From Candidatus Lokiarchaeota archaeon (GTDB taxonomy: Archaea; Asgardarchaeota; Thorarchaeia; Thorarchaeales; Thorarchaeaceae), in assembly GCA_014730275.1 (NCBI GenBank), contig WJIL01000016.1:1-64000 (forward strand): a stretch of 64,000 nt of DNA, read 5' to 3'. Of this stretch, positions 1-64,000 are shown one piece after another; the stretch's first letter is position 1, and each line of letters opens with the position of its first letter. Both the position numbers and the translations under genes were made by a program. The notes beneath the pieces are model-generated. The model did not search any database and was not told where the DNA came from. It saw only the letters and a program-made list of their open reading frames with translations.

Positions 1-420
1 GTCAAGAGAAGGGTCGCCCATGACCCCGTTCCTGACGTAGTCCCACTCCAAGCGCTCTAAATCCTTTGCTAGCAGCTGTCCGTTGAAGCGATTTGGAACC
101 GGTATCCAGTGCTTGATGTGATACCTTGCCATGTTCTCGGCCAGGTAACAGTGACCGTAACACCCCCGGCCTCCATAGACCGCTGTCAACGGACATCCAC
201 GTACGCTATCAAGAAGCGGTCCAATCTTAGTAATGTTTCGGCGGCCATGCTCCTTGTCCTTTGGCGTCCGATGCGTCTTGTTGTTACCGAATAGCCTGAT
301 GTCCTTGCGTACAAACGTGCTCCAGGGCTTCTTCTGCTTGGGCTTGACTTGAGTGTCTGGATACCAGAGGGTATGCTGTTCATACCCGCAGGTTACAGGA
401 GAGTGGCTTGCCGTGGACAT
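1..420 (-). CDS. Partial phage GP88-like cysteine-motif protein (runs off left edge)
   Basis: An open frame of 140 codons runs from an ATG at 418-420 leftwards off the window without a stop, so only the N-terminal part is seen. Around residues 75-90 it carries a Cys, ten residues, then the motif GCYGHCYLAEN. The C-x3-CY core resembles the cysteine motif of the phage GP88 family and of small viral radical-SAM-like proteins, but the first spacing is longer than usual. The ending VMGDPSLD also suits that family. A TATA-like box lies 29 nt before the ATG, so the gene is probably leaderless and diverges from the 509 gene. Function is unknown; the family call is weak. Confidence 0.55.
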   Translation of the reverse strand, partial: MSTASHSPVTCGYEQHTLWYPDTQVKPKQKKPWSTFVRKDIRLFGNNKTHRTPKDKEHGRRNITKIGPLLDSVRGCPLTAVYGGRGCYGHCYLAENMARYHIKHWIPVPNRFNGQLLAKDLERLEWDYVRNGVMGDPSLD

Positions 421-421
421 G

Positions 422-434
422 CTAGACAGTCTAG
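422..434. promoter_or_regulatory. Perfect 13-bp palindrome next to the leftward start codon
   Basis: CTAGAC-A-GTCTAG is a perfect inverted repeat with a single central base. It lies in the first 14 bases upstream of the leftward ATG at 420, between its TATA box and its start. This placement suits a repressor site. Operator function is inferred. Confidence 0.45.
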
Positions 435-442
435 AGATTGCC

Positions 443-449
443 TAATATA
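443..449 (-). promoter_or_regulatory. TATA box of leftward gene
   Basis: Read on the minus strand this is TATATTA. It begins 29 nt before the ATG at 420, the normal distance for a leaderless archaeal transcript. It is half of a divergent promoter shared with the 509 gene. Confidence 0.5.
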
Positions 450-459
450 CTCCGCGTTT

Positions 460-471
460 ATTCCGCGGAAT
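460..471. promoter_or_regulatory. Perfect 12-bp palindrome between divergent promoters
   Basis: ATTCCGCGGAAT is a perfect palindrome located between the two divergent TATA boxes and 9 nt before the rightward one. A degenerate copy (ATTCGGCTGAAT, 2133-2144) sits at nearly the same distance before the PCNA promoter. A shared operator is the likely reading. Confidence 0.5.
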
Positions 472-475
472 ATAA

Positions 476-493
476 CGAGCTTAAATATCGACC
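476..493 (+). promoter_or_regulatory. Promoter of the left small-gene cassette (copy 1)
   Basis: The 18-base string cgagcttaaatatcgacc contains the TATA-like TTAAATAT at 481-488, which begins exactly 28 nt before the ATG at 509. The identical string occurs at 2150-2167 before the PCNA gene with identical spacing. No Shine-Dalgarno sequence precedes the ATG, so transcripts are probably leaderless. Confidence 0.65.
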
Positions 494-508
494 ACAAGAC
501 GGAAGTAC

Positions 509-853
509 ATGACTGATGGAAATGACGACACGATACGTGCGCTTGAGCGTGGGAGGTCCGTCCCGGCTGCACTTGACGGATACTACAGGGCCATCAGCAG
601 AGTTCCGGTACGGAATAAGCAAGTCAAAGAGGCCTTCGACTACCTGCAGGAACAGTGTGTTCTCGAAGTGCCTGTTCAGGCCCAGCTTGTACGGATGAAC
701 GCTGAGGTCTTGGAGGTCTTTGCTTCAAAGCTTGATGTAGAGCCCAAGGCGATTAGACAGCTTGCTGAGATACTCCGGAACAAGCTGGATGAAGGAGGCC
801 TTGAACACGGGGATTTCCTCGTGGTTGTGTTCGATGATTTGGAGGACTGGTAG
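509..853 (+). CDS. Hypothetical protein, first gene of accessory cassette
   Basis: This is a 114-residue protein that I do not recognise. It is predicted mostly helical, with no membrane segment and no cysteine motif, and has an acidic end (VVVFDDLEDW). The start is set by the leaderless promoter 28 nt upstream. Its first residues, MTDGN, nearly match those of the PCNA gene at 2183 (MTDGS), because promoter and start appear to be duplicated. The next gene starts one base after its stop, so it heads an operon of small genes running to 2074. The local sequence is visibly more GC-rich than the chromosomal genes further right. Confidence 0.75.
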   Translation: MTDGNDDTIRALERGRSVPAALDGYYRAISRVPVRNKQVKEAFDYLQEQCVLEVPVQAQLVRMNAEVLEVFASKLDVEPKAIRQLAEILRNKLDEGGLEHGDFLVVVFDDLEDW

Positions 854-854
854 G

Positions 855-1184
855 ATGGCTTCGAAGACAAAGACAGCTGCCCAAGACCTTTCCAGAATCG
901 AGCGATTGATCCTCAGAGCATACACGACCATGGTACGGAAGTACACAGACCTTCAGTACCTAGAGCCACACAAGATCAGTTTCGAGTCAGAACGGGGAGT
1001 GACGTATCTCTGGTTCAGGTTTGCCCCGAGCATAAATACATCCGAAGTACTGAACTGTTATGGTCTGGCTGACTACATTCTGAACGGTATCGAGCAGGTA
1101 GTTGCTGATACAGACTGTCCTCGGGTGGAGCTACGGGTGACCGTTGATGGTTACTATGGTGAGCTGTTCGCAAGGAGCTCCTAG
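855..1184 (+). CDS. Hypothetical protein of accessory cassette
   Basis: This is a 109-residue protein starting at the ATG one base after the preceding stop; an in-frame extension back to 762 would only overlap the previous gene. It has a basic, helical N-terminus (about residues 1-35) and then alternating hydrophobic stretches suggesting a beta-alpha fold (for example VTYLWFRFAPS and PRVELRVTVDGYYGELF). I see no catalytic motif. The tight coupling to the 509 gene suggests co-translation. Function unknown. Confidence 0.7.
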   Translation: MASKTKTAAQDLSRIERLILRAYTTMVRKYTDLQYLEPHKISFESERGVTYLWFRFAPSINTSEVLNCYGLADYILNGIEQVVADTDCPRVELRVTVDGYYGELFARSS

Positions 1185-1196
1185 GAGAGGGTGAGC

Positions 1197-1412
1197 ATGG
1201 CACACGCAGAACCGGCGTATACGCCCAAGTACATCGAAGATGATGGAACCTGCCCGCACTGGGAACGCGACGACCAGTTCATGATAGATTTTCCAGATGT
1301 GACCGACCAGTATCTTGCAGACATAGAAACCGATGGAAAGATTTGTGCTCACTGCCTGTGGTATGCGGCGTATATGACGGGAGAGCCCATATGTCTATAT
1401 TTGAATAATTGA
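1197..1412 (+). CDS. Small Cys-containing hypothetical protein of accessory cassette
   Basis: This is a 71-residue protein. ATG 1197 is chosen over GTG 1191 because AGGAGAGG (1183-1190) then lies 6 nt before the start. It has one Cys-Pro-His pattern near residue 19 and a CxxC (KICAHC) near residue 50, which together could bind a metal, though this is not a clear zinc ribbon. It is acidic and small. It lies in the same operon-like run as its neighbours. Function unknown. Confidence 0.6.
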   Translation: MAHAEPAYTPKYIEDDGTCPHWERDDQFMIDFPDVTDQYLADIETDGKICAHCLWYAAYMTGEPICLYLNN

Positions 1413-1422
1413 GGATAGACTC

Positions 1423-1623
1423 ATGACAGCTCTTGTGGTTTACAAAGACCCACTCAAAGCATTCTGCTTGGAGCATAGGATTTTTCCAGGGATTCACGAT
1501 GTTGATATCCGATTGGACGAATTCAACGAATTCTTGGAGAAACAAGTAGAGAAGAACCTCGATCCTCTCAATCAACAGCAATTTGATAGTCTTCTCTACT
1601 TGTGTTTCAAAATCTCTCATTAG
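1423..1623 (+). CDS. Small hypothetical protein of accessory cassette
   Basis: This is a 66-residue protein with no recognisable domain. The start ATG has GAGGA at 1411-1415, 7 nt upstream, directly over the stop of the previous gene, which supports a real translated frame. The sequence is acidic in the middle (about residues 25-45, DIRLDEFNEFLEKQVEKN) and likely helical. It sits between two other small genes of the cassette. Confidence 0.55.
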   Translation: MTALVVYKDPLKAFCLEHRIFPGIHDVDIRLDEFNEFLEKQVEKNLDPLNQQQFDSLLYLCFKISH

Positions 1624-1657
1624 ATACTTTGTTAAGGCACAACGAGGGGATATACCC

Positions 1658-2074
1658 ATGCCACGAGACAAAGAGGACACGGACACCTACACGAGAAGCA
1701 TAACGGTTGATCGTGTGGTGAAGGGTAAGAAGTACTACAAAGCTTCGATACCCCCCGACCCCATCCGTAAACTCCATGGCAAGGATGCCCCTCGGTTTGT
1801 GCCCTTTGTTGGACTGTTGACCAAGGACAATATTCTGTTTTTTCAGGAGATGCCGACCCAGGAGCTGCGCTGTCCCTTCTGTGATACCGAGATTGATCCC
1901 CACCAGATGAACGAGTGTTCTTGTGGTGCAGAGGTATCCCTTACAGAGGCTCCCGATGCTGTGGGTGTTCCCAACTACGAACCGGTCTCAGGGCTTGTGT
2001 ATCCGCTGTTACCTGATGATGCGGTTGATATGATACAAGGTACGGGGCTCGTTACTGTATACTTTTCTCGGTGA
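1658..2074 (+). CDS. Zinc-ribbon hypothetical protein of accessory cassette
   Basis: This is a 138-residue protein. ATG 1658 is chosen because GAGGGGA (1644-1650) lies 7 nt before it; the frame is open further upstream to 1583 but would overlap the previous gene. Four cysteines in the middle, CPFC followed about eleven residues later by CSCG, form a zinc-ribbon-like knuckle pair. The N-terminal half is basic (about residues 13-45, VDRVVKGKKYYKASIP), reminiscent of a small beta-barrel. DNA or RNA binding is possible but unproven. It is the last gene before the PCNA promoter. Confidence 0.65.
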   Translation: MPRDKEDTDTYTRSITVDRVVKGKKYYKASIPPDPIRKLHGKDAPRFVPFVGLLTKDNILFFQEMPTQELRCPFCDTEIDPHQMNECSCGAEVSLTEAPDAVGVPNYEPVSGLVYPLLPDDAVDMIQGTGLVTVYFSR

Positions 2075-2106
2075 GTTCGCTGATTTTCGATTTTGCGAAA
2101 GGTATC

Positions 2107-2120
2107 GGAACCATGGTTCC
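2107..2120. promoter_or_regulatory. Perfect 14-bp palindrome upstream of the cassette PCNA promoter
   Basis: GGAACCATGGTTCC is a perfect palindrome 35 nt before the TATA box at 2155. Its position upstream of the second palindrome (2133-2144) mirrors the two-palindrome layout at 422-471. A regulator-binding site is the likely reading. Confidence 0.45.
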
Positions 2121-2132
2121 ATATATGGCAAT

Positions 2133-2144
2133 ATTCGGCTGAAT
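2133..2144. promoter_or_regulatory. Imperfect palindrome matching the 460-471 site
   Basis: ATTCGGCTGAAT has perfect outer ATTC/GAAT arms and differs from ATTCCGCGGAAT (460-471) at two inner positions. It ends 10 nt before its TATA box, against 9 nt for the other copy. Confidence 0.45.
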
Positions 2145-2149
2145 AATGG

Positions 2150-2167
2150 CGAGCTTAAATATCGACC
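2150..2167 (+). promoter_or_regulatory. Promoter of cassette PCNA gene (copy 2)
   Basis: This 18-base string is identical to the one at 476-493. TTAAATAT (2155-2162) begins 28 nt before the ATG at 2183. The 15-nt stretch between the string and the ATG differs between copies, but its length is the same. Confidence 0.65.
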
Positions 2168-2182
2168 TCGACACTAGAGACC

Positions 2183-2995
2183 ATGACAGATGGAAGCGTT
2201 AACACGGCAGTAGCAACCGAAACCATGCAATCCCCACAGTCTACGGACACAGGATTCTCCGCCCAGGTTGTGGGAAAATACAAGGTGACCAAGTTCAAGC
2301 GGCTTATCTCTTGTATCGCTAACATCCTCCATCACGAGATCTACTTGCAGGTCGACGGGAACGGTATCTCGATACGTCAGCTCGACCTCTCAAAGGCCAT
2401 GCTCGTATACCTGACAATCCCAGCAGATTACTTCTATTCCTTCGAGTATGACCAAGACCTAATGTTTGCCCTTGATGCTGATGCATTCAATAACGCAGTC
2501 GGGAAGGCACGCTCTCGACTTGAACTTGTCCTTGAGACACAGGAAGCAGAAGGCCAACTGATGTGCAGGACCAAAGACGGCATGGTGCTACTGAAGACAT
2601 GGGAAGCTGGTGATATAGCCAAGCTTCCAGAGCTCAGCCCTGACATACACGCCTCGGTTATCGCTGGTAAGTTCAAGCAGATGCTCAAGAAGATGAACGG
2701 AGATTACTTCGAGCTCGCGGTGTCAGAATCAGATTACACCCTCTCCATAACCGATGATACAACCGGAGGGATTGAACATGTGATGGACAGGGGTAGCGGT
2801 ATGTTATCGGTGCGATGTGATGATGAGACGGGGCCAGATGATTATGCCTGTTACTCAGTACGGCATGTTCAAAACATGCTCAAGCTCTGGCCGAACAAGT
2901 CACGGGTCTCGGTTTCGTTTTCCAAGGATAAGCCGCTCATTCTGACATCGAGTTTCGGGGAGCTTGTGCTTGCCCCACGGGTGGTGAGGAGATGA
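2183..2995 (+). CDS. PCNA-like DNA sliding clamp, accessory copy
   Basis: This 270-residue PCNA homologue would form a ring clamp that tethers polymerases and other enzymes to DNA. An N-terminal extension of about 25 residues precedes the first clamp domain. The C-terminal half has the PCNA pattern: an interdomain segment near 120-140, YSVRHVQNMLKLWP, and the ending ELVLAPRVVR. It is clearly related to the second PCNA at 24695: both share DYF, RGSG(M/L)LS, NML(K/R)LWP and LAPRV in the same order. It starts its own leaderless transcript and overlaps the next gene by ATGA. Its position among small unknown genes suggests a virus or plasmid replication gene. Confidence 0.88.
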   Translation: MTDGSVNTAVATETMQSPQSTDTGFSAQVVGKYKVTKFKRLISCIANILHHEIYLQVDGNGISIRQLDLSKAMLVYLTIPADYFYSFEYDQDLMFALDADAFNNAVGKARSRLELVLETQEAEGQLMCRTKDGMVLLKTWEAGDIAKLPELSPDIHASVIAGKFKQMLKKMNGDYFELAVSESDYTLSITDDTTGGIEHVMDRGSGMLSVRCDDETGPDDYACYSVRHVQNMLKLWPNKSRVSVSFSKDKPLILTSSFGELVLAPRVVRR

Positions 2996-3345
2996 AGATG
3001 ATAGAGGAAGTGAAGACCACCGAGAAGCAGAACAGCATCCAGTATAACGGCTTCTGGAAGCCAGCCAACCGCAAACCCAACGGGGAATATGTGCTACTCT
3101 GGGTTTCCGACTGGCTCAAGCAGGATTGGGGGTTCTACTGTTACATCTCACTTGATACGTACAAACAGGACCTCGACGGGATTCATGGCCTCATTGAGGA
3201 GCTCAATTACCGCGGGGTCGATGTGTACGTTGAGATGGTTGACCACTCACCCGGGTTGAAGGGCTTCTACCGCAAGCAATACCGCAGAAGCAAGATTTCA
3301 CACTATCACATCCTCAATCCGCAGACATGGGAGCGTGTGACCTGA
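2992..3345 (+). CDS. Hypothetical protein coupled to cassette PCNA
   Basis: This is a 117-residue protein whose ATG overlaps the PCNA stop (ATGA), so it is almost certainly co-translated with the clamp. It is rich in Trp and Tyr (for example GEYVLLWVSDWLKQDWGFYCY) and ends in a basic stretch (FYRKQYRRSKISHYH). I see no known domain and no PCNA-interacting peptide. A replication or DNA-handling role is only suggested by the coupling. Confidence 0.7.
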   Translation: MKMIEEVKTTEKQNSIQYNGFWKPANRKPNGEYVLLWVSDWLKQDWGFYCYISLDTYKQDLDGIHGLIEELNYRGVDVYVEMVDHSPGLKGFYRKQYRRSKISHYHILNPQTWERVT

Positions 3346-3357
3346 ATGGGGTTAGCG

Positions 3358-3678
3358 ATGGAAGAGCTCAATCTGTGGTTCTCCCATTATGCGGAAGAGC
3401 TCAAGCTTGACCTCTCATCCTCTGCTTCAACCGAATCCCTGAACACAGCAGAGCGTGCGAAGTTGGAAGAAGACCTCTGTTGGATCATGGAACGTGCACC
3501 GGTCCCCAACAGATTGCACATCATCTTCTTCCCTGAGACAGTCAGAATCATCATGGTATTGTATGACCCGGAAGCCTTCGTGTATAAACTTAAGCCGCAG
3601 CATGGGATACTGCTAAAGGCAATCAGGAAAGACCAGAATGGTCTCAAGGTCATCATGCAGACTTCGAGAGCTTGGTAG
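3358..3678 (+). CDS. Hypothetical protein of accessory cassette
   Basis: This is a 106-residue protein. ATG 3358 is preferred over ATG 3346 because a GGGG run (3348-3351) gives it a ribosome site, whereas 3346 directly follows the previous stop. The start is not certain. The second half has a strand-rich pattern (RLHIIFFPETVRIIMVLYD). No known family is recognised. It lies in the PCNA operon. Confidence 0.6.
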   Translation: MEELNLWFSHYAEELKLDLSSSASTESLNTAERAKLEEDLCWIMERAPVPNRLHIIFFPETVRIIMVLYDPEAFVYKLKPQHGILLKAIRKDQNGLKVIMQTSRAW

Positions 3679-3689
3679 GAGGTGAACGC

Positions 3690-3914
3690 ATGACAGGAGA
3701 ATTGACAGACGAACAACTGGATGAACTGAAGCACAACATCAAAGAAGCCTTAGGATTCATCGGCTTCGCGTCAGATGAAATCATCGCAATCGGAAAAACG
3801 TCGGGAATCAGTAATGAGGTAGACGAACTGGTCTCAAAGGCGATGATAAATGTAGAACATATCATTGATTATCTGAGGAGAATCAAGATGCTGAGCTTCC
3901 CCACAGAACCATAA
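3690..3914 (+). CDS. Small helical hypothetical protein, last gene of cassette
   Basis: This is a 74-residue, probably all-helical acidic protein. The start is fixed by a strong Shine-Dalgarno sequence, AGGAGGTGA (3677-3685), that overlaps the stop of the previous gene; an in-frame TTG at 3672 is less likely. No domain is recognised. It ends about 100 bases from the convergent LRR gene, so it closes the rightward operon. Confidence 0.6.
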   Translation: MTGELTDEQLDELKHNIKEALGFIGFASDEIIAIGKTSGISNEVDELVSKAMINVEHIIDYLRRIKMLSFPTEP

Positions 3915-4013
3915 CTTCACCCAGTGTTTCTAATACATTCATATGGCCTATTTACAATCTACAGGGGGCAGTCTTCTATTGTTGGCATTATTCGGACAGA
4001 ACATAATCGAATA

Positions 4014-5579
4014 TCACGAATGATGAGTGGGATACGAATTCAGTTCATTCTTGTGTGCCCTTTTCTTGACCAAAGTCCATATATATTGCTTCATTGAATC
4101 CGATATCTTGGTCGACGGATACACTGCGCTCCCCTTCCCAGTTGTGTGCACTACAAGTCCAGTCTCCTCAAATGAACTTTCAACCTGTTCAAATTCCTTA
4201 TCTGTACACATTAGACCGATTTTCATAGCCATCAGTATCTTGTATCCATAAGCTGTTAGCCACAATGGTTTGAGATTGGCAGTATCTTCTACTCTGATAA
4301 CGACTTGTTCTATTTCTTTCAACCGGAGTTCAAGAATGTCCGATACTCTATTGCTAAGAGGTTCGTATGACGATGCCGCAATGTTATCTATATCGACCCC
4401 TATAGTTGTACCCTGTTCATCTAACTGATCACACAAAGTCTTGACCAGCCTATCCTGCATAATGGATTTATTCGGTTCTTCAATAATGGACACAAGTTGT
4501 GAATCTGTAATATCTAATAGTCCTAGTTTCTTCAGGCCAATGGTTCTGACCAAGCACCTAGTTAGATGCTTACATTTCCAAGAATCAGTTTCGTATCTCC
4601 GGATGATATGTGCTAATGACCTTAATACATCCAGATTTCGGATTTCAACTGGTACGTCATATTCTCGTATATGATACTTAGTTCTGGTTTGAAGCTCCTC
4701 CAAGGTTTGTTTCTTTAGAAAGGTTATTCCTATTCTTTCGTATCGGTTTCCATTTGTTTCTAAAATTTTCAGGTTTTCGCATAGAGATAAAGGGGTCATA
4801 TCCACTGTTTCCAGATTATTGTCATACAATGATAATTCGAATAGACTAGAGCAATTCTCAAGAGGTTCGAGATTTATGTGCTCAATATTATTACTATGAA
4901 GATATAACTCCCTGAGCAATTGTAGATTCTGAAGGCCCTTCAGACCGATATGCTCAAGATTGTTTCTATCAAGACGGACATATCTAAGCTGACTGCAATT
5001 CCTCAGCAAACTCAGATTAACCTCATGTAGGTCGTTCTCACTCAAATCAAGCCTTTCGAGGTTTTTGCAATTCCCTAATGGATTGAGATCTATGGCTGAA
5101 AGTTGATTATTATTCAGTAACAGAATCTCCAGTTTTGTGCAATTTGCTAGTGGACCCAAATCCATGGATTTGATTTGGTTGTAATGTAGCGCTAATAGCT
5201 TTAGGTGACTGCAATTAGCTAATGGACTAACGTCAAGATACTTGAGATTGTTCGAACCTATCACTACTTTTCGGAGCTTAGTACAGTTGCCAAGAACTTC
5301 CAGGTCTACCGATTCAATCAGATTAGAACCAAGGTTTAGTACTTCAAGTTGAGGGGAATTTCGTAGGAAATTTAGGGCTATTTCTTTCAGCAAATTTGAA
5401 TCTAATCTGAGGACTCTTAGATTATCAAGACTACCAGTATTCTCTGTTTCAACCCAATCAATACCTTCGTCGGAGGAGAGAGGACCCCTAAGGTTGATTT
5501 CTTTAGTATCATTGCTTAGGGTCAGCTCTCCAATGTTTCCATTCCTACCATACCTGATAACAGTCCCAGTCATAGTCAA
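4014..5579 (-). CDS. Leucine-rich-repeat protein with unknown C-terminal region
   Basis: This is a 521-residue soluble protein. Residues about 50-285 hold roughly ten repeats of 23 residues built on L-x2-L-x-L-x2-N-x-L-x2-(I/V)-(D/N)-L-x-PL-x-NC, a protein-binding solenoid. The last 220 residues are helical and charged and match nothing I know; a winged-helix-like end near 450-505 is possible. There is no signal peptide or membrane segment, so it is probably cytosolic. The gene is clearly more AT-rich than the cassette to its left. A smaller protein with the same repeat type lies at 11497-11811. Its start lies only about 75 bases from a broken ligase gene. Confidence 0.85.
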   Translation of the reverse strand: MTMTGTVIRYGRNGNIGELTLSNDTKEINLRGPLSSDEGIDWVETENTGSLDNLRVLRLDSNLLKEIALNFLRNSPQLEVLNLGSNLIESVDLEVLGNCTKLRKVVIGSNNLKYLDVSPLANCSHLKLLALHYNQIKSMDLGPLANCTKLEILLLNNNQLSAIDLNPLGNCKNLERLDLSENDLHEVNLSLLRNCSQLRYVRLDRNNLEHIGLKGLQNLQLLRELYLHSNNIEHINLEPLENCSSLFELSLYDNNLETVDMTPLSLCENLKILETNGNRYERIGITFLKKQTLEELQTRTKYHIREYDVPVEIRNLDVLRSLAHIIRRYETDSWKCKHLTRCLVRTIGLKKLGLLDITDSQLVSIIEEPNKSIMQDRLVKTLCDQLDEQGTTIGVDIDNIAASSYEPLSNRVSDILELRLKEIEQVVIRVEDTANLKPLWLTAYGYKILMAMKIGLMCTDKEFEQVESSFEETGLVVHTTGKGSAVYPSTKISDSMKQYIWTLVKKRAHKNELNSYPTHHS

Positions 5580-5653
5580 GGCCTATGTGCAGTTCTTATA
5601 TGTCGCATTGCGTGTTATTGTATTACTACCCTCGTCAATAATAAGGGCTTCTC

Positions 5654-5994
5654 CCGACAGGAAGAAAGCAATGATCAATGTGAGTGGATTAAAGGCATAT
5701 CCGCGTGAAATCGAAGACTATCTCTATGAACATCCTAAGGTGGCTATGGCTGCAGCAATAGGTGTTCCACGCGAGGATGACCCAAGCAATGAGTTTGTCA
5801 AAGCGTTCATTGTGCCGAAAGATGGTGTCGAGGCGAGTCCCGAGGAATTCATTGAATGGGCCCGAGATAAGATGGCGGGGTACAAGCGACCACAAGAAGT
5901 TGACCTCGTTGACGAGTTACCGATGACCAATGTCGGCAAGGTGCTGCGAAGAGTATTGAGAGAGCAAGAACTGAAGAAGCGGGGCATGGCCTAA
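5654..5994 (+). pseudogene. C-terminal fragment of an AMP-forming acyl-CoA ligase
   Basis: From about 5654 the frame reads DRKKAMINVSGLKAYPREIE and continues to a normal stop, matching the complete C-terminal subdomain (AMP-binding_C) of fatty-acid or acetyl-CoA ligases, with the catalytic Lys in NVGKVLRR. The roughly 400-residue N-terminal ATP-binding part is missing. Upstream in-frame sequence (5494-5653) runs antisense through the LRR gene and has no ligase similarity, so the apparent 166-residue frame is a fusion of unrelated DNA. This is a broken gene at a recombination or insertion junction. Expression is unlikely. Confidence 0.8.
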
Positions 5995-6143
5995 GAACTC
6001 CATCCTCAGCTAACGTACTGCCGAAAGACTGGTTGGCTTAATCGCTAAACAAACCAGAGCCAAAACGTTCAATTCGACAAGTACTTTCAAAAATATCATA
6101 TATGCCATGCAAAAGATAAAGAGAGGAATTTGCAAGAACATGA

Positions 6144-7469
6144 ATGCTCCGGGAGATTGTGTTGTTTAAAGAAAAAAGGCCGCTGTATCTGGCCATTTTT
6201 GCCGCGGTAGTATTGTGGCTGATGGATTCAGTGATAGATTTCTATTTTGTCTACGATAAACAGTTCACAGATCTCCTGTTTCTAAGTCCTCCTCCCCATG
6301 AGGTATGGATGCGACTGGTTGCGGCAATGATCCTCGTAGGCTCAGGCATCTTTACTTCCTCTCTCATAGATAAGTTGGAATCTGTTCAAGAAGAAGCCGA
6401 TTGGGAGCGCCATTTTTTACTCAATGTCATCGATTCGCTTAAACATCCCTTCTATGTTGTAGATCCTTCTACCCACGAGGTACTGAAAGCTAACGAAGCT
6501 GCTCTCAAATCACTTCCGTTGAATGGTCAGAAGTGCTATGAAGTGACTCATGGTCAATCCGAACCTTGTCAAGCTCCCTATCATGATTGTCCAGTTGAAA
6601 CCGCGGTAAATACAAGGGACTCCTACACAACTCATCATCTCCACTTTGATAAGGAAGGACAAACTAGATTCATTGAAGTTCGAGCAAATCCAATCGAAGA
6701 CTTGGATGGTAACGTTTCTGCAGTAGCAGTAAATATGGTAGACATAACTGACGTAAACCGAGTGAAACAAGCATTAGAGATATCTTCTGACTACTCCATG
6801 TTCTATATGGATCTGCTAACACACGACTTCAGGAATAAATTGCAGAGCTGCTTACTACTTACTGAAATGATGGAAGAGAACACAGATAATTCCCAGATAA
6901 CGAAGGCATGCGAAGGAACACTAGACCAGCTGAAAGAAATGAGTGATATGATTTCAAAACTCAGTCTAACTAAATCTCTTGGGCAAAGCCCCATCAGGGA
7001 AACATCCCTGACCGGTGCCATAGATTGGTCGATAGAACAAATTCAACGCGAGTTCGATGATGTCAGAATTATTTCCGACTTTGAAGATAGAGAAGTGACA
7101 ATTCTGGCAGATGAGCACTTGAAGTATCTTATCTATAACCTCATGGAAAACGCTGCAGAACACAATCCGAAACCAATCAAACGCATCTGGATCACTCTGA
7201 AGAGGAAAGAAAGTGGATGGGAACTGAGTATTGCAGATGATGGGCCTGGCATAGATGATACGAGGAAGGCTGAGCTGCTGAATCCAGAACGTCGGTTTGG
7301 CGGAGTTGGTGTACATCAGGCACAACATATCGCGAAGAAATACGGGGCTTCGATTGAAATTTGCAATCGAGTCAGGGGTCTCCCCGGTAAAGGTTCCGAG
7401 TTCAAGGTCTTTTTTCCATTCGAACCTGAAACGAAAAAACCCCCGGCGAATATCTTTCTTAGTCTTTGA
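6144..7469 (+). CDS. Membrane PAS-domain sensor histidine kinase
   Basis: This is a 441-residue sensor kinase. Two membrane helices (about 14-36 and 57-76) are followed by a PAS domain (about 95-210) containing three cysteines at 131, 142 and 149 that could hold a metal or cofactor. The phospho-acceptor region has His227 in LLTHDFRNKLQ. The ATPase domain shows the N box (NLMENAAEH, about 332-340), DDGPGI (365-370) and GVGV (387-390). It would autophosphorylate in response to a signal sensed at or below the membrane. No response regulator is next to it, so it is an orphan kinase, as is common in archaea. Confidence 0.88.
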   Translation: MLREIVLFKEKRPLYLAIFAAVVLWLMDSVIDFYFVYDKQFTDLLFLSPPPHEVWMRLVAAMILVGSGIFTSSLIDKLESVQEEADWERHFLLNVIDSLKHPFYVVDPSTHEVLKANEAALKSLPLNGQKCYEVTHGQSEPCQAPYHDCPVETAVNTRDSYTTHHLHFDKEGQTRFIEVRANPIEDLDGNVSAVAVNMVDITDVNRVKQALEISSDYSMFYMDLLTHDFRNKLQSCLLLTEMMEENTDNSQITKACEGTLDQLKEMSDMISKLSLTKSLGQSPIRETSLTGAIDWSIEQIQREFDDVRIISDFEDREVTILADEHLKYLIYNLMENAAEHNPKPIKRIWITLKRKESGWELSIADDGPGIDDTRKAELLNPERRFGGVGVHQAQHIAKKYGASIEICNRVRGLPGKGSEFKVFFPFEPETKKPPANIFLSL

Positions 7470-7508
7470 TGCTAGTAGAACTGGCTTGGCCTCGAGTAGA
7501 GTATTACA

Positions 7509-8021
7509 TTATTGCTGTTCTTTGTATGATTTGCTCAGTTCGACATACACCTTGGCTCCGGTCATGAACGACTTTTTCAACTCATCAGTGACTTTCTTTC
7601 GTACCTTTCCTGGCACCCCTAGTACAAGTGATTCAGGTGGAATCTCGGTATTTTCGGTGACTACCGATCCCGCTCCAATCACGCTATCATGACCTATCTT
7701 GGCTCCAGTCAAGACGATAGCACCTATCCCGACAACCACTCTGTCCCCAATCTCGGCGCCATGGATAACACAGTTATGACCGGCTGTAACGTAATCTCCA
7801 ATGTGTGTTGCATGCGTTACTTCTGTATGTACCGTACAATTGTCTTGGATTGAAGTACCCTTTCCTATCTCTATTTTGTTCATATCGCCTCGCAAGACTG
7901 CTGATTCCCAGATGCTTGAATCAGGTCCAATCTCAACATCTCCTATGACTGAAGCCCGGGGAGAAACATAGGCTTCATCGCTGACAACTGGTATCTTTCC
8001 TTCGAATTCGTAAAGCCCCAA
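7509..8021 (-). CDS. Gamma-class carbonic anhydrase-like hexapeptide-repeat protein
   Basis: This 170-residue left-handed beta-helix protein belongs to the gamma carbonic anhydrase/YrdA group. Hexapeptide repeats of the I-G-x2-(S/T/V) type run through residues 20-140. The three zinc-ligand histidines of the family are present at 65, 82 and 87 (CTVHTE; TAGHNCVIHG). It would hydrate CO2 reversibly, though many members have unproven activity, and it lacks the acidic loop of methanogen Cam. The length is normal. It is monocistronic and convergent with the kinase. Confidence 0.85.
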   Translation of the reverse strand: MGLYEFEGKIPVVSDEAYVSPRASVIGDVEIGPDSSIWESAVLRGDMNKIEIGKGTSIQDNCTVHTEVTHATHIGDYVTAGHNCVIHGAEIGDRVVVGIGAIVLTGAKIGHDSVIGAGSVVTENTEIPPESLVLGVPGKVRKKVTDELKKSFMTGAKVYVELSKSYKEQQ

Positions 8022-8152
8022 TATGTAACACCTTTGCTAGTGGGAACTAATCCACTTCATAAGCATGTTGCAAATAACCATATCATGGGGATTTATATTA
8101 CTCAAGAATAACATTTTGTTGAATCCTTAATCCACAATGGACGGAAACCGTT

Positions 8153-8725
8153 ATGCCCTTTACTCTCCTGCATTACAGCATTGCTTATGCTTTGCATAGG
8201 GGTGAGAAGCGATTCCCTCTTCCTGCCTTAGCCGTAGGTTCTGTCTTCCCTGATATCGAAGTCCCCTTCTTGGCAGTTTTCTTTTCAGGTATTGTACCAG
8301 ACCATTTCATACTGCACAGTTTAGTAGGCGGTTTGACTCTTGGTACGATTGGTGCGGTTCTTACGACCCGATTCATTTACCCCTCGGTGATTTCTCTTCT
8401 TTTCGGTATTGAAGAAGAACGACTGAAAGAAGCATGCAGTATTTCTCCCATGATGGTTTCTTCATGCATAATAGGCATTGTAGGTCATATCTTACTCGAC
8501 TACCCGATGCACTGGTATAACGCCATCTTCTGGCCATGGGTAGAGCCAACCAATGTAATAGGGCCATTTGTGCTCTACTTCTCTTCTGTTGGCCAAATCC
8601 CGGGTGCTGCTTTCACGCTTGCAAATGGAACCACAAACCTATTCATGTTGCTCATATTCGTATACATTATGGCCCATGAATGGGGTAATCGATGGGAGAA
8701 CATATGGGTTGGAGAAAAGCAGTAG
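8153..8725 (+). CDS. DUF4184-like integral membrane protein
   Basis: This 190-residue membrane protein has about five hydrophobic segments. It begins MPFTLLHYSIAYAL and has the spaced residues FPDIEVPF, ILHSLVGG and GHILLDYPMHWYN, the Asp/His pattern of the DUF4184 and YdjM-like families, often labelled metal-dependent membrane hydrolases. Substrate and reaction are unknown. It is convergent with the Lrp-like gene, 9 bases away. Confidence 0.65.
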   Translation: MPFTLLHYSIAYALHRGEKRFPLPALAVGSVFPDIEVPFLAVFFSGIVPDHFILHSLVGGLTLGTIGAVLTTRFIYPSVISLLFGIEEERLKEACSISPMMVSSCIIGIVGHILLDYPMHWYNAIFWPWVEPTNVIGPFVLYFSSVGQIPGAAFTLANGTTNLFMLLIFVYIMAHEWGNRWENIWVGEKQ

Positions 8726-8734
8726 TCCCGACGG

Positions 8735-9694
8735 CTAGGTAGAGGGAACCCTTGCAGCAGGGACAAACCATTCCTCCAGCGAGATCTGCGACTTGGTGTC
8801 AAGTACGTCCTCATTCTGATAGAGTGTTCTGAGAAATTTGTTATACTCATCAACGCTGGCAGTCCTCACAGTAGCAAACAGGCAGTATTCCTCACCAGTG
8901 CGGTGCAAATCCCAGACTTCCTCCATCTCGCTGATATATTCTGCAGTCTCACCGATTTTTCCGGGTAAAGGCTTGATTTGCAGGAAGAACTTGATAGGCA
9001 GTCCAACATGGCCGAAATTAAGATCTATCGATTGCCCTATTATGACGCCTTTACTACTCAAATCGGCAATTGTCTTTGAAACCGATGGTTGACTAATCTT
9101 TGGACTCATTTTTTCGCCAATTTCGCGCTGTGAGAGACTTGAAGGACGCCTTTCGGTAGGCTGTTGCCGATGTATGACGTTGAGAAGATCCCATTCCTTA
9201 GCAGTCAATGGGGTAATTGGAGTGTCATCCACATCAAGCTTGAATCCATGTGTTTTGTAGGTGGTTAGTACTTGAACAAGGTTGTACGTTTTCGCTTCCG
9301 ACCTAGAGACAATCTCATCTACCCGATCAAGAAAATCAGAGAATGCACCTGCCTGCCGAAAACGGAAGAGTCCAAGAAGTGAATGCTCACCAGATATCCC
9401 ATCCAAAGACTCAAGCTCAGGCATCTGGAGTAGCAAACGACTTATGTCCTGTTCCCGAGGGTTGGATTTCAGAAGTAGAATGGTGCTGCTTTCGGCATAC
9501 ACCTTTGTAGGATCAAGAACTGTGATGTATGCCCTCAGTATTCTCTGTTTCACCAGCTTCTTGATTCTTCTAGCTACCCAGTTACGTCCCTTTCCGAGTT
9601 GATCGCCCAATTCTGAGGTTGGTCTGCTAGAATCCTGTAAGAGTAACCTAAGCAGCTTCTGTTCAACTGGTTTGAGCGGCCTAATAGATTGCAT
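8735..9694 (-). CDS. Double-module Lrp/AsnC-type transcription regulator
   Basis: This 319-residue protein contains two tandem winged-helix plus ligand-binding (RAM-like) modules. Module 1 starts at KPVEQKLLRLLLQDSSRPTSELGDQ with the sensor half to about residue 145. Module 2 starts near TAKEWDLLNVIHRQ with a second helix-turn-helix (SQREIGEKM...SQPSVSKTIADL). ATG 9694 is chosen because GGAGG lies 9 nt upstream; the frame is open for 24 more codons. Single-module Lrp proteins are about 150 residues, so this is a fused pseudo-dimer. Target genes are unknown. Confidence 0.75.
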   Translation of the reverse strand: MQSIRPLKPVEQKLLRLLLQDSSRPTSELGDQLGKGRNWVARRIKKLVKQRILRAYITVLDPTKVYAESSTILLLKSNPREQDISRLLLQMPELESLDGISGEHSLLGLFRFRQAGAFSDFLDRVDEIVSRSEAKTYNLVQVLTTYKTHGFKLDVDDTPITPLTAKEWDLLNVIHRQQPTERRPSSLSQREIGEKMSPKISQPSVSKTIADLSSKGVIIGQSIDLNFGHVGLPIKFFLQIKPLPGKIGETAEYISEMEEVWDLHRTGEEYCLFATVRTASVDEYNKFLRTLYQNEDVLDTKSQISLEEWFVPAARVPST

Positions 9695-9899
9695 GAAATC
9701 TCGCCTCCAAAAGATACAATCTATTAATATCTTTGTCTCCTCTCTCATAAAAGTTAGGTTGTACAAACGGTTAAAGAGTACCTTACCGATAGAAGATATT
9801 TCGCAGCCGGGAGGAATGATGTTTTGCTCAAATCTCTCCCGACGCGATTTCTATACAATCTCTATTCTTGTATTTCTACAGACTAAATGTTCTGCGCTT

Positions 9900-10649
9900 C
9901 TATTCCAGTTTCTCTACTAATTGTTTGATTGGAGCAACACTGTCTCTGATTTCACGCAAGAGGAGTATCATTTCTTGTTGTCTGGTTCCTTTCAACTCTT
10001 CTAGTGGTTCCGTCTCACGGGTTACCACTTCGGTTCCTGTGGTGTAGGGTGCTTTTAGTTTTCGAAGCTCGTGCAGGATGTAGTCACGCAATTCTTCGTA
10101 AAATACGATACCCTCGATCTTCTCTTCAGGCCCGCCTGAGGATTTGGGTCCAGAAAATCCCGCTGTCTGAATCTCAATATTGCCTATATTGAATAACCTG
10201 TCAATTGGACCAACCCTGCTGGAGATGTTGGTAATGGTACGAAATGGCACATGTTTTCGAGTTATGTTCACAATACCTTTCTTCACGTAAATCTCAGGAG
10301 TAGCTTCTCCGCTCTCGGACATGACCGAATATTCAATGGAATTTACATAGAGCGGAATGGCAATTACGGCCGGAATCAACCAGATCAGGTTGAAAATCCA
10401 GAAGTAGAGGTTTGCCGGTATGAACCACTGTTGCATGTATAGTGCGTAGTTGATATTCTCCGATGGATCTGTTGAGACCATATATGCGATCCCCATCCAG
10501 CTGAGTATTACGAGCGCCCATAACGCAATAGCAGCAGATACTGCCAACGTCAGAAGCTTGTTTCTGAACTTGCTAGAGGGTGTGAATGTCTTTCCACTTG
10601 TAGCTCTCTTCAAAGGCGGCTTTATGACTGTTTTTTCACTATCATTCAT
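9900..10649 (-). CDS. Membrane protein with bacterial PH-like (bPH2/DUF304) domain
   Basis: This is a 249-residue protein. A basic cytosolic N-terminus of about 30 residues is followed by two membrane helices (about 32-56 and 80-102). A PH-like domain of the YdbT/DUF304 kind then covers residues 105-190, with IYVKKGIVNITRKHVPF and RTITNISSRVGPIDRLFNIG. The C-terminal 50 residues are charged and probably form a coiled coil. It starts 4 bases after the upstream gene, so the two form an operon. The role is unknown; a membrane scaffold is plausible. Confidence 0.75.
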   Translation of the reverse strand: MNDSEKTVIKPPLKRATSGKTFTPSSKFRNKLLTLAVSAAIALWALVILSWMGIAYMVSTDPSENINYALYMQQWFIPANLYFWIFNLIWLIPAVIAIPLYVNSIEYSVMSESGEATPEIYVKKGIVNITRKHVPFRTITNISSRVGPIDRLFNIGNIEIQTAGFSGPKSSGGPEEKIEGIVFYEELRDYILHELRKLKAPYTTGTEVVTRETEPLEELKGTRQQEMILLLREIRDSVAPIKQLVEKLE

Positions 10650-10653
10650 TTTG

Positions 10654-11304
10654 TTAATTTCCTCCTCGCTTGTATCGAGGAATCTCCTTCGCTGCGAGTT
10701 TGTTGAAGATTGCTATGGACTGCTTTGTCATGTAGAGGTCTCTCTCGTCAGGACGAAGTTCTATGTCATACTCCTCAATAATCGTATCCAAGACTTCTCT
10801 GCATTCACCCTTCTTGGGACATGGGTCAGACTGAGAATCTTCTGGTTCACGAAATGGTGTACCATCACAAAGCTTGCCAGCGTATGAGTCGTGTTTGTAC
10901 CAGATAACTACACCCCTCTTCATCGTGAAGACGATGTACACCGGTGTACTTGCCTGGTAATCAAATCCAATCAAGAGCCCTTTGTAGTCCTGTACGCTCT
11001 CGATGTCTAACCGATGAGTTTGAGCGTGATTTCTAAGGGTATCCTCGATTTTACCTCGAGCTCTATTCAGTACTCGAGAGACATATTGGGTGTCTTTGAA
11101 TTGAATGGATTCTATGCCTTTCTGCTCTGAATCTAGGTCTGAATCCTTGAATAAACCATATACATAGTCAGAAGCTGTCTTCTGGTTTGCGAATTCTTCT
11201 GCAATTTGACTGGTAGAGTTGTTGTGCTGGAATAACCACCAGACAACCGATTCGTGTACAGAGAGCAGCACCTTCTTCTCCTCGCAGTACCAACTATTTT
11301 TCAT
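10654..11304 (-). CDS. Hypothetical protein, possible helix-turn-helix, operon with PH-domain protein
   Basis: This is a 216-residue soluble protein that I do not recognise. Residues 15-75 look like a helix-turn-helix (NNSTSQIAEEF and TQYVSRVLNRARGKI). The C-terminal half holds two cysteine pairs (about residues 144-166, CDGTPF and CPKKGEC) that may bind metal. An inverted repeat lies 63-85 bases upstream of its start. It is the first gene of a two-gene operon. DNA binding is a guess. Confidence 0.6.
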   Translation of the reverse strand: MKNSWYCEEKKVLLSVHESVVWWLFQHNNSTSQIAEEFANQKTASDYVYGLFKDSDLDSEQKGIESIQFKDTQYVSRVLNRARGKIEDTLRNHAQTHRLDIESVQDYKGLLIGFDYQASTPVYIVFTMKRGVVIWYKHDSYAGKLCDGTPFREPEDSQSDPCPKKGECREVLDTIIEEYDIELRPDERDLYMTKQSIAIFNKLAAKEIPRYKRGGN

Positions 11305-11366
11305 CGTTTGATGATTAGTTGGTCTCCACTATTCTCCACGGTAAATCTTTACTTAAGGCTTTGCAT

Positions 11367-11389
11367 TGTTTACCATAAATTGGTAAACA
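11367..11389. promoter_or_regulatory. 23-bp inverted repeat, operator-like
   Basis: TGTTTACCA, a five-base TAAAT spacer and TGGTAAACA form perfect 9-bp arms. It lies upstream of the leftward gene ending at 11304. A related half-site pattern (GGTAAATCTTTAC) sits between the repeat and that gene at 11340-11352. The short spacer, AT content and absence of a T tract favour a protein-binding site over a terminator. Confidence 0.5.
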
Positions 11390-11496
11390 TTTGAATTCTC
11401 CACTAGAAAGGCAAGGCATGAGAAGGTTGTTCTTTGCATACAAGCGTTATACACAACAATCTGCTTGACAAGTTATAGTTAATTGCCAAATGTTAC

Positions 11497-11811
11497 CTAA
11501 ATCGTATCCCATTTCAACTTGATTTCTTCAAAGGGTCTATTGTAAATAATCCGAATATTCGCCTTTGGAATCATACTAGTATCTATGTTCTCAAGTGGAT
11601 TGTCACGTATGTCCACTCTTCGCAGTGCGGAACAATCTACAAGTGGCGACAAGTCAATTTCAGTCAGTCGGTTATTCTTCAGGTTGACCTCTTCTAAATA
11701 CTTACAAGCTGAAAGCGGAGCCAAATCGATCTCAACCAGTTGTTTCTTTAGTCGTTCTTCGCTTCTTTTTTCTCGTTCTTCCCAAGAAAGTTCTGGCCGT
11801 TCCTTTTCCAT
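11497..11811 (-). CDS. Short leucine-rich-repeat protein
   Basis: This is a 104-residue protein. A charged, Glu/Arg-rich N-terminal helix (about 1-25) is followed by three LRR units of 23 residues with the consensus ...EIDL-x-PL-x-(A/D)C. The unit is the same type as in the 521-residue LRR protein at 4014-5579. It has no signal peptide or membrane segment. It is probably a small protein-binding module and has no coupled neighbour. Confidence 0.7.
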   Translation of the reverse strand: MEKERPELSWEEREKRSEERLKKQLVEIDLAPLSACKYLEEVNLKNNRLTEIDLSPLVDCSALRRVDIRDNPLENIDTSMIPKANIRIIYNRPFEEIKLKWDTI

Positions 11812-12099
11812 AATTACACCTCAATTACGTCATCTCATTTTATTGTAATCCCTAAAATACGTGCCCTTTATTATCTAGTTCTGAAAATGTACAAATGTGT
11901 TCTGGTTGTAAACATATCCAGACTAGTCCGATTTTGGGCCTTAACAATCCAATGGCCCCTATTTCTCCCTTTCAACCAACTGGATCCTTAATTTGTCGAA
12001 TAATGCCTTGCATAGTTAGAAGATGAGTTCCTAACATTATATTCCGCTTTGTTATGTAGGATTAATATACCTCTCTGGCGGCGTTTTTCCATAGTGATT

Positions 12100-13359
12100 A
12101 TGATGCCTGATTACAAGGTGAAAGATATGGGCTTGGCCGACGAAGGCAGGTCTCTTATCAACTATGCAGAAACACACATGCCCGTTCTTATGCATTTACG
12201 TGAGAAATATTCAGACTCAAAACCTCTTGAAGGGATGAGAATCTCTGGCTGTCTGCATGTAACAAAGGAGACGGCAGTACTTGTAGAAACACTACGGGCT
12301 GTTGGTGCCCAAGTAGCATGGTCTGGTTGCAATCCCTTGTCGACCAATGACAAGGTAGCAGCAGCTCTTGCGGCTAATGACGTGCCTGTGTTTGCATGGC
12401 ATGGGCTTGACACCGAGGACTATTACTGGTGTATCGAGCAGACACTCAAAATCGAACCAACCATGACGTTGGATGATGGTGCGGACTTAATCTTCACACT
12501 CCACAACAAACACACTGAGCTTATTGAGAATCTCTACGGTGGTGCGGAAGAAACGACTACAGGTGTTATTCGTATACGAGCCATGGCCGAAGATGGAGCA
12601 CTCAAATACCCGATAATGGCAGTCAACGATGCTGATACCAAACATCTCTTTGACAATGTCTATGGTACCGGACAAAGCTCCTTTGATGGAGTGCTTCGAG
12701 CATCAGCCATACTGATAGCAGGAAAAACGGTTGTTATTGGTGGCTATGGCTACTGTGGCCGTGGTCTTGCGATTCGAGCTGATGGTCTTGGTGCAAACGT
12801 CATCGTTACTGAAGTAGACCCTGTTAGAGCCCTCAAGGCACGCATGGACGGGTTCAGAGTGATGCCCATGACTGATGCGGCCCCAGAGGGTGATCTATTC
12901 ATCACCGCAACAGGAATGCGCGATGTCATCACTAAGGAACATATGGAACTGATGAAAGACGGAGCAATCCTTGGAAACGCCGGGCATTACGATGTCGAAG
13001 TGAACAAGAACCACCTCGAAGACCTGAGTAAGACCAAGGAACGCGTAAGGCATGCTCTCGATGCCTACCGACTCAAAGATGGACGTACCCTTTACCTCCT
13101 TGGTGATGGTCGGCTTGTGAATCTGGTTGCAGCCGAGGGACACCCCAGTGAAGTCATGGACTTGTCGTTTGCGGCCCAGCTTAATGCGATGCTATGGTTG
13201 AAGGAGCATGGCAAAGATCTCGAACCAGATGTTTACGAATTTCCAAAGGAACTAGACAAACAGACGGCAAAGCAGAAGCTGAAAACCATGGGCATTGAGA
13301 TTGATGAATGGACAGAAGAACAAAAGAAGTATGCTCATGCCTATGCCGAAGGTACCTAG
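12100..13359 (+). CDS. ahcY: S-adenosylhomocysteine hydrolase
   Basis: This 419-residue NAD-dependent enzyme splits S-adenosylhomocysteine into adenosine and homocysteine, keeping methyl-transfer reactions running. Family signatures run throughout: SGCLHVTKETAVLVETLRA, WSGCNPLSTND, the NAD-binding GYGYCGRGLA followed by TEVDP, and NAGHYDVEV. Length and C-terminus are normal for the archaeal/Thermotoga type. The start is ATG 12100 or 12103 (two adjacent Met codons); an in-frame extension to 12049 has no similarity. It is monocistronic. Confidence 0.93.
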   Translation: MMPDYKVKDMGLADEGRSLINYAETHMPVLMHLREKYSDSKPLEGMRISGCLHVTKETAVLVETLRAVGAQVAWSGCNPLSTNDKVAAALAANDVPVFAWHGLDTEDYYWCIEQTLKIEPTMTLDDGADLIFTLHNKHTELIENLYGGAEETTTGVIRIRAMAEDGALKYPIMAVNDADTKHLFDNVYGTGQSSFDGVLRASAILIAGKTVVIGGYGYCGRGLAIRADGLGANVIVTEVDPVRALKARMDGFRVMPMTDAAPEGDLFITATGMRDVITKEHMELMKDGAILGNAGHYDVEVNKNHLEDLSKTKERVRHALDAYRLKDGRTLYLLGDGRLVNLVAAEGHPSEVMDLSFAAQLNAMLWLKEHGKDLEPDVYEFPKELDKQTAKQKLKTMGIEIDEWTEEQKKYAHAYAEGT

Positions 13360-13464
13360 GGAAAGGGACTCATCCCTCTCTTTCGGCGTAATCCCTGCGT
13401 CTAAGGTTGACGGCCATTCAGCAATTGAAGTCTCATATATGAAACAGTACTGGAGAAACACGTT

Positions 13465-14025
13465 TTGGAGAAAGAATTGATTTTCTTAAGACATTGCGAG
13501 TCGGAGCTAGATTTCAATATACCTGTCAGCCAATGGAGTCTTAGCGCAAAGGGGAAACAACATGCTAAGAAACTTGCTTCATCAGGCCAATTCGATGATG
13601 TTGAAACCATAATTGCTTCAGAAGAGAAGAAGGCCCATCAAACAGCTCAACCTATAGCAAAGAGAAACTCACTTTCTATCATGGAACTGCCGAACTTCAA
13701 TGAACTAAATCGTGATGTTGCTACACCGCTTACAAAAAATGAGTATGAAAAATCTGTCAAGCTGGCATTCGAAAAACCTCACGAAGGCGTCCATGGTTGG
13801 GAGACAACGTCCTCTGCACTTAAGCGATTTACTAGAGGCGTAGAAGAAGTCAAGAAGAGACAAGAGACGAAAATCCTACTCGTATCCCATGGAATTATTC
13901 TCACACTCTACTTCGGTGTATTGACTCAGCAGATGGATCAACTTTTCAATCGGTGGAAGAAACTAACATTTGGAGCTTGCGGCATCATTGAAGACGGAAA
14001 CGTAGTGAGAGATATTGTTAACTAG
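13465..14025 (+). CDS. Histidine phosphatase superfamily protein
   Basis: This is a 186-residue protein with the phosphoglycerate-mutase-like phosphatase fold. The catalytic motif is FLRHCESE (RH followed by Cys instead of the usual Gly), and the second histidine is in LVSHGIILTLYFG. The start is TTG 13465, with a TATA-like CATATATG about 28 nt upstream, which suggests a leaderless transcript; no ATG fits the frame. The substrate cannot be told from sequence: SixA-, CobC- and mutase-type members all share these residues. Confidence 0.78.
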   Translation: MEKELIFLRHCESELDFNIPVSQWSLSAKGKQHAKKLASSGQFDDVETIIASEEKKAHQTAQPIAKRNSLSIMELPNFNELNRDVATPLTKNEYEKSVKLAFEKPHEGVHGWETTSSALKRFTRGVEEVKKRQETKILLVSHGIILTLYFGVLTQQMDQLFNRWKKLTFGACGIIEDGNVVRDIVN

Positions 14026-14033
14026 GTGGGCTA

Positions 14034-15353
14034 TCATACTTCTTCTTCAACTACCTTTGTGTTCTCTTCCTTCTCTTTTTCTCCGGCTTCTTGCTTCATT
14101 CGTTCTTCAAGGTTCATAACTGCAGGAATGAAAAACGCAGCAACACTCAAGCTGGCTGTAACAAACCCGGCAATCACGAACCACGAGTTGACTCCAATCA
14201 AATCTGAGACCGGACCTGCAATACCCAGACCTACTGGGGTCATAGCTGAAGCTCCGCTACTTATGAGCGAGAGTATTCTACCTTGCTTGTCTTTTGGAAC
14301 AGTAGATTGAAGAATTGCAATCATGGATCCATTGAAAATCGGCATCATGAGACCTATTACCAGCATGAGAGCCGTTGCGAATAGAACTGCATTGGATGGG
14401 CTCATACCTATGAGAAAAACGGCTATTCCTTCTATGACAAGAGCTCCCATGGCAGTATTCACTTTCTTTTCAGAACCGCCCCACATACCCAATATGGCAC
14501 CTCCAGCCAGCATTCCTCCTGCGTTTACGGACTGCAGCAAAGCAAGCGTAGAAGCACCTCCGTCAAAATGGTTTGTTGCTAACAGCGGAAGAAGGGAGAA
14601 TGCAGGTGTCGTCACGAGATTGAGAACCATTGCAAATACTATCAACATCAGTGCTCCAGTCCAGCTGCGTATGTAGCGGAAACCTTCAATCATATCTCCA
14701 AACGGAGATTTGGCTTTGTCCTCGTCGCTCCGATCTGGCTGAGGAATATGGATTGCACCTACTGTGAGTATGGCAATTAGTGCTGTGAAGATGTCGATGC
14801 CTAGGATACTTTCCATTGGTACTAATGCAAATAACAAAGCTCCAAGGGGTGGCGCGAGGATACTAGCGAGACCCTGTAATGATTGATTCATTCCGCCTAC
14901 TCGTGAAAGATGCTCCTCTGGAACAAGCATCGAGGTGCTCGCCTGCATCGCCGGCCAGTGAAAAGAAGACAGCAATGAAGCTGATAGCATGAGTACATAG
15001 ATATGCCAAATCTGAATCGCATCAGCGAAGTATAGAAAGGCAAAGATAGCTGTTACGAATGCGATAAGTGAATCAGCCGCTATCATAACCCTCTTTCTGT
15101 TCCATCTATCAACATATGAACCTGCTAGTGGACCTGCAACAATTTGGGGAAGCATGAATGCCATTGAGACTGTGGCGAGTATAGTGGCAGACCCTGTTTG
15201 AAGAGTAATCCACCAGACAATTGCAAAGCGAACGAGTCTTGATCCGAAAAGAGAAACCGCTTGGCCGCTCCACATGACAAAGAATTGTTTCATGGATTTC
15301 TCTTCGGACTCATCAGCCGGTGTTTCTACTTCTGCGGCCTCAATTTGCGTCAT
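14034..15353 (-). CDS. MFS efflux transporter (DHA3/macrolide-efflux type)
   Basis: This 439-residue transporter has about twelve membrane helices and the loop motif GSYVDRWNRKRVM between helices 2 and 3, typical of the MefA-like DHA3 drug-exporter branch. A charged cytosolic N-terminus (about 20 residues) and an acidic/basic C-terminal tail (EERMKQEAGEKEKEENTK) flank the core. An alternative start is the Met at about residue 21. Substrate unknown. Confidence 0.82.
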   Translation of the reverse strand: MTQIEAAEVETPADESEEKSMKQFFVMWSGQAVSLFGSRLVRFAIVWWITLQTGSATILATVSMAFMLPQIVAGPLAGSYVDRWNRKRVMIAADSLIAFVTAIFAFLYFADAIQIWHIYVLMLSASLLSSFHWPAMQASTSMLVPEEHLSRVGGMNQSLQGLASILAPPLGALLFALVPMESILGIDIFTALIAILTVGAIHIPQPDRSDEDKAKSPFGDMIEGFRYIRSWTGALMLIVFAMVLNLVTTPAFSLLPLLATNHFDGGASTLALLQSVNAGGMLAGGAILGMWGGSEKKVNTAMGALVIEGIAVFLIGMSPSNAVLFATALMLVIGLMMPIFNGSMIAILQSTVPKDKQGRILSLISSGASAMTPVGLGIAGPVSDLIGVNSWFVIAGFVTASLSVAAFFIPAVMNLEERMKQEAGEKEKEENTKVVEEEV

Positions 15354-15501
15354 AGTTTGTCACTGCTGTTCTCGGCTCCTGTATTGAACTTAAAAGACGG
15401 TAGAAACACGCAAAGCGGTGACTGTATACAGAAGATGCAAGGCGTCTTGAAGCTATGAGATCTTCTGGCTTTCCTACCCATTCAATCCCGGGAATTCTTC
15501 T

Positions 15502-16704
15502 CTAGGTCTCACTTTCGCTCCTCTTTGCAGGGATGTAAGCCAGAATGGGAAACAGAATCAAAGACAAGAAGAACGGTGCCAATCTATTGATATCTTTTTC
15601 CGCCCCAAGCAGGAAAGCTGCTATTCCGCCTATCACCGAAAAAAGACCAGAGAATGACCTAGCGCTTTCTATGACTCCTTGTGCTTCTCCACGTCTGGTA
15701 TCTTCGGAATGGCCAGCCGCTAGTGAAACAGAAGATACTGAAATGAGTGGCCAGATTGGGAATATCCAGACCAAAGCTGCTGTAATGGGATGGTTCAAGA
15801 TTCCTAGAAGAAAGAGGCCAAGATTTCCAGCCATACCCAGTCTGAGTGCGAACGAATCACCGATTTGATCTGTTAGCTTTCCATAGCCAAATGATCCAAT
15901 AGCCCCCGCTAATCCGCTGAGTGCACTGATCATGCCTATCCAGAAGCTCTGCTTGTCATAAATCTCGTACATTTTTACTTGAAAAAGGGGCAGGAATACT
16001 CCCCGACCCACACTGATGAGGAGAATCGCTAGTGTGACCTGAAAAAGAACTGGCTTCATGTTCCGAAGGCTTTCAAGGATTCCTCTTCTTGGAGGAGCTT
16101 CAGTTTCTACATCCTCCTCTTGAAATAACATGAGAAAAACCAGCATCGCTATGATATGGATTCCCGCAGTGAACAGGAATGTAAGATGAAGTGGCCAGAT
16201 GTCCCAGAGATAGCCAATGAAGAGTCCGCCCAATCCCCATCCTGCTGAAGAAAACAGAAAAAAAGATCCAATATTGGATGCTCTTCGTTCCTCCTTCTGT
16301 TCCATCAGGGTAATAGTGGCGTTGCGCACAGGATTGTATAGTGACGTAAACAATGAAGCTAGCATATACGCAAAGAGCAAGATTGCCAAGTGGAACATCC
16401 CTGAACCCGCCACCAGCTCAGTGAGGGGAAAAAGAATGGTGAATCCCGCCTGCCCTATCATGGATATAGCGAGTAATTTCTTTCTAGATGCAAACATATC
16501 CGATACCCAGCCCCATACCCACGAGAGCGAGATTGCTGTAATGGCAACTAGTGTTCTGCATAGAGAGCTTGCTATGAAGCCATACAAATCATACACATAA
16601 AGTGGAATGAACGTGAAATAAAGCGATAATACAAACCCACCTGTAATCTGCATTGGGACCAGTGCAAATCCGCTTCTAGTCGTTAGAATGGATCTTTCGG
16701 TCAT
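15502..16704 (-). CDS. MFS transporter
   Basis: This is a 400-residue major facilitator protein with about twelve helices. The cytosolic motifs GWVSDMFASRKK (after helix 2) and GYGKLTDQIGD (after helix 8) are the two half-repeats of the family. A central charged loop (LFQEEDVETEAPPRRG) joins the halves. The start ATG has GAGGGG about 6 nt upstream. It is not closely similar to the MFS protein next to it. The substrate is unknown. Confidence 0.82.
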   Translation of the reverse strand: MTERSILTTRSGFALVPMQITGGFVLSLYFTFIPLYVYDLYGFIASSLCRTLVAITAISLSWVWGWVSDMFASRKKLLAISMIGQAGFTILFPLTELVAGSGMFHLAILLFAYMLASLFTSLYNPVRNATITLMEQKEERRASNIGSFFLFSSAGWGLGGLFIGYLWDIWPLHLTFLFTAGIHIIAMLVFLMLFQEEDVETEAPPRRGILESLRNMKPVLFQVTLAILLISVGRGVFLPLFQVKMYEIYDKQSFWIGMISALSGLAGAIGSFGYGKLTDQIGDSFALRLGMAGNLGLFLLGILNHPITAALVWIFPIWPLISVSSVSLAAGHSEDTRRGEAQGVIESARSFSGLFSVIGGIAAFLLGAEKDINRLAPFFLSLILFPILAYIPAKRSESET

Positions 16705-16789
16705 CTCGGCCCCTCATTGCTATTACTGTTAGGTTGGCCTCACCTGTCGCAGGCTATGGCTCGTTCTGCCCATTACGAGCTTCTCTGGT

Positions 16790-17926
16790 TCAGATAGAAT
16801 CGATTTCTTCAATCTTAGCGATAATCTCACTCGGAAGCTGTGGCATACCAGTTGGTTTCTGCATTAAGTGAATGGGTGTAGGTGCAGCTGGGCCTCTAAC
16901 CATATGGTATATCTGGCCCATATTCTGTTCTGCAACGATAATATGCTCGACTTCTGCAGCCAAATTAGCAACGATTTCCTCTGGGAATGGCCATACGGTT
17001 TTGAGTCTCAACATACCCGCCTTGATACCTTCTTCTCTAACCTCTCGGATGGCTTTTCGCCCGCTGCGTGATGGTGTTCCATAGGCAATCAATGCTATGT
17101 CTGCATCATCAAGCATGAACTCCTCAACTTCAACAATATCGTCCATATGATCGAGAATCTTGTGATTGAGACGGGTAATCAATTGCATCTGAACATCTTC
17201 GGCATCAGTAGGATATCCACGCTCATCGTGAGTAAGACCTGTGGCATAGAACTGATATTCTGAGCCAAATATAGCCATAGGCGGAATCTGATCCTCGTCC
17301 GGCTTGAATGGTAGATACTCAGACGGATCAACAGTTGGTTGCTTTCGATTTACGATTTCTATGTCATCTTGGTCGGGGATGACAAGACGTTCCCTCATGT
17401 GACCTACAGTTTCATCCGCTAGTACAAATACGGGAACCCTGTATTTTTCAGCCAAGTTGAACGCTTTCACTGTTTGATCGAACATTTCCTGAACTGAAGC
17501 TGGAGTAAGGGCGATGATTTGGTAGTCTCCATGACTACCCCACTTAGCCTGCATGACGTCACCTTGCTGCCCTCGCGTTGGCTGCCCTGTGCTTGGTGCA
17601 CCCCTCATGATATTGACCAGCACCAAGGGCGTTTCGGTCATTACAGCCAGACCTATTGCCTCATTCATGAGACTAACACCAGGTCCAGATGTTGCAGTCA
17701 TAGATTTCGTACCCGTCCATGATGCCCCTATGACGCTGGTAATCGAAGCAATCTCATCCTCGTATTGCACATATGAGCCACCAATTTCTGGCATCCGTTG
17801 AGACATGCGTTCAGCTATTTCCGTAGCTGGTGTAATTGGATATCCACCGAAATACCTGCAACCCGCATGGAGCGCGCCTTCGGCACATGCGATATCGCCC
17901 ATTGTAAACATTGTTTGCTCAGGCAT
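16790..17926 (-). CDS. korA: 2-oxoacid:ferredoxin oxidoreductase alpha subunit
   Basis: This 378-residue alpha subunit of 2-oxoglutarate-type (KorA) or related 2-oxoacid:ferredoxin oxidoreductase contributes to oxidising a 2-oxoacid to acyl-CoA with reduced ferredoxin. Signature segments are CRYFGGYPITPATEI near the start, ATSGPGVSLMNEAIGLAVMTETP, and MRGAPSTGQPT. It follows the ferredoxin subunit by 3 bases. The beta (thiamine diphosphate) and gamma subunits expected next to it are absent, so they must be elsewhere or be shared. Confidence 0.9.
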   Translation of the reverse strand: MPEQTMFTMGDIACAEGALHAGCRYFGGYPITPATEIAERMSQRMPEIGGSYVQYEDEIASITSVIGASWTGTKSMTATSGPGVSLMNEAIGLAVMTETPLVLVNIMRGAPSTGQPTRGQQGDVMQAKWGSHGDYQIIALTPASVQEMFDQTVKAFNLAEKYRVPVFVLADETVGHMRERLVIPDQDDIEIVNRKQPTVDPSEYLPFKPDEDQIPPMAIFGSEYQFYATGLTHDERGYPTDAEDVQMQLITRLNHKILDHMDDIVEVEEFMLDDADIALIAYGTPSRSGRKAIREVREEGIKAGMLRLKTVWPFPEEIVANLAAEVEHIIVAEQNMGQIYHMVRGPAAPTPIHLMQKPTGMPQLPSEIIAKIEEIDSI

Positions 17927-17929
17927 TAG

Positions 17930-18274
17930 CTAGTCCTCCTCGTCTTCTTCCTGCTCAAATTCAGGAATGAGCGTTCCCTTCTCCAACTCACCTTTCTCGT
18001 AGGCTTCTCTTGCTTCATCTCTTTCGGACAAGAAAATTGCCATATCCGGGCATATTCGCTCACAGAATTCGCAATTCACACAGGAATCGATGTCACAAGC
18101 CGTGACGGGATGATATCCCTTTTCGTTGTATTTGCTCTCATCGATACAGAGTACGTCTTTTGGACAAAATTCAGTGCATAGTTCACATTGCTTGCACTGT
18201 TCCTGTAGAATAACAAGCACCTTGTCGCGCTTTCTCGGCGGTTTTGGAGTGATTGGCTCTCGAGTACTAGACAC
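17930..18274 (-). CDS. korD: 2-oxoacid:ferredoxin oxidoreductase delta (ferredoxin) subunit
   Basis: This 114-residue subunit carries two [4Fe-4S] clusters: Cys27/30/33/37 (CKQCELCTEFCP) and Cys65/68/71/75 (CVNCEFCERICP). The start is GTG 18274, with AAGGAG about 9 nt upstream. The C-terminal 35 residues are acidic and highly charged. It forms an operon with korA and would carry electrons from the thiamine site to ferredoxin. The beta and gamma genes are missing from this locus. Confidence 0.87.
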   Translation of the reverse strand: MSSTREPITPKPPRKRDKVLVILQEQCKQCELCTEFCPKDVLCIDESKYNEKGYHPVTACDIDSCVNCEFCERICPDMAIFLSERDEAREAYEKGELEKGTLIPEFEQEEDEED

Positions 18275-18491
18275 AACGTATTTCTCCTTGGTCGCTCAGA
18301 AGTTTTGGTGTAACCCAAAGCTCTACCAGGTCGGCCTGATTGTATCGCTGAAGACGGAGTATTTGAGAATATTGGTATCCTCACAATATTCATTCTTACA
18401 TTCAATTGGATGCTTGTTCTTTTCCCTGCCCATAGCAGTTAAGAGGAACGGGTGTGAGCATATGGTGTACCTCTCGTTGGAGCGATAGCGT

Positions 18492-18956
18492 GTGCCTGAC
18501 GAAATTCCACCACAGGATGAGTTAGAACAGTCCATCAAGGGAAAGACCTTGCGTGTATACTGGTATATGCTCCGCCATCCCGAGCCGATGACTGCTCGAG
18601 AGATACAACATGGAACCGATCTTTCAAGCCCTTCATTATCCATGCATCATTTGGAGAAGATGAAGGACATTGGACTTGTGGACAAAGATCGCCATGGCAG
18701 ATATAGTGTTAGAAGAGACATTCGAGTAGGGATGTTGAAGCAGTTTATCGGCAGAGGCCGCTTGATGGTCCCACGATATCTTTTCTATGCCACATTTTAC
18801 TCTTCGCTGACTGCAGCACTTGCTACATTGCTGTGGCGCTTTACCGATTGGTATTCTGTCTTGCTACTGCTTCTTATGGCATCAGTCTGTGGGGTTCTGT
18901 GGTATGAAGCATTCCGAATATGGAGAAATGTTCCGTTCCCGGAGGAAGAAGAATGA
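18492..18956 (+). CDS. Membrane-anchored winged-helix regulator
   Basis: This 154-residue protein starts at GTG 18492. Residues 18-80 form an ArsR/MarR-like winged helix (MTAREIQHGTDLSSPSLSMH followed by LEKMKDIGLVDKDRHGRYSV). Two membrane helices follow (about 93-115 and 120-140). This one-component architecture, DNA-binding head plus membrane pair, is common in archaea. It is translationally coupled (ATGA) to the surface protein downstream, which it may regulate or sense with. Confidence 0.72.
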   Translation: MPDEIPPQDELEQSIKGKTLRVYWYMLRHPEPMTAREIQHGTDLSSPSLSMHHLEKMKDIGLVDKDRHGRYSVRRDIRVGMLKQFIGRGRLMVPRYLFYATFYSSLTAALATLLWRFTDWYSVLLLLLMASVCGVLWYEAFRIWRNVPFPEEEE

Positions 18957-19969
18957 AACTGACAAATCGCATTTCACATAATCTCAATTCAAATAGACAT
19001 AGTGCGTATCATAACCCGATAGCTAGTCCTATTCGTCTATGGTCAAGATCAAGAGCTCGCAAAATTGCAGTCCTATTTCTGGCTTTATTCGTGGTTTTTG
19101 CATCACCTCTTCTCTTGACTTCGGGTCTAATGGAATCAATTCCGGGAAGTAACAATCCAATTACAGGAATAGCTGCGGAACCCCCTCAAGTTAATTTGAC
19201 GTACTACTCTCTGTGGAATGAAACCCAGCGACCTGTTGAAGACGACGGTGATGTACTCATTGGTGATTACATAGTGATAAATGCAACATGGTCACCTGAC
19301 ACCAATATCACAGGAACGGCACTTGAAATTCATGCACCTGCAATACCGACGACTGTTTCTGAAGTGAGCAACTCCAGTAGCATAGAAATCAATACACGCA
19401 GGCTAGGCAACAATGCCACCTGTACAATCAATGCTACTGCTTGGTGGGGAGACGGATATCTAATTAGAAAGATCTACTATGATGTTTTTATCGGAAACTT
19501 CTTTGTCCCTCACCTAGAACTGGAGCAGCCTAACGGCGGTGAGGTCTGGACAGGAGCCAACAATGTTACGTGGACAGCTTCAGATAATAATCTGGAAGAG
19601 AACCTCACATTCGAGGTGCTTCTCTCATCAGACGGAGGTAAAACCTTCCAGCTACTTGGTGCAGGTTTGAACAGAACATGGTTCGAGTGGAATTGTACTG
19701 GCTTCCTCAATTTGACTACGTACAAAATTCAGGTTCGGGCAACCGATGGAATCTACATCGTGTCGGATCAATCTGACAGTACCTTTACAGCAGGAGATAT
19801 CTATGTGCCCCCTTCAACCACTACCACAACAACTACCCATACTGAAACTACTACAACGACGGGCCCACCGGGCTTATCTCCACAAATTGGAGCTATGATT
19901 GCAGTGATTATCGTGGGCAGCGCTTTCCTTGCTGTGGGAGTCTACTATCTTGCGAAAACGAGAATCTAG
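18953..19969 (+). CDS. Surface protein with Thr-rich stalk and C-terminal membrane anchor
   Basis: This is a 338-residue secreted membrane protein. ATG 18953 overlaps the stop of the upstream gene. A basic N-terminus leads into a hydrophobic segment (about 36-60, KIAVLFLALFVVFASPLLL) acting as signal or anchor. The extracellular part (60-290) is rich in Asn-x-Thr/Ser sites and beta strands, with an Ig-like piece near LEQPNGGEVWTGANNVTW. A Thr-rich stalk (about 292-315) precedes a C-terminal membrane helix (about 318-338). The same stalk-plus-anchor design occurs at 60576. The ligand is unknown. Confidence 0.75.
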   Translation: MKLTNRISHNLNSNRHSAYHNPIASPIRLWSRSRARKIAVLFLALFVVFASPLLLTSGLMESIPGSNNPITGIAAEPPQVNLTYYSLWNETQRPVEDDGDVLIGDYIVINATWSPDTNITGTALEIHAPAIPTTVSEVSNSSSIEINTRRLGNNATCTINATAWWGDGYLIRKIYYDVFIGNFFVPHLELEQPNGGEVWTGANNVTWTASDNNLEENLTFEVLLSSDGGKTFQLLGAGLNRTWFEWNCTGFLNLTTYKIQVRATDGIYIVSDQSDSTFTAGDIYVPPSTTTTTTTHTETTTTTGPPGLSPQIGAMIAVIIVGSAFLAVGVYYLAKTRI

Positions 19970-19972
19970 TGA

Positions 19973-20872
19973 TCAACCAAGTATCTTGTCGATGAGTGGT
20001 TGCGTATTGACTACGTGCTTGTTGAGTCCCACTTCTTCTGGTTCCAACCCCATGGCCAACCCAAGTAGCTGAGTATAGTAGAGAACCGGTAACGTGTATT
20101 TCTTCTCTTCAAGCTCCTTGTTCAATTGGGCCTGAGAAACCTCGAATTGAAGATGGCAGAATGAGCATACATTGACAACACAGTCTGCCTCGGCTGTTAG
20201 CATGTTGTCAATCTTCTCCTTGGCCATGTCCACGCTCACAGCAACTTGGCTTCCTCTGACGCCTCCCCCTGCTCCACAGCACATATCTTTGTCGCGATAC
20301 TTGACAGACTCTGCCCCCGTTGCCTCAATCAACTCATCCAAGAAAGTATGTCGTTGCGTTTTCTCCCACGGCCGATTCTTGCTTGGCTTCAATAGATGAC
20401 AACCGTAGTGAGCAGCTACTTTGATACCTTCCAAAGGTCGCTTAACCGCGTTCTTGACTTCTTCAAGCCCTAGTTCGTTGATAACTTCTATAATGTGCTT
20501 TGCAGCTACATTTCCCTCGAAGTTTATTCCCATACCTCGGAAAACCTTCTTCACTTCATCGAGTCGTTCTGGATGTTCATTCAATTCAGCTAGTGCTTCT
20601 TTGAAGGTTCCATAACAACCGTTACAACCCGTGACTAGATCATGTCCTGTTTTTTCAGCCAGTGCCAAGTTCCGTGTTGACAAAGCAAGCCATGTGGGTT
20701 CATCGAAGGAACGAATGACTCCCGGGGCAGGACAACAACTGGCTCCCTCTAGTTCTTCCAGTTCAATTCCAAGCTTGGGAAGGACTATGCGTATGCTTTT
20801 CTCTACATTTGGAAACCGATTTGGCATTACACAACCTAAGAAGAAACTATATCGTCGTTTAGTATCAGACAT
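19973..20872 (-). CDS. HdrB-like CCG-domain protein (pair 1)
   Basis: This 299-residue homologue of heterodisulfide reductase subunit B has both CCG domains complete: Cys14, Cys46-47, Cys83/86 and Cys158, Cys198-199, Cys236/239. These ligate the two non-cubane [4Fe-4S] clusters that reduce disulfides in methanogen HdrB. The start ATG overlaps the HdrC stop by one base. This lineage is not known to use CoM-CoB, so the true acceptor is open. No membrane segment is seen; it should act in the cytosol with an HdrA. Confidence 0.85.
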   Translation of the reverse strand: MSDTKRRYSFFLGCVMPNRFPNVEKSIRIVLPKLGIELEELEGASCCPAPGVIRSFDEPTWLALSTRNLALAEKTGHDLVTGCNGCYGTFKEALAELNEHPERLDEVKKVFRGMGINFEGNVAAKHIIEVINELGLEEVKNAVKRPLEGIKVAAHYGCHLLKPSKNRPWEKTQRHTFLDELIEATGAESVKYRDKDMCCGAGGGVRGSQVAVSVDMAKEKIDNMLTAEADCVVNVCSFCHLQFEVSQAQLNKELEEKKYTLPVLYYTQLLGLAMGLEPEEVGLNKHVVNTQPLIDKILG

Positions 20873-21420
20873 TATTCTCCCTCCTCTGATTCTTGCCCCT
20901 CAATCAGTTTCTGAAAACCTGTACGCTTCATTATTTTCTTGACATCCTCGAGAGCATCTTCATGTTGATGCACTGTGGGAGGTATTTCTGGAATTTCGAG
21001 TTCCTTCCTCATTTCATGATTAGCTTCATCGAGTGGTACTGCATGACCTGTTTCAAGGAGTTTTTTGGAGGCCTTCCGGTGTCCCGGTAGCATGTATCCT
21101 TCATCGGCTGCCATATTCCTCATGATAATGATGGCATCAGTTACTTTGATTTGTCTTGGACAGCGTTCAAGACAAGTAAGGCAAGTTGTGCACAACCACA
21201 AATCAGGACTACTCAACACTTCGTCTTTCAAACCTAGTAGAGCTTTCCGGATGATTTCGCGTGTTCTGAAGGCTGTTCTTCTTCCACTCGGGCAGACACT
21301 GGAGCATGTACCACATTGCATACAGGTTCTGATTCGATTAGCCCCCGCATCAACTACCTCTTGAATAAATCCTATGTCTACATTCTCTGAGCGTATTGTA
21401 TCACGATTGATGTCTGCCAT
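20872..21420 (-). CDS. HdrC-like ferredoxin subunit (pair 1)
   Basis: This 182-residue HdrC homologue has two [4Fe-4S] motifs: Cys33/36/39/43 (CMQCGTCSSVCP) and Cys77/80/83/87 (CTTCLTCLERCP). ATG 21420 is chosen over an in-frame GTG at 21450 because AGAGGT lies about 7 nt upstream. It would relay electrons from HdrA to the HdrB encoded immediately downstream. The C-terminal helical part has the usual HAVPLDE segment seen in all three HdrC-like proteins of this region. Confidence 0.85.
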   Translation of the reverse strand: MADINRDTIRSENVDIGFIQEVVDAGANRIRTCMQCGTCSSVCPSGRRTAFRTREIIRKALLGLKDEVLSSPDLWLCTTCLTCLERCPRQIKVTDAIIIMRNMAADEGYMLPGHRKASKKLLETGHAVPLDEANHEMRKELEIPEIPPTVHQHEDALEDVKKIMKRTGFQKLIEGQESEEGE

Positions 21421-21508
21421 CAGGTAACCTCTGAACGGATAGTGATGCACAGCATCTCTGCTCGATTGTTATAAGGGTTCAGAAGCAGGAACAGAAACTC
21501 AGCTCGAT

Positions 21509-22585
21509 TTACTGATAGTTGTACTCTGCTAGTGAGAGTAATCCCCTGTTGCCAATTCTGACATTCGTCAATCCCTCTTCCTCTGCTACCTTCTTTGCTA
21601 CTTCTGCGTGTTTCCTGCTTGTTCTTGGCAAATCGGACATCACGTGGTGGGGTTGAAATCCAAGTAGTGCTGTCGGGATTGAAGAATCGCACTCCGCTAC
21701 GAAACTGGCAATACGCCTGACTTCTTCAAGCCCAACATATCCTGGTATCAGTAGAATGCTGGCGACAAGGAATGTATTTTCGCTTTGAAATCCCTTTTCC
21801 GCAAGAATGCGAAAATTGCGTATTACCGCTTCATTAGAGGTACCAGTTAAAGCTTGATAGACTTGAGATGTCATGGCTTTCAAGTCGAACTTGATTGTAC
21901 CACCACTTTGAAGCAAAATGTCCGCTATATCGTTCAAGTACTTCCGCGAAATCTTGCCGTTGGTTTCATAGCAGACACGAACTTGACGGTTCTCATTGAG
22001 TAAGCGTGAAACGGTTATGGAGTGCTTTGCATTACACGAAGGATCTCCGCCAAAGTAGCAAACACAAGCTGTGTTCTCGTCAGCTACACCCGCCAGCTCC
22101 TGGGGTGTCATCAGCGGTTCACCTTGAGCCATCATTTGGCGGTAGCTTGTATTCTGGCAGAACAGGCAATCCGAATTACAAGATCCATAGAATACTGCAA
22201 GGTTTTTGAGCCGAGAATTCCACTGGTCGATTTTCTGATTTCGTACAGGACAAACCCAATCGGCTACACAGTTTGTAGGGAGTGGATCAAAATACCAGCG
22301 AACGACAGCCTTCTCTCCATATTTATGAACGACAGTGCCATCTTGGACTTGACGAAGATGGCAGAATCCCGTATCCCCCTCATTCATTTTGCAATGATTA
22401 CTGCACTCCCCACACACAACTTGACCGTCAGAGGGTATCTTGCCTACTAATGCCTCATCTTGGCGTAGCCTTCTATGTTGTTCCATGCTATGGCCCATTC
22501 GTTCGGAGCCTTCTGCGAGGCACTCTGGGCAATAGCCTATGGATTGGGATACTATCCTGTTCTGGTGGTTAGGGCATCTCATCAT
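21509..22585 (-). CDS. Radical SAM protein, PflA-like, with N-terminal Cys motifs
   Basis: This is a 358-residue radical SAM enzyme. The [4Fe-4S]/SAM motif is CNSDCLFC near residues 134-141. The N-terminal 120 residues carry several Cys pairs (CPNH, CPEC, CGECSNHC, CHL), possibly a zinc or extra iron-sulfur site. The barrel shows CYFGGDPSC and CYETNGK, as in activase-like proteins of the AmmeMemoRadiSam/PflA group. The substrate is unknown. It sits between two divergent HdrB/HdrC pairs. Confidence 0.78.
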   Translation of the reverse strand: MMRCPNHQNRIVSQSIGYCPECLAEGSERMGHSMEQHRRLRQDEALVGKIPSDGQVVCGECSNHCKMNEGDTGFCHLRQVQDGTVVHKYGEKAVVRWYFDPLPTNCVADWVCPVRNQKIDQWNSRLKNLAVFYGSCNSDCLFCQNTSYRQMMAQGEPLMTPQELAGVADENTACVCYFGGDPSCNAKHSITVSRLLNENRQVRVCYETNGKISRKYLNDIADILLQSGGTIKFDLKAMTSQVYQALTGTSNEAVIRNFRILAEKGFQSENTFLVASILLIPGYVGLEEVRRIASFVAECDSSIPTALLGFQPHHVMSDLPRTSRKHAEVAKKVAEEEGLTNVRIGNRGLLSLAEYNYQ

Positions 22586-22651
22586 CTGATTACTCTCAAG
22601 CTGATTGGATGAATTTTGTCCTTCCGAACAACCATGTAAAAACCGTTTTAT

Positions 22652-23278
22652 GTGCTGATACTTCTAAATGCTCCACAGTCGGTGCATGGATTGACAGCCT
22701 CTGAAGAAAACTCTGTTGTAGATGTCGACGAAGTTGACATGGATTTCGTTGATTTGATAAAGAAAGCAGGCGGTCCCAACGTCCAGAGTTGCTATCAGTG
22801 CGGTACATGCAGTGGTAGCTGTCCTGCTGGGGCAAGGACCAACTATCTTGTTCGTGACATCATAAGAAAAGCATTGCTTGGTTTGAAAGAGGAATGTGTT
22901 TCAGTTACCGAACTATGGTATTGCACAACTTGCTACGCTTGTACTGATAGATGTCCACAGGATGTGAAACCCACTGATGTGATTAAGGCTATCAGGAATA
23001 TTGCCGTCGCAGAAGGACACATGTTATCAAACCACCAGAAGGTTGCAGTCAAGGTCATCGAGACCGGACATGCTGTTCCACTAGACAAAGAGATGTGGCA
23101 GCAATTGAGAGAAAAAGTTGGATTGGAACCTATTCCTCCGAATGCAAGTGCCAACCCATGGGCTGCAGAGGAGGTCAAGAAATTGAGTGAAATCTGTGGT
23201 TTCGACAAACTCATTGGATATGAGGAGTTCCTGAAAGCAGAAGAAGAGAAAAAGAAAAAGAAGAAGAAGGAGGGCTGA
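22652..23278 (+). CDS. HdrC-like ferredoxin subunit (pair 2)
   Basis: This 208-residue HdrC homologue has two [4Fe-4S] motifs, CYQCGTCSGSCP and CTTCYACTDRCP. The start is uncertain: GTG 22652, GTG 22682 and TTG 22691 are all in frame and none has a clear ribosome site; homology begins near residue 28. The C-terminus ends in a striking run of Lys after EEE (KKKKKKK), absent from the other HdrC proteins here. HdrB follows after 4 bases. Confidence 0.83.
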   Translation: MLILLNAPQSVHGLTASEENSVVDVDEVDMDFVDLIKKAGGPNVQSCYQCGTCSGSCPAGARTNYLVRDIIRKALLGLKEECVSVTELWYCTTCYACTDRCPQDVKPTDVIKAIRNIAVAEGHMLSNHQKVAVKVIETGHAVPLDKEMWQQLREKVGLEPIPPNASANPWAAEEVKKLSEICGFDKLIGYEEFLKAEEEKKKKKKKEG

Positions 23279-23282
23279 AACG

Positions 23283-24194
23283 ATGACTGATGAACCTGCC
23301 TTTATGCACTTTCTCGGATGCATTATTCCACATAGGTATCCAAGTGTAGAGCGCGCTACGAGATTGATTTTTCCTGATTTGGGAATGAAGCTTTTGGACA
23401 TGGAAGGTGCAACTTGTTGTCCAGCTCCCGGAGTTTTTGGTTCCTTTGACCGCGTAACTTGGGCAACGGTTGCTGCTAGAAACCTGACCATTGCAGAGGA
23501 GAGTGGTCATCCGATAACCACTGGTTGTAACGGTTGTTTCGCTAGCCTCTGGGAAGCAAATCACGAACTCAAAGAGGATGACGAACTACGAGAGAAGGTA
23601 AACAACAATCTTGCAGAAATCGACCGGGAGTTCAAAGGAACGATTGAAGTTACTCATTATGTAGATGCGCTGTACGATACTGCTGGCTTAGAAAAGATAC
23701 GGGAACAAGTAAGTAGGCCCTTTGAAGGTGTGAGAATCGCACTACATCCTGGCTGCCATTGGATGCGTCCAAAGCTCGTCAAGCAGAAAGACGAAAGCGA
23801 ACGCCCCCATATCTTTAGAGATGTATGTGAGACCACAGGGGCGGAATATGTTCCCTACAAGGACGAACTGATGTGTTGTGGAGCCGGAGGTGCTGTTCGG
23901 ACAGCTGATCTTGAAGTTGCACTGGATTTCACAAAGCAGAAATTCGATAGTATCCTCGAAGCGGGTGGTGCTGACCTTATAGTTACACCGTGCCCATTCT
24001 GCCAACTACAGCTTGATCTTGGCCAGGTGGAGATACAGAAGCACTTTGGTGAGGAATACGTGTTTGATGTGATGCATGTGTCCGAATTCTTGGCTCTTGC
24101 TTTCGGTCATGAACCGGACGATTTTGGACTGGATACACATCTTCAATACATGCAGCGCAAGAGTGAGCCCAACTGGGCCCAGATTCTGATGTAA
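23283..24194 (+). CDS. HdrB-like CCG-domain protein (pair 2)
   Basis: This 303-residue HdrB homologue has both CCG domains intact: GCIIPHRY, ATCCPAPG, TGCNGC in the first half and HPGCH, LMCCGAGG, TPCPFC in the second. It is closest in these motifs to the HdrB-like protein at 19973 (CCPAP, CCGAGG) rather than to the one at 29894 (CCGTV, CCGSP). It is probably co-translated with the HdrC just upstream. No HdrA follows; the nearest is 1.7 kb downstream. Confidence 0.85.
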   Translation: MTDEPAFMHFLGCIIPHRYPSVERATRLIFPDLGMKLLDMEGATCCPAPGVFGSFDRVTWATVAARNLTIAEESGHPITTGCNGCFASLWEANHELKEDDELREKVNNNLAEIDREFKGTIEVTHYVDALYDTAGLEKIREQVSRPFEGVRIALHPGCHWMRPKLVKQKDESERPHIFRDVCETTGAEYVPYKDELMCCGAGGAVRTADLEVALDFTKQKFDSILEAGGADLIVTPCPFCQLQLDLGQVEIQKHFGEEYVFDVMHVSEFLALAFGHEPDDFGLDTHLQYMQRKSEPNWAQILM

Positions 24195-24291
24195 CACCGA
24201 TTACACAGAATCCTCCCTGTTAGTTAGGCGCGGGTGAAATCAAAAACCGATGCCTTTGTATTGCCAAATGAGTACCGTAAGGTGCATTACC

Positions 24292-24618
24292 ATGACAAAA
24301 GTAGATTACGAGCTTTTCGTAGCAGATCCTGGTGACGGGTATGGAGTTAAGTTTGCGCTTCGTACTGAATATAACAAGCAGCTTGTCAAATCAATCAAGG
24401 CGATGGACTGGGAGTTATCCCATCGAGGATGGGACAACTATGAGAATGTTTGGCGCTTTGATATCAACGATTATACTGTTGATGAGCTTCGTCGACTGGG
24501 TGTGGATGTCCCAGATTTAGAAATATGCAAACAAGCGGCTGAGGCTGTTTCAAGCGAAGATAGTGAATTACCCGATGATCCGTTTCCAGTAAAGGGCAAG
24601 CTTGAAGTTTTCGCATGA
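24292..24618 (+). CDS. Small protein with HARP-like DNA-binding segment, next to PCNA
   Basis: This 108-residue protein starts at ATG 24292, chosen because AAGGTG lies 7 nt upstream; two upstream in-frame ATGs are possible. Residues about 20-65, FALRTEYNKQLVKSIKAMDW followed by a YENVWRFDINDY segment, follow the pattern of the HARP domain found in SMARCAL1-type fork-remodelling proteins, here without a helicase. The extreme C-terminus KGKLEVFA resembles a degenerate PCNA-interacting peptide. A PCNA gene begins 76 bases downstream. Both family suggestions are weak and need a profile search. Confidence 0.6.
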   Translation: MTKVDYELFVADPGDGYGVKFALRTEYNKQLVKSIKAMDWELSHRGWDNYENVWRFDINDYTVDELRRLGVDVPDLEICKQAAEAVSSEDSELPDDPFPVKGKLEVFA

Positions 24619-24640
24619 CGAATTGCTGAATACACCCTTT

Positions 24641-24653
24641 GGGCTATAGGCCC
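24641..24653 (+). terminator. Possible terminator hairpin
   Basis: GGGC-TATAG-GCCC forms a short stem shortly after the stop of the HARP-like gene, followed by an AT-rich stretch. It may separate that transcript from PCNA. The stem is only 4 bp, so support is modest. Confidence 0.3.
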
Positions 24654-24655
24654 TT

Positions 24656-24682
24656 AATTACTGTCATACCAAGAGAGTAATT
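24656..24682. promoter_or_regulatory. Inverted repeat before second PCNA gene
   Basis: AATTACT and AGTAATT are perfect 7-bp arms separated by 13 bases, ending 12 bases before the PCNA GTG start and overlapping the likely promoter. It could be an operator or a chance AT-rich repeat. Confidence 0.35.
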
Positions 24683-24694
24683 GAGGTCTTTAGC

Positions 24695-25522
24695 GTGAAG
24701 GTTCAATCTTCGAAAACTGCTGAAAGCAGAGTCTTCGTCGCCGGGCTCGCCGGACGATATAAAGTGGATTTGATAGACCGAATACTTTCAGCTTTGAACG
24801 AGATTCTAAGTCATGAGATTTGTATGAAAGTAACTTCTGCTGGTCTATCAATAAAACAACTCAATTTAGCCAAGACAATCCTCGTTGATATCGAAATCCC
24901 ACATGACTTCTTCTACAAATATGAAATCACAGAATCTAGCGGCCTTTTTGCAATTGATGCTCAACGGATTACTGAGCTGGTGAACCAAGCCAATTCTAGA
25001 CTGACATTATCTCTACAAAAAACCAAATCCGAACGCGAATTAGTATGTGAGTGGAAAGATGGTAGCGCTACTCTGCCTGTTTTCGAGGCAGCTGATGAAG
25101 CATCTTCCCCTAGCCTTGATCACGCAATTGAAGCCTCGCTAATTGCAAAGGTGCTGAAGACATCACTGAAGATGATTGATTCTGACTATTTTCAGATACG
25201 GGCTTTCCCTCCTTTCTCAGAGCTTGTTCTTGTCCAAGATGATGATTCGGCTACAAAAGAGAAACATCTTCGGCGAGGTAGTGGCCTTTTGTCATTAACA
25301 TACGTTGGGGAGGAGAAATCAGAGAATAAAAATTCCCAAGAGTCTGAAGACACAGATGAAATAGGCATTTCGGGAGTTTACTCAACGAAGGCTGTACGGA
25401 ATATGCTACGACTCTGGCCTGCCGAATCAAGAGTAACACTTGAGTTTGCAACAAATCGTCCTCTAGCTCTGAAATTCAGATTTGGAAAGCTGATTCTAGC
25501 ACCTAGAGTGTTGAGAGAATAA
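24695..25522 (+). CDS. PCNA-like DNA sliding clamp, chromosomal copy
   Basis: This 275-residue PCNA homologue starts at GTG 24695, with GAGGT 7 nt upstream. It shows the two-domain clamp pattern and ends GKLILAPRVLRE. It has an acidic insertion of about 20 residues near 205-225 (EKSENKNSQESEDTDE). It aligns along its length with the accessory clamp at 2183, sharing the same order of RGSG, NMLRLWP and LAPRV blocks. It may be the host replication clamp, or one of several. It lies between unrelated Hdr genes. Confidence 0.87.
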   Translation: MKVQSSKTAESRVFVAGLAGRYKVDLIDRILSALNEILSHEICMKVTSAGLSIKQLNLAKTILVDIEIPHDFFYKYEITESSGLFAIDAQRITELVNQANSRLTLSLQKTKSERELVCEWKDGSATLPVFEAADEASSPSLDHAIEASLIAKVLKTSLKMIDSDYFQIRAFPPFSELVLVQDDDSATKEKHLRRGSGLLSLTYVGEEKSENKNSQESEDTDEIGISGVYSTKAVRNMLRLWPAESRVTLEFATNRPLALKFRFGKLILAPRVLRE

Positions 25523-25789
25523 TCTGGCTATTACGGTTTTAGGTAGATGGAGTGTTTAAGCTCTGCTCTTTCCTTCTGAAGGCCAACTACGGATTCGGGT
25601 GTTCAATTCTATGAATCCGACTTTTCGAAGATTTTCACCTTTACTTCTATATCACTTAAATCGTCAATCAATTTCGATTTCCGACTGGATTGTTGCTTGA
25701 GTCGCGACACATACATTCGGGTGAACAATCGCGTTGCCTTCATAACATTGGGAGATTATCTGGGCAATATTAAGTCGTACGTTAACTAT

Positions 25790-25811
25790 CGCCAAGGAAT
25801 TCCATTTGGCG
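25790..25811. promoter_or_regulatory. Inverted repeat upstream of hdrA promoter
   Basis: CGCCAA and TTGGCG (6-bp perfect arms, 10-base spacer containing GGAATTCC) lie about 70 bases before the hdrA TATA box. A regulator site is possible. Confidence 0.4.
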
Positions 25812-25878
25812 CGTTACCGAAACTGAAAAAATGCCTGCTCAACCCAACAGCTCGATAGCCAACCTTTTATCATCTAGC

Positions 25879-25884
25879 TATAAA
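25879..25884 (+). promoter_or_regulatory. TATA box of hdrA-hdrC-hdrB operon
   Basis: TATAAA begins 27 nt before the GTG at 25906, the usual spacing for a leaderless archaeal transcript. This supports GTG 25906 as the start. Confidence 0.55.
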
Positions 25885-25905
25885 CTGGCTGAATAACTCC
25901 TTGGA

Positions 25906-28900
25906 GTGAAAAAGTATATGGGAACGGCAGACTCGAAACCTGTTGTCATCATAGGTGCCGGAATTGCAGGCATAAGAGCTGCACTAGATTTAGCCGATAT
26001 GGGCGCTAGTGTGTATCTTGTTGAGAAAGAACCATCAATTGGCGGACATATGGCACAATTGGACAAGACTTTCCCCACACTCGATTGTGCTATGTGCATA
26101 CAAGGTCCGTGGATGGTCGATATTTCTCGACACCCCAATATTGAGCTTCTTGCCTATTCTGAGGTTACCGATGTTTCAGGAGAACAAGGCGATTTCACAG
26201 TTACGATTCTCAAACATACGCGCAGAGTTGACCCTGAGAAATGTACTGGCTGTGGGGACTGTATGCGTATGTGTCCAATTGAAGTACCCAATGAATACGA
26301 TCTCGGTTTGAAAACGCGAAAGGCTGTTTACATACCTTTCCCACAAGCTGTTCCCAACGTAGCTACGGTGGATATCGACAATTGCATTCAATGTATGACG
26401 TGTGCACGGACCTGCAAAGCAGAGGCAATCAATTTCGATTTAGCTGACGAGGAAATTGAAATCAATGCTGGGGCCATCATACTTGCAACGGGTTACAGGC
26501 TTCTGGATCCTTCAAGTGTTCCTGAGTACGGTTATGGCAGGCTGCCCAATGTTGTGAGTGCACTAGAATATGAACGGATGGTCTCTGCCAGTGGACCCAC
26601 TAAAGGAGTAGTCATGCGCCCCTCTGACGGGAAAGAACCAGAGGATATTGCATTTGTACAATGTGTAGGTTCCCGTGATGTCAATCACTGTGCTTATTGT
26701 TCCCGAATATGTTGCACATATGCAACTAAGGAGGCAATAATCACTAAAGAGCACACACCAGACGTCAACATCGATATCCTATACAACGACCTTCGTGCCT
26801 TCGGGAAAGGATTCGAGGAATTTCTCGTACGTGCCGAGAACGAATATGCAGTCAACTATGTTAAGGGTCTACCCAGCGAGATTTCTGAGAACCCTGAAAC
26901 TGGAGATCTAATAATCCGGCATAGTGACACACGTGGTCATGAGGTAGTCGAAGATCAGTATGACTTGGTTGTGCTTTGTCCAGCGATGCTTCCTAACAAC
27001 AACCCTTCATTAGTGGATACACTGGGCATCAAGACTGATGATTATGATTTCGTTGCGGTGGGTAATCCCGCTGTTGAAACAGCTGAGACTTCTGTTCCGG
27101 GCATTTACATGTGCGGTTCCTGTCACCATCCAAAGGATATACCCGATTCAGTATCACATGGAAGTGCTGCAGCGGCTTTGGCTGCAAATGATATCGATTT
27201 ACCAGAAGAAGAAACCGAGCCTATTGAGGAATCCGACTTTGAGATGATGGCTGAGGATCCCCGAATCGGGGTATTCATCTGCTCCTGTGGAATCAATATT
27301 GCTGGTACTGTAGATGTGGATGAAGTAACACAATATGCTGGAAGCCTCCCCAACGTAGTCCACGCTGACAACCTTCTATACTCCTGCTCATCTGATTCAC
27401 AGGTTGCCATCAAAGACGCAATTCATGAACATGATCTCAATCGTGTTGTGGTAGCTTCATGTACTCCCCGCACACATGAACCACTCTTTAGAGAGACGAT
27501 TGAAGAGGCAGGTTTGAACAAGTATCTTTTCGAGATGGCTAATATCAGAGAGCATTGCTCGTGGATACATCAAAGCCAGAAGGATGAGGCTACCTCTAAG
27601 GCAACTGATTTGGTTCGAATGGCTGTCGCCAAAGCCTCGTTACTAGAACCGCAAATAGAAGAAGTTGTAGAAATCGAACCTTCCGCTCTTGTGGTTGGTG
27701 CTGGTGTTGCCGGCATGGCAGCGGCAGAAATCATTGCTGACAAAGGCTTCCATGTTTACTTGGTTGAGAAAGAAGACAGAGTTGGCGGGCTTCTGAACGA
27801 CCTGAGTACAGTGAATTTCGACCATCAAGATAGCAAGGAAGTCATAGCGGAGTATTCAAAGAGAGTGACGGATCATCCCAATATCGATCTCTTGCTTAGC
27901 TCCGAAGTTGTTGATGCCAAGGGCGCAATTGGAGATTTCAACGTTACTGTAGAATCCAGTGGCGATGAAACAGAACTTACTGTAGGCGTCGTCATTGTGG
28001 CCACTGGTGCTGTTCAACTTGAAGAAGAAGGCTTGTACGGTCTTGGTGAATTACCCGAAGTGATGACTGAGCTAGAATTCAATCGACGTCTTGTTGAAGG
28101 AGACGGGATTGAAGATGGCGAAACATTCGCGGTTATTCACTGTGCTGGTTCACGTGAAGACGAATCATTGGAAGGAGCAAGGACATGGTGTTCTGGTATC
28201 TGCTGCACCGTAGCGCTGGAACACACTCTAGAACTGCTTGACAAATATCCTGAATCGAAGGTCTATCATATGTACCGTGACCTTCGCGTATCGTATGACG
28301 GAGAAGACAAGTACAGGGAGGCCCGGAAGCGAGGCGTTGTCTTCCTCAGATACGACCAAGATGCTCCCCCCGAAGTGAAGAAAGGAGAGAAAAGCAACCT
28401 TCGGGTAGAGGTATTGGATCAAATACTTGGTGCAACAATCGCCTTAGATGTTGACCATGTTGTACTTGCAACAGCAATGATTCCTCGAGAATCAAACAAA
28501 GAACTTTCCGAGATGTTCAAGCTCTCGCTGAACATGTCAGGCTTCTTCATGGAAGCACATCCCAAGCTCCGACCAGTTGATTTTCAGACCGATGGAATCT
28601 ATGTGGCTGGAACAGCTACTGCTCCGAAGTCTATAGATGAGTCCATTGCCCAAGGAAGAGGAGCGGCTTCGCGAGCGCTTATCCCGCTCAACAACGGTGT
28701 TCGAAAGGCTGAAGCCATCGTCTCTGTCGTGGATCCCGAGGTATGTGTTGGATGCGGGACTTGTGAAGTGAACTGTTCATACAATGCAATAGAAGTCATC
28801 CCAGGGGACGGCAGTCACGATTATGCTGTCAGTAACCCGGTGCTATGCCAAGGATGTGGTAAATGCGCCGCTGGTTGCCCGTCGGGCGCTATCACTATGA

Positions 28901-29370
28901 AGCACTTCACCGATGACCAAATCCTCTCTCAAATCCGAGCTGCACTCAAAGATATGCCAGTGAGTCAGCCGAGATTAGTCAGCGTGATATGCAACTGGTG
29001 TACCTATGCTGGTGCAGACCAAGCGGGTGTATCACGGATGCAACAACCGCCCACGGTACGGGACATACGGGTGATGTGTACTGGGCGTGTCAGCGTCCAG
29101 CACATTCTTGAGGCATTCAGAATGGGTGCGGATCTAGTGTGGATTTCCGGTTGCCATTTCGGTGATTGTCATTATGTTGATGGTAACATCGCATTTGAAC
29201 GACGGTTCAACATAGCCAAGAAAATCATCGAAAAAGCTGGACTGGACCCAGAGCGCCTCCAATTTACTCAGATTAGCGCGAGCGAAGGAGCGATTTATGC
29301 TGATACTGTAAAGGAGCTTACAGAATTGGCAGAGGAGCTTGGACCAAGCCCTCTACGAGGAGGTCAGTAG
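25906..29370 (+). CDS. hdrA: Tandem-domain HdrA fused to MvhD-like subunit
   Basis: This 1154-residue flavo-iron-sulfur protein holds two HdrA-like FAD-binding units (GAGIAG near 17; GAGVAG near 596). Four-cysteine clusters lie near 111 (CTGCGDCMRMC) and 157 (CIQCMTCARTC). A C-terminal two-cluster ferredoxin lies near 946-991 (CVGCGTCEVNC, CQGCGKCAAGC). From about 1020 it carries an MvhD-like domain (CNWCTYAG, GCHFGDCHY) that in methanogens links HdrA to a hydrogenase or formate dehydrogenase. The flavin is the bifurcation site in the family. It is the first gene of a complete hdrA-hdrC-hdrB operon. Confidence 0.9.
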   Translation: MKKYMGTADSKPVVIIGAGIAGIRAALDLADMGASVYLVEKEPSIGGHMAQLDKTFPTLDCAMCIQGPWMVDISRHPNIELLAYSEVTDVSGEQGDFTVTILKHTRRVDPEKCTGCGDCMRMCPIEVPNEYDLGLKTRKAVYIPFPQAVPNVATVDIDNCIQCMTCARTCKAEAINFDLADEEIEINAGAIILATGYRLLDPSSVPEYGYGRLPNVVSALEYERMVSASGPTKGVVMRPSDGKEPEDIAFVQCVGSRDVNHCAYCSRICCTYATKEAIITKEHTPDVNIDILYNDLRAFGKGFEEFLVRAENEYAVNYVKGLPSEISENPETGDLIIRHSDTRGHEVVEDQYDLVVLCPAMLPNNNPSLVDTLGIKTDDYDFVAVGNPAVETAETSVPGIYMCGSCHHPKDIPDSVSHGSAAAALAANDIDLPEEETEPIEESDFEMMAEDPRIGVFICSCGINIAGTVDVDEVTQYAGSLPNVVHADNLLYSCSSDSQVAIKDAIHEHDLNRVVVASCTPRTHEPLFRETIEEAGLNKYLFEMANIREHCSWIHQSQKDEATSKATDLVRMAVAKASLLEPQIEEVVEIEPSALVVGAGVAGMAAAEIIADKGFHVYLVEKEDRVGGLLNDLSTVNFDHQDSKEVIAEYSKRVTDHPNIDLLLSSEVVDAKGAIGDFNVTVESSGDETELTVGVVIVATGAVQLEEEGLYGLGELPEVMTELEFNRRLVEGDGIEDGETFAVIHCAGSREDESLEGARTWCSGICCTVALEHTLELLDKYPESKVYHMYRDLRVSYDGEDKYREARKRGVVFLRYDQDAPPEVKKGEKSNLRVEVLDQILGATIALDVDHVVLATAMIPRESNKELSEMFKLSLNMSGFFMEAHPKLRPVDFQTDGIYVAGTATAPKSIDESIAQGRGAASRALIPLNNGVRKAEAIVSVVDPEVCVGCGTCEVNCSYNAIEVIPGDGSHDYAVSNPVLCQGCGKCAAGCPSGAITMKHFTDDQILSQIRAALKDMPVSQPRLVSVICNWCTYAGADQAGVSRMQQPPTVRDIRVMCTGRVSVQHILEAFRMGADLVWISGCHFGDCHYVDGNIAFERRFNIAKKIIEKAGLDPERLQFTQISASEGAIYADTVKELTELAEELGPSPLRGGQ

Positions 29371-29373
29371 ACG

Positions 29374-29892
29374 ATGACTGAAGCATGGGGCACACTCAAA
29401 TCATTTGCAGGCAAGACCTTTGAAACTCTTGACCCTGAATTCACTGATCGAGTTTCACAGCTTATCGGTGGTCAGGATCTGACTGCGTGTTTCCAGTGTG
29501 CGAAATGCAGTGCTGGTTGCCCGGTCAGCGACAAGGTAAATGTCCAGATTCATGAAGTAATGCGGATGCTTGTTCTTGGGCTACCGGAAGTCTTAGACAC
29601 GGACATGATATGGCTGTGTACAACTTGCTATACATGTCAGGAACGGTGTCCACAAGGTATCGACATAACAGATATTCTCTTTGGACTGAAGAATATGGCT
29701 TTCCAGAGAAACAAAGCCCCCCAGGGATACGTTAGTTCACGACAGCAGCTCTATGATACCGGAAAACTCTATCAGCCAACTGATTGGGAACGTGAAGACC
29801 TTGGTTTGGAAGAAGTTCCCCATCTGGAGTTAGATGAAACCAAGAAGATGTTTGAGAAGACCGGCTTGCTCAAACTGGAGGAGGATGACTAG
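29374..29892 (+). CDS. hdrC: HdrC-like ferredoxin subunit (pair 3)
   Basis: This is a 172-residue HdrC homologue, 3 bases after hdrA. It has two [4Fe-4S] motifs, CFQCAKCSAGCP and CTTCYTCQERCP. It is shorter than the two other HdrC-like proteins here and lacks their C-terminal HAVPLD block. It relays electrons from the HdrA-MvhD fusion to HdrB in the same operon. Confidence 0.88.
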   Translation: MTEAWGTLKSFAGKTFETLDPEFTDRVSQLIGGQDLTACFQCAKCSAGCPVSDKVNVQIHEVMRMLVLGLPEVLDTDMIWLCTTCYTCQERCPQGIDITDILFGLKNMAFQRNKAPQGYVSSRQQLYDTGKLYQPTDWEREDLGLEEVPHLELDETKKMFEKTGLLKLEEDD

Positions 29893-29893
29893 A

Positions 29894-30769
29894 ATGGCTC
29901 AGGAATACGAAGTCTTTCTTGGTTGTGCCATTCCCAGCCGTTTCAACAATTATGAAGCTTCTATGCGGGTCATTGCTGACGAACTTGATATTGAACTCCT
30001 AGATTTTGATGGGGCATCATGCTGTGGAACAGTCGTCCTCAAGTCGATTGATGAACTGAGCTGGCTTTCGATGTCCGGACGGAACATCGCCCTTGCAGAG
30101 AAACGTGGTCATGATATTGTCACTCCCTGCAATGGTTGCTTTGGCTCACTCAAAGACTGTGATCATGTACTTCATGATAACGAAAGCGAGCGGAAAAAAG
30201 TCAACAAGATTCTCAGTGAGGTTGGTTTAGAATATGAAGGTGAAGCACGCATTCGCCACTTTGTTGAAGTCCTGTATGATTTGAAGGACGAAATTGCCGA
30301 TAGAATCGTTAACCCCCTTGATGGTCTCAAAATTGCCTTTCACCCTGGGTGTCACCTCATACGTCCATCTACTGTGGCAGGGTTCGATGACCCTGAGCTA
30401 CCTCGCAAAGTTGACGAGTTGCTCGAACTGACTGGTGCTCGAAGTATTCCTTGGAATTTGAAGCTTAGATGTTGTGGTTCACCACTACTCATTTCAAGTG
30501 AGGAAGTTGCTACTGAGATTCTCAAAGAGAAGATGAGCAACGCCATAGAGTCGGGTGCAAACTGCATCGTGACCAACTGCCCTGCCTGTCATACGCAATT
30601 TGATGTCCAAGTACTCGGGCTAGAAGACGAGGATGGCAATTCGCTGGAGCTGCCTGCGCTATTCGTAACACAGGTTCTGGGCGTGGCGATGGGCATTGAC
30701 TCAAGTAAGCTAGGCTTTGAATTAAACAGAGTGCAGTTGGATCCTATCGCAGATATTCTCGGATTATGA
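29894..30769 (+). CDS. hdrB: HdrB-like CCG-domain protein (pair 3)
   Basis: This 291-residue HdrB homologue starts at ATG 29894, one base after the hdrC stop; upstream in-frame codons belong to hdrC in another frame. Both CCG domains are complete: GCAIPSRF, ASCCGTV, PCNGC and HPGCH, RCCGSP, NCPAC. The CCGT/CCGS variants differ from the other two HdrB proteins, so it is a separate lineage. It is the catalytic disulfide-reducing subunit of the complete HdrABC set. The acceptor is unknown. Confidence 0.87.
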   Translation: MAQEYEVFLGCAIPSRFNNYEASMRVIADELDIELLDFDGASCCGTVVLKSIDELSWLSMSGRNIALAEKRGHDIVTPCNGCFGSLKDCDHVLHDNESERKKVNKILSEVGLEYEGEARIRHFVEVLYDLKDEIADRIVNPLDGLKIAFHPGCHLIRPSTVAGFDDPELPRKVDELLELTGARSIPWNLKLRCCGSPLLISSEEVATEILKEKMSNAIESGANCIVTNCPACHTQFDVQVLGLEDEDGNSLELPALFVTQVLGVAMGIDSSKLGFELNRVQLDPIADILGL

Positions 30770-30776
30770 ACTGTCA

Positions 30777-31688
30777 TCATAGGGGGAGCTCTGGCAGCGG
30801 TTCTCTTTTGTGAAGCCATTCCTCTGGGATTCCTTCTTTCCCTACTCTGCTAGCCACTATACCCCCGACCATGGCACTAGTTGTATCGATATCTCCAAGT
30901 CCACTTACCGTATACCAGAGAGCCTCATTGTAATCATCAAGGTGAAGTCCTGCGCTCCACAGAACAAATGGAACTGTATCAAATGTGGTTATCTTGGAAC
31001 CATTGCCGATTCTACTGACGACCTCTCGTACCGGGGCCTCGGGATTTACACTCAAAGCCTCCAAAATGGCTTTCCGCGTTAGGCTGTCAGGTACAGCTTC
31101 CAATACGTTCTCTATGAAATCATGAACATTCGGTGCTTCTTCTCCTCTTGACTGGTATGCCAGAGCGGCGCCAGTGGCAACTGCTATTGCTCCAGCTGTT
31201 GCCTCGGAATGTGCATGAGTTACCTGCGCAGATTTTGCTGCATTTTCAGCTACTAAATCCAAATCTGTAGCGAAGTATGCTCCAACCGGTGCAACCCGCA
31301 TTGAAGCGCCATTACCGTACGAACCTTCTCCACCAAACAGGCTGCTCGCTACCTTCTCCCAGTCTTCCCCATTTGCGATTCGTGGTAGAGCCTCATGCAT
31401 TCCGCTTCCGTACCCCCTCCTCGGATTGTAGTTCTCACAGAAGCTTTGAATAAGTGCATCTTGATTGATTTCGCCATATTCTTGGAGTATCGAGAAGACG
31501 GACATCGCCATCATGCTGTCGTCAGTATATCTCCAAGGGGAAGGAGGTAGTTGTCTTTCCTCTATCCAATTCTCGGTCACTCTTCGACGGTCAAAGAACA
31601 TCTCGCCAAAGGCATCTCCGATGGACAAACCATCTAGACACACTCTTGCTCTGCCAATTGGATTTGACATGCTATAGTCACCGCCCAT
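30777..31688 (-). CDS. ADP-ribosylglycohydrolase family protein
   Basis: This 303-residue protein has the DraG/ARH fold. Metal-site motifs are present: WRYTDDSMMA (about 52-61), YGNGASMRVAPVG, THAHSEATAGAIA and the C-terminal GLGDIDTTSAMVGGI with the paired Asp. It would remove ADP-ribose from proteins, or hydrolyse ADP-ribose conjugates, using two Mg ions. ATG 31688 has GAGGAG 7 nt upstream. It converges on the hdrB gene 8 bases away. Confidence 0.88.
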   Translation of the reverse strand: MGGDYSMSNPIGRARVCLDGLSIGDAFGEMFFDRRRVTENWIEERQLPPSPWRYTDDSMMAMSVFSILQEYGEINQDALIQSFCENYNPRRGYGSGMHEALPRIANGEDWEKVASSLFGGEGSYGNGASMRVAPVGAYFATDLDLVAENAAKSAQVTHAHSEATAGAIAVATGAALAYQSRGEEAPNVHDFIENVLEAVPDSLTRKAILEALSVNPEAPVREVVSRIGNGSKITTFDTVPFVLWSAGLHLDDYNEALWYTVSGLGDIDTTSAMVGGIVASRVGKEGIPEEWLHKREPLPELPL

Positions 31689-31784
31689 ATAATCGCTCCT
31701 CGGTAAACAATATGAGAATCTATTGATTTAGTCTTGGGTACATATAATCAATCCAACTAGGCGGTAAAATGCAGCAGACTGTAT

Positions 31785-32357
31785 CTACTCACTCATAGTA
31801 TTCTCGCCATAGAACAGTTCTCCAAGGCGTTGCATTGCCTTTTTGACACATTCTTCTGATCCGCTGACTTGGAGGTGCCTTTTGCCATCCAATGATATGA
31901 GAACCATGCAGCTTTCTGCTAAGTCCGAAATAATTTCGACAGGAATTTCTTCCGGCAGTCGCATTCTGAAGAAACTGATATCTTTGTCACGTGGCAAATC
32001 GGATATTTGGGCTTTGGATTCTTCTAAATCTGGTTCTCTATCGCTATGAATAGCCTCGTAGAACTGTGCATTCCAAGATTCCCTGTATTCTCTCCCACCT
32101 TGCTTTTCAGCCCACATCATCAGGGTTTCTCGTGTACGATCAACTTTCTGTTCCATCTCTTCTCGAAGTGCGGCATCACGTTGTTCCATCTCTCTTATGT
32201 CTTCATCAAAAGAGCTAAGATATTCTATGATCATCTTGGAACTACGAAGATCTTTGTAGGTTATATCCGGAGGTGTGAAATTGTGCTTCGATTTCAAATC
32301 TCCAAGCAGGTCATTCAGGACAAGCCAACCAGCGCGCAAGCCTTCGATAGATACCAC
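31785..32357 (-). CDS. Conserved hypothetical protein, DUF2096-like
   Basis: This is a 190-residue soluble protein. A helical N-terminal part (LRAGWLVLNDLLGDL, then YKDLRSSKMIIEYL) and a charged coiled-coil middle (about 50-100) are followed by a C-terminal alpha-beta section with GKRHLQVSGSEECVKKAMQRLGE. The pattern recalls the archaeal DUF2096 family, but I cannot confirm it. It lies 7 bases downstream of hdrA, so it may be co-transcribed with it. Confidence 0.6.
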   Translation of the reverse strand: MVSIEGLRAGWLVLNDLLGDLKSKHNFTPPDITYKDLRSSKMIIEYLSSFDEDIREMEQRDAALREEMEQKVDRTRETLMMWAEKQGGREYRESWNAQFYEAIHSDREPDLEESKAQISDLPRDKDISFFRMRLPEEIPVEIISDLAESCMVLISLDGKRHLQVSGSEECVKKAMQRLGELFYGENTMSE

Positions 32358-32364
32358 TTAGCTT

Positions 32365-35300
32365 TCACTCCCTGAGCATTTCTTCAATCTGTTGTAGGAA
32401 GCTCTCCTCTCGCCACCATCTGAGATCCCGTGCACCTGTTGGACATATGGCACAACATGCACCACACCCTTCACAACGTAATTCATCCGTGACGCTCTTC
32501 TTAACCCCTGGCTCCACTTCGACCATCGAGACCGCATCGTATGGGCATATTTCGGAGTAGTTACACAAATCACAACCAACACAGAGATCTTGGTCGACTT
32601 CTGCAACCAACAGTTCTATCTCGACGGTACCCAGATTCAACGGAGCACAGGCTGCGCTTGCCGCTCCCCGCGCTTGGTTAATTGAGTCTGCAACATTCTT
32701 CGCGTAGGTTACACCAAGGAATACGCCCGGGACGTTGGTCTCGACAGGCTTGAACTTCATGTGCATCTCTCTAAGGAATCCGTCGGCTCCACGGGTGATG
32801 CCTATTGCTTTCACCAGCTCATTAACATCGTGAGGCGCTTCAAGACCAACAGCTAGAACTACCATGTCTGATTTGATTTTCAGGGTTTTCTGTGATAACG
32901 TGTCATAAACAGTAACGATTGCACCTTCACCGTCTTCAGTTGGCTCGACTTGTGGCGGATTCTCTCTGACCCATCGCAAGTAACTGACACCTTTTTGCCT
33001 GTTCACCCTCCACATCTCTTCCATCCCGTTAGCGAATGGTCTGATGTGCTCCTTATAGGCCGAGAAGACCCTCAGGTCGGGGAACATCTCTTTCAGCTCA
33101 TTTTGCATGGCTATGACCGCTGAACAACAAACTCTCGAACAATACCTGTTTCCTTCACCCGGACTCTGTCTCGATCCAACACAGTGAATGAACACCGGGT
33201 TCTTGGGGGGTTCTTTGATTTCTCCATTCTTTAGCTTCTGTTCCAAGTCAAGTGTGGTTATCACGGCTGGGGACTCTTCCCATCCATATTCACCATCTTC
33301 GGGCTCATAGGTATCTGTTCCAACAGCAATTACCATGGAGCCTATCACGTGCATGTTTCTTTCACCGGTCTTCTGATTCTCGAGCGTAATTTCGTAATTT
33401 CCGTATGTACCATCTCGAGCTACCGGTTTGGAATTGAGAATAACCTCGATTTTGTCTTCCTTTTCCACCCTTGCTTTCAAATCATCTACGATTTCCTGAG
33501 CTTCGACCATCTCCGGAAAGAGTCTGTATAGATCGTTGAGTCTGCCGCCTAGCTCTTCATTCTTCTCTACTAGGATGACATCGAAACCTTTTCGAGCAAC
33601 ATCGAGTGCGGCTGTCATTCCGGAAACTCCACCACCCACAACCATACAAACGGGTGTCACTTCAACGGTTTCGATAGGAACATCTTCATTGTTGACAGCC
33701 TTCGCCACACCGCTTCTAATCATATCCTGGGCTTTTTCCTGCCGAACTTCGGGCGGATCATTAGCATTGACGAGTGTTAGCTGTTCCCGCAGTCCTACAG
33801 GACCTACCAAGTAGTATCCCGATAATCCCGCAGCTTCGAGTGCTGATCTGAATGTATCCTCGTGCTGTAATGGCGAACATGAACCAACTACAACTCTGTT
33901 GAGATCATGCTCTTTGATAGCTTCGGTAATGAGCTCCTGACCTGGATCACTGCACATGAAGATATAGTCGGTGCTATACACGACGTTTGGCAAATCACCA
34001 GCCCAATCCGCCAATGCAGGAGAATCAATCACATCACCAATGATTCCTCCACAATGGCATATGAAAACGCCCACTCGTGGCTCATCACCCACTTCAATTG
34101 GGGGTATCTCCTCCTGTGGCTCTGGTTCGGGTACTGGCAATATGGACTGTGCAGCCATCGCGGCTCCTTTGCCTTCGTTTACTGTATCCGTACCGTCCTT
34201 CGGGCCATGAATTGTTCCTGCCATGAAAATACCTGGTCGAGTAGTTTCAAGTGCAGCAGAACTTGGATTCTTCTCTTTGACCCAACCTGTTGGCTCAAGT
34301 TCGATATCCAGAATCTCTGCAAGCTCCTCGTGTCCCTCCGCAGGTCTGAAACTGGAATTTAAGACAACCATTTCCATGGTCATTTCTTTGATTTCTCCAG
34401 TTTCGGTATCCTCAATCTTGACCATCAGGTCATTGGTATCTGGGTCTTCATTGATTTCGGCTACCCGCCCTCGGATGAAATCGATGCCTTGATTGTGCTG
34501 ACTATCCCACAAGAACTCCTCAAGCGCTTTTCCACAGGTTCTAAGATCCATGTAGGAGTAGTAAATGTCGCAATGATCTTCGGGGTAGTGCATTCGCGTA
34601 ACTTGGGCAAGCTTCAATCCGAACGAACAGCAAACCCGGTTACAGTGGTCACTGTACCCCTCAATGTTCTCTCGTACATCTCGAGAGCCGACACAATTGA
34701 TGAACATAATGGATTCTGGTTCCTTACCATCCGAAGGTCTTACCATGTGCGCGTCTGTGGGTCCTGTTGGATGGGTTTGTCTGTCATATTCTAGGGTTGT
34801 GACAACATTTGGAAATACACCATATCCGTACTCTGCATAATCAGTGGGATCATATTCCTGAAAACCAGCTGCATTAATGATTGACCCCACATTCAAATCA
34901 TATTCCTTGTCCTCGTCATCGTAGATGATACAGTCTTGAGGGCAAACTCCTGCGCATGTCCCGCATCCAATACAGGCGTCCTTGTCGATTGTTGCAACAA
35001 GTGGAATCTGTTGAGGGAAGTTCATGTATATGGCTTTTCGGAGCGAAAGACCACCATCATATTCGTTTGGAACTTCTACAGGACACGATTTGATACAGAG
35101 ACCACACCCGGTACATTTATCCTCGTCAACATAACGGGCTTTCTTGTGCACTGTAACAGTGAAATCTCCTGCTTCTCCTTCCACCTTTTTGACTTCAGAT
35201 AAAGCATGAATAGTGATATTCGGATGCTTTCCAACAAACGATGTGAGCGGAGTCATAACACATGCAGAGCATTCCAATGCGGGAAAGATCTTGTAGATTG

Positions 35301-35466
35301 CCACATAGGCTCCACCAATATTGACCGTACGCTCGATAAGGTGGGCATGGTGACCACCTTCCGCAAGAGCGAGAGCGGCGCTGATACCGCCCATTCCGGC
35401 ACCAATAATGGCTACATCGGTTGGTTTGGACTTGGGAGAGTTGTCGTTGCTATTGTCGCTGACCAT
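32365..35466 (-). CDS. hdrA: Tandem-domain HdrA without MvhD fusion
   Basis: This is a 1033-residue flavo-iron-sulfur protein. The first FAD unit (GAGMGGISAALALAEGG near 22) is followed by clusters near 120 (CTGCGLCIKSC) and 165 (CIGCGTCAGVC). The second FAD unit (GGGVSGMTAALDVARKG) starts near 612. The C-terminal ferredoxin has CVGCDLCNYSEIC (near 960) and CEGCGACCAIC (near 997). It ends there without the MvhD domain of the 25906 protein. No hdrB or hdrC adjoins it; instead it diverges from the hydrogenase operon 226 bases away. Its own partner subunits are not obvious. Confidence 0.88.
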   Translation of the reverse strand: MVSDNSNDNSPKSKPTDVAIIGAGMGGISAALALAEGGHHAHLIERTVNIGGAYVAIYKIFPALECSACVMTPLTSFVGKHPNITIHALSEVKKVEGEAGDFTVTVHKKARYVDEDKCTGCGLCIKSCPVEVPNEYDGGLSLRKAIYMNFPQQIPLVATIDKDACIGCGTCAGVCPQDCIIYDDEDKEYDLNVGSIINAAGFQEYDPTDYAEYGYGVFPNVVTTLEYDRQTHPTGPTDAHMVRPSDGKEPESIMFINCVGSRDVRENIEGYSDHCNRVCCSFGLKLAQVTRMHYPEDHCDIYYSYMDLRTCGKALEEFLWDSQHNQGIDFIRGRVAEINEDPDTNDLMVKIEDTETGEIKEMTMEMVVLNSSFRPAEGHEELAEILDIELEPTGWVKEKNPSSAALETTRPGIFMAGTIHGPKDGTDTVNEGKGAAMAAQSILPVPEPEPQEEIPPIEVGDEPRVGVFICHCGGIIGDVIDSPALADWAGDLPNVVYSTDYIFMCSDPGQELITEAIKEHDLNRVVVGSCSPLQHEDTFRSALEAAGLSGYYLVGPVGLREQLTLVNANDPPEVRQEKAQDMIRSGVAKAVNNEDVPIETVEVTPVCMVVGGGVSGMTAALDVARKGFDVILVEKNEELGGRLNDLYRLFPEMVEAQEIVDDLKARVEKEDKIEVILNSKPVARDGTYGNYEITLENQKTGERNMHVIGSMVIAVGTDTYEPEDGEYGWEESPAVITTLDLEQKLKNGEIKEPPKNPVFIHCVGSRQSPGEGNRYCSRVCCSAVIAMQNELKEMFPDLRVFSAYKEHIRPFANGMEEMWRVNRQKGVSYLRWVRENPPQVEPTEDGEGAIVTVYDTLSQKTLKIKSDMVVLAVGLEAPHDVNELVKAIGITRGADGFLREMHMKFKPVETNVPGVFLGVTYAKNVADSINQARGAASAACAPLNLGTVEIELLVAEVDQDLCVGCDLCNYSEICPYDAVSMVEVEPGVKKSVTDELRCEGCGACCAICPTGARDLRWWREESFLQQIEEMLRE

Positions 35467-35601
35467 CTACGATTACTCCAAGCTTGGCGTATACTATTGC
35501 TCGTTTTGTTGTTTGAGATATAACGTTTCTGAAATGGGTTGTCATCTATATGATGCTTATCCTTCGAATCCTCATAAAATTGTCCAACCGCCGCCTGAAG
35601 C

Positions 35602-35612
35602 TATAATATAAG
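35602..35612 (+). promoter_or_regulatory. TATA box of the [NiFe] hydrogenase operon
   Basis: TATAATATAAG lies about 90 bases before the first hydrogenase gene. Transcription about 25 bases downstream would leave a leader of about 60 bases, consistent with the ribosome site GGAG at 35680-35683. The region is shared with the divergent hdrA. Confidence 0.5.
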
Positions 35613-35692
35613 TACGGAGATGTTGCCAGCTCCCACGTTGTACTAATGGATTCCACATATCAAATCAAGAATTTCACTCGGAGCTGTCCAGA

Positions 35693-36724
35693 TTGAGATA
35701 CATCAAAATGACAACTGCAAACACTTACAAATTCCTTGAAAACCTCAAGGATGAAGCAACACTCTACGCCCCCACTAAAATTTCTGAACAGTTCTATGAT
35801 TTCACAGAAATCGACGATGTTGACGATGTGGAGTTCCATTACAATCGAACGATACGACCGCCCCGTAGATTCTTCTACCCTGAAGAAGAAACAATGTTTC
35901 GCTTTGATACAGACAAAGTTGAACTCTATGAGAACACGCCCCGGGAAGGGCGATTCGTAATTTTTGGCGTGCATGCATGTGACGTTGTGGGTTTGCGTAT
36001 TCTGGATGCCGAATTCATTGATGAGCAGCCAGATCCCTACTACAAGATGAGACGCGACAACGGAATCATCATCGGTCTCTCTTGCTTGCCTGATGAATAC
36101 TGTTTTTGCAATGTTCGCAGGACAGAGTTTGTTGACAAAGGGTTCGATTTGTTTTTCCATGAGGTAGCAGATGGGTATCTGGTTCGTGTTGGGACCGTCC
36201 AAGGCCACAAGCTCTTGGATCCATATCCAGAATTGGTCGGTGAGGTAACGCAGGAAGACATCGACTATATGGAAGATTTCGAAGAGAAACGAAGCTCCAT
36301 GTATACTTTACAGGGCAATTGGGACTCTCTCAGATACTTCCTTGAGATGCGGCTAGATCATCCCATGTACGAACGGGAAAGCGAGAAGTGCCTGGGTTGT
36401 GGAAACTGCACTCTTACTTGTCCTACCTGCAGGTGCTATGATGTGAAAGATGTGCCAAGTATTGATGGCAAGACTGGAGAACGTATCCGCTTCTGGGATT
36501 CCTGTCAGTTTCGGTCGCATGGCCTTGTGGCTGGACCGCATAATTTCCGCCCTACAAAGGAGTCCCGATTCAAGAACAGGTATCAGTGTAAGAACGCGTA
36601 TTGTGAGGAAGTAACGACGGCTTACTGTGTAGGATGTGGACGATGTACCTACTTTTGCCCAGCGGAAATCAATTTTAAGCGTAATTTGATGGAAATAGGC
36701 GGGTATCAGGGGGTTGGTGACTAA
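35693..36724 (+). CDS. hydB: Group 3b-type hydrogenase beta subunit (iron-sulfur)
   Basis: This 343-residue subunit belongs to the NAD(P)-linked hydrogenase/sulfhydrogenase family. The C-terminal third has two cluster motifs, CLGCGNCTLTCPTCRC and CVGCGRCTYFCPAE. The N-terminal part carries GVHACDVVGLRILD and CLPDEYCFC, as in HydB/AsrA-like proteins. TTG 35693 is chosen because GGAG lies 9 nt upstream; ATG 35708 is the alternative. It passes electrons between the hydrogenase module and the flavin subunit. It overlaps hydG by TAATG. Confidence 0.88.
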   Translation: MRYIKMTTANTYKFLENLKDEATLYAPTKISEQFYDFTEIDDVDDVEFHYNRTIRPPRRFFYPEEETMFRFDTDKVELYENTPREGRFVIFGVHACDVVGLRILDAEFIDEQPDPYYKMRRDNGIIIGLSCLPDEYCFCNVRRTEFVDKGFDLFFHEVADGYLVRVGTVQGHKLLDPYPELVGEVTQEDIDYMEDFEEKRSSMYTLQGNWDSLRYFLEMRLDHPMYERESEKCLGCGNCTLTCPTCRCYDVKDVPSIDGKTGERIRFWDSCQFRSHGLVAGPHNFRPTKESRFKNRYQCKNAYCEEVTTAYCVGCGRCTYFCPAEINFKRNLMEIGGYQGVGD

Positions 36725-37581
36725 TGACGAGCGAACAAGAAAATGTATATGATACGTCGAAATGCCGACTGCTAAGAACATATGACCTGTCTGAAGTGGA
36801 CAAATTATTCCTGTTCAGGTTCGAAGATCCTGAGAAAGCACAGAACTTCCGATTCAAGCCAGGGCAGTTCGTTGAGGTATCACTTCTCGGTCTTGGTGAG
36901 GTACCAATCTCGATATGTTCATCTGCTCGACGGGTAGGGTTCTTTGAACTATGTATTCGCAATGCTGGAAGGGTAACCTCTGCCATTCATCATCTCAACC
37001 CCGGAACGCTGGTTGGTATTCGAGGGCCGTATGGAAACGGTTTCCCGATGGAAAAATTCCACGATCGCGACCTTCTTTTGGTTGCTGCGGGATTGGGAAT
37101 GGCTCCCTTGAGATCAGTATTTCTTTATGCTCTTGATAACCGTTGGTTGTTTGGCGATATCACCATCATCAACAGTGCGAAGTATGCGAACGGTCTTTTG
37201 TTCCAGAAAGAACTTGAGGCTATGAAGGATATCGCTACCGCCGAGAATATTTCGATAGTCCAGACGGTTACTCGAGACCCAGATTTTGATGGTTTGCACG
37301 GTAGGGTGAATACGCACTTTGACAAAGTCAACGTTGACCCTGAAAACTGTACTGTGGCAATGTGTGGCCCTCCGCCAATGTACAAAGGCATGTTTGAGGA
37401 ATGCATCGAACGGGGGTATGATCCGCGCTACATCTTTGTCACTCTTGAACGCAAGATGAAATGTGGTGTTGGCAAATGTGGCCATTGTAATGTTGGAACA
37501 GCTACGTCATGGAAATACATCTGTAAAGATGGACCGGTTTTCGGTTATTACGACGTGTTGGACATACCAGGACTGATATGA
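36724..37581 (+). CDS. hydG: Group 3b-type hydrogenase gamma subunit (FAD/NAD(P) diaphorase)
   Basis: This 285-residue ferredoxin-NADP reductase-like subunit has an FAD-binding barrel (about 15-105, RFKPGQFVEVSLLG, RGPYGNGFP). The nucleotide half has AAGLGMAPLRS and MCGPPPMY. A C-terminal [2Fe-2S]-type motif, CGVGKCGHC with a later Cys, is as in dihydroorotate dehydrogenase PyrK and HydG. It is where NAD(P)H enters or leaves. Both ends overlap neighbouring genes, indicating tight co-translation. Confidence 0.9.
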   Translation: MTSEQENVYDTSKCRLLRTYDLSEVDKLFLFRFEDPEKAQNFRFKPGQFVEVSLLGLGEVPISICSSARRVGFFELCIRNAGRVTSAIHHLNPGTLVGIRGPYGNGFPMEKFHDRDLLLVAAGLGMAPLRSVFLYALDNRWLFGDITIINSAKYANGLLFQKELEAMKDIATAENISIVQTVTRDPDFDGLHGRVNTHFDKVNVDPENCTVAMCGPPPMYKGMFEECIERGYDPRYIFVTLERKMKCGVGKCGHCNVGTATSWKYICKDGPVFGYYDVLDIPGLI

Positions 37582-38441
37582 TGGAGGAGCAGGATATGAC
37601 AACGATAAGACCAGAACAGCTAGCAATAGTTGAAGACTGTCGTGGGGATGACTGCAAGCCCCGAGTTGGCGTGTATGCCCTCACGTCGTGCTACGGATGT
37701 CAGCTCAAACTGGCAACTGTTGAACGGATATTGGATATAGCCAAAGCTGTTAACATAGAGAGCTTCTACATGCTCTCGAGTAATAGCACAATTCCTGCCG
37801 ATGTTGACGTAGCTTTTGTTGAAGGCTCAGTTTCAACAGAAAAAGACTTGGAGGAACTTTTCGAAGTCAGAAAGCATTCGAGGATTCTTGTGGCATTGGG
37901 TGCTTGCGCAGTCAATGGTGGTGTCCAGAGCTGGGTTGAAGGTGAAATGGATTACGATCAGCTCTATGCAGATGTCTACGGAGACGAGACTATTGATATG
38001 CAGGGGCGCCAAGCCACACCGATTTCCGACCATGTGGATGTTGACTACTATCTCCCCGGTTGTCCACCAGAAGAAGACGAAATCATGTACTTCATTTCGA
38101 GCTTCCTGTTCGGCACGTTTCCAGAACCAAAGGACTATCCTGTTTGCGCAGAGTGCAGATTGGCTGGAAATCCTTGTATTCTAATTGAACATGGGGAACC
38201 ATGCCTTGGGCCAGTAACAACTGCCGGGTGCAAGGCCAGATGCATTTCGTTCGGCGTTCCATGCATTGGTTGTAGAGGACCAGTGCCACATGACAATGCT
38301 TGGTTCGATTCACTAGCACTTACTTTCCAGCAGAAGGGGCTGGATGAAGAAGTTGTACGGGATCGTATGAGGATTTTTGGTGCGCATAATTCTCACCTAG
38401 AGAAAATGCTGAACAAGGTTTACGGGAGTGAAAATGAATGA
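37578..38441 (+). CDS. hydD: Group 3b-type hydrogenase delta subunit (small subunit)
   Basis: This 287-residue [NiFe] hydrogenase small subunit binds iron-sulfur clusters that feed the active site. Proximal-cluster residues are seen in SCYGCQLKL (about 37-45), GACAVNGG and PGCPPEEDEI. The C-terminal region has CRLAGNPC, CLGPVTTAGCKARC and CIGCRGP for further clusters. There is no twin-arginine signal, so the enzyme is cytosolic. The start ATG overlaps the hydG stop; a later Met (MTTIRPEQ) is possible. Confidence 0.9.
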   Translation: MMEEQDMTTIRPEQLAIVEDCRGDDCKPRVGVYALTSCYGCQLKLATVERILDIAKAVNIESFYMLSSNSTIPADVDVAFVEGSVSTEKDLEELFEVRKHSRILVALGACAVNGGVQSWVEGEMDYDQLYADVYGDETIDMQGRQATPISDHVDVDYYLPGCPPEEDEIMYFISSFLFGTFPEPKDYPVCAECRLAGNPCILIEHGEPCLGPVTTAGCKARCISFGVPCIGCRGPVPHDNAWFDSLALTFQQKGLDEEVVRDRMRIFGAHNSHLEKMLNKVYGSENE

Positions 38442-39772
38442 CTCAATCCAACAAGAAGGGGAAGAAACAGAAAATTACCCGCGAGATATCAATAGATCAC
38501 ATTGCCCGAATCGAAGGTAAGGCTGGAATCGAAGTTACCTTTGATGGTTCGCAGGTGGAACTGGTTAGAATCAATGTGTTTGAAGGTCCTCGGTATTTTG
38601 AAGCTATAACCAAGGGTAAGCCTGTCGAGGAAGCGACTGCAGTTTTTCCTCGAATCTGTTCATTCTGTGCTGCGGCACACAAGGTAACCGCTCTCCAAGC
38701 TGCGGAAAATGCTATCGGTTTACAACCTACTGAGCAAACCAAACTCCTTCGTGAATTGTTATACATTGGAGATTACATTGAAAGCCATGCTCTTCACCTG
38801 TTCCTTTTAGCATTGCCAGACTTCCTCGGATATCCTGACGGGTTCTCCATGGCTGAGGACCATCCAGACGTGATTGATGCTGGTATAGCTTTGAAGGACA
38901 TTGGAGCAGACATACAGACTGTCATTGGATCTCGTTATATCCACCAAGAAAACGCGATAATGGGTGGGTTTGGGAAGATTCCGTCGAAGGAGTCTCTCGA
39001 AACACTAGCTAGACGTCTAAAGATGTTACATGGCAAAGCTGAGGAAGCCTTAGAACAACTTGTAAGCTACCCTAACTGGCGAGAAGTGGATGCAAAAAGA
39101 ACGCATCTAGCACTTGAACCCTATGATGGTTCATATACCATGATTGGCGATAAAGTGAAATCAAGTGATGGCGGGAAATTCAAGTCTGACGCCTATCAGG
39201 TTCGAATTGCCGAAGAAGTGGTACCCTACTCATTTGCAAAACACGGAACGTACAAATCCCAGCCGTTCATGACTGGTGCGATTTCACGGTTCACCCTATT
39301 TGGTGATAGGATGAATGGTCGCGCAGGTGAACTTGCAGACACCTATGCATCTCACCTCGATCCAAAGAATCCGATGAGCAATAATTTTGCACAGTCTGTT
39401 GAGCTTGTGCATTTTGTTCATCGTGCAGAGGAGATTGCCAAGAACATAGCTAGCAATTTGAAACCATATGAAAAACGAATCGAACCAAAGGTGACCAAGG
39501 GTGGAAAAGGTGTTGCAATCACAGAAGCTCCAAGGGGGCTGCTCGCTTACACCATTGAAGTCGACAAAAATGCCCGAATAGTGTCTGCTGATATCATAAC
39601 TCCGACTGCTATGTTCCTTCCCATGATGGAAGCTGATTTGCGAAGGATGTCGGAATCTCTTGTTTCGAGCGGCATCAGTGAGCCTAATGAAATCGGCAAT
39701 AAATTGGAGACTATTGTCCGTGCTTATGATCCCTGTGTCTCTTGTAGTGTTCATGTAGCTGATATCAGATAG
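38438..39772 (+). CDS. hydA: Group 3b-type [NiFe] hydrogenase alpha (large, catalytic) subunit
   Basis: This 444-residue catalytic subunit has both nickel-iron ligand pairs: RICSFCAAAH near residues 71-80 and DPCVSCSVH at the C-terminus. Only five residues (VADIR) follow the last His, so any C-terminal processing would remove a very short tail, as described for Pyrococcus-type enzymes. The order beta-gamma-delta-alpha matches soluble NADP-linked sulfhydrogenases. It would couple H2 and NAD(P)H, and possibly reduce sulfur. No maturation genes are in the window. Confidence 0.92.
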   Translation: MTQSNKKGKKQKITREISIDHIARIEGKAGIEVTFDGSQVELVRINVFEGPRYFEAITKGKPVEEATAVFPRICSFCAAAHKVTALQAAENAIGLQPTEQTKLLRELLYIGDYIESHALHLFLLALPDFLGYPDGFSMAEDHPDVIDAGIALKDIGADIQTVIGSRYIHQENAIMGGFGKIPSKESLETLARRLKMLHGKAEEALEQLVSYPNWREVDAKRTHLALEPYDGSYTMIGDKVKSSDGGKFKSDAYQVRIAEEVVPYSFAKHGTYKSQPFMTGAISRFTLFGDRMNGRAGELADTYASHLDPKNPMSNNFAQSVELVHFVHRAEEIAKNIASNLKPYEKRIEPKVTKGGKGVAITEAPRGLLAYTIEVDKNARIVSADIITPTAMFLPMMEADLRRMSESLVSSGISEPNEIGNKLETIVRAYDPCVSCSVHVADIR

Positions 39773-39795
39773 TATCCAGCTTTCGGATAGGGAAA

Positions 39796-39812
39796 CCTGT
39801 CGATATGGCAGG
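39796..39812 (+). terminator. Possible terminator hairpin after hydrogenase operon
   Basis: CCTGTC-GATAT-GGCAGG makes a 6-bp stem with one G-T pair, 24 bases after the hydA stop. T-rich stretches follow (agtttac, ctgttttg). Archaeal termination relies mostly on T tracts, so the stem may be secondary. Confidence 0.35.
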
Positions 39813-39920
39813 AAAGACAGAGTTTACATTGATACTGTTTTGTGTAGGCTTGAGATAGTACCAGTACTTGTTTGAGTAATGATTACTTGAATACCATTTT
39901 CGTCTTGAAGGTGAAATGTT

Positions 39921-40562
39921 TTGTATGAAACGGAAAAGCAGGTTATGTTAGAAACTTGTGCAGAAATGCTTGATCGGGATTTGGTTGTTGGATCCTCAGG
40001 AAATGTGAGTCTTCGAGTGAAGGATCATGTCATCATCACACCAAGCGGTGTAGAATATCGTGTGATGACTCCTTACGATCTTATTGTGATCGATCTAGAG
40101 GGCAATAAAGTTGAGGGGAAGAAGGAACCTAGTATCGAGACGGAGATGCATTTGGAGGTATATGGGCATAGAGGAGATATTGGCTCCATTGTGCACACAC
40201 ATAGTGTGTATGCAACAGCCATGGCTCTTCTCTATAAATCCCTACCCCCTATTGTTGATGAACTGGTTCCTACTCTTGGTGGTAAGATTGCAGTTACTGA
40301 CTATTCAAAAGCAGGAACTCGCGGCTTAGCCCAGGCTGTTGCAGATGCAGTAAAAGACCGAGATGCTACATTGATTGGCAATCACGGAGCATTGTGTGTT
40401 GGTAATTCGCTTCGTGAAGCCCTTGATTCTGCTATCCTTCTTGAACGGGCTTGCAAAATCTACATGATTGCAGCTCAGGTGGGAAAACCTTCTCAGCTTC
40501 CTGAAGATGTCGTCACAGAAGAACGCCATAAGTGGGTCGAATCGCATCAGATGAGCCTTTGA
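39921..40562 (+). CDS. Class II aldolase (fuculose-phosphate aldolase-like)
   Basis: This 213-residue zinc-dependent aldolase is of the FucA/AraD family. Motifs are GSSGNVSLR (about 25-33), ITPSGVEY, IVHTHSVYATA with the metal histidines, and LIGNHGALCVG near 150. It probably cleaves a sugar phosphate such as fuculose 1-phosphate to dihydroxyacetone phosphate and an aldehyde; in archaea, members also make or use lactaldehyde. TTG 39921 is supported by GAAGGTGA 6 nt upstream. It is not coupled to its neighbours. Confidence 0.85.
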   Translation: MYETEKQVMLETCAEMLDRDLVVGSSGNVSLRVKDHVIITPSGVEYRVMTPYDLIVIDLEGNKVEGKKEPSIETEMHLEVYGHRGDIGSIVHTHSVYATAMALLYKSLPPIVDELVPTLGGKIAVTDYSKAGTRGLAQAVADAVKDRDATLIGNHGALCVGNSLREALDSAILLERACKIYMIAAQVGKPSQLPEDVVTEERHKWVESHQMSL

Positions 40563-40607
40563 GTGCCAGAAAGTTGCTATTCACCATTGTAGATCTCTAC
40601 CGCTCCC

Positions 40608-41567
40608 ATGAAATATGATCAGGAGGTATCTTCGACGCAAATTTCATTCGATGTAACATTCAATCTGGTTTTGTTCTACCTTCTTATTCTGGCTGGTTTT
40701 CTACTATCTAGAATAACTCCATATGGGAAGAAGGTCCAAAACTACCTCAATCCCCTCCTCATCAATTTCATGTTGCCCCTTCTGATAATAAGCACCCTTT
40801 TTGATGTTGCTTTTGACACACTTACAGAATCGCCACAAGTAATTGCGATTACCGCGCTCATGCACCTCGTTGGGGCTTTGCTGCTTTTCCTCTACTTGAA
40901 AACAAAAAATTTCAAACCTGAGAACGATGGTGCGCTGCTTCTATGTGCTACATTTCACAATGCAGTGTTTCTACCACTTCCATTGTCTCACGCTTTTCTT
41001 GGACCGGCTGCAGTTCCTTTAATCGCAGTACACTCGTTGACTCAGATGATTCTGCTTACAACTCTCGGAGCTCTCATAGGATCCTACTATAACCAAGAAT
41101 CAATTGACCGTGAGAGTGTTGTACGCAAGGCTTTACTATTTCCACCCCTTTTGGCTACTATTATTGGATTTGTTCTGTCTATTCTGAGCGTATCTGTTCC
41201 ATCGCCCTTTTCCGTTGTTATCTCGGTAAATAATACAGCGACAACATATCTATCGCTTCTTGCTGTAGGCCTTGCCCTTGGCAAGGAGTTTTCATTGTAT
41301 CACTCACGTCAAGCATTGTCAGTTGTTGGGGTCAGACAGATTGCAATACCATTGCTTGTTTGGTTTGTTCTTGGATTTACAGACCTTGCTCCATTAACAA
41401 AGGATGTTCTGTTCTTAGAATCTCTCATGCCTTCCGCGGTTCTTACAGTAGTTTACGCATCTGATTTTGGTTTGAATTCGCAAGTTGCGGCCACATCTGT
41501 GACGATAGGCACAATCGTTTTGTTACCCCTTTTACCATTCCTTCCTTTCTTACTTTCATTTGTGTGA
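40608..41567 (+). CDS. AEC-family (auxin efflux carrier-like) transporter
   Basis: This is a 319-residue membrane protein with about ten helices, arranged in two repeats of the BART fold. Segments such as FMLPLLIISTLFDVAF and ATFHNAVFLPLPL (loop with Asn) in the first half, and SLLAVGLALGKEF and MPSAVLTVVYASDFGLN in the second, follow AEC carriers, which move organic acids or similar anions. The substrate is unknown. Confidence 0.78.
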   Translation: MKYDQEVSSTQISFDVTFNLVLFYLLILAGFLLSRITPYGKKVQNYLNPLLINFMLPLLIISTLFDVAFDTLTESPQVIAITALMHLVGALLLFLYLKTKNFKPENDGALLLCATFHNAVFLPLPLSHAFLGPAAVPLIAVHSLTQMILLTTLGALIGSYYNQESIDRESVVRKALLFPPLLATIIGFVLSILSVSVPSPFSVVISVNNTATTYLSLLAVGLALGKEFSLYHSRQALSVVGVRQIAIPLLVWFVLGFTDLAPLTKDVLFLESLMPSAVLTVVYASDFGLNSQVAATSVTIGTIVLLPLLPFLPFLLSFV

Positions 41568-41646
41568 CTATTTCAGTAATTATCTCATCGGCTTCATCTC
41601 AAAGCTAATAACAGGACTACGTAAAAGATAGAATGCGGTACAGCCT

Positions 41647-41961
41647 ATGGCAGATGAAAAGGAACGTAATCCATCCCAGATAAAGCGGGGTTTAGATGAA
41701 ACAGTAGAGAAGCTCGAACAATCTCGCCCATCGAGTGCAGACTGGGGCGATAAAATGGCTGCCAACCGTGAAAAGTGGGAAAAGCTGAAGAAGAAAATAC
41801 ATGACCGGCAAAAAACACTGAAACGGCTTGTAAAAGAAAAACGAGCTGGTACTATTGGTGAGAAACAGTTCAACAAAAAATACAGAAAAATCCAAGATGA
41901 GTTGACCAACTTGGAGTTCGCGGTGTACAATCTTCGCTTGGGTACAGATATTGAGACCTAA
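41647..41961 (+). CDS. Small coiled-coil hypothetical protein
   Basis: This is a 104-residue, highly charged, Lys/Glu-rich protein. Residues 30-95 form a heptad-like helical stretch (EKWEKLKKKIHDRQKTLKRL and a further helix), with no cysteine, membrane or signal segment. No family is recognised. It converges on the metal-binding protein gene. Confidence 0.65.
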   Translation: MADEKERNPSQIKRGLDETVEKLEQSRPSSADWGDKMAANREKWEKLKKKIHDRQKTLKRLVKEKRAGTIGEKQFNKKYRKIQDELTNLEFAVYNLRLGTDIET

Positions 41962-42008
41962 CGATTTTGAAGAGTATGTTCACGTCGCTTCAGTAGCACA
42001 GCTTGTAA

Positions 42009-43055
42009 CTACTCTGCCTTTGACTTCTGATACAACAACACTCCTTCTGTCACTGCAATAATGCCTAGGACGGATACTGCAGCTATGAGTACGAGATTGA
42101 TAGTGTTGCTTTCTCCTAATAACGAATCAGTGCTTTCAAGTCCAGAGGTTATGGCTCCAAGGTTGTATGACATAATAGAAAGATAGTCCGCGAGCCCCTC
42201 GAAGAAGATACCTCGAATCCAAATAAGGCGAGCACCGTAGTCTTCTGCAAGCTGTTGTGCAAACTCGCCGGCGTTCTGCAGTCGAGCAACGTCCGATCCA
42301 ATAATAACGTCGACACTCCCATTTGCAAGTGCGTTTTCAACTTCCGCCAGCTCGGTTCCTGAAACAAATGTTCCTTCCTCTTGTAGGATTGTCACGATTT
42401 CTAGACCAAAAGCTTCGGCGACATATGCTTCGGCTGGAAAGACCCCTATGGCGCTTATGGAGGTGAGACTGTATGCTTCTTTCTCATTCTCTACAAGAGT
42501 CAAGAAAGATTCCAGATCAGAAAGGAACGTATTCAGTTGAAGATTCCAGTAATCTGAATAATCAGGTTCGATTTGCCCCAAGGCTACAGCAGTTGTATTG
42601 GCTATTGCAGCGGCATTGCTTGGAAGGAGCCACCAGGCATGTGGATTCAATCCTGCTTCCTCACCTATTCGTGGTATTGGCGACAATTCAGCTCCATAGT
42701 CAGAATAGTCTTCGAGAGCATCGCTGTCATGCAATGTTATGTATGGTACATCTGTCTGGGCCTCAAGTTGGGATTCCCAAGGGAAGTGGCCCGTGAATAC
42801 GAGAAGATCAGCCTGACTGGCAGACTGGACAGCTTCCGTTGGTAGTTGTGATGCGTGTGGTTCAACGCCTTCCGGCAATATTACTGAAATGTCAAGGTAT
42901 CCACCACCAACTCGTTCCACAATGCCGCCAAGGGGTGCGATTGCAACAGCTATTTTCAAATTGGGTTCTTCTTGGGCGTTAACTACTGGGGGAATGAAAG
43001 ATACAGCTACAAAAAGAAGCAGCACCACCATCAGGGGATATTCTTGTCTTTTCAT
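42009..43055 (-). CDS. Metal ABC transporter substrate-binding protein (cluster 9), membrane anchored
   Basis: This is a 348-residue ZnuA/TroA-type solute-binding protein. ATG 43055 begins a clear signal peptide (MKRQEYPLMVVLLLFVAVSF); the frame is open for 37 more codons without similarity. Likely metal histidines are in EGVEPHASQ and LNPHAWWLLP. There is no His-rich loop. A C-terminal membrane helix (about 320-340) anchors it outside the cell. It is divergent from a NikR-like regulator and the ATPase and permease genes of the same transporter. Whether it binds Zn, Mn or Ni is open; context favours Ni. Confidence 0.83.
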   Translation of the reverse strand: MKRQEYPLMVVLLLFVAVSFIPPVVNAQEEPNLKIAVAIAPLGGIVERVGGGYLDISVILPEGVEPHASQLPTEAVQSASQADLLVFTGHFPWESQLEAQTDVPYITLHDSDALEDYSDYGAELSPIPRIGEEAGLNPHAWWLLPSNAAAIANTTAVALGQIEPDYSDYWNLQLNTFLSDLESFLTLVENEKEAYSLTSISAIGVFPAEAYVAEAFGLEIVTILQEEGTFVSGTELAEVENALANGSVDVIIGSDVARLQNAGEFAQQLAEDYGARLIWIRGIFFEGLADYLSIMSYNLGAITSGLESTDSLLGESNTINLVLIAAVSVLGIIAVTEGVLLYQKSKAE

Positions 43056-43222
43056 CTTGTCATCAAAGCTCCTCTTCTTAGTTAATAAAGAACAGTAATA
43101 AGTTTTATAATATGTTATCGGGTACATGCGTAAATTATTAAGGTTTTCGACATGAATATTAATCACTAGAAGAGAGTTACTAGAAGCTAATGTATTATCT
43201 CTCTATCTGTCGAGGTGACAAT
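43056..43222. promoter_or_regulatory. Divergent control region of metal transporter
   Basis: AT-rich spacer between the binding-protein gene and the NikR-like gene. It contains TATA-like TTATAAAA for the leftward gene (near 43093-43100) and TATTAAT (43157-43163) for the rightward one. A direct repeat ACTAGAAG occurs at 43165-43172 and 43179-43186, 14 nt apart, just before the regulator gene. No clean NikR-type long palindrome was found. Confidence 0.4.
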
Positions 43223-43615
43223 ATGCCAATCGTAGCAGTATCAATGCCAAAATCACATCTCCATGTTCTTGAAGACCTACAGAAGCGGGGTGGATTCTCT
43301 AATCGGTCCGAGGCGATTCGACATGCTATTCAATCACTCATGTCCGAGCACGAAGATCTTGAACAAGAACAAGGTGAAGTTACCATTGTTCTAACTACCG
43401 TGTATTCTTCCAGAGGAAAGGATAACCAATGCAGTCGTGTGCAACACGAGTATAGCCACATGATAAGTTCAATGATGCATTCTCATTCCAATCGTGGTGA
43501 ATGCGTCGAAGTTATGGTCCTCAAGGGCGATGCCGAAGAAGCTAGAGAATTCATCAAGAGAATCCGTTCTCAGAACCGGGTTGCGCGTGTGCAAATCAGC
43601 GTTGTGGGGCGATAG
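43223..43615 (+). CDS. nikR: NikR-type nickel-responsive regulator
   Basis: This is a 130-residue protein. ATG 43223 has GAGGTGA 4 nt upstream. An N-terminal ribbon-helix-helix (residues 1-40, VAVSMPKSHLHVLEDLQ, SNRSEAIRHAIQSLM) is followed by an ACT-like metal-binding domain. His75, His86, His88 and Cys94 reproduce exactly the spacing of the nickel ligands His76, His87, His89 and Cys95 of E. coli NikR. It heads an operon with the ABC ATPase and permease and is divergent from the binding protein, so it most likely controls all of them in response to nickel. Confidence 0.87.
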   Translation: MPIVAVSMPKSHLHVLEDLQKRGGFSNRSEAIRHAIQSLMSEHEDLEQEQGEVTIVLTTVYSSRGKDNQCSRVQHEYSHMISSMMHSHSNRGECVEVMVLKGDAEEAREFIKRIRSQNRVARVQISVVGR

Positions 43616-43648
43616 ATTCTGACACAGCAAGGACTCTCCAATGCATTA

Positions 43649-44434
43649 TTGCATGCAGAGAATCTGGCCGTGAAATATCCTAATGGTGAGCTTGCGCTTT
43701 ACGATGTGGATTTTGAAATCGATGCACCATCATTTACTGCTATAATTGGACCCAATGGTTCTGGAAAAAGCACATTGATGAAGACCATTCTTGGATTGCT
43801 AGAACCGTTCCGTGGGTCAATCGAGATGTTTGGATTTGATTCTGTAGAAAATAAAGATGAAATTCGAAAGCTCGTGCGATATGTGCCACAGCGCGATCGC
43901 ATTGAATTTAACGTGCCTATGAAGGTGAAAGATATCGTGCTGATGGGCCGGCTATTAAAGAAATCACCTCCACGATTTGCCTCGAGCAAGGACAAGGAAC
44001 GGGCACATGAAGCCTTGAAACAGGTAAACATGAATCACCTGTGGGATCATCCGTTTCCCGAATTATCCGGTGGTCAGCGGCAACGGGTACTGGTTGCTCG
44101 AGCACTTGCAAGTGAGGGTCCTGTTCTGATGTTGGATGAGCCTTTGGCCGGTACTGACATAGCTAGTCAGGACATGATTGTTGATGCACTAGACCAATAC
44201 CATCGAGAACACGATGTCAGCGTACTAATGGTGACACACGATCTTAACCCGATTCATACAATGGTAGACGATGTACTTCTCCTCAAGAACACAGTCGTCG
44301 GTGTCGGAGAGCCATGTAGCATAATGGACCCAGATCTCATCAAGGAAGTATATGGTCCCTCAGCGAGAATCGTTGAACACTCCGGCCATAGATACTGTGT
44401 CACAAAAGACTCGGGGCTTGATAGACATGCTTAA
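43649..44434 (+). CDS. Metal ABC transporter ATPase (cluster 9)
   Basis: This is a 261-residue ABC ATPase of the ZnuC/MntB group. The Walker A is GPNGSGKST (about 33-41), the signature LSGGQRQRVLVARAL, and Walker B VLMLDEPLAG, followed by the switch His in VTHDL. The start is uncertain: TTG 43649 gives MHAENLAVKYPNG, and no ATG is in frame after the previous stop at 43613. It overlaps the permease gene by 8 bases. It powers uptake of the metal bound by the 42009 protein. Confidence 0.87.
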   Translation: MHAENLAVKYPNGELALYDVDFEIDAPSFTAIIGPNGSGKSTLMKTILGLLEPFRGSIEMFGFDSVENKDEIRKLVRYVPQRDRIEFNVPMKVKDIVLMGRLLKKSPPRFASSKDKERAHEALKQVNMNHLWDHPFPELSGGQRQRVLVARALASEGPVLMLDEPLAGTDIASQDMIVDALDQYHREHDVSVLMVTHDLNPIHTMVDDVLLLKNTVVGVGEPCSIMDPDLIKEVYGPSARIVEHSGHRYCVTKDSGLDRHA

Positions 44435-45362
44435 TCTTCTTCAGACCATATTACAGAGTCCGTTTCTACAGCGCGCCTTGATTGGTGCCTTTCTCATAGC
44501 TGTACTGGCATCTACATCTGGAACTTTCCTGGTATTCCGGGGGTTATCATTCATGACGGCAGGTGTTGCTCATGCGGCACTCGGTGGTGCAGCCCTTGGA
44601 TTGTTTCTACAGGAGTCGGGGCTTGTTCCTTGGTTTGATCCTATTCTGGGTGCCCTTATGTTTAGCATCTTTGTAGCCATCGTAACGGGATATGCTGGTG
44701 AGTCAGGTATTGCACAAAAAATGGAAGTGGCTGTAGGTGTCTCCTTTGCATTATCTATGAGTCTCGCTGTCTTTCTGATGTATTATATTCCTCCAACCAA
44801 AGTTCCTCAGATCTGGGGGTATTTGACAGGTGATATCCTTCTCCTTGATAACCTTGACATAATCCTACTTGGAGCAACTACTGTGGTGCTGGTTTTTCTC
44901 ACAGCGTTGTTCCGACAAGAATTCGTGTATGTTAGTGTTGATATGGAAGGGTCAACTGCCCATGGGCTCAACACCAAGGCATACCACTACCTCATGTTGA
45001 TTACGGCGGCGTTAGCTATCTCACTTGCGACAAAGGCTGTCGGAGCTATTCTCGTCTATGCTATTGTAGTCGCGCCAGCTGCTGCATCAAATGAAGTTTT
45101 CAATTCTGTGCGAGGGGTGATTGTTGCTGTTTTTGGCATTGCCCTGCTTTCTCAACTCGTTGGAATTACTGCTTCATTCACGTTTAGAACTTCTCCGAGT
45201 GCAATTGCTGGCATTCTAGCAGCTATGTCTTATCTTGTTGCGGTTCAAATCAAGAAGCTTCGTGATCGAGCAAGAATCGAGGAACGGATAGATGAATCTC
45301 GTGCTCCATCTCGTACAAGGACTTCAGAACACAGCCCCAGCACGGAGCCTGCAGACCAATAA
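44427..45362 (+). CDS. Metal ABC transporter permease (cluster 9)
   Basis: This is a 311-residue ZnuB/TroC-type permease with about eight to nine helices. ATG 44427 overlaps the ATPase gene. Characteristic segments are FMTAGVAHAALGGAALG near the start and AVGAILVYAIVVAPAAAS near the end. The C-terminal 40 residues are hydrophilic and charged. It forms the membrane channel of the metal transporter in this operon. Confidence 0.87.
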   Translation: MLNLLQTILQSPFLQRALIGAFLIAVLASTSGTFLVFRGLSFMTAGVAHAALGGAALGLFLQESGLVPWFDPILGALMFSIFVAIVTGYAGESGIAQKMEVAVGVSFALSMSLAVFLMYYIPPTKVPQIWGYLTGDILLLDNLDIILLGATTVVLVFLTALFRQEFVYVSVDMEGSTAHGLNTKAYHYLMLITAALAISLATKAVGAILVYAIVVAPAAASNEVFNSVRGVIVAVFGIALLSQLVGITASFTFRTSPSAIAGILAAMSYLVAVQIKKLRDRARIEERIDESRAPSRTRTSEHSPSTEPADQ

Positions 45363-45452
45363 AGAGGTTTTTCGGGTTATACAATCGTGACCTTGACGGA
45401 ACGTTTAAGTGGACAATCTAATCCAATCGAATTCAAGCCGGTGTGAAGAACA

Positions 45453-45848
45453 GTGAGCCAGGAAATCGATCGTAGTAAGATGATTCGTTCTACAATAATT
45501 ACCGTTGTCCTTGCTATAATCTTCATCAGTCTTGGACTTCTTTTCTGGGCATGGTCATCTCCAGATGTCGTTGATAATACAATAGTCGGAACCTTGAACG
45601 ATATCAATCCCTATCTAGTAATTGTCATTGAGATTTTCTTGTCCTTTGGCTTCTATGTTTTCTTGACCGTCACGCTCGTAAATCTCCGCTTGTTCATGAC
45701 CAAAATTCGTGCAGGATGGCTTGAAATAGTGGGTCCCCTGATTCTAGTAGTTCTCATTGCCTATTTTCTGTTCGAGGTATATGTAGCAGCCGCGAGTTTT
45801 GTGTTATGCCTTGGGTTCGTTGTCTATCTCTATCTGCTTCAAGAATAG
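45453..45848 (+). CDS. Small four-helix membrane protein, unknown
   Basis: This is a 131-residue protein starting at GTG 45453. About four hydrophobic helices (about 11-34, 50-75, 88-112 and 113-130) fill most of it. No family is recognised and no charged catalytic motif is visible. It is monocistronic, between the metal transporter and the proteasome operon. Confidence 0.6.
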   Translation: MSQEIDRSKMIRSTIITVVLAIIFISLGLLFWAWSSPDVVDNTIVGTLNDINPYLVIVIEIFLSFGFYVFLTVTLVNLRLFMTKIRAGWLEIVGPLILVVLIAYFLFEVYVAAASFVLCLGFVVYLYLLQE

Positions 45849-46061
45849 AGATTCATACGCAGTTTGTCAATCGGCAAGACCAGAAGGTTTATGTGGCTAC
45901 TTCAGCGTAACCCAATTTGAACAGACCTAATGGCGGAATTGCTAGTAGCTGGCATTATTGACTACTATTACAACCAGCTTCATAGAACTGTCAGGTAATT
46001 TGTAGTTCTGAGGTTCTGATTTCTGGCAAATTGCGATTAGGCATACTTGGAGGAATATTTG
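45849..46061. other. 213-base spacer upstream of the psmA superoperon
   Basis: No tRNA or convincing gene is seen. A 22-codon frame at 45930-45998 exists without a ribosome site. The ribosome site GGAGG of psmA is at 46049-46053. Confidence 0.4.
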
Positions 46062-46793
46062 ATGTTTGGAATGTCCCGCAAGGGATATGATAGGTCTACT
46101 AGCATATTTAGCCCGGAAGGTCGTATTTTCGCTGCTGAATATGCGAAGAAGGCTGTCGAACAAGGTGCCACATCTATTGGCATACGGTGTGAGGAAGGAG
46201 TGGTTCTGTTGGCTGAGAAGAAAGTCATGCCATTACAGGAACCCGACAGCGTCGAGAAGATCTCCAAGATTGATGAGCACATAGGTGTTGCAACTTCTGG
46301 CTTCATGGCAGATGCAAGAGCACTGATACAAGAGGCCAGAGTCAAAGCGCAATCCTATTGGTTGACATATGAAGAATCAATACCTGCAGAAGCTCTTGCT
46401 GATCATATTTGCGATTTGAAGGCTCAATTCACTCAAGGTGGCGGTGCCAGACCCTATGGGGTTGCAATGATAATTGGTTCCGTTGATGACAATGGAAGCC
46501 CGAAACTATTCGTCACCGATCCCGTGGGCACTTATTGGGGCTTTTTTGCCGCCGTCATTGGTAGAGGCAACGCAGAAGCTGGTGAGTATCTGAAGGAGCA
46601 TTATGACGAGGAATTGAATATTACAGAATCAACGAATCTAGCACTCAATGCTTTGAAAGCTGCTACTCAATCTGATTTGACTGTGGACAACGTCGAAATC
46701 GCTCATGTTGGGGTAAGTACTAGCATGTTCAAGAAACTATCAAACGACGAAATTGCCAAGCTACTTGAGCAGAACTCAGAAGCAGCGAAATAA
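46062..46793 (+). CDS. psmA: Proteasome alpha subunit
   Basis: This is a 243-residue alpha subunit of the 20S proteasome, forming the gating outer rings. ATG 46062 is chosen because GGAGG lies 8 nt upstream; a TTG at 46047 overlaps that site. The alpha signature YDRSTSIFSPEGRIFAAEYA is at residues 9-28, followed by VGVATSGFMADAR and GVAMIIGS. As expected for an alpha subunit, there is no N-terminal catalytic Thr. It begins the conserved archaeal superoperon that runs to about 53.4 kb. Confidence 0.94.
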   Translation: MFGMSRKGYDRSTSIFSPEGRIFAAEYAKKAVEQGATSIGIRCEEGVVLLAEKKVMPLQEPDSVEKISKIDEHIGVATSGFMADARALIQEARVKAQSYWLTYEESIPAEALADHICDLKAQFTQGGGARPYGVAMIIGSVDDNGSPKLFVTDPVGTYWGFFAAVIGRGNAEAGEYLKEHYDEELNITESTNLALNALKAATQSDLTVDNVEIAHVGVSTSMFKKLSNDEIAKLLEQNSEAAK

Positions 46794-46815
46794 TTACTAA
46801 GAGGAGTATGGGAGA

Positions 46816-47532
46816 TTGCAGCGAAAGTCAGGTGAAGAATGGTTAGACCTTGATGCAGTAGTTGTTGGATTGAAGAGAGGTCATCTCAACTTCGAAATCT
46901 TCGTAGACCCTGATTTGGCATTCAAATTCAGACGTGGTGAGGATGTCCCACTTGAATCCGTGCTGAAATCATATGATCTCTATGAAGATGCTCGCCGAGG
47001 AGAACATGCTTCCGATGATTTAGCAGAGGATTTCTTTGGCAGTAGTGACATCTTCGATATTGCCCCAGAGATAATCAAACGTGGCAAGTTCAAGCTTACA
47101 CATGAACAACGAAAACAACTCAAAGAAGAGAAAACTGAGGAAATCATTGAGAACATATCCAAGAAAGCAATGAATCCCAAGACAGGCCACCCCCACCCTC
47201 CTGATCGAATACGACAAGCAATGGAGGAAGCAAAAGTCAACGTGGATCCATTTGTCCGAGTTGAAGAACAGGTACCTCGGATAGTCAAAGCATTGCGTGT
47301 TATTATCCCAATCTCCTTTGAAAGCGTCAAGCTTAGAATCATGATTCCAGCTGCGTATGCCGGAAAAGGTTACAATGTTGTTGCAAATACCGGCGTCATC
47401 ACAGAGGAGTCTTGGGATCGTGATGGGTCTTGGAATGGCCTTGTTGAAATCCCTGCCTCTCAGAGACAGGATTTGTATGACGAATTGAACAAGCTCACAA
47501 AGGGCCAAGTCAGAATAGAACTAGTCAGATAG
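46816..47532 (+). CDS. Ribosome maturation protein SBDS homologue
   Basis: This 238-residue orthologue of Shwachman-Bodian-Diamond protein helps release the anti-association factor aIF6 from the large ribosomal subunit. The N-terminal FYSH domain has LNFEIFVDPDLAFKFRRGE. The middle has THEQRKQLKEEKTEEIIENI and HPHPPDRIRQAMEEAKVNVD. The C-terminal ferredoxin-like domain starts near 165. The start is TTG 46816, with GAGGAG upstream. It is in the usual place between psmA and rrp4. Confidence 0.93.
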   Translation: MQRKSGEEWLDLDAVVVGLKRGHLNFEIFVDPDLAFKFRRGEDVPLESVLKSYDLYEDARRGEHASDDLAEDFFGSSDIFDIAPEIIKRGKFKLTHEQRKQLKEEKTEEIIENISKKAMNPKTGHPHPPDRIRQAMEEAKVNVDPFVRVEEQVPRIVKALRVIIPISFESVKLRIMIPAAYAGKGYNVVANTGVITEESWDRDGSWNGLVEIPASQRQDLYDELNKLTKGQVRIELVR

Positions 47533-47609
47533 GTCTTGTATCATTGTATCACTCTTACAACACTAATCACATGAATGAACTGAAGCAAATTGAATAGAGG
47601 AAATAGATT

Positions 47610-48392
47610 ATGGCAACATTCTTCGAGAATCGCGAAATAGTTGTACCTGGGCAGCTTCTTGCCGAGGGAAGATATAGGTCGTCTTTTGGTACCTATGTGT
47701 CAGCAGACGATGAAGTCTTCTCAGCTCTTGTCGGACTGGCTGAGCTGCGTGGGAACACAGTACGAGTCGTGCCTCTTCATGGCGTATATATTCCAAGAGA
47801 GGGCGACAGAGTTATCGGTACCATTAATTTTGTTGCCGGTAACAATTGGAAAGTAGACATCGGAGGCCCATATGGTGCCTCGTTGCATGCTAATAACGCA
47901 CTAAGGAAACCTTACGATGATGATATCTCCAAGTATTATGATGTGGGGGATGTCATTGCCGCAGAGGTTGCAACCTATGATAGAACAACCGGTCCTTACC
48001 TATCAATGAAAGGCAGAGGGCTGAGAAAACTCAAGGGTGGAACGATTGTCGAGGTCAGCCCTGCAAAGATTCCACGCGTCATCGGACGAAAAGGTTCTAT
48101 GATTAACATGATAAAGGGCAAACTCGACATCCAAGCTATGGTTGGCCAGAATGGCCGAATCTGGATTAGAGGTGGAGACCTCGATTCATTGCAAATCGCT
48201 AAGAAGGCTTTCAAAATGGTTGCTGACCAATCTCACACCAAAAATCTGACAGATAGAGTCGCTCAGATGATTGATGAAGAATTAGCGAAAATGCATCAGA
48301 ATGATGAAACAGAAGAAACTGAAGAATCCTCGGCGCCTGAAGATGGCGAAGAGACTGAAGATGAAGAAGAAATGGAGGAAGTGAATGAATAA
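47610..48392 (+). CDS. rrp4: Exosome cap subunit Rrp4
   Basis: This 260-residue RNA-binding cap of the archaeal exosome has an N-terminal domain (VVPGQLLAEGRY), an S1 domain (about 60-140, GDRVIGTINFVAGNNWKVDI) and a KH domain (about 145-200, IPRVIGRKGSMINMI). After residue 228 comes a strongly acidic tail of about 32 residues (Glu/Asp-rich), absent in many orthologues. It overlaps rrp41 by TAATG. It feeds RNA into the Rrp41/Rrp42 ring. Confidence 0.94.
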   Translation: MATFFENREIVVPGQLLAEGRYRSSFGTYVSADDEVFSALVGLAELRGNTVRVVPLHGVYIPREGDRVIGTINFVAGNNWKVDIGGPYGASLHANNALRKPYDDDISKYYDVGDVIAAEVATYDRTTGPYLSMKGRGLRKLKGGTIVEVSPAKIPRVIGRKGSMINMIKGKLDIQAMVGQNGRIWIRGGDLDSLQIAKKAFKMVADQSHTKNLTDRVAQMIDEELAKMHQNDETEETEESSAPEDGEETEDEEEMEEVNE

Positions 48393-49198
48393 TGAGCCCC
48401 GGAGAAGAAAAGCCGGACTATCTTATTAACCCGGAAGGTCTCCGTCTCGACGGAAGACGTCCAGACGAGATGAGACCACTAGAACTGAAAGTGGGCGATG
48501 TAATTCGCAACGCTGACGGTTCAGCATCAATTAAACAAGGTAACACGTACATTGTAGCAGCTGTTTATGGACCCCGTGAATTGCATCCACGACATCTTGC
48601 TCTACCAGACAGGGCATATCTTCGATGCAACTACCGGATGACCACATTCTCAGTACCTGATAGGAAACGACCAGCTCCATCTAGAAGAGAGCGAGAGATT
48701 TCCATGGTTATTCGGAATGCATTGGAGCCAGCACTATTCTTGGAGGAATTTCCTGAAGCTGTCATAGACGTTTACATCTATGTGCTCCAAGCTGATGGCG
48801 GTACTCGATGTGCTTCAATCAATGCTGCATCATTGGCATTGGCTGATGCAGGAGTTCCAATGAGAAGCCTAGTGCCATCAATAGCCGTTGGTAAGGCTGA
48901 TGATACTTTGTTAGTTGACTTGGGTGATATGGAGGACAAGTATGGCGGTGGAGATGTTCCAATGGCCATCATTCCGCATACAGAATCGATTACCCTTCTC
49001 CAACAAGATGGATCCTTTACCCGTGAAGAATTGTTGGAAGCCATGCGGATGGGCATAAACGCCTGCAAGGTACTCCATGAACGTCAGAAGGATGCGATAA
49101 AACGCGCATACGTTAGAGAAGCTGGCGAGGATGATGATGAATACGAGGACGACCTCGAGGCTGACCTCGGGGAAGCAGCAATTCCAGGGGAGGACTAG
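48392..49198 (+). CDS. rrp41: Exosome catalytic subunit Rrp41
   Basis: This 268-residue RNase PH-like subunit degrades RNA from the 3' end with phosphate, as the active member of the Rrp41/Rrp42 hexamer. Seen motifs: LRLDGRRPDE near the start, CNYRMTTFSVPDRKRP and PSRREREISMVIRNALEP (substrate binding), and LVDLGDMEDKYGGGDVPMA (active-site Asp). The C-terminal 27 residues are acidic. It lies directly between rrp4 and rrp42. Confidence 0.94.
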   Translation: MSPGEEKPDYLINPEGLRLDGRRPDEMRPLELKVGDVIRNADGSASIKQGNTYIVAAVYGPRELHPRHLALPDRAYLRCNYRMTTFSVPDRKRPAPSRREREISMVIRNALEPALFLEEFPEAVIDVYIYVLQADGGTRCASINAASLALADAGVPMRSLVPSIAVGKADDTLLVDLGDMEDKYGGGDVPMAIIPHTESITLLQQDGSFTREELLEAMRMGINACKVLHERQKDAIKRAYVREAGEDDDEYEDDLEADLGEAAIPGED

Positions 49199-49200
49199 AA

Positions 49201-50028
49201 ATGGGAGATTTTAGTAGTGAAATTATAAGCCAAGTTGATAGAGGCTGGATATCGAAATTATTGGACAGTGGCAAACGAGTAGATGGACGGAAATTCGACG
49301 AGTACCGCCCAATCGAGATTGAACTTGACCCAGTAGCCGAGAAGGCAGAAGGTTCAGCAATTGTTCGTATGGGTAACACTACGGTGATTGCTGGAGTGAA
49401 GGTAATACTCGGTGAGCCCTATCCAGATAGGCCCACTGATGGTGTGACAATCGTTACTGCTGAGATGACCCCCGTAGCTTCTCCCATGTTCGAGCCCGGC
49501 CCTCCGCGCGAAGATGCGATTGAACTAGCACGTGTTGTTGATCGGGGAGTTCGTGAAAGCGAAACTGTTGACGCGTCTGAACTCTGTATTGAACCTGGCA
49601 AGAAGGTGTACATGGTCTTTTGTGATGTATACCCACTGGAATATGATGGCAATCTCTTTGATTCTTCATCCCTTGCAGTGAATGCTGCCTTAAAGAGAGC
49701 AGAGTATGATGAGTACGCGTGGGAGGACGGAAAAGCTGTCAAAACTGGTGAGAAGAAGAAATTACCATTGAAGAACATGGCTCTTGAGCTGACTGTATCG
49801 AATATTGGGCCACACATGGTCATAGATCCCACACTCAAAGAAGAATTCGTGCAGGATTCACGACTCACCATGGCAATTGACAAGGATGACAATTTTGCAG
49901 CCATACAGAAGGGCGGTGGTATTGGTCCCATTACGCTGGATCAGGTTGATCGCGCTATGGGTATGGCTTTGGATCGCGTTGAGGATCTGCGCGATATATT
50001 GGACGAAGCCCTTGAAGAAGGCGAATAG
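49201..50028 (+). CDS. rrp42: Exosome non-catalytic ring subunit Rrp42
   Basis: This 275-residue RNase PH-like partner of Rrp41 is needed for ring assembly but lacks the active-site Asp. Signatures are SGKRVDGRKFDEYRPIEIE, GNTTVIAGVKVILGEPYPD and YDGNLFDSSSLAVNAAL. It starts two bases after the rrp41 stop. It ends in a short acidic tail. Confidence 0.94.
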   Translation: MGDFSSEIISQVDRGWISKLLDSGKRVDGRKFDEYRPIEIELDPVAEKAEGSAIVRMGNTTVIAGVKVILGEPYPDRPTDGVTIVTAEMTPVASPMFEPGPPREDAIELARVVDRGVRESETVDASELCIEPGKKVYMVFCDVYPLEYDGNLFDSSSLAVNAALKRAEYDEYAWEDGKAVKTGEKKKLPLKNMALELTVSNIGPHMVIDPTLKEEFVQDSRLTMAIDKDDNFAAIQKGGGIGPITLDQVDRAMGMALDRVEDLRDILDEALEEGE

Positions 50029-50193
50029 AATAATTGAGGTGAGCCGTATTGTTTTACAACAGGCGGCTCGCTCTTCACGGTTAACCTATCGATAGGCTAA
50101 TAAGTGGAGAAAAGGGGCGAAAAACAGACTCCTGTCGCCCCCAGTGAGCATAATGAATTGGAGTCATATTTGATACATAGGAGACCACTGAGA

Positions 50194-50700
50194 ATGGCAA
50201 GACGCACAAAGAAAGTCGGTTCAACTGGTAGACTTGGCGCACGATATGGTGCTAGACTTCGGCGAACAGTTTATGAAATAGAGGCCAGAAGAGCGGAACC
50301 TCATCGTTGCCCATCATGTGCTACTCGTGCATTGAAGCGAAAAGCAGCTGGGCTCTGGGAATGTCGAAAATGCGGTCTCACATTTGCAGGTGGCGCCTAT
50401 GTTCCATTTACTGACGCTGGCAAAGCTGCACAGCGTGCTATTGCTCAGCGTGTAAGCGGTGATTTCTTGGCATTGAAAGAAGAAGGCGAAGAGGAACTTG
50501 ACTTCTTGCCTAATGTTGAGAGCGAGGAGATGGCGGCTATGGAAGAAGCTATTGCGGCCAGTATTGAAGAAACTCCCGCTGCGGTTGAACCCACCCCTCT
50601 TCGAATTGAAGAAGAATCAGTGGGAGAAGCCGAAGAGGCCAAGGCCGAAGAAGAAGAAGAAGAAGAGGAAGAAGTCATTCCAGAGGTTGGCGAGCTGTAG
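50194..50700 (+). CDS. rpl37ae: Ribosomal protein L37Ae with long acidic C-terminal extension
   Basis: This is a 168-residue protein. ATG 50194 (AGGAG 10 nt upstream) starts MARRTKKVGSTGRLGARYG, the normal L37Ae N-terminus; the frame is open 30 codons further up without similarity. The zinc ribbon has Cys39/42/57/60. The L37Ae core ends near residue 85, the usual full length. The remaining 80 residues are an extension rich in Glu and Ala, ending in a run of nine Glu. This is unusual for a ribosomal protein. rpoP, often next in this operon, is absent. Confidence 0.9.
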   Translation: MARRTKKVGSTGRLGARYGARLRRTVYEIEARRAEPHRCPSCATRALKRKAAGLWECRKCGLTFAGGAYVPFTDAGKAAQRAIAQRVSGDFLALKEEGEEELDFLPNVESEEMAAMEEAIAASIEETPAAVEPTPLRIEEESVGEAEEAKAEEEEEEEEEVIPEVGEL

Positions 50701-50723
50701 ATTGTGTAGCTAAGTGACCTAAC

Positions 50724-51278
50724 TTGACATCCCTCCTAATTACCACATCTCGTAGAACCTGCAATCGTGTACGCAGTTTCATAAGTGATTTAGAAGTTGC
50801 TTTTCCTGATAGCACTCGGTTCAATCGGGGCAGTATGAATCTGGCAGAGCTAGCAGGCCGTATCAGGGCTTCTGGAGCAAATGCAGCACTTGTTGTAACT
50901 ACATACAAGGGGAATCCAGGTGAAATTCATGTTTATGATTCTGATGGGAACCGAACTCACAATATCCGAATTGATGGTGTGGTTCTCCGTAGAGATGTTG
51001 CTCCTTCATACAAAGCCAGAATCGAAACCATTCATGAGCTTAGAATAAAGGAGGACTCTTCTCACCAAACCTGTTCTCTAGCTGACCTTGTCGCTACTTG
51101 GATTGATCGCGATATTACAGAAGCAGATTCAGCTTTGCCTGTGGGTTCATCTGCGAAGGGCGAGGTAATCTTTTGGTTTGAGGACCTTCCTGGTGGCCAA
51201 ACACTCTGGACTCTCCATGACGCGGCGAGCGGGATTGAGGTTGGTCCTAGAATCCGCATAGACAAGATTAAGACCTGA
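50724..51278 (+). CDS. Brix-domain ribosome biogenesis protein
   Basis: This 184-residue archaeal Brix/Imp4-like protein is involved in rRNA processing and large-subunit assembly. It begins at TTG 50724 with SLLITTSRRT. The Brix pattern continues through RFNRGSMNLAEL and ALVVTTYKGNPGEIHVYD. Its length matches archaeal Brix proteins, which lack the eukaryotic extensions. It sits in the conserved position downstream of rpl37ae. Confidence 0.87.
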   Translation: MTSLLITTSRRTCNRVRSFISDLEVAFPDSTRFNRGSMNLAELAGRIRASGANAALVVTTYKGNPGEIHVYDSDGNRTHNIRIDGVVLRRDVAPSYKARIETIHELRIKEDSSHQTCSLADLVATWIDRDITEADSALPVGSSAKGEVIFWFEDLPGGQTLWTLHDAASGIEVGPRIRIDKIKT

Positions 51279-51348
51279 ATCCGTTTCCTATACTCTAAGG
51301 CACAATGCTCTTCTTTGGATATCTACTAGATACTATCGGTGGCTTGTC

Positions 51349-51627
51349 ATGAAGTCTGAAGTCTCTGGCGTTGATGCGGTTTTTACCATGGACTTTGATA
51401 CCCCAAAGCTTGCTCAGACAATAGCAAAAGCCCTTGAACCGGAGACTCGTTCTATTGAATCAGAGCGAGCAGAAACGGAGGTCACTGTGCATGGTTCAAC
51501 ACTACGGATACACGTTTCTGCTGATGATGTTACATCCCTGCGTGCAGCCATGAATTCATTTTTGTCTTGGGTTTCGAGTTGTACAAAATCGATGGATCTT
51601 GTTTTGCCTGACGGTTCGCCACGGTAA
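51349..51627 (+). CDS. pcc1: KEOPS complex subunit Pcc1
   Basis: This 92-residue Pcc1 homologue is the dimerisation subunit of the KEOPS complex that makes t6A in tRNA. The short two-helix, three-strand pattern is recognisable (AKALEPETRSIESERAETEV, RIHVSADDVTSLRAAMNSFL). The family is also identified by its constant place in the superoperon between Brix and prefoldin beta. No other KEOPS genes are in the window. Confidence 0.83.
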   Translation: MKSEVSGVDAVFTMDFDTPKLAQTIAKALEPETRSIESERAETEVTVHGSTLRIHVSADDVTSLRAAMNSFLSWVSSCTKSMDLVLPDGSPR

Positions 51628-51719
51628 TACGGCTTGGTATCCATGCCAAAATCCTTAAGTTCCTACAAAGGTGCCGCACATTGAATACCCCCTAGTTGTA
51701 CTTAGGGAGCGAGATTATT

Positions 51720-52082
51720 ATGGCTCAAACACTCCCCCCAGCATTGGAAGATAAGCTCCGAAAATTCGAGAATATGCGTAAGAACCATGAACGTCTACAG
51801 ATGATGGTTCAACAGCTTCAATCTCAGCTTAACGAGACCGAAGCAACACTTGATGAACTGGAAGATCAGCCTGATGATACTGTTACGTATAAGAGCGTTG
51901 GTCAAGTGATGTTCCGTGTGGACAAACCTGAGCTTGTGGAAGAGCTGTCAGATAAGCAAGAAACGCTTACGATGAAGCTCAAATCGACAAAGAAACAGCG
52001 CGATACCCTCCAGAAAAAGCTTCAGTCCGAACAAGAAGAGATTCAGCTCGAGCTTGGGAAACACAATCTCCAGTTGCAGTGA
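51720..52082 (+). CDS. pfdB: Prefoldin beta subunit
   Basis: This 120-residue beta subunit of the hexameric chaperone prefoldin has two long coiled-coil helices (about 1-45 and 78-120) flanking a short strand hairpin (TYKSVGQVMFRV). ATG 51720 is taken as start; AGGGAG lies 11 nt upstream. The stop overlaps the next start. It captures unfolded proteins for the thermosome. Confidence 0.92.
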   Translation: MAQTLPPALEDKLRKFENMRKNHERLQMMVQQLQSQLNETEATLDELEDQPDDTVTYKSVGQVMFRVDKPELVEELSDKQETLTMKLKSTKKQRDTLQKKLQSEQEEIQLELGKHNLQLQ

Positions 52083-52390
52083 GCGACATGAATGCAGTTC
52101 TCCGCATCGGTCTGCCTGAGCTCACAGCAGAGGACATAGCTAGCCTCGCAGAGCTTTGCGAAGAACACATTACAGGGTACATTTTCGAGAAGTTAGGTAG
52201 CAAGAGCATCGAAGAGATGACTGTTACCTGTATTCTTGAGATGGATGATGATGGTTTGCAGCTAGATGTTCAGATAGACATCGAGCAGAAATTCGAGACG
52301 GGACATGATTTGGATGCTCTCTTGGATGAAGCAACCCAAAACGGGGTAAAATGGCTGGAAAAACAGTTGATGGAGATGAAAGATGAGTGA
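52079..52390 (+). CDS. DUF3194 family protein
   Basis: This 103-residue protein starts at GTG 52079, overlapping the pfdB stop. The family is known only from archaea and is nearly always found between pfdB and a DHH phosphoesterase, as here. The sequence is acidic with a helix-strand pattern (DIASLAELCEEHI, TVTCILEMDDDGLQLDVQID). The biochemical role is unknown. It overlaps the DHH gene by four bases. Confidence 0.8.
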   Translation: MSDMNAVLRIGLPELTAEDIASLAELCEEHITGYIFEKLGSKSIEEMTVTCILEMDDDGLQLDVQIDIEQKFETGHDLDALLDEATQNGVKWLEKQLMEMKDE

Positions 52391-53367
52391 ACATAAAACC
52401 GCTGCTAGAAGATGCAGACTCAATTCTTGTCATAGGCCATCAGAACGCGGATCCTGACGCTGTTGCATCAGTCATTGCTTTTAGTGAACTCTATCGAACT
52501 GTAAACCCTGCTGGAGCCTCTGTTCTGGCTTGTACTGACATCAGCCGGCTATCACAACAGGTTCTCGATACATTTGCCCCTGACATCAAAATTGTCAAAG
52601 AGCCTGACCTCGAACCGGCCCTCGTTGTACTTGTTGATACAAACAGTCGAGAACAAGTTGGTGGTAAGCTCAAGAACTACTTGAACAACCCCTCACAAAC
52701 GCTTGTCATTGACCACCACGAACCGAATCCAGAAATTGAGGAACTGGCATCGCATGTCATTCAGGAACCAGATTGCTCTTCGACTTGTGAGCTGCTTCTT
52801 AGTATATTCAATGATATGGGACTTCAACCCTCGAAAACAGCAGCTAATCTTCTTCTTACAGGCCTCCTTTTTGATACACGGCGTTTCTTCTACACCGACA
52901 AAAAGACCCTCTTGGCAGCCACTGATTTGATAGAAGCAGGTGCTGACTACGAATCATGTGTGACCTCTCTTATCATACGGCCAGAACGGTCTGAACGGAT
53001 TGCACGATTGAAGGCAGCTCAGCGCACAAAAATCCACAAAATAGATGAATGGATTGTCGTTACGTCTGTGATAGGTGCGTTTGAGGCAAGTTCTTGTCGG
53101 GGCTTGATTAGTCTTGGTGCAGATGTAGCCATTGCAGGTGGCCAACAGGGAGAAGATTCCGTAAGATTGAGTTCAAGGTCAACAAAGGATTTCTATAATG
53201 AAACCGGTATCAATCTTGGCAGTGATGTCATGGAACCTGTGGGTGAAATCATTGGCGGAAAAGGTGGTGGACACCCCAATGCCGCAGGAGCAAATGGAAA
53301 AGGAAACCTCAAGAAGGCGCTAAATAAGTCGGTAGAACTAATTAAGAAGGCAATACATGCCAGGTAG
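52387..53367 (+). CDS. DHH/DHHA1 family phosphoesterase
   Basis: This is a 326-residue metal-dependent phosphoesterase. The DHH domain shows GHQNADPDAVAS (about 17-28), VLVDTNSREQ and the DHH motif in VIDHHEPN. The DHHA1 domain has the glycine-rich GGKGGGHPNAAGA near 295. Relatives include RecJ-like nucleases and nano-RNases; archaeal members in this operon position have not been given one agreed substrate. It starts at GTG 52387 overlapping the DUF3194 stop. Confidence 0.88.
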   Translation: MNIKPLLEDADSILVIGHQNADPDAVASVIAFSELYRTVNPAGASVLACTDISRLSQQVLDTFAPDIKIVKEPDLEPALVVLVDTNSREQVGGKLKNYLNNPSQTLVIDHHEPNPEIEELASHVIQEPDCSSTCELLLSIFNDMGLQPSKTAANLLLTGLLFDTRRFFYTDKKTLLAATDLIEAGADYESCVTSLIIRPERSERIARLKAAQRTKIHKIDEWIVVTSVIGAFEASSCRGLISLGADVAIAGGQQGEDSVRLSSRSTKDFYNETGINLGSDVMEPVGEIIGGKGGGHPNAAGANGKGNLKKALNKSVELIKKAIHAR

Positions 53368-53392
53368 AACAACGGGAAGAGGACTGTTCCGA

Positions 53393-54235
53393 ATGCCGAT
53401 CATAGAGTTTGCTGACTTCAGCTTCAGATACTTGGGTTCAGAGGCTCTGGCATTGCGTAGAGTTTCTCTCAGTATTGAGGAAGGAGAATACGTCCTTGTT
53501 TCTGGTCCTTCAGGATGTGGAAAAACGACATTTTGCAGAGCAATAAACGGTCTTGTTCCGCATTTTCATCGTGGATATTTATCAGGAGACGTCTTTATTG
53601 CATCTGAAAATACGAAGGAAACTTCCGTAGCCGACCTTGCAAGAACTGCGGGAATGGTGTTTCAAAACCCTAGCAATCAGTTAGTGACCTTGAACGTTGA
53701 AAAAGAATTGGCTTTTGGACCGGAGAACCTGGGTATTCCCCCTCCTGAGATTCGAAAGAAAGTTGATGAGATGATTGCTCTTCTTGACCTTGAACATCTA
53801 CGTGAAAAACACCCACATGAGATGTCAGGTGGCGAACAGCAAGCTGTAGCATTAGCTGCAACACTTGCTCTGGAACCCGATATACTCATTGCTGATGAAC
53901 CTACTTCTAATCTGGATCCGAGAAGTGCAGAACGTATTCTTGGCATAATCTCATCGCTAAACGAGAAAGGCATGACAGTTGTCTTGGTAGAGCATCGATT
54001 GGATCTCGTTTCAAATGATGCAACTAGGCTGCTTCTCATGAAAGATGGTGAGGTTGTTGCAGATGGCTCCCCACGAGAGGTACTTGTGTCTGAAATCTGC
54101 GAAGAGATTGGTGTTGGGATTCCGAAGGTTGTCCAAGTCTACAAGAATCTACGAAATCATGGAATCGATTTAGGTAGAGTACCCCTGAGTGGAGATGAGT
54201 TGGCACAATTGGCAAAGGAGGCACATGTTCCATGA
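53393..54235 (+). CDS. ecfA1: ECF transporter ATPase A1
   Basis: This is a 280-residue ABC ATPase of the energy-coupling-factor type. Walker A is GPSGCGKTT (near 40), the signature MSGGEQQAVALAATLAL, and Walker B ILIADEPTSNLDP. ATG 53393 is preferred over ATG 53357, which overlaps the DHH gene and adds residues without similarity; AAGAGGA lies 9 nt upstream. It overlaps ecfA2 by ATGA. Confidence 0.86.
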   Translation: MPIIEFADFSFRYLGSEALALRRVSLSIEEGEYVLVSGPSGCGKTTFCRAINGLVPHFHRGYLSGDVFIASENTKETSVADLARTAGMVFQNPSNQLVTLNVEKELAFGPENLGIPPPEIRKKVDEMIALLDLEHLREKHPHEMSGGEQQAVALAATLALEPDILIADEPTSNLDPRSAERILGIISSLNEKGMTVVLVEHRLDLVSNDATRLLLMKDGEVVADGSPREVLVSEICEEIGVGIPKVVQVYKNLRNHGIDLGRVPLSGDELAQLAKEAHVP

Positions 54236-55056
54236 TACTGTTGGATGATGTATATTATGCCTATGACGGCATCTACACAGCTCTAAAGGGTATATCTCTT
54301 GAGATAGACGCGGGAGAACGTGTTGCCATAATGGGAGAAAACGGGGCTGGTAAGACAACTCTGCTTAAACACCTGAATGGTTTGCTTCGTCCACAGAAAG
54401 GAAATGTGTATTTGAATGGTGAGAGCACGTCCAAGAAATCCGTAGCCGAACTATCAAAGAAAGTTGGTTTGGTGTGGCAGAATCCAGACCTCCAGCTCTT
54501 TCTGAACAGTGTTGAGAAGGAGGTCCTGTTTGGGTTGAAGAATATGGGTTTGGATGAGACAGAATCTCACGCCCGCTGCGATGCGACATTGGAACAGCTA
54601 TACTTGACACATCTCCGTGAACGTTCGCCATTTTCACTGTCGGGCGGTGAGCGAAAGCGGGTGGCACTAGCATCAATTCTAGCAATTGAACCTCAGATTC
54701 TTGCTCTTGATGAACCCACAATTGGACAGGACGCGCGGCAGAAAGAGAGACTGGCCAAGCTGATTATCGGCTTGAATAACAAAGGCAAGACAGTCATCGT
54801 AGTGACCCATGATACCGAATTCGTTATCGAGTATTTCCCCCGAACCATTGCAATGGCGGACGGCAGAATCATTGCGGATGGCTCCACCAGTTCTGTATTG
54901 AGCAACTCTAAGGTTTTGGAACACTGTTCACTTACTCCTCCTGAGATGACTAAAGCCGCCAACGCTTTGAACTCAATATTCGATGAAGTTCCTAGTCGTC
55001 TAACTCAAGTTCCTGAGGTTGAAGGGGCATTGCTGAGATTATTGGGAGGTGTCTGA
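54232..55056 (+). CDS. ecfA2: ECF transporter ATPase A2
   Basis: This 274-residue second ATPase has Walker A GENGAGKTT, signature LSGGERKRVALASILA, Walker B ILALDEPTIG and the switch His in VTHDTEF. With EcfA1 and EcfT it makes the energising module of an ECF vitamin or metal transporter. No substrate-binding S component is adjacent, so this is probably a shared (group II type) module. Confidence 0.86.
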   Translation: MILLDDVYYAYDGIYTALKGISLEIDAGERVAIMGENGAGKTTLLKHLNGLLRPQKGNVYLNGESTSKKSVAELSKKVGLVWQNPDLQLFLNSVEKEVLFGLKNMGLDETESHARCDATLEQLYLTHLRERSPFSLSGGERKRVALASILAIEPQILALDEPTIGQDARQKERLAKLIIGLNNKGKTVIVVTHDTEFVIEYFPRTIAMADGRIIADGSTSSVLSNSKVLEHCSLTPPEMTKAANALNSIFDEVPSRLTQVPEVEGALLRLLGGV

Positions 55057-55057
55057 A

Positions 55058-55831
55058 TTGGCTTCGATGCTAGATATTTTCCAATACACGAAGAAAGACA
55101 CTCCTGTCCACAGACTTGATCCCCGATCCAAAATGATTCTCTCCATTTGTCTTTCTGCAATATCTCTCATGTTCCTCAACATTCTCCCTCTTCTAATACT
55201 CATTATTGCATTATTGCCCATCATTGCTGCGGCTAAATCGTTCAGAAGATGGGGCAGAAGTATGCGTGGTCTCATGGTGCTTGTGCTATTCATTGTTGTA
55301 TTCAACACACTCCTTTCAGCGGTGGACAATCCTTTCTCTCGTTCACTCGCTTTAGCCGTTAGACTTGTTGCTCTGATGACTTCCTTCTCTGTGTTTTTTC
55401 TAACTGTACATCCTGACGAGCTATCTCAGGCGCTCATTCAGATGCATGTGAAATTCGAGTTTGCTTTCGCTATGAGTATGGCAATGCGATACGTTCCAAC
55501 GCTTACACAGGAAGCCTATGCCATAATGGACGCTCAGAGGGCTAGAGGTGTTGAACTTGACAAAGGAAACATCATTACTCGGATTAAAAACATCGTACCG
55601 ATAATTGTCCCCCTCATTATCGTATCCATCAGAAGAGCTCTTTCAATAGCCGAGAGTATGGAATCTAGAGCCTTTGGGGCATCCGAGAACCGTACATACT
55701 TGGAGCATCTGGCTTTCGATGCTCGAGATTGGGCTGTTTCAGTCCTTTCTCTTTTCCTTTTAGTTACTGCCCTATACTTCAGATTTGTTGCTGGTTTGCC
55801 AGAGTGGTTGCTCTGGGCTCTCCCATTCTGA
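55058..55831 (+). CDS. ecfT: ECF transporter transmembrane subunit T
   Basis: This is a 257-residue membrane protein with about five to six helices. TTG 55058 is favoured because GGGAGG (55044-55049) lies 8 nt upstream; GTG 55049 is the alternative. The two Ala-Arg-Gly type coupling motifs are seen as MDAQRARGVELDKG and AESMESRAFGAS, which grip the ATPases. It starts 1 base after the ecfA2 stop. Confidence 0.85.
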   Translation: MASMLDIFQYTKKDTPVHRLDPRSKMILSICLSAISLMFLNILPLLILIIALLPIIAAAKSFRRWGRSMRGLMVLVLFIVVFNTLLSAVDNPFSRSLALAVRLVALMTSFSVFFLTVHPDELSQALIQMHVKFEFAFAMSMAMRYVPTLTQEAYAIMDAQRARGVELDKGNIITRIKNIVPIIVPLIIVSIRRALSIAESMESRAFGASENRTYLEHLAFDARDWAVSVLSLFLLVTALYFRFVAGLPEWLLWALPF

Positions 55832-55849
55832 TTATCTGCTAAGCGGAGG

Positions 55850-57253
55850 ATGCTAGATGGTGTACCAAAGTCTATTACTCCTCTGTCCTCATTCTCTTCC
55901 GAGTTGGATTGCTTGATTTCAGAAGGAAGAATAACGCGCCTCAACGATATGGATCTCAATTCCGGGAAGTATGTTCTTTACTGGATGCAGCGGTCTCAAC
56001 GTTCCTCGAATAATCATGCGCTAGAATACGCTATTCATAAGGCAAACTCGCTTGAAGTTCCACTAGTGGTTTACTTCGGTCTCACCCCTGATTATCCTGA
56101 AGGGAATATTCGGCATTACCACTTCATGCTCGAAGGTTTACAGGAAACACAACAAAACCTCAGATCTAGGGGCATTGATATGATTGTGCGAATTGAGCCG
56201 CCCTTTGTAGGAGTCGTGGCAATGGCTGAAGAATCTCGTATGCTTGTAACTGATTGTGGATACCTGAGACATCATAGGCGTTGGCGCCAACAGGTATCCT
56301 CACGAATCAAGTGTCCCATGATTCAAGTGGAGACGGATGCAGTAGTTCCAGTGCGAGTCACTTCGCCAAAGGAGGAATACGCAGCTCGTACTATTCGACC
56401 GAAGATTCACAAGCATCTGGATGAATACTTGATGCCTGTTGAAGAAACCAAAATCAATTCCGAGATTTATACGCCTGATATCTCTTCAGTAGATTTAGAC
56501 AACTTGAACTCTATTGAATCCCGCTTGAATGTTGACGAATCAGTTGATATCTGTAGAGACTTAAGAGGAGGCACCAAACGAGCAAAGGCACGGCTTCAGG
56601 ATTTCATCAGGACCAAGCTTGATGACTACGATGAACTACGTAACGATCCGTCGAAAGACTACTTGTCAAACATGAGTCCATATCTCCATTTTGGGCAAAT
56701 CTCACCTCTATACATCGCGTTGAGGATAACTGAATCTGGTCGCACAGGAACTGATAGCTATCTGGAAGAGCTAATTGTCCGTCGTGAACTCACTCTCAAT
56801 TTCTGCTTCTATAATCAGGAATACGATTCGTTGAATTGCCTTCCTGACTGGGCAAGGACCACACTTCACAAACATCGTGACGATTCCCGTGAATACGTTT
56901 ACACAATGAATGAGTTTGAGCATGCTGAAACACATGATGACTACTGGAATGCTGCCCAACAGGACATGGTTGATACTGGCAAAATGCACGGGTACATGCG
57001 TATGTATTGGTCAAAGAAAATTCTCGAGTGGACTGAGAACCCAGAGGCAGCCCATGCTATTGCGCTTTCATTGAATAACAAATATGAGCTGGATGGACGG
57101 GATCCAAATGGCTTCACAGGAGTTGCATGGTGCTTTGGCAAGCATGACCGTGCTTGGAAAGAGCGACCTATATACGGCAAGGTCAGGTATATGAGCGCCA
57201 ATGGACTAGAACGGAAATTCGACATTGAGCAGTATGTTCATCAGCATGTTTGA
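55850..57253 (+). CDS. Class II CPD photolyase
   Basis: This 467-residue DNA repair flavoprotein uses blue light to split cyclobutane pyrimidine dimers. The class II C-terminus is clear: MRMYWSKKILEWT, LNNKYELDGRDPNGF, GVAWCFGKHDRAWKERPI and GKVRYMS. The N-terminal half has YWMQRSQRSSNNHALEYAI, also class II. The start at ATG 55850 adds about 40 residues before the homologous part; MDLNSGKYVLYW near residue 34 is another possible start. A light repair enzyme implies past or present exposure to light. Confidence 0.9.
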   Translation: MLDGVPKSITPLSSFSSELDCLISEGRITRLNDMDLNSGKYVLYWMQRSQRSSNNHALEYAIHKANSLEVPLVVYFGLTPDYPEGNIRHYHFMLEGLQETQQNLRSRGIDMIVRIEPPFVGVVAMAEESRMLVTDCGYLRHHRRWRQQVSSRIKCPMIQVETDAVVPVRVTSPKEEYAARTIRPKIHKHLDEYLMPVEETKINSEIYTPDISSVDLDNLNSIESRLNVDESVDICRDLRGGTKRAKARLQDFIRTKLDDYDELRNDPSKDYLSNMSPYLHFGQISPLYIALRITESGRTGTDSYLEELIVRRELTLNFCFYNQEYDSLNCLPDWARTTLHKHRDDSREYVYTMNEFEHAETHDDYWNAAQQDMVDTGKMHGYMRMYWSKKILEWTENPEAAHAIALSLNNKYELDGRDPNGFTGVAWCFGKHDRAWKERPIYGKVRYMSANGLERKFDIEQYVHQHV

Positions 57254-57361
57254 ACTTGGTTACTAGAACCATCATCTAACTGCTAAACTATATCGCCATA
57301 CTATTTATGAACCAAAAAGCTATACCATATGCAGGGCAGAATGGAATGTTGGTGATTGTTC

Positions 57362-57943
57362 ATGATTGATTTGCTGGACAAGATTCCGATGAGGTCGCAG
57401 TACACTGTGGAACAGTTCTTGGAGGACTTGAAAAAAGTTGAACCGACACCAGGTACTGTCCATAGAATTGGTGCTGAACTCATATACTACGAATGGACAT
57501 GCTGCAAGAGAGTTCGGGGAGAGGATGACTCGCTTACAAAGGAATTCAATGAACTCCTTGACTTCTTCGAAGAAGGGTATGAGGAGAAGCTCATTAAAGG
57601 CGAATTGACCGAAAATGAAGAGACCCCTACATCGGTCATTGACAATCTCATCGATCAGCTATCATCAGAACTAGCAAACACGACAATTGGACGATCTGCC
57701 GATTACATCTACGACTTGCTTGTAGCCACGCACGAGGCTCGTCAGGATGAACTTGAAGAGTACTCCAAACTTGAAGAAGTTGTTAGGAACGAAGTTGAGG
57801 AACATCCCGAAGATCCTGATGCCTGGAATGAGTTGCGCCTTGTTCTTTGGGTTCTGGGTAAATATGATTCTGCCAAAAAAGCCATGAAGAACGCCCGTAA
57901 ACTTGGCTGGGACGCAGAGACATCAGAAATTGTTGCCCTATAG
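57362..57943 (+). CDS. TPR-like hypothetical protein
   Basis: This is a 193-residue acidic soluble protein. The last 50 residues resemble a tetratricopeptide unit (EVEEHPEDPDAWNELRLVLW, then a GKYDSAKKAMKNARKLG helix). The N-terminal 130 residues are helical and unrecognised. ATG 57362 or TTG 57356 can start it. No close neighbours on the same strand. Confidence 0.65.
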   Translation: MIDLLDKIPMRSQYTVEQFLEDLKKVEPTPGTVHRIGAELIYYEWTCCKRVRGEDDSLTKEFNELLDFFEEGYEEKLIKGELTENEETPTSVIDNLIDQLSSELANTTIGRSADYIYDLLVATHEARQDELEEYSKLEEVVRNEVEEHPEDPDAWNELRLVLWVLGKYDSAKKAMKNARKLGWDAETSEIVAL

Positions 57944-58015
57944 TTGTATGTAAAGAGGCTCTGACCTAACCAATCATAGGATATGTTATCCTAAGAATCT
58001 ATTTGGTTCTACGAC

Positions 58016-58372
58016 TCAACAGTTGATATCTGGCAAGTCGTGCAGAAAAGCTTGAAACTCCAAATCACGACCTTCTGGATCCTTAGCGAACCACTGGTAG
58101 ATTCTGTATTTCTGGTTCTTTTGTGGCTCTGTTTCCGCGATGTCTCTCAGCTTCTCATACATATCATCTACTTTTTCTGTTGTATCATAGTAGAACGTTA
58201 TCATACCCTCGGTTTCTGCCTTTTCCCGCTGACAGAAACCCAATAGGAGATTATCATAACTGAGAATGGTGCAACCAGGCTGCTCGAGCCAGATATTCAT
58301 GCCAATGCGTTCTTCGTAGAATTCCTCTATTTCGCTAAGCCGTTCTGTTCGGAAGAAGACAATACCGCCCAT
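58016..58372 (-). CDS. VOC (glyoxalase/bleomycin-resistance) family protein
   Basis: This is a 118-residue single-module vicinal oxygen chelate protein. The pattern FFRTERLSEIEEFYEERIGM at the start and FAKDPEGRDLEFQAFL at the end is the usual beta-alpha-beta frame with a metal Glu near the C-terminus. The substrate is unknown. It lies 12 bases downstream of urocanase in the same orientation, so co-transcription is likely. Confidence 0.78.
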   Translation of the reverse strand: MGGIVFFRTERLSEIEEFYEERIGMNIWLEQPGCTILSYDNLLLGFCQREKAETEGMITFYYDTTEKVDDMYEKLRDIAETEPQKNQKYRIYQWFAKDPEGRDLEFQAFLHDLPDINC

Positions 58373-58384
58373 ATCATACTCTCC

Positions 58385-60412
58385 TTATTCATTGAGCTCC
58401 TTTTGTACGAGCTTCTCGACCAGCCCTTCTTCCGGTACATAGGGTATTGTAATTTGCCCCGCCCCGGCTGAAGATTTGTTCCAGTCAATTGCAGTTTCAA
58501 TTGCATGTGGGTTACGTGCCCAAGCTCTGCGGGCGATGCCGCCCGTAACGTCCCAGTCTATTGCAGATTGTATGATTTTGTCTACTCTCTCACTACCATC
58601 GAGCACTAGACCGAAGCCTCCGTTGATTGCCTTTCCTGTACCAACCCCTCCCCCATTTGAGAGCACACACATTGTCATACCTCTAGCTGCGTTTCCTGCC
58701 CAGCTTTGGTGTGCCATGTCACTGGTAATCCTACTTCCATCGTAGATATTTGATGTCTCTCTGAATGGAGAGTCTGTGGCGCCTGTATCATGATGATCAC
58801 GGCCGAGCATAACTGGTCCTATCTCGCCCTTTCTAACCAGCTCATTGAATTTTAGTGCGATTTCTTGGCGTCCTTCACCATCGGCATACAGGATTCGGGC
58901 TTGGGATCCAACAACTAGGTCATTATCATCAGCGTCCCGTATCCAGATGTAATTATCACGGTCTTGTCCTCTGCGTTCTGGGTCAATACAGGACATTGCC
59001 GCTTTATCCGTCTTGAGAAGGTCTTCGTGCTTCTCGCTGAGACAAACCCACCGGAAAGGCCCATAGCCATAATCAAAGCATACTGGACCCATGATATCTT
59101 CAACATAAGATGGGAAGATGAAACCTTCACTGGTATCTTGGCTATTCTTGGCAATTTCTTTGACGCCCGCATCAAAAACTGCCTTCATGAAACTGTTCCC
59201 ATAATCCCAGAAGTGAGTGCCACGCTCGGTCATCGTTTTTATGTATTCGAACTGTTTTCTAAGCGACTCGTCAACTAACTCCTTGAACTTGCTACGATTG
59301 TTCTTGAGGAGTTTTCTTCCTTCATCAAAAGATAATCCTTCCGGAGTATATCCGCCCTCATACACCGCATGACAAGAAGTTTGATCTGAAGCCAATTCCA
59401 CGTTGATACCGTTTTCGACTACATATCTCCACAAATCAACAATATTGCCGTAGTATCCAATTGATATCGCTTCTTTCTTCTTGCGATACTCCTCAACCCA
59501 GCTGAATACTTCATCTAGGTCATCAGACCACTTGGATAACCAGCCTTGCTCGCTGCGGGTCTCAATTCTGCTCTTGTCGACTTCCGCGATGACACCGATA
59601 CCCCCAGCTATCTCTACTGCCTTCGCCTGAGCACCGCTCATACCACCAAGGCCAGACGAAATATACAATTTACCGGCCAAATCTTGATCCTCTGGGACTC
59701 CAAGATACATTCGCCCTGCATTGAGAAGGGTGATGTATGTACCATGGACTATCCCCTGCGGTCCTATGTACATCCAACCTCCAGCTGTCATCTGACCGTA
59801 ATTCGCCACACCCATTTCAGTAGCCCAATGGAAGTCCTCGGGTGTATCAAACATGCCAACCATGAGACCATTAGTCAGAATTGCTCGTGGGGCGTTCCGA
59901 TGTGAAGGGAAAAGACCGACTGGATGTCCCGAACTGACTACAAGTGTCTGCTCCTCAGTCATGTTCTCTAGGTATTTTTTGATAAGCCGGTACTGCAGCC
60001 AATTCTGGCACACCTGTCCAGATTCCCCGTAAGTAACAAGCTCGTAGGGATATAGGGCCACATCGAAATCCAGATTATTGTCGATCATCACTTGGATTGC
60101 ACGAGCTTCAAGGATACCCTTGTATTCTTCTACTGGTTTTGCCTTTATCTCACCTGGTGGTCTGTATCGATAGGCATAGATTCTCCCACGAGTCCGTAGT
60201 TCCTCAAGGAACTCTGGAGCAAGTGTTTCATGTAGACTATCAGGCACATATCGTAGAGCATTCTTCAAGGCAGTGACTGTATCTTTGTACTTGAGATCAT
60301 ATCCTCGATTAGGGGCCCGTCGAATATGGGGATCAAAATCTGGGTATTCTGGAAGGTCATCTGACAACTTAATCTTCATCGCATCTGAGCCATCAAATTG
60401 CAAAGGCTTCAC
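58385..60412 (-). CDS. hutU: Urocanate hydratase, long form
   Basis: This 675-residue enzyme of histidine breakdown converts urocanate to imidazolone propionate with tightly bound NAD. Motifs: YGESGQVCQNWLQYRLI, SSGHPVGLFPSH, ANYGQMTAGGWMYIGPQG, SSGLGGMSGAQ and GRDHHDTGATDSPFRET. Bacterial HutU is about 555 residues; this is about 120 longer, near the size of animal urocanases, with a long N-terminal region. The start is GTG 60412 or ATG 60379. No other histidine-degradation gene is in the window. Confidence 0.93.
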   Translation of the reverse strand: MKPLQFDGSDAMKIKLSDDLPEYPDFDPHIRRAPNRGYDLKYKDTVTALKNALRYVPDSLHETLAPEFLEELRTRGRIYAYRYRPPGEIKAKPVEEYKGILEARAIQVMIDNNLDFDVALYPYELVTYGESGQVCQNWLQYRLIKKYLENMTEEQTLVVSSGHPVGLFPSHRNAPRAILTNGLMVGMFDTPEDFHWATEMGVANYGQMTAGGWMYIGPQGIVHGTYITLLNAGRMYLGVPEDQDLAGKLYISSGLGGMSGAQAKAVEIAGGIGVIAEVDKSRIETRSEQGWLSKWSDDLDEVFSWVEEYRKKKEAISIGYYGNIVDLWRYVVENGINVELASDQTSCHAVYEGGYTPEGLSFDEGRKLLKNNRSKFKELVDESLRKQFEYIKTMTERGTHFWDYGNSFMKAVFDAGVKEIAKNSQDTSEGFIFPSYVEDIMGPVCFDYGYGPFRWVCLSEKHEDLLKTDKAAMSCIDPERRGQDRDNYIWIRDADDNDLVVGSQARILYADGEGRQEIALKFNELVRKGEIGPVMLGRDHHDTGATDSPFRETSNIYDGSRITSDMAHQSWAGNAARGMTMCVLSNGGGVGTGKAINGGFGLVLDGSERVDKIIQSAIDWDVTGGIARRAWARNPHAIETAIDWNKSSAGAGQITIPYVPEEGLVEKLVQKELNE

Positions 60413-60526
60413 CTTTCCGTTTGGTACTCATCGTTCAACCGTCATAAAGGCTCTGTTCTGAATTTTCAGAAAAAACATTTTGTTACACGTGTTCTAATAC
60501 CAAGAACTCTCGCTATTCTGTCGGGC

Positions 60527-60542
60527 TTTAACAATAGTTAAA
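60527..60542. promoter_or_regulatory. Inverted repeat over promoter of sugar dehydrogenase gene
   Basis: TTTAAC-AATA-GTTAAA is a perfect inverted repeat 34 bases before the ATG at 60576, overlapping the TATA-like GTTAAAAA. It is in the divergent region with hutU. Confidence 0.4.
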
Positions 60543-60575
60543 AACACACCTCTCCAACTATAGACTGATATAACT

Positions 60576-61904
60576 ATGTTATTGAACAGACAATTGACGT
60601 ACATATTCTTCTTACTCTTCTTATTCAGCCCAGTTTTCATATCAAACAACGTAGCTACTCCAGTGGAACCGTCCAACGAACAACTGGATCTCGAGCTGGA
60701 GCTGGCATTTCCCAATCTCTCATTTCAACAGCCACTAGGATTGGTACATGCCAATGACGGAACAAATCGGCTATTTGTTGTTGAGAAGCGAGGCGTAATC
60801 TACGTCTTTGAGAACTCTCCCACTACACAATCCGCCGAAATCTTTCTGGATATATCCGCCCGTGTGAGAGACGATGGCTATGAAGAGGGTCTTCTTGGCC
60901 TTGCTTTCCATCCCGACTATGAGAGCAACGGGTATTTCTACGTTGATTACACAGCTTCGAATCCCCGACGAACCGTTGTTTCACGGTTTTCCGTAAGCCC
61001 AGCAGACGAGAATTCAGCTGACTCTACCTCTGAACAGGTGATACTTGAAGTTGAACAACCGTATTCAAACCATAACGGAGGTCAGCTTGCATTTGGTCCA
61101 GATGGCCTGCTCTACATAGCTTTGGGTGATGGGGGAGACGCTGGTGATCCACATGAACATGGGCAGAACAAGTCCACCCTGCTTGGATCTATCCTACGAA
61201 TCTCTGTTGATGAGACTTCTGACGGCAAGAACTATGCAATCCCTGAGGATAACCCGTTTGCTGGAAGCTCCACCGAGGGGGCTGATGAAATCTTCGCCTA
61301 TGGCTTCCGCAATCCTTGGCGTTTCAGCTGGGACTATGATACAGAGAGTCTATGGGCTGGAGATGTCGGACAGAGCAGTGTTGAGGAAATAGACATTGTT
61401 GAAAATGGTAAGAACTATGGTTGGAATATCAAGGAGGGTGACAGCTGTTACAGTCCCCCTAGTGGCTGTTCTGATGAGGGTCTTACTGACCCTGTATGGA
61501 CGTACGGCCATGATGTGGGAGTTTCAATAACTGGTGGTTTCGTATATAGAGGAAACCGAATACCAGAGCTATCTGGAAAATACATCTATGGGGATTTTGG
61601 CACGGGAAAGATTTGGTCGCTAGAGTACAATGATACAAGTTCCTCGAATAACACAGAGATAGCAGATACGACGTTCTCCATATCATCCTTTGGTGTAGAC
61701 GCTGACGAAAACCTCTACATTGTAGATTTCGGAGGCCAAATCTACCAGTTTACCTCTACTACTACTACCACTACTACCGAGCCCACTACCACACCAACTA
61801 CAACCCCACCTTTCCCAAGTGAACTGCAAATCTATGTCATAACAGCGGGCCTAGGTATCGTGGTACTAGCCGGTATTGCCTATTGGTACTACCGTGTACG
61901 CTAA
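60576..61904 (+). CDS. Secreted PQQ-type sugar dehydrogenase-like protein with stalk and anchor
   Basis: This is a 442-residue protein. A signal peptide (about 1-25, LTYIFFLLFLFSPVFISNN) leads to a six-bladed propeller of the soluble glucose/sorbosone dehydrogenase family: EGLLGLAFHPDYESNGYFYV, NHNGGQLAFGPDGLLYIALG with catalytic-type His, YGFRNPWRFSWD, and GGFVYRGNRIPELSGKYIYG. Near 390-415 is a Thr-rich stalk, then a C-terminal membrane helix. It would oxidise sugars outside the cell if PQQ is available; without PQQ synthesis evidence, activity is uncertain. Confidence 0.87.
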   Translation: MLLNRQLTYIFFLLFLFSPVFISNNVATPVEPSNEQLDLELELAFPNLSFQQPLGLVHANDGTNRLFVVEKRGVIYVFENSPTTQSAEIFLDISARVRDDGYEEGLLGLAFHPDYESNGYFYVDYTASNPRRTVVSRFSVSPADENSADSTSEQVILEVEQPYSNHNGGQLAFGPDGLLYIALGDGGDAGDPHEHGQNKSTLLGSILRISVDETSDGKNYAIPEDNPFAGSSTEGADEIFAYGFRNPWRFSWDYDTESLWAGDVGQSSVEEIDIVENGKNYGWNIKEGDSCYSPPSGCSDEGLTDPVWTYGHDVGVSITGGFVYRGNRIPELSGKYIYGDFGTGKIWSLEYNDTSSSNNTEIADTTFSISSFGVDADENLYIVDFGGQIYQFTSTTTTTTTEPTTTPTTTPPFPSELQIYVITAGLGIVVLAGIAYWYYRVR

Positions 61905-62063
61905 AGATAATGTGTGGCTAATGAAATTGCCACAGATCGCTACGAGAGTGGCTCTGCCGTTCTCGTTTCGGTCTCCATATCTGAAGATTGTTCTGTTTCC
62001 AAAGCATAATTAGGATAATCCGCACAATAATAGATGAACCCAGTAACGAGGCGATGATCTATA

Positions 62064-62804
62064 ATGGTTCTTTTTTGGATTATAGCAAGTTGCTTTGCAA
62101 TGAGTTTGATTGCATGGGTTGGCCTACTTACCTTGTCAATCAGAGAAGAGTTACTACAGAAGATTCTTCTCCCTCTCGTGGCGTTTTCAGCTGGTTCATT
62201 GCTGGGCGGGGCATTTCTACATCTCATCCCCGAAACCGTAAAGGAAACCGGTGGATCTATTGATATCTTCGTCTGGCTCCTTGTCGGTTTTTCTATCTTC
62301 TTCCTCCTAGAACAAATTCTCGAATGGCACCACTGTCATCGCATCCCATCAAATCACAAGAAGCCGGTAAGCTATCTGATTTTGGTTGCTGACGGTCTAC
62401 ACAATCTGATAGGTGGGTTAGCTATAGCTGGTTCTTTCTTGGTCAGCATCCCAATAGGCATAGTTACATGGATTGCCGCAGCGGCCCACGAAATTCCACA
62501 GGAATTAGGCGATTTCGGAATACTCTTGCATAGTGGCTGGGACAAGATGAAGGCTCTCACGTTCAATTTCTTCTCCGCATTGACTATCATGATTGGAGGA
62601 TTGATTACCTACTTTGCGTCAGCGAGCTTACCAACAACATTCCTCTTACCGTTCGCAGCGGGCAATTTCATCTACATCGCATCATCCGACTTGATACCTG
62701 AAGTTAAACATGGCGAGAGTATCTCCAAAGGCATAGGGTATTTCCTCTGCTTTGTTGCTGGGAATGTACTAATACTCGCAGTTAGAATCATATTCGCACT
62801 GTAA
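62064..62804 (+). CDS. ZIP family metal transporter
   Basis: This is a 246-residue membrane protein with about eight helices. The two metal-binding helices are visible as DGLHNLIGGLAI and AAHEIPQELGDFGIL, the binuclear site of ZIP carriers. A His-containing loop (EWHHCHRIPSNHKK) lies between helices 3 and 4. It would import Zn or other divalent metals. It is convergent with the iron-sulfur subunit gene 7 bases away. Confidence 0.87.
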   Translation: MVLFWIIASCFAMSLIAWVGLLTLSIREELLQKILLPLVAFSAGSLLGGAFLHLIPETVKETGGSIDIFVWLLVGFSIFFLLEQILEWHHCHRIPSNHKKPVSYLILVADGLHNLIGGLAIAGSFLVSIPIGIVTWIAAAAHEIPQELGDFGILLHSGWDKMKALTFNFFSALTIMIGGLITYFASASLPTTFLLPFAAGNFIYIASSDLIPEVKHGESISKGIGYFLCFVAGNVLILAVRIIFAL

Positions 62805-62811
62805 TCAATGA

Positions 62812-64000
62812 CTACCCTTTACGGAAATCTATCGAAGAAATATCCAAGAATACATCATCTATGTTGCTTTCTTCATCTGTAATTGCCAGTAGTGGCGGGG
62901 GTTCTTCCTCATCAATGCCTGGCGTGTATTCAAAGATACTACTGAGCCTCTTGTGGACTATAGTGAACAATTTTGTTAAAGGTAATTCCATTGGACAAGC
63001 ATCCTGACATTGACCGCAGTTGACACACGAATCAGCAACATGCGAGAGCCGTGTAAGTGGAAACAGGGCATTTGGTGGTATTACCCCTTTCTTCAAAACG
63101 TCTCTATTTGCCTCTAGAATACAATTATCACAGTAGCAGATTGGACATGCATCTCTACAACCAAAACATTTCACGCATTTTCCAAACTCCTCCATCCAAT
63201 AGTTAAATCTCTCTTGTTGACTCAGTTCCTCTAGTGGTTTCAGGTCATGCTCAATCCATTGTTGCGAATTCTGAATTTCTGTCTGATTCTTCTTCTCACG
63301 CAGTTCAATGCTCTCTCGATCAGGAGATTCAATCTGAATGAAGCCGCCCTCTACTGCTTCGTGAATCAATGTTTTCCCTTTCTCGGAACATGCTTCAACG
63401 AATGTCCAGTCGCCTCCTACATTCTCGGTTCCCCATTTTCCACAGGCCAAGTCAGCCATGGTTGGGATATTGAATTCACATCTTCTGCAGTTCTCTCGAC
63501 GACCGTAACCTTTGCTTTCAAGCTCTGAGAGTGGCCTAGAAATCTTGGTTCCATCTTCAAGAGTGATGGTCAGCGTCTCATCATCAATATCTTCCATGAC
63601 GACTTCACTTGGTCTAACTTCAAACTCCTTTCTGAGCATTTCTTTGGCTACAGTTGGTGAAAGAGAACCTGTACAATTCAATCCCACAAGATATAGTTCA
63701 TCCAGTTCAATTTGATTTCTTTTCTGTAACTCTATGATTGCCCTAATGTCACACGGCTTGCCAACTACCGCTAGGTTTCTGACAGAACATTCATCAAGAT
63801 ATGTGTTGATAAAACGGGCAATATTCGGTGTGGAACAATGAAGCGAGCCGGAGGTATTACTCAACTCTGCTGATTCTGTAATTAGAACAGGAACCCCTGA
63901 ATATCTATCTCCGTTCATGGCCTTTACCGCAACTACGCCATCGACTCTCTCTGTGTCTAATACGAATTTAAGAACAGAAGTGACAGCACCACCATGTTCC
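62812..64000 (-). CDS. Partial FrhB/FdhB-type F420-linked flavo-iron-sulfur subunit (runs off right edge)
   Basis: The frame is open through the right edge: before the in-frame ATG at 63918 it continues as EHGGAVTSVLKFVLDTERVD and on, a clear FrhB N-terminal segment, so the gene is partial. The FrhB domain has CRRCEFNIPTMADLACGKWG. The C-terminus adds two ferredoxin-type clusters, CVKCFGCRDACPICYC and CVNCGQCQDACP, as in FdhB. These proteins pass electrons between coenzyme F420, formate dehydrogenase or hydrogenase, and Hdr complexes. The start lies outside the window. Confidence 0.85.
   Translation of the reverse strand, partial: EHGGAVTSVLKFVLDTERVDGVVAVKAMNGDRYSGVPVLITESAELSNTSGSLHCSTPNIARFINTYLDECSVRNLAVVGKPCDIRAIIELQKRNQIELDELYLVGLNCTGSLSPTVAKEMLRKEFEVRPSEVVMEDIDDETLTITLEDGTKISRPLSELESKGYGRRENCRRCEFNIPTMADLACGKWGTENVGGDWTFVEACSEKGKTLIHEAVEGGFIQIESPDRESIELREKKNQTEIQNSQQWIEHDLKPLEELSQQERFNYWMEEFGKCVKCFGCRDACPICYCDNCILEANRDVLKKGVIPPNALFPLTRLSHVADSCVNCGQCQDACPMELPLTKLFTIVHKRLSSIFEYTPGIDEEEPPPLLAITDEESNIDDVFLDISSIDFRKG

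Follow-up and report, generated by a model that had tools for sequence, protein, structure and literature searches.

The first 3,914 bp of a 64,000-bp stretch of thorarchaeal DNA (hereafter, the window) are probably a partly decayed copy of a Thorarchaeota integrative mobile element, one that replaced the end of the gene on its left and kept a control and replication module. The element family apparently has no description in the open-access literature, in line with the original prediction of an undescribed element. That prediction took the region for part of an integrated archaeal virus or plasmid. Its first half is borne out by multiple copies, empty sites, rare genes and an integrase-bearing relative; its viral half is not, as no virion gene was found, and whether the element would be a plasmid or a virus we can only infer.

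Layout and composition of the cassette

The window represents the beginning of contig C16 (201,863 bp) in a host genome of 3.64 Mb and 151 contigs. Since it starts where the contig starts, the left side of the element is absent from it. Within positions 1–3914, a minus-strand gene with cysteine motifs is followed by two plus-strand operons with nine tightly spaced genes in all, agreeing with the eight or more small, packed genes noticed originally. The nine plus-strand reading frames are spaced by −4 to 34 bp, except for 108 bp ahead of the PCNA operon. The cassette and its right-hand border comprise the following features:

1–420, minus strand: cysteine-rich, probably radical-SAM-like protein ("GP88-like"), N-terminal 140 codons, open at the contig start; relatives in the phylum and in IMG/VR
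460–493, plus strand: operator-like palindrome ATTCCGCGGAAT, then TATA-like CGAGCTTAAATATCGACC, the predicted operon 1 promoter; same layout in the C62 copy
509–853, plus strand: p114, first gene of operon 1; no family; 26-aa remnant in the C62 copy
855–1184, plus strand: p109, operon 1; 13-aa remnant in the C62 copy
1191–1412, plus strand: p73; present in the C62 and C71 copies; dN/dS 0.08–0.28
1423–1623, plus strand: p66; no family matched
1658–2074, plus strand: p138, probable regulator; dN/dS 0.18–0.24
2109–2167, plus strand: palindrome GGAACCATGGTTCC and CGAGCTTAAATATCGACC, the predicted operon 2 promoter/operator; near-identical 5′ of p117 in the C71 copy
2183–2995, plus strand: divergent PCNA (sliding clamp), first gene of operon 2; among the copies, only in that of the window
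2992–3345, plus strand: p117; in another Asgard family, an element has a distant homolog beside PCNA
3346–3678, plus strand: p110; truncated in the C62 copy
3690–3914, plus strand: p74; also in the C71 copy
4014–5579, minus strand: leucine-rich-repeat (LRR) protein, cargo or hitch-hiker; the C62 and C118 copies have related LRR genes at this end too
5662–5998, plus strand: original 3′ end of the acyl-CoA synthetase gene, displaced to the right border of the insertion, from comparison with a same-genus genome (G001)

As predicted, the cassette is more GC-rich than the DNA around it: its GC content is 0.498, compared with a mean of 0.457 (sd 0.011, maximum 0.484) for 218 windows of equal size elsewhere. 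Third-codon GC ranges from 0.48 to 0.73 in the cassette and from 0.36 to 0.43 in the four sampled genes that follow the LRR gene on its right. PCNA aside, the cassette proteins that were scanned belong to no confident family in Pfam, PHROGs or NCBIfam, just as the small proteins had at first seemed to resemble no known family. Neither Rfam families nor tRNA genes were found within the 64-kb window, and thus there is no tRNA target inside it. The suggested match against host CRISPR spacers came to nothing, as the search of the host genome gave no spacer-like match.

Copies, empty sites and displaced gene ends

Cassette DNA recurs on contigs C62, C71 and C118 and twice on C84 (internally and at its end), at 71–98% identity. 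The copies are mosaic, each retaining a different subset of parts. The C62 copy has lost the middle of p114–p109 and has no PCNA; that on C71 keeps p73, p138, p117 and p74; on C118 the GP88-like gene is fused to p117; and only the GP88-like gene is kept in the internal C84 copy. Pairwise dN/dS between copies, computed for p138, p117 and p73, is 0.08–0.28, about 0.2, and hence the copies diverged as functional elements with their proteins under selection. Such a pattern would be expected if related elements had arrived separately, not if a single insertion had decayed. Beside these copies, where the elements are incomplete, no integrase was recognized, and the only mobility gene was a DDE transposase on C84. 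LRR genes of one family stand at the same end of three copies (window 4014–5579; L011, 7521–9068; L013, 10119–11486), and the family has 27 matches in the host genome.

Three of the copy sites are empty in G001. There, the gene for an acyl-CoA synthetase lies directly before that of a histidine kinase, the gene that begins at window position 6144. The host synthetase gene is found near the end of contig C103, and its product is 91% identical to the G001 protein over the first 472 residues and 75.5% over the last 110. The orphan C-terminal piece at window 5662–5998 is 89% identical to the G001 synthetase. On the simplest reading of these alignments, the old synthetase end would have been displaced by a new one that came with the insertion. 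Identity declines gradually along the C103 synthetase, from about residue 420, and gene conversion could also explain this.

The C71 copy shows a displaced gene end independently of the copy in the window. An insert of about 7.15 kb, absent in G001, lies within the last codons of a conserved gene; the old gene end, HIGFTINILKSSEK, is found at the far border, as opposed to the new end, GFTINVLELPD. A third insertion (C84 and C118) parts two genes that are adjacent in G001. The target gene end is thus seen clearly at both borders in the C71 copy and, for the window copy, whose left border is on another contig, with good agreement at the protein level. The two duplicated ends are unequal: one measures about 24 bp, the other about 330 bp. 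Displacement of the original gene end in this manner is also seen when archaeal integrases drive insertion, and thaumarchaeal elements are documented to integrate into protein-coding genes at 3′-distal positions (PMC6563490).

Just past the synthetase, C103 carries an operator motif and an LRR remnant, as expected of the other side of the element; only 1.5 kb of sequence follows the synthetase before the contig stops, and the left border is missing from the assembly. A different join was also considered, since the end of C84 and the start of the window share a 124-bp identity. It was not relied on, because synteny with G001 puts C103 to the left of C16, and C84 together with C118; on the same grounds, the shared 124 bp are probably a repeat. 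Housekeeping genes to the left, which the original prediction had set against its own case, do occur on C103, the probable left flank, but they lie beyond a lineage-specific insertion.

We propose that a tyrosine integrase probably carried the element into the acyl-CoA synthetase gene, at its 3′ end. The insertion would have brought a substitute gene end, and the original one would have been pushed to the right border at 5662–5998.

Predicted control and replication genes and their relatives

The dedicated promoters that had been predicted found good support: both operon starts are preceded, at a distance of about 15 bp, by the same 18-mer, CGAGCTTAAATATCGACC. Across 3.64 Mb, exact matches to its 17-bp core are confined to these two promoters; allowing one mismatch adds a single site. 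The palindromes 5′ of both promoter cores recur in other copies. In the C62 and C71 copies, the operon 2 promoter is directly 5′ of p117; in the window copy, PCNA stands in between.

The p138 protein is probably a DNA-binding regulator, judging from an N-terminus that looks AbrB-like by eye only and from a CxxC...CxC zinc-ribbon-like stretch; no AbrB-type profile in Pfam or NCBIfam matched it. Homologs of p138 were detected in 6 of 228 genomes of the phylum (three of them weak) and those of p117 in 3 of 228, far from the universal presence in the lineage that would have spoken for ordinary host genes. The predicted structure model of p117, with a pLDDT of 48, is too poor to be of use. One p138 homolog (L035, contig 153 of G027) adjoins genes for uracil-DNA glycosylase, deaminase-like, radical SAM, ASCH and HTH-IrrE protease proteins.

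The minus-strand cysteine-motif gene is real, but its GP88 label did not hold: neither the joined 238-aa protein nor the C118 copy matched the Pfam GP88 profile at E-values up to 1. Of 228 genomes in the phylum, 11 have relatives of the gene, and two IMG/VR contigs carry further ones. The relatives, viral ones included, show a weak, below-cut-off similarity to Radical_SAM (PF04055, E = 0.003–0.16). The CX3CX2C motif is present in the viral relatives (L040 and L041) and stretched in the thorarchaeal ones; the predicted model of the L040 relative is likewise of no use (pLDDT 36). A broken GP88-like gene pair also occurs on contig 266 of G025 (L064, 3876–5725), 5′ of oxoacid oxidoreductase, BCR-type and acyl-CoA synthetase genes, a kind of locus close to the acyl-CoA synthetase locus of the window.

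A relative of the cassette was found in another Asgard family. In an 8-contig genome, G057, a p117 homolog with 40% identity is encoded about 0.8 kb before a PCNA, within an element of roughly 60 kb (about 615–679 kb of contig 6, L098–L102; exact borders not found). The element lies between ilvC and heterodisulfide-reductase-like genes, the flanks being named by eye. It encodes MCM, a clamp-loader-like ATPase, an AAA ATPase, type I restriction genes, a serine recombinase, a VRR-NUC nuclease and a tyrosine integrase. A spore-photoproduct-lyase-like protein is also present, and the PCNA of this element has a C2H2 zinc finger at its end. Given that p117 and PCNA keep company there with MCM, clamp-loader-like genes and a tyrosine integrase, the best reading of the cassette is as an integrative element's module for regulation and replication.

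Accessory PCNAs were found on other contigs as well. A 6.3-kb contig of G027 carries one together with two GP88-like genes. A 12-kb contig of G018 (contig 246, L037) has more than 20 small unknown genes, nearly all co-directional, and a long-branch PCNA; it looks like an extrachromosomal element or a virus. Searches of the accessory contigs against PHROGs returned only methyltransferases and weak unknowns.

The PCNA homolog noted originally is confirmed by a PCNA_N match above the cut-off (PF00705, E = 7e-8) and a near full-length clamp alignment of 2183–2995, which matches 47 solved PCNA/clamp sequences. It is one of three PCNAs in the host genome, the others being a second one in the window (24695–25522) and an ordinary one on contig C70, also found in most relatives. 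The second PCNA is 40% identical to the element PCNA and is its sister in the tree. Together with the accessory PCNAs found in G027, G018 and G011, they form a clade (support 100/98, long branches) apart from host and haloviral PCNAs. The second PCNA occupies the same place in G001, with dN/dS of 0.13. It is preceded by a 122-aa HARP-like protein (a weak HARP match), and this gene pair (24250–25522) is conserved in G001 at 92% and 97% identity and in no other of 59 relatives at such similarity. The patchy distribution suggests that the second PCNA was derived from an element, though transfer may have gone in the reverse direction. The G057 element PCNA falls outside the clade of the window PCNA (p-AU of 0.052 when held as one clade), and therefore elements probably acquired clamps more than once.

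Taken together, the two operons suggest how the element might work. Operon 1 (p114–p138) would supply the probable DNA-binding regulator, most likely p138, and this would control both operons; operon 2 (PCNA-p117-p110-p74) would supply the sliding clamp. The common promoter core and the nearby palindromes suggest that both operons are switched on together as the element leaves its dormant state. The element PCNA might then hold a polymerase on element DNA, and the clamp and p117 would support replication of the excised element.

Other possible origins and known systems

An alternative we regard as improbable, if still deserving attention, is that the cassette is the early region of a provirus, such as a tailed archaeal virus resembling the PCNA-encoding haloarchaeal ones. 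As originally remarked, some archaeal tailed viruses do encode PCNA (PhiCh1, phiH, CGphi46, HHTV-1 and Halorubrum tailed viruses). Two IMG/VR contigs carry GP88-like relatives, with methyltransferase-like and, by eye, PAPS-reductase-like genes around them, and the co-directional small genes of the G018 contig would also suit a virus. However, no capsid, portal or terminase gene was detected at any copy, among the tested G057 element proteins or on the tested accessory contigs, the element being incomplete in the window. No phage protein matched the window PCNA, which the tree places at a long distance from its haloviral counterparts, and p117, p138 and PCNA have no relatives in IMG/VR as far as the search could reach.

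Much less probable is an immobile, lineage-specific island of the chromosome, made up of host genes and duplicated in this genome. Most copies indeed have no adjoining mobility gene, LRR genes of the same family are numerous, and the sister of the element PCNA is a stable chromosomal gene. Yet such an island would hardly account for sites empty within the genus, displaced gene ends and foreign base composition, or for copies that diverged under purifying selection and a p117–PCNA linkage in an integrase-bearing element of another family. Least probable of all is a binning or assembly artefact joining foreign contig pieces: several copies are at contig ends and the window starts with a repeat end, but the C71 copy is inside a 59-kb contig with flanks syntenic to G001, a C84 copy is inside a 106-kb contig, and the right flank of the window is likewise syntenic to G001.

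An integrative mobile element, the reading we prefer, has partial parallels among known systems. Thaumarchaeal cryptic integrated elements (CIE) and other iMGE (Krupovic et al. 2019, PMC6563490) similarly consist mostly of unknown small genes and have recruited replication proteins such as MCM. The Thorarchaeota element differs in phylum and gene content and in having no integrase found at its copies; p138, p117 and the window PCNA clade do not appear in the passages of that paper that were covered. Like the haloarchaeal tailed viruses (PhiCh1, phiH, CGphi46 and HHTV-1), it is mobile, archaeal and equipped with a PCNA of its own, encoded among small genes, but this PCNA belongs to another clade and no virion genes were seen. 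With the Heimdallarchaeum elements HeimM, HeimV and aloposons (PMC8813620) and Asgard viruses (PMC9246712), it shares an Asgard host and mobility, some of them being integrated. Unlike these systems, it has neither a giant Otus/Ephialtes-type gene nor a tRNA site; the word PCNA is absent from both papers.

Asgard archaea are the closest known relatives of eukaryotes, and their mobile elements are barely catalogued. The family identified here has inserted repeatedly, and its copies tend to break assemblies. Tentatively, it may belong to an undescribed Asgard integrative-element family with its own clamp lineage, from which a thorarchaeal genus would have domesticated the second PCNA. As the element clamp is sister to the conserved second PCNA of the host genus, it becomes possible to test directly whether element and host have exchanged replication genes.
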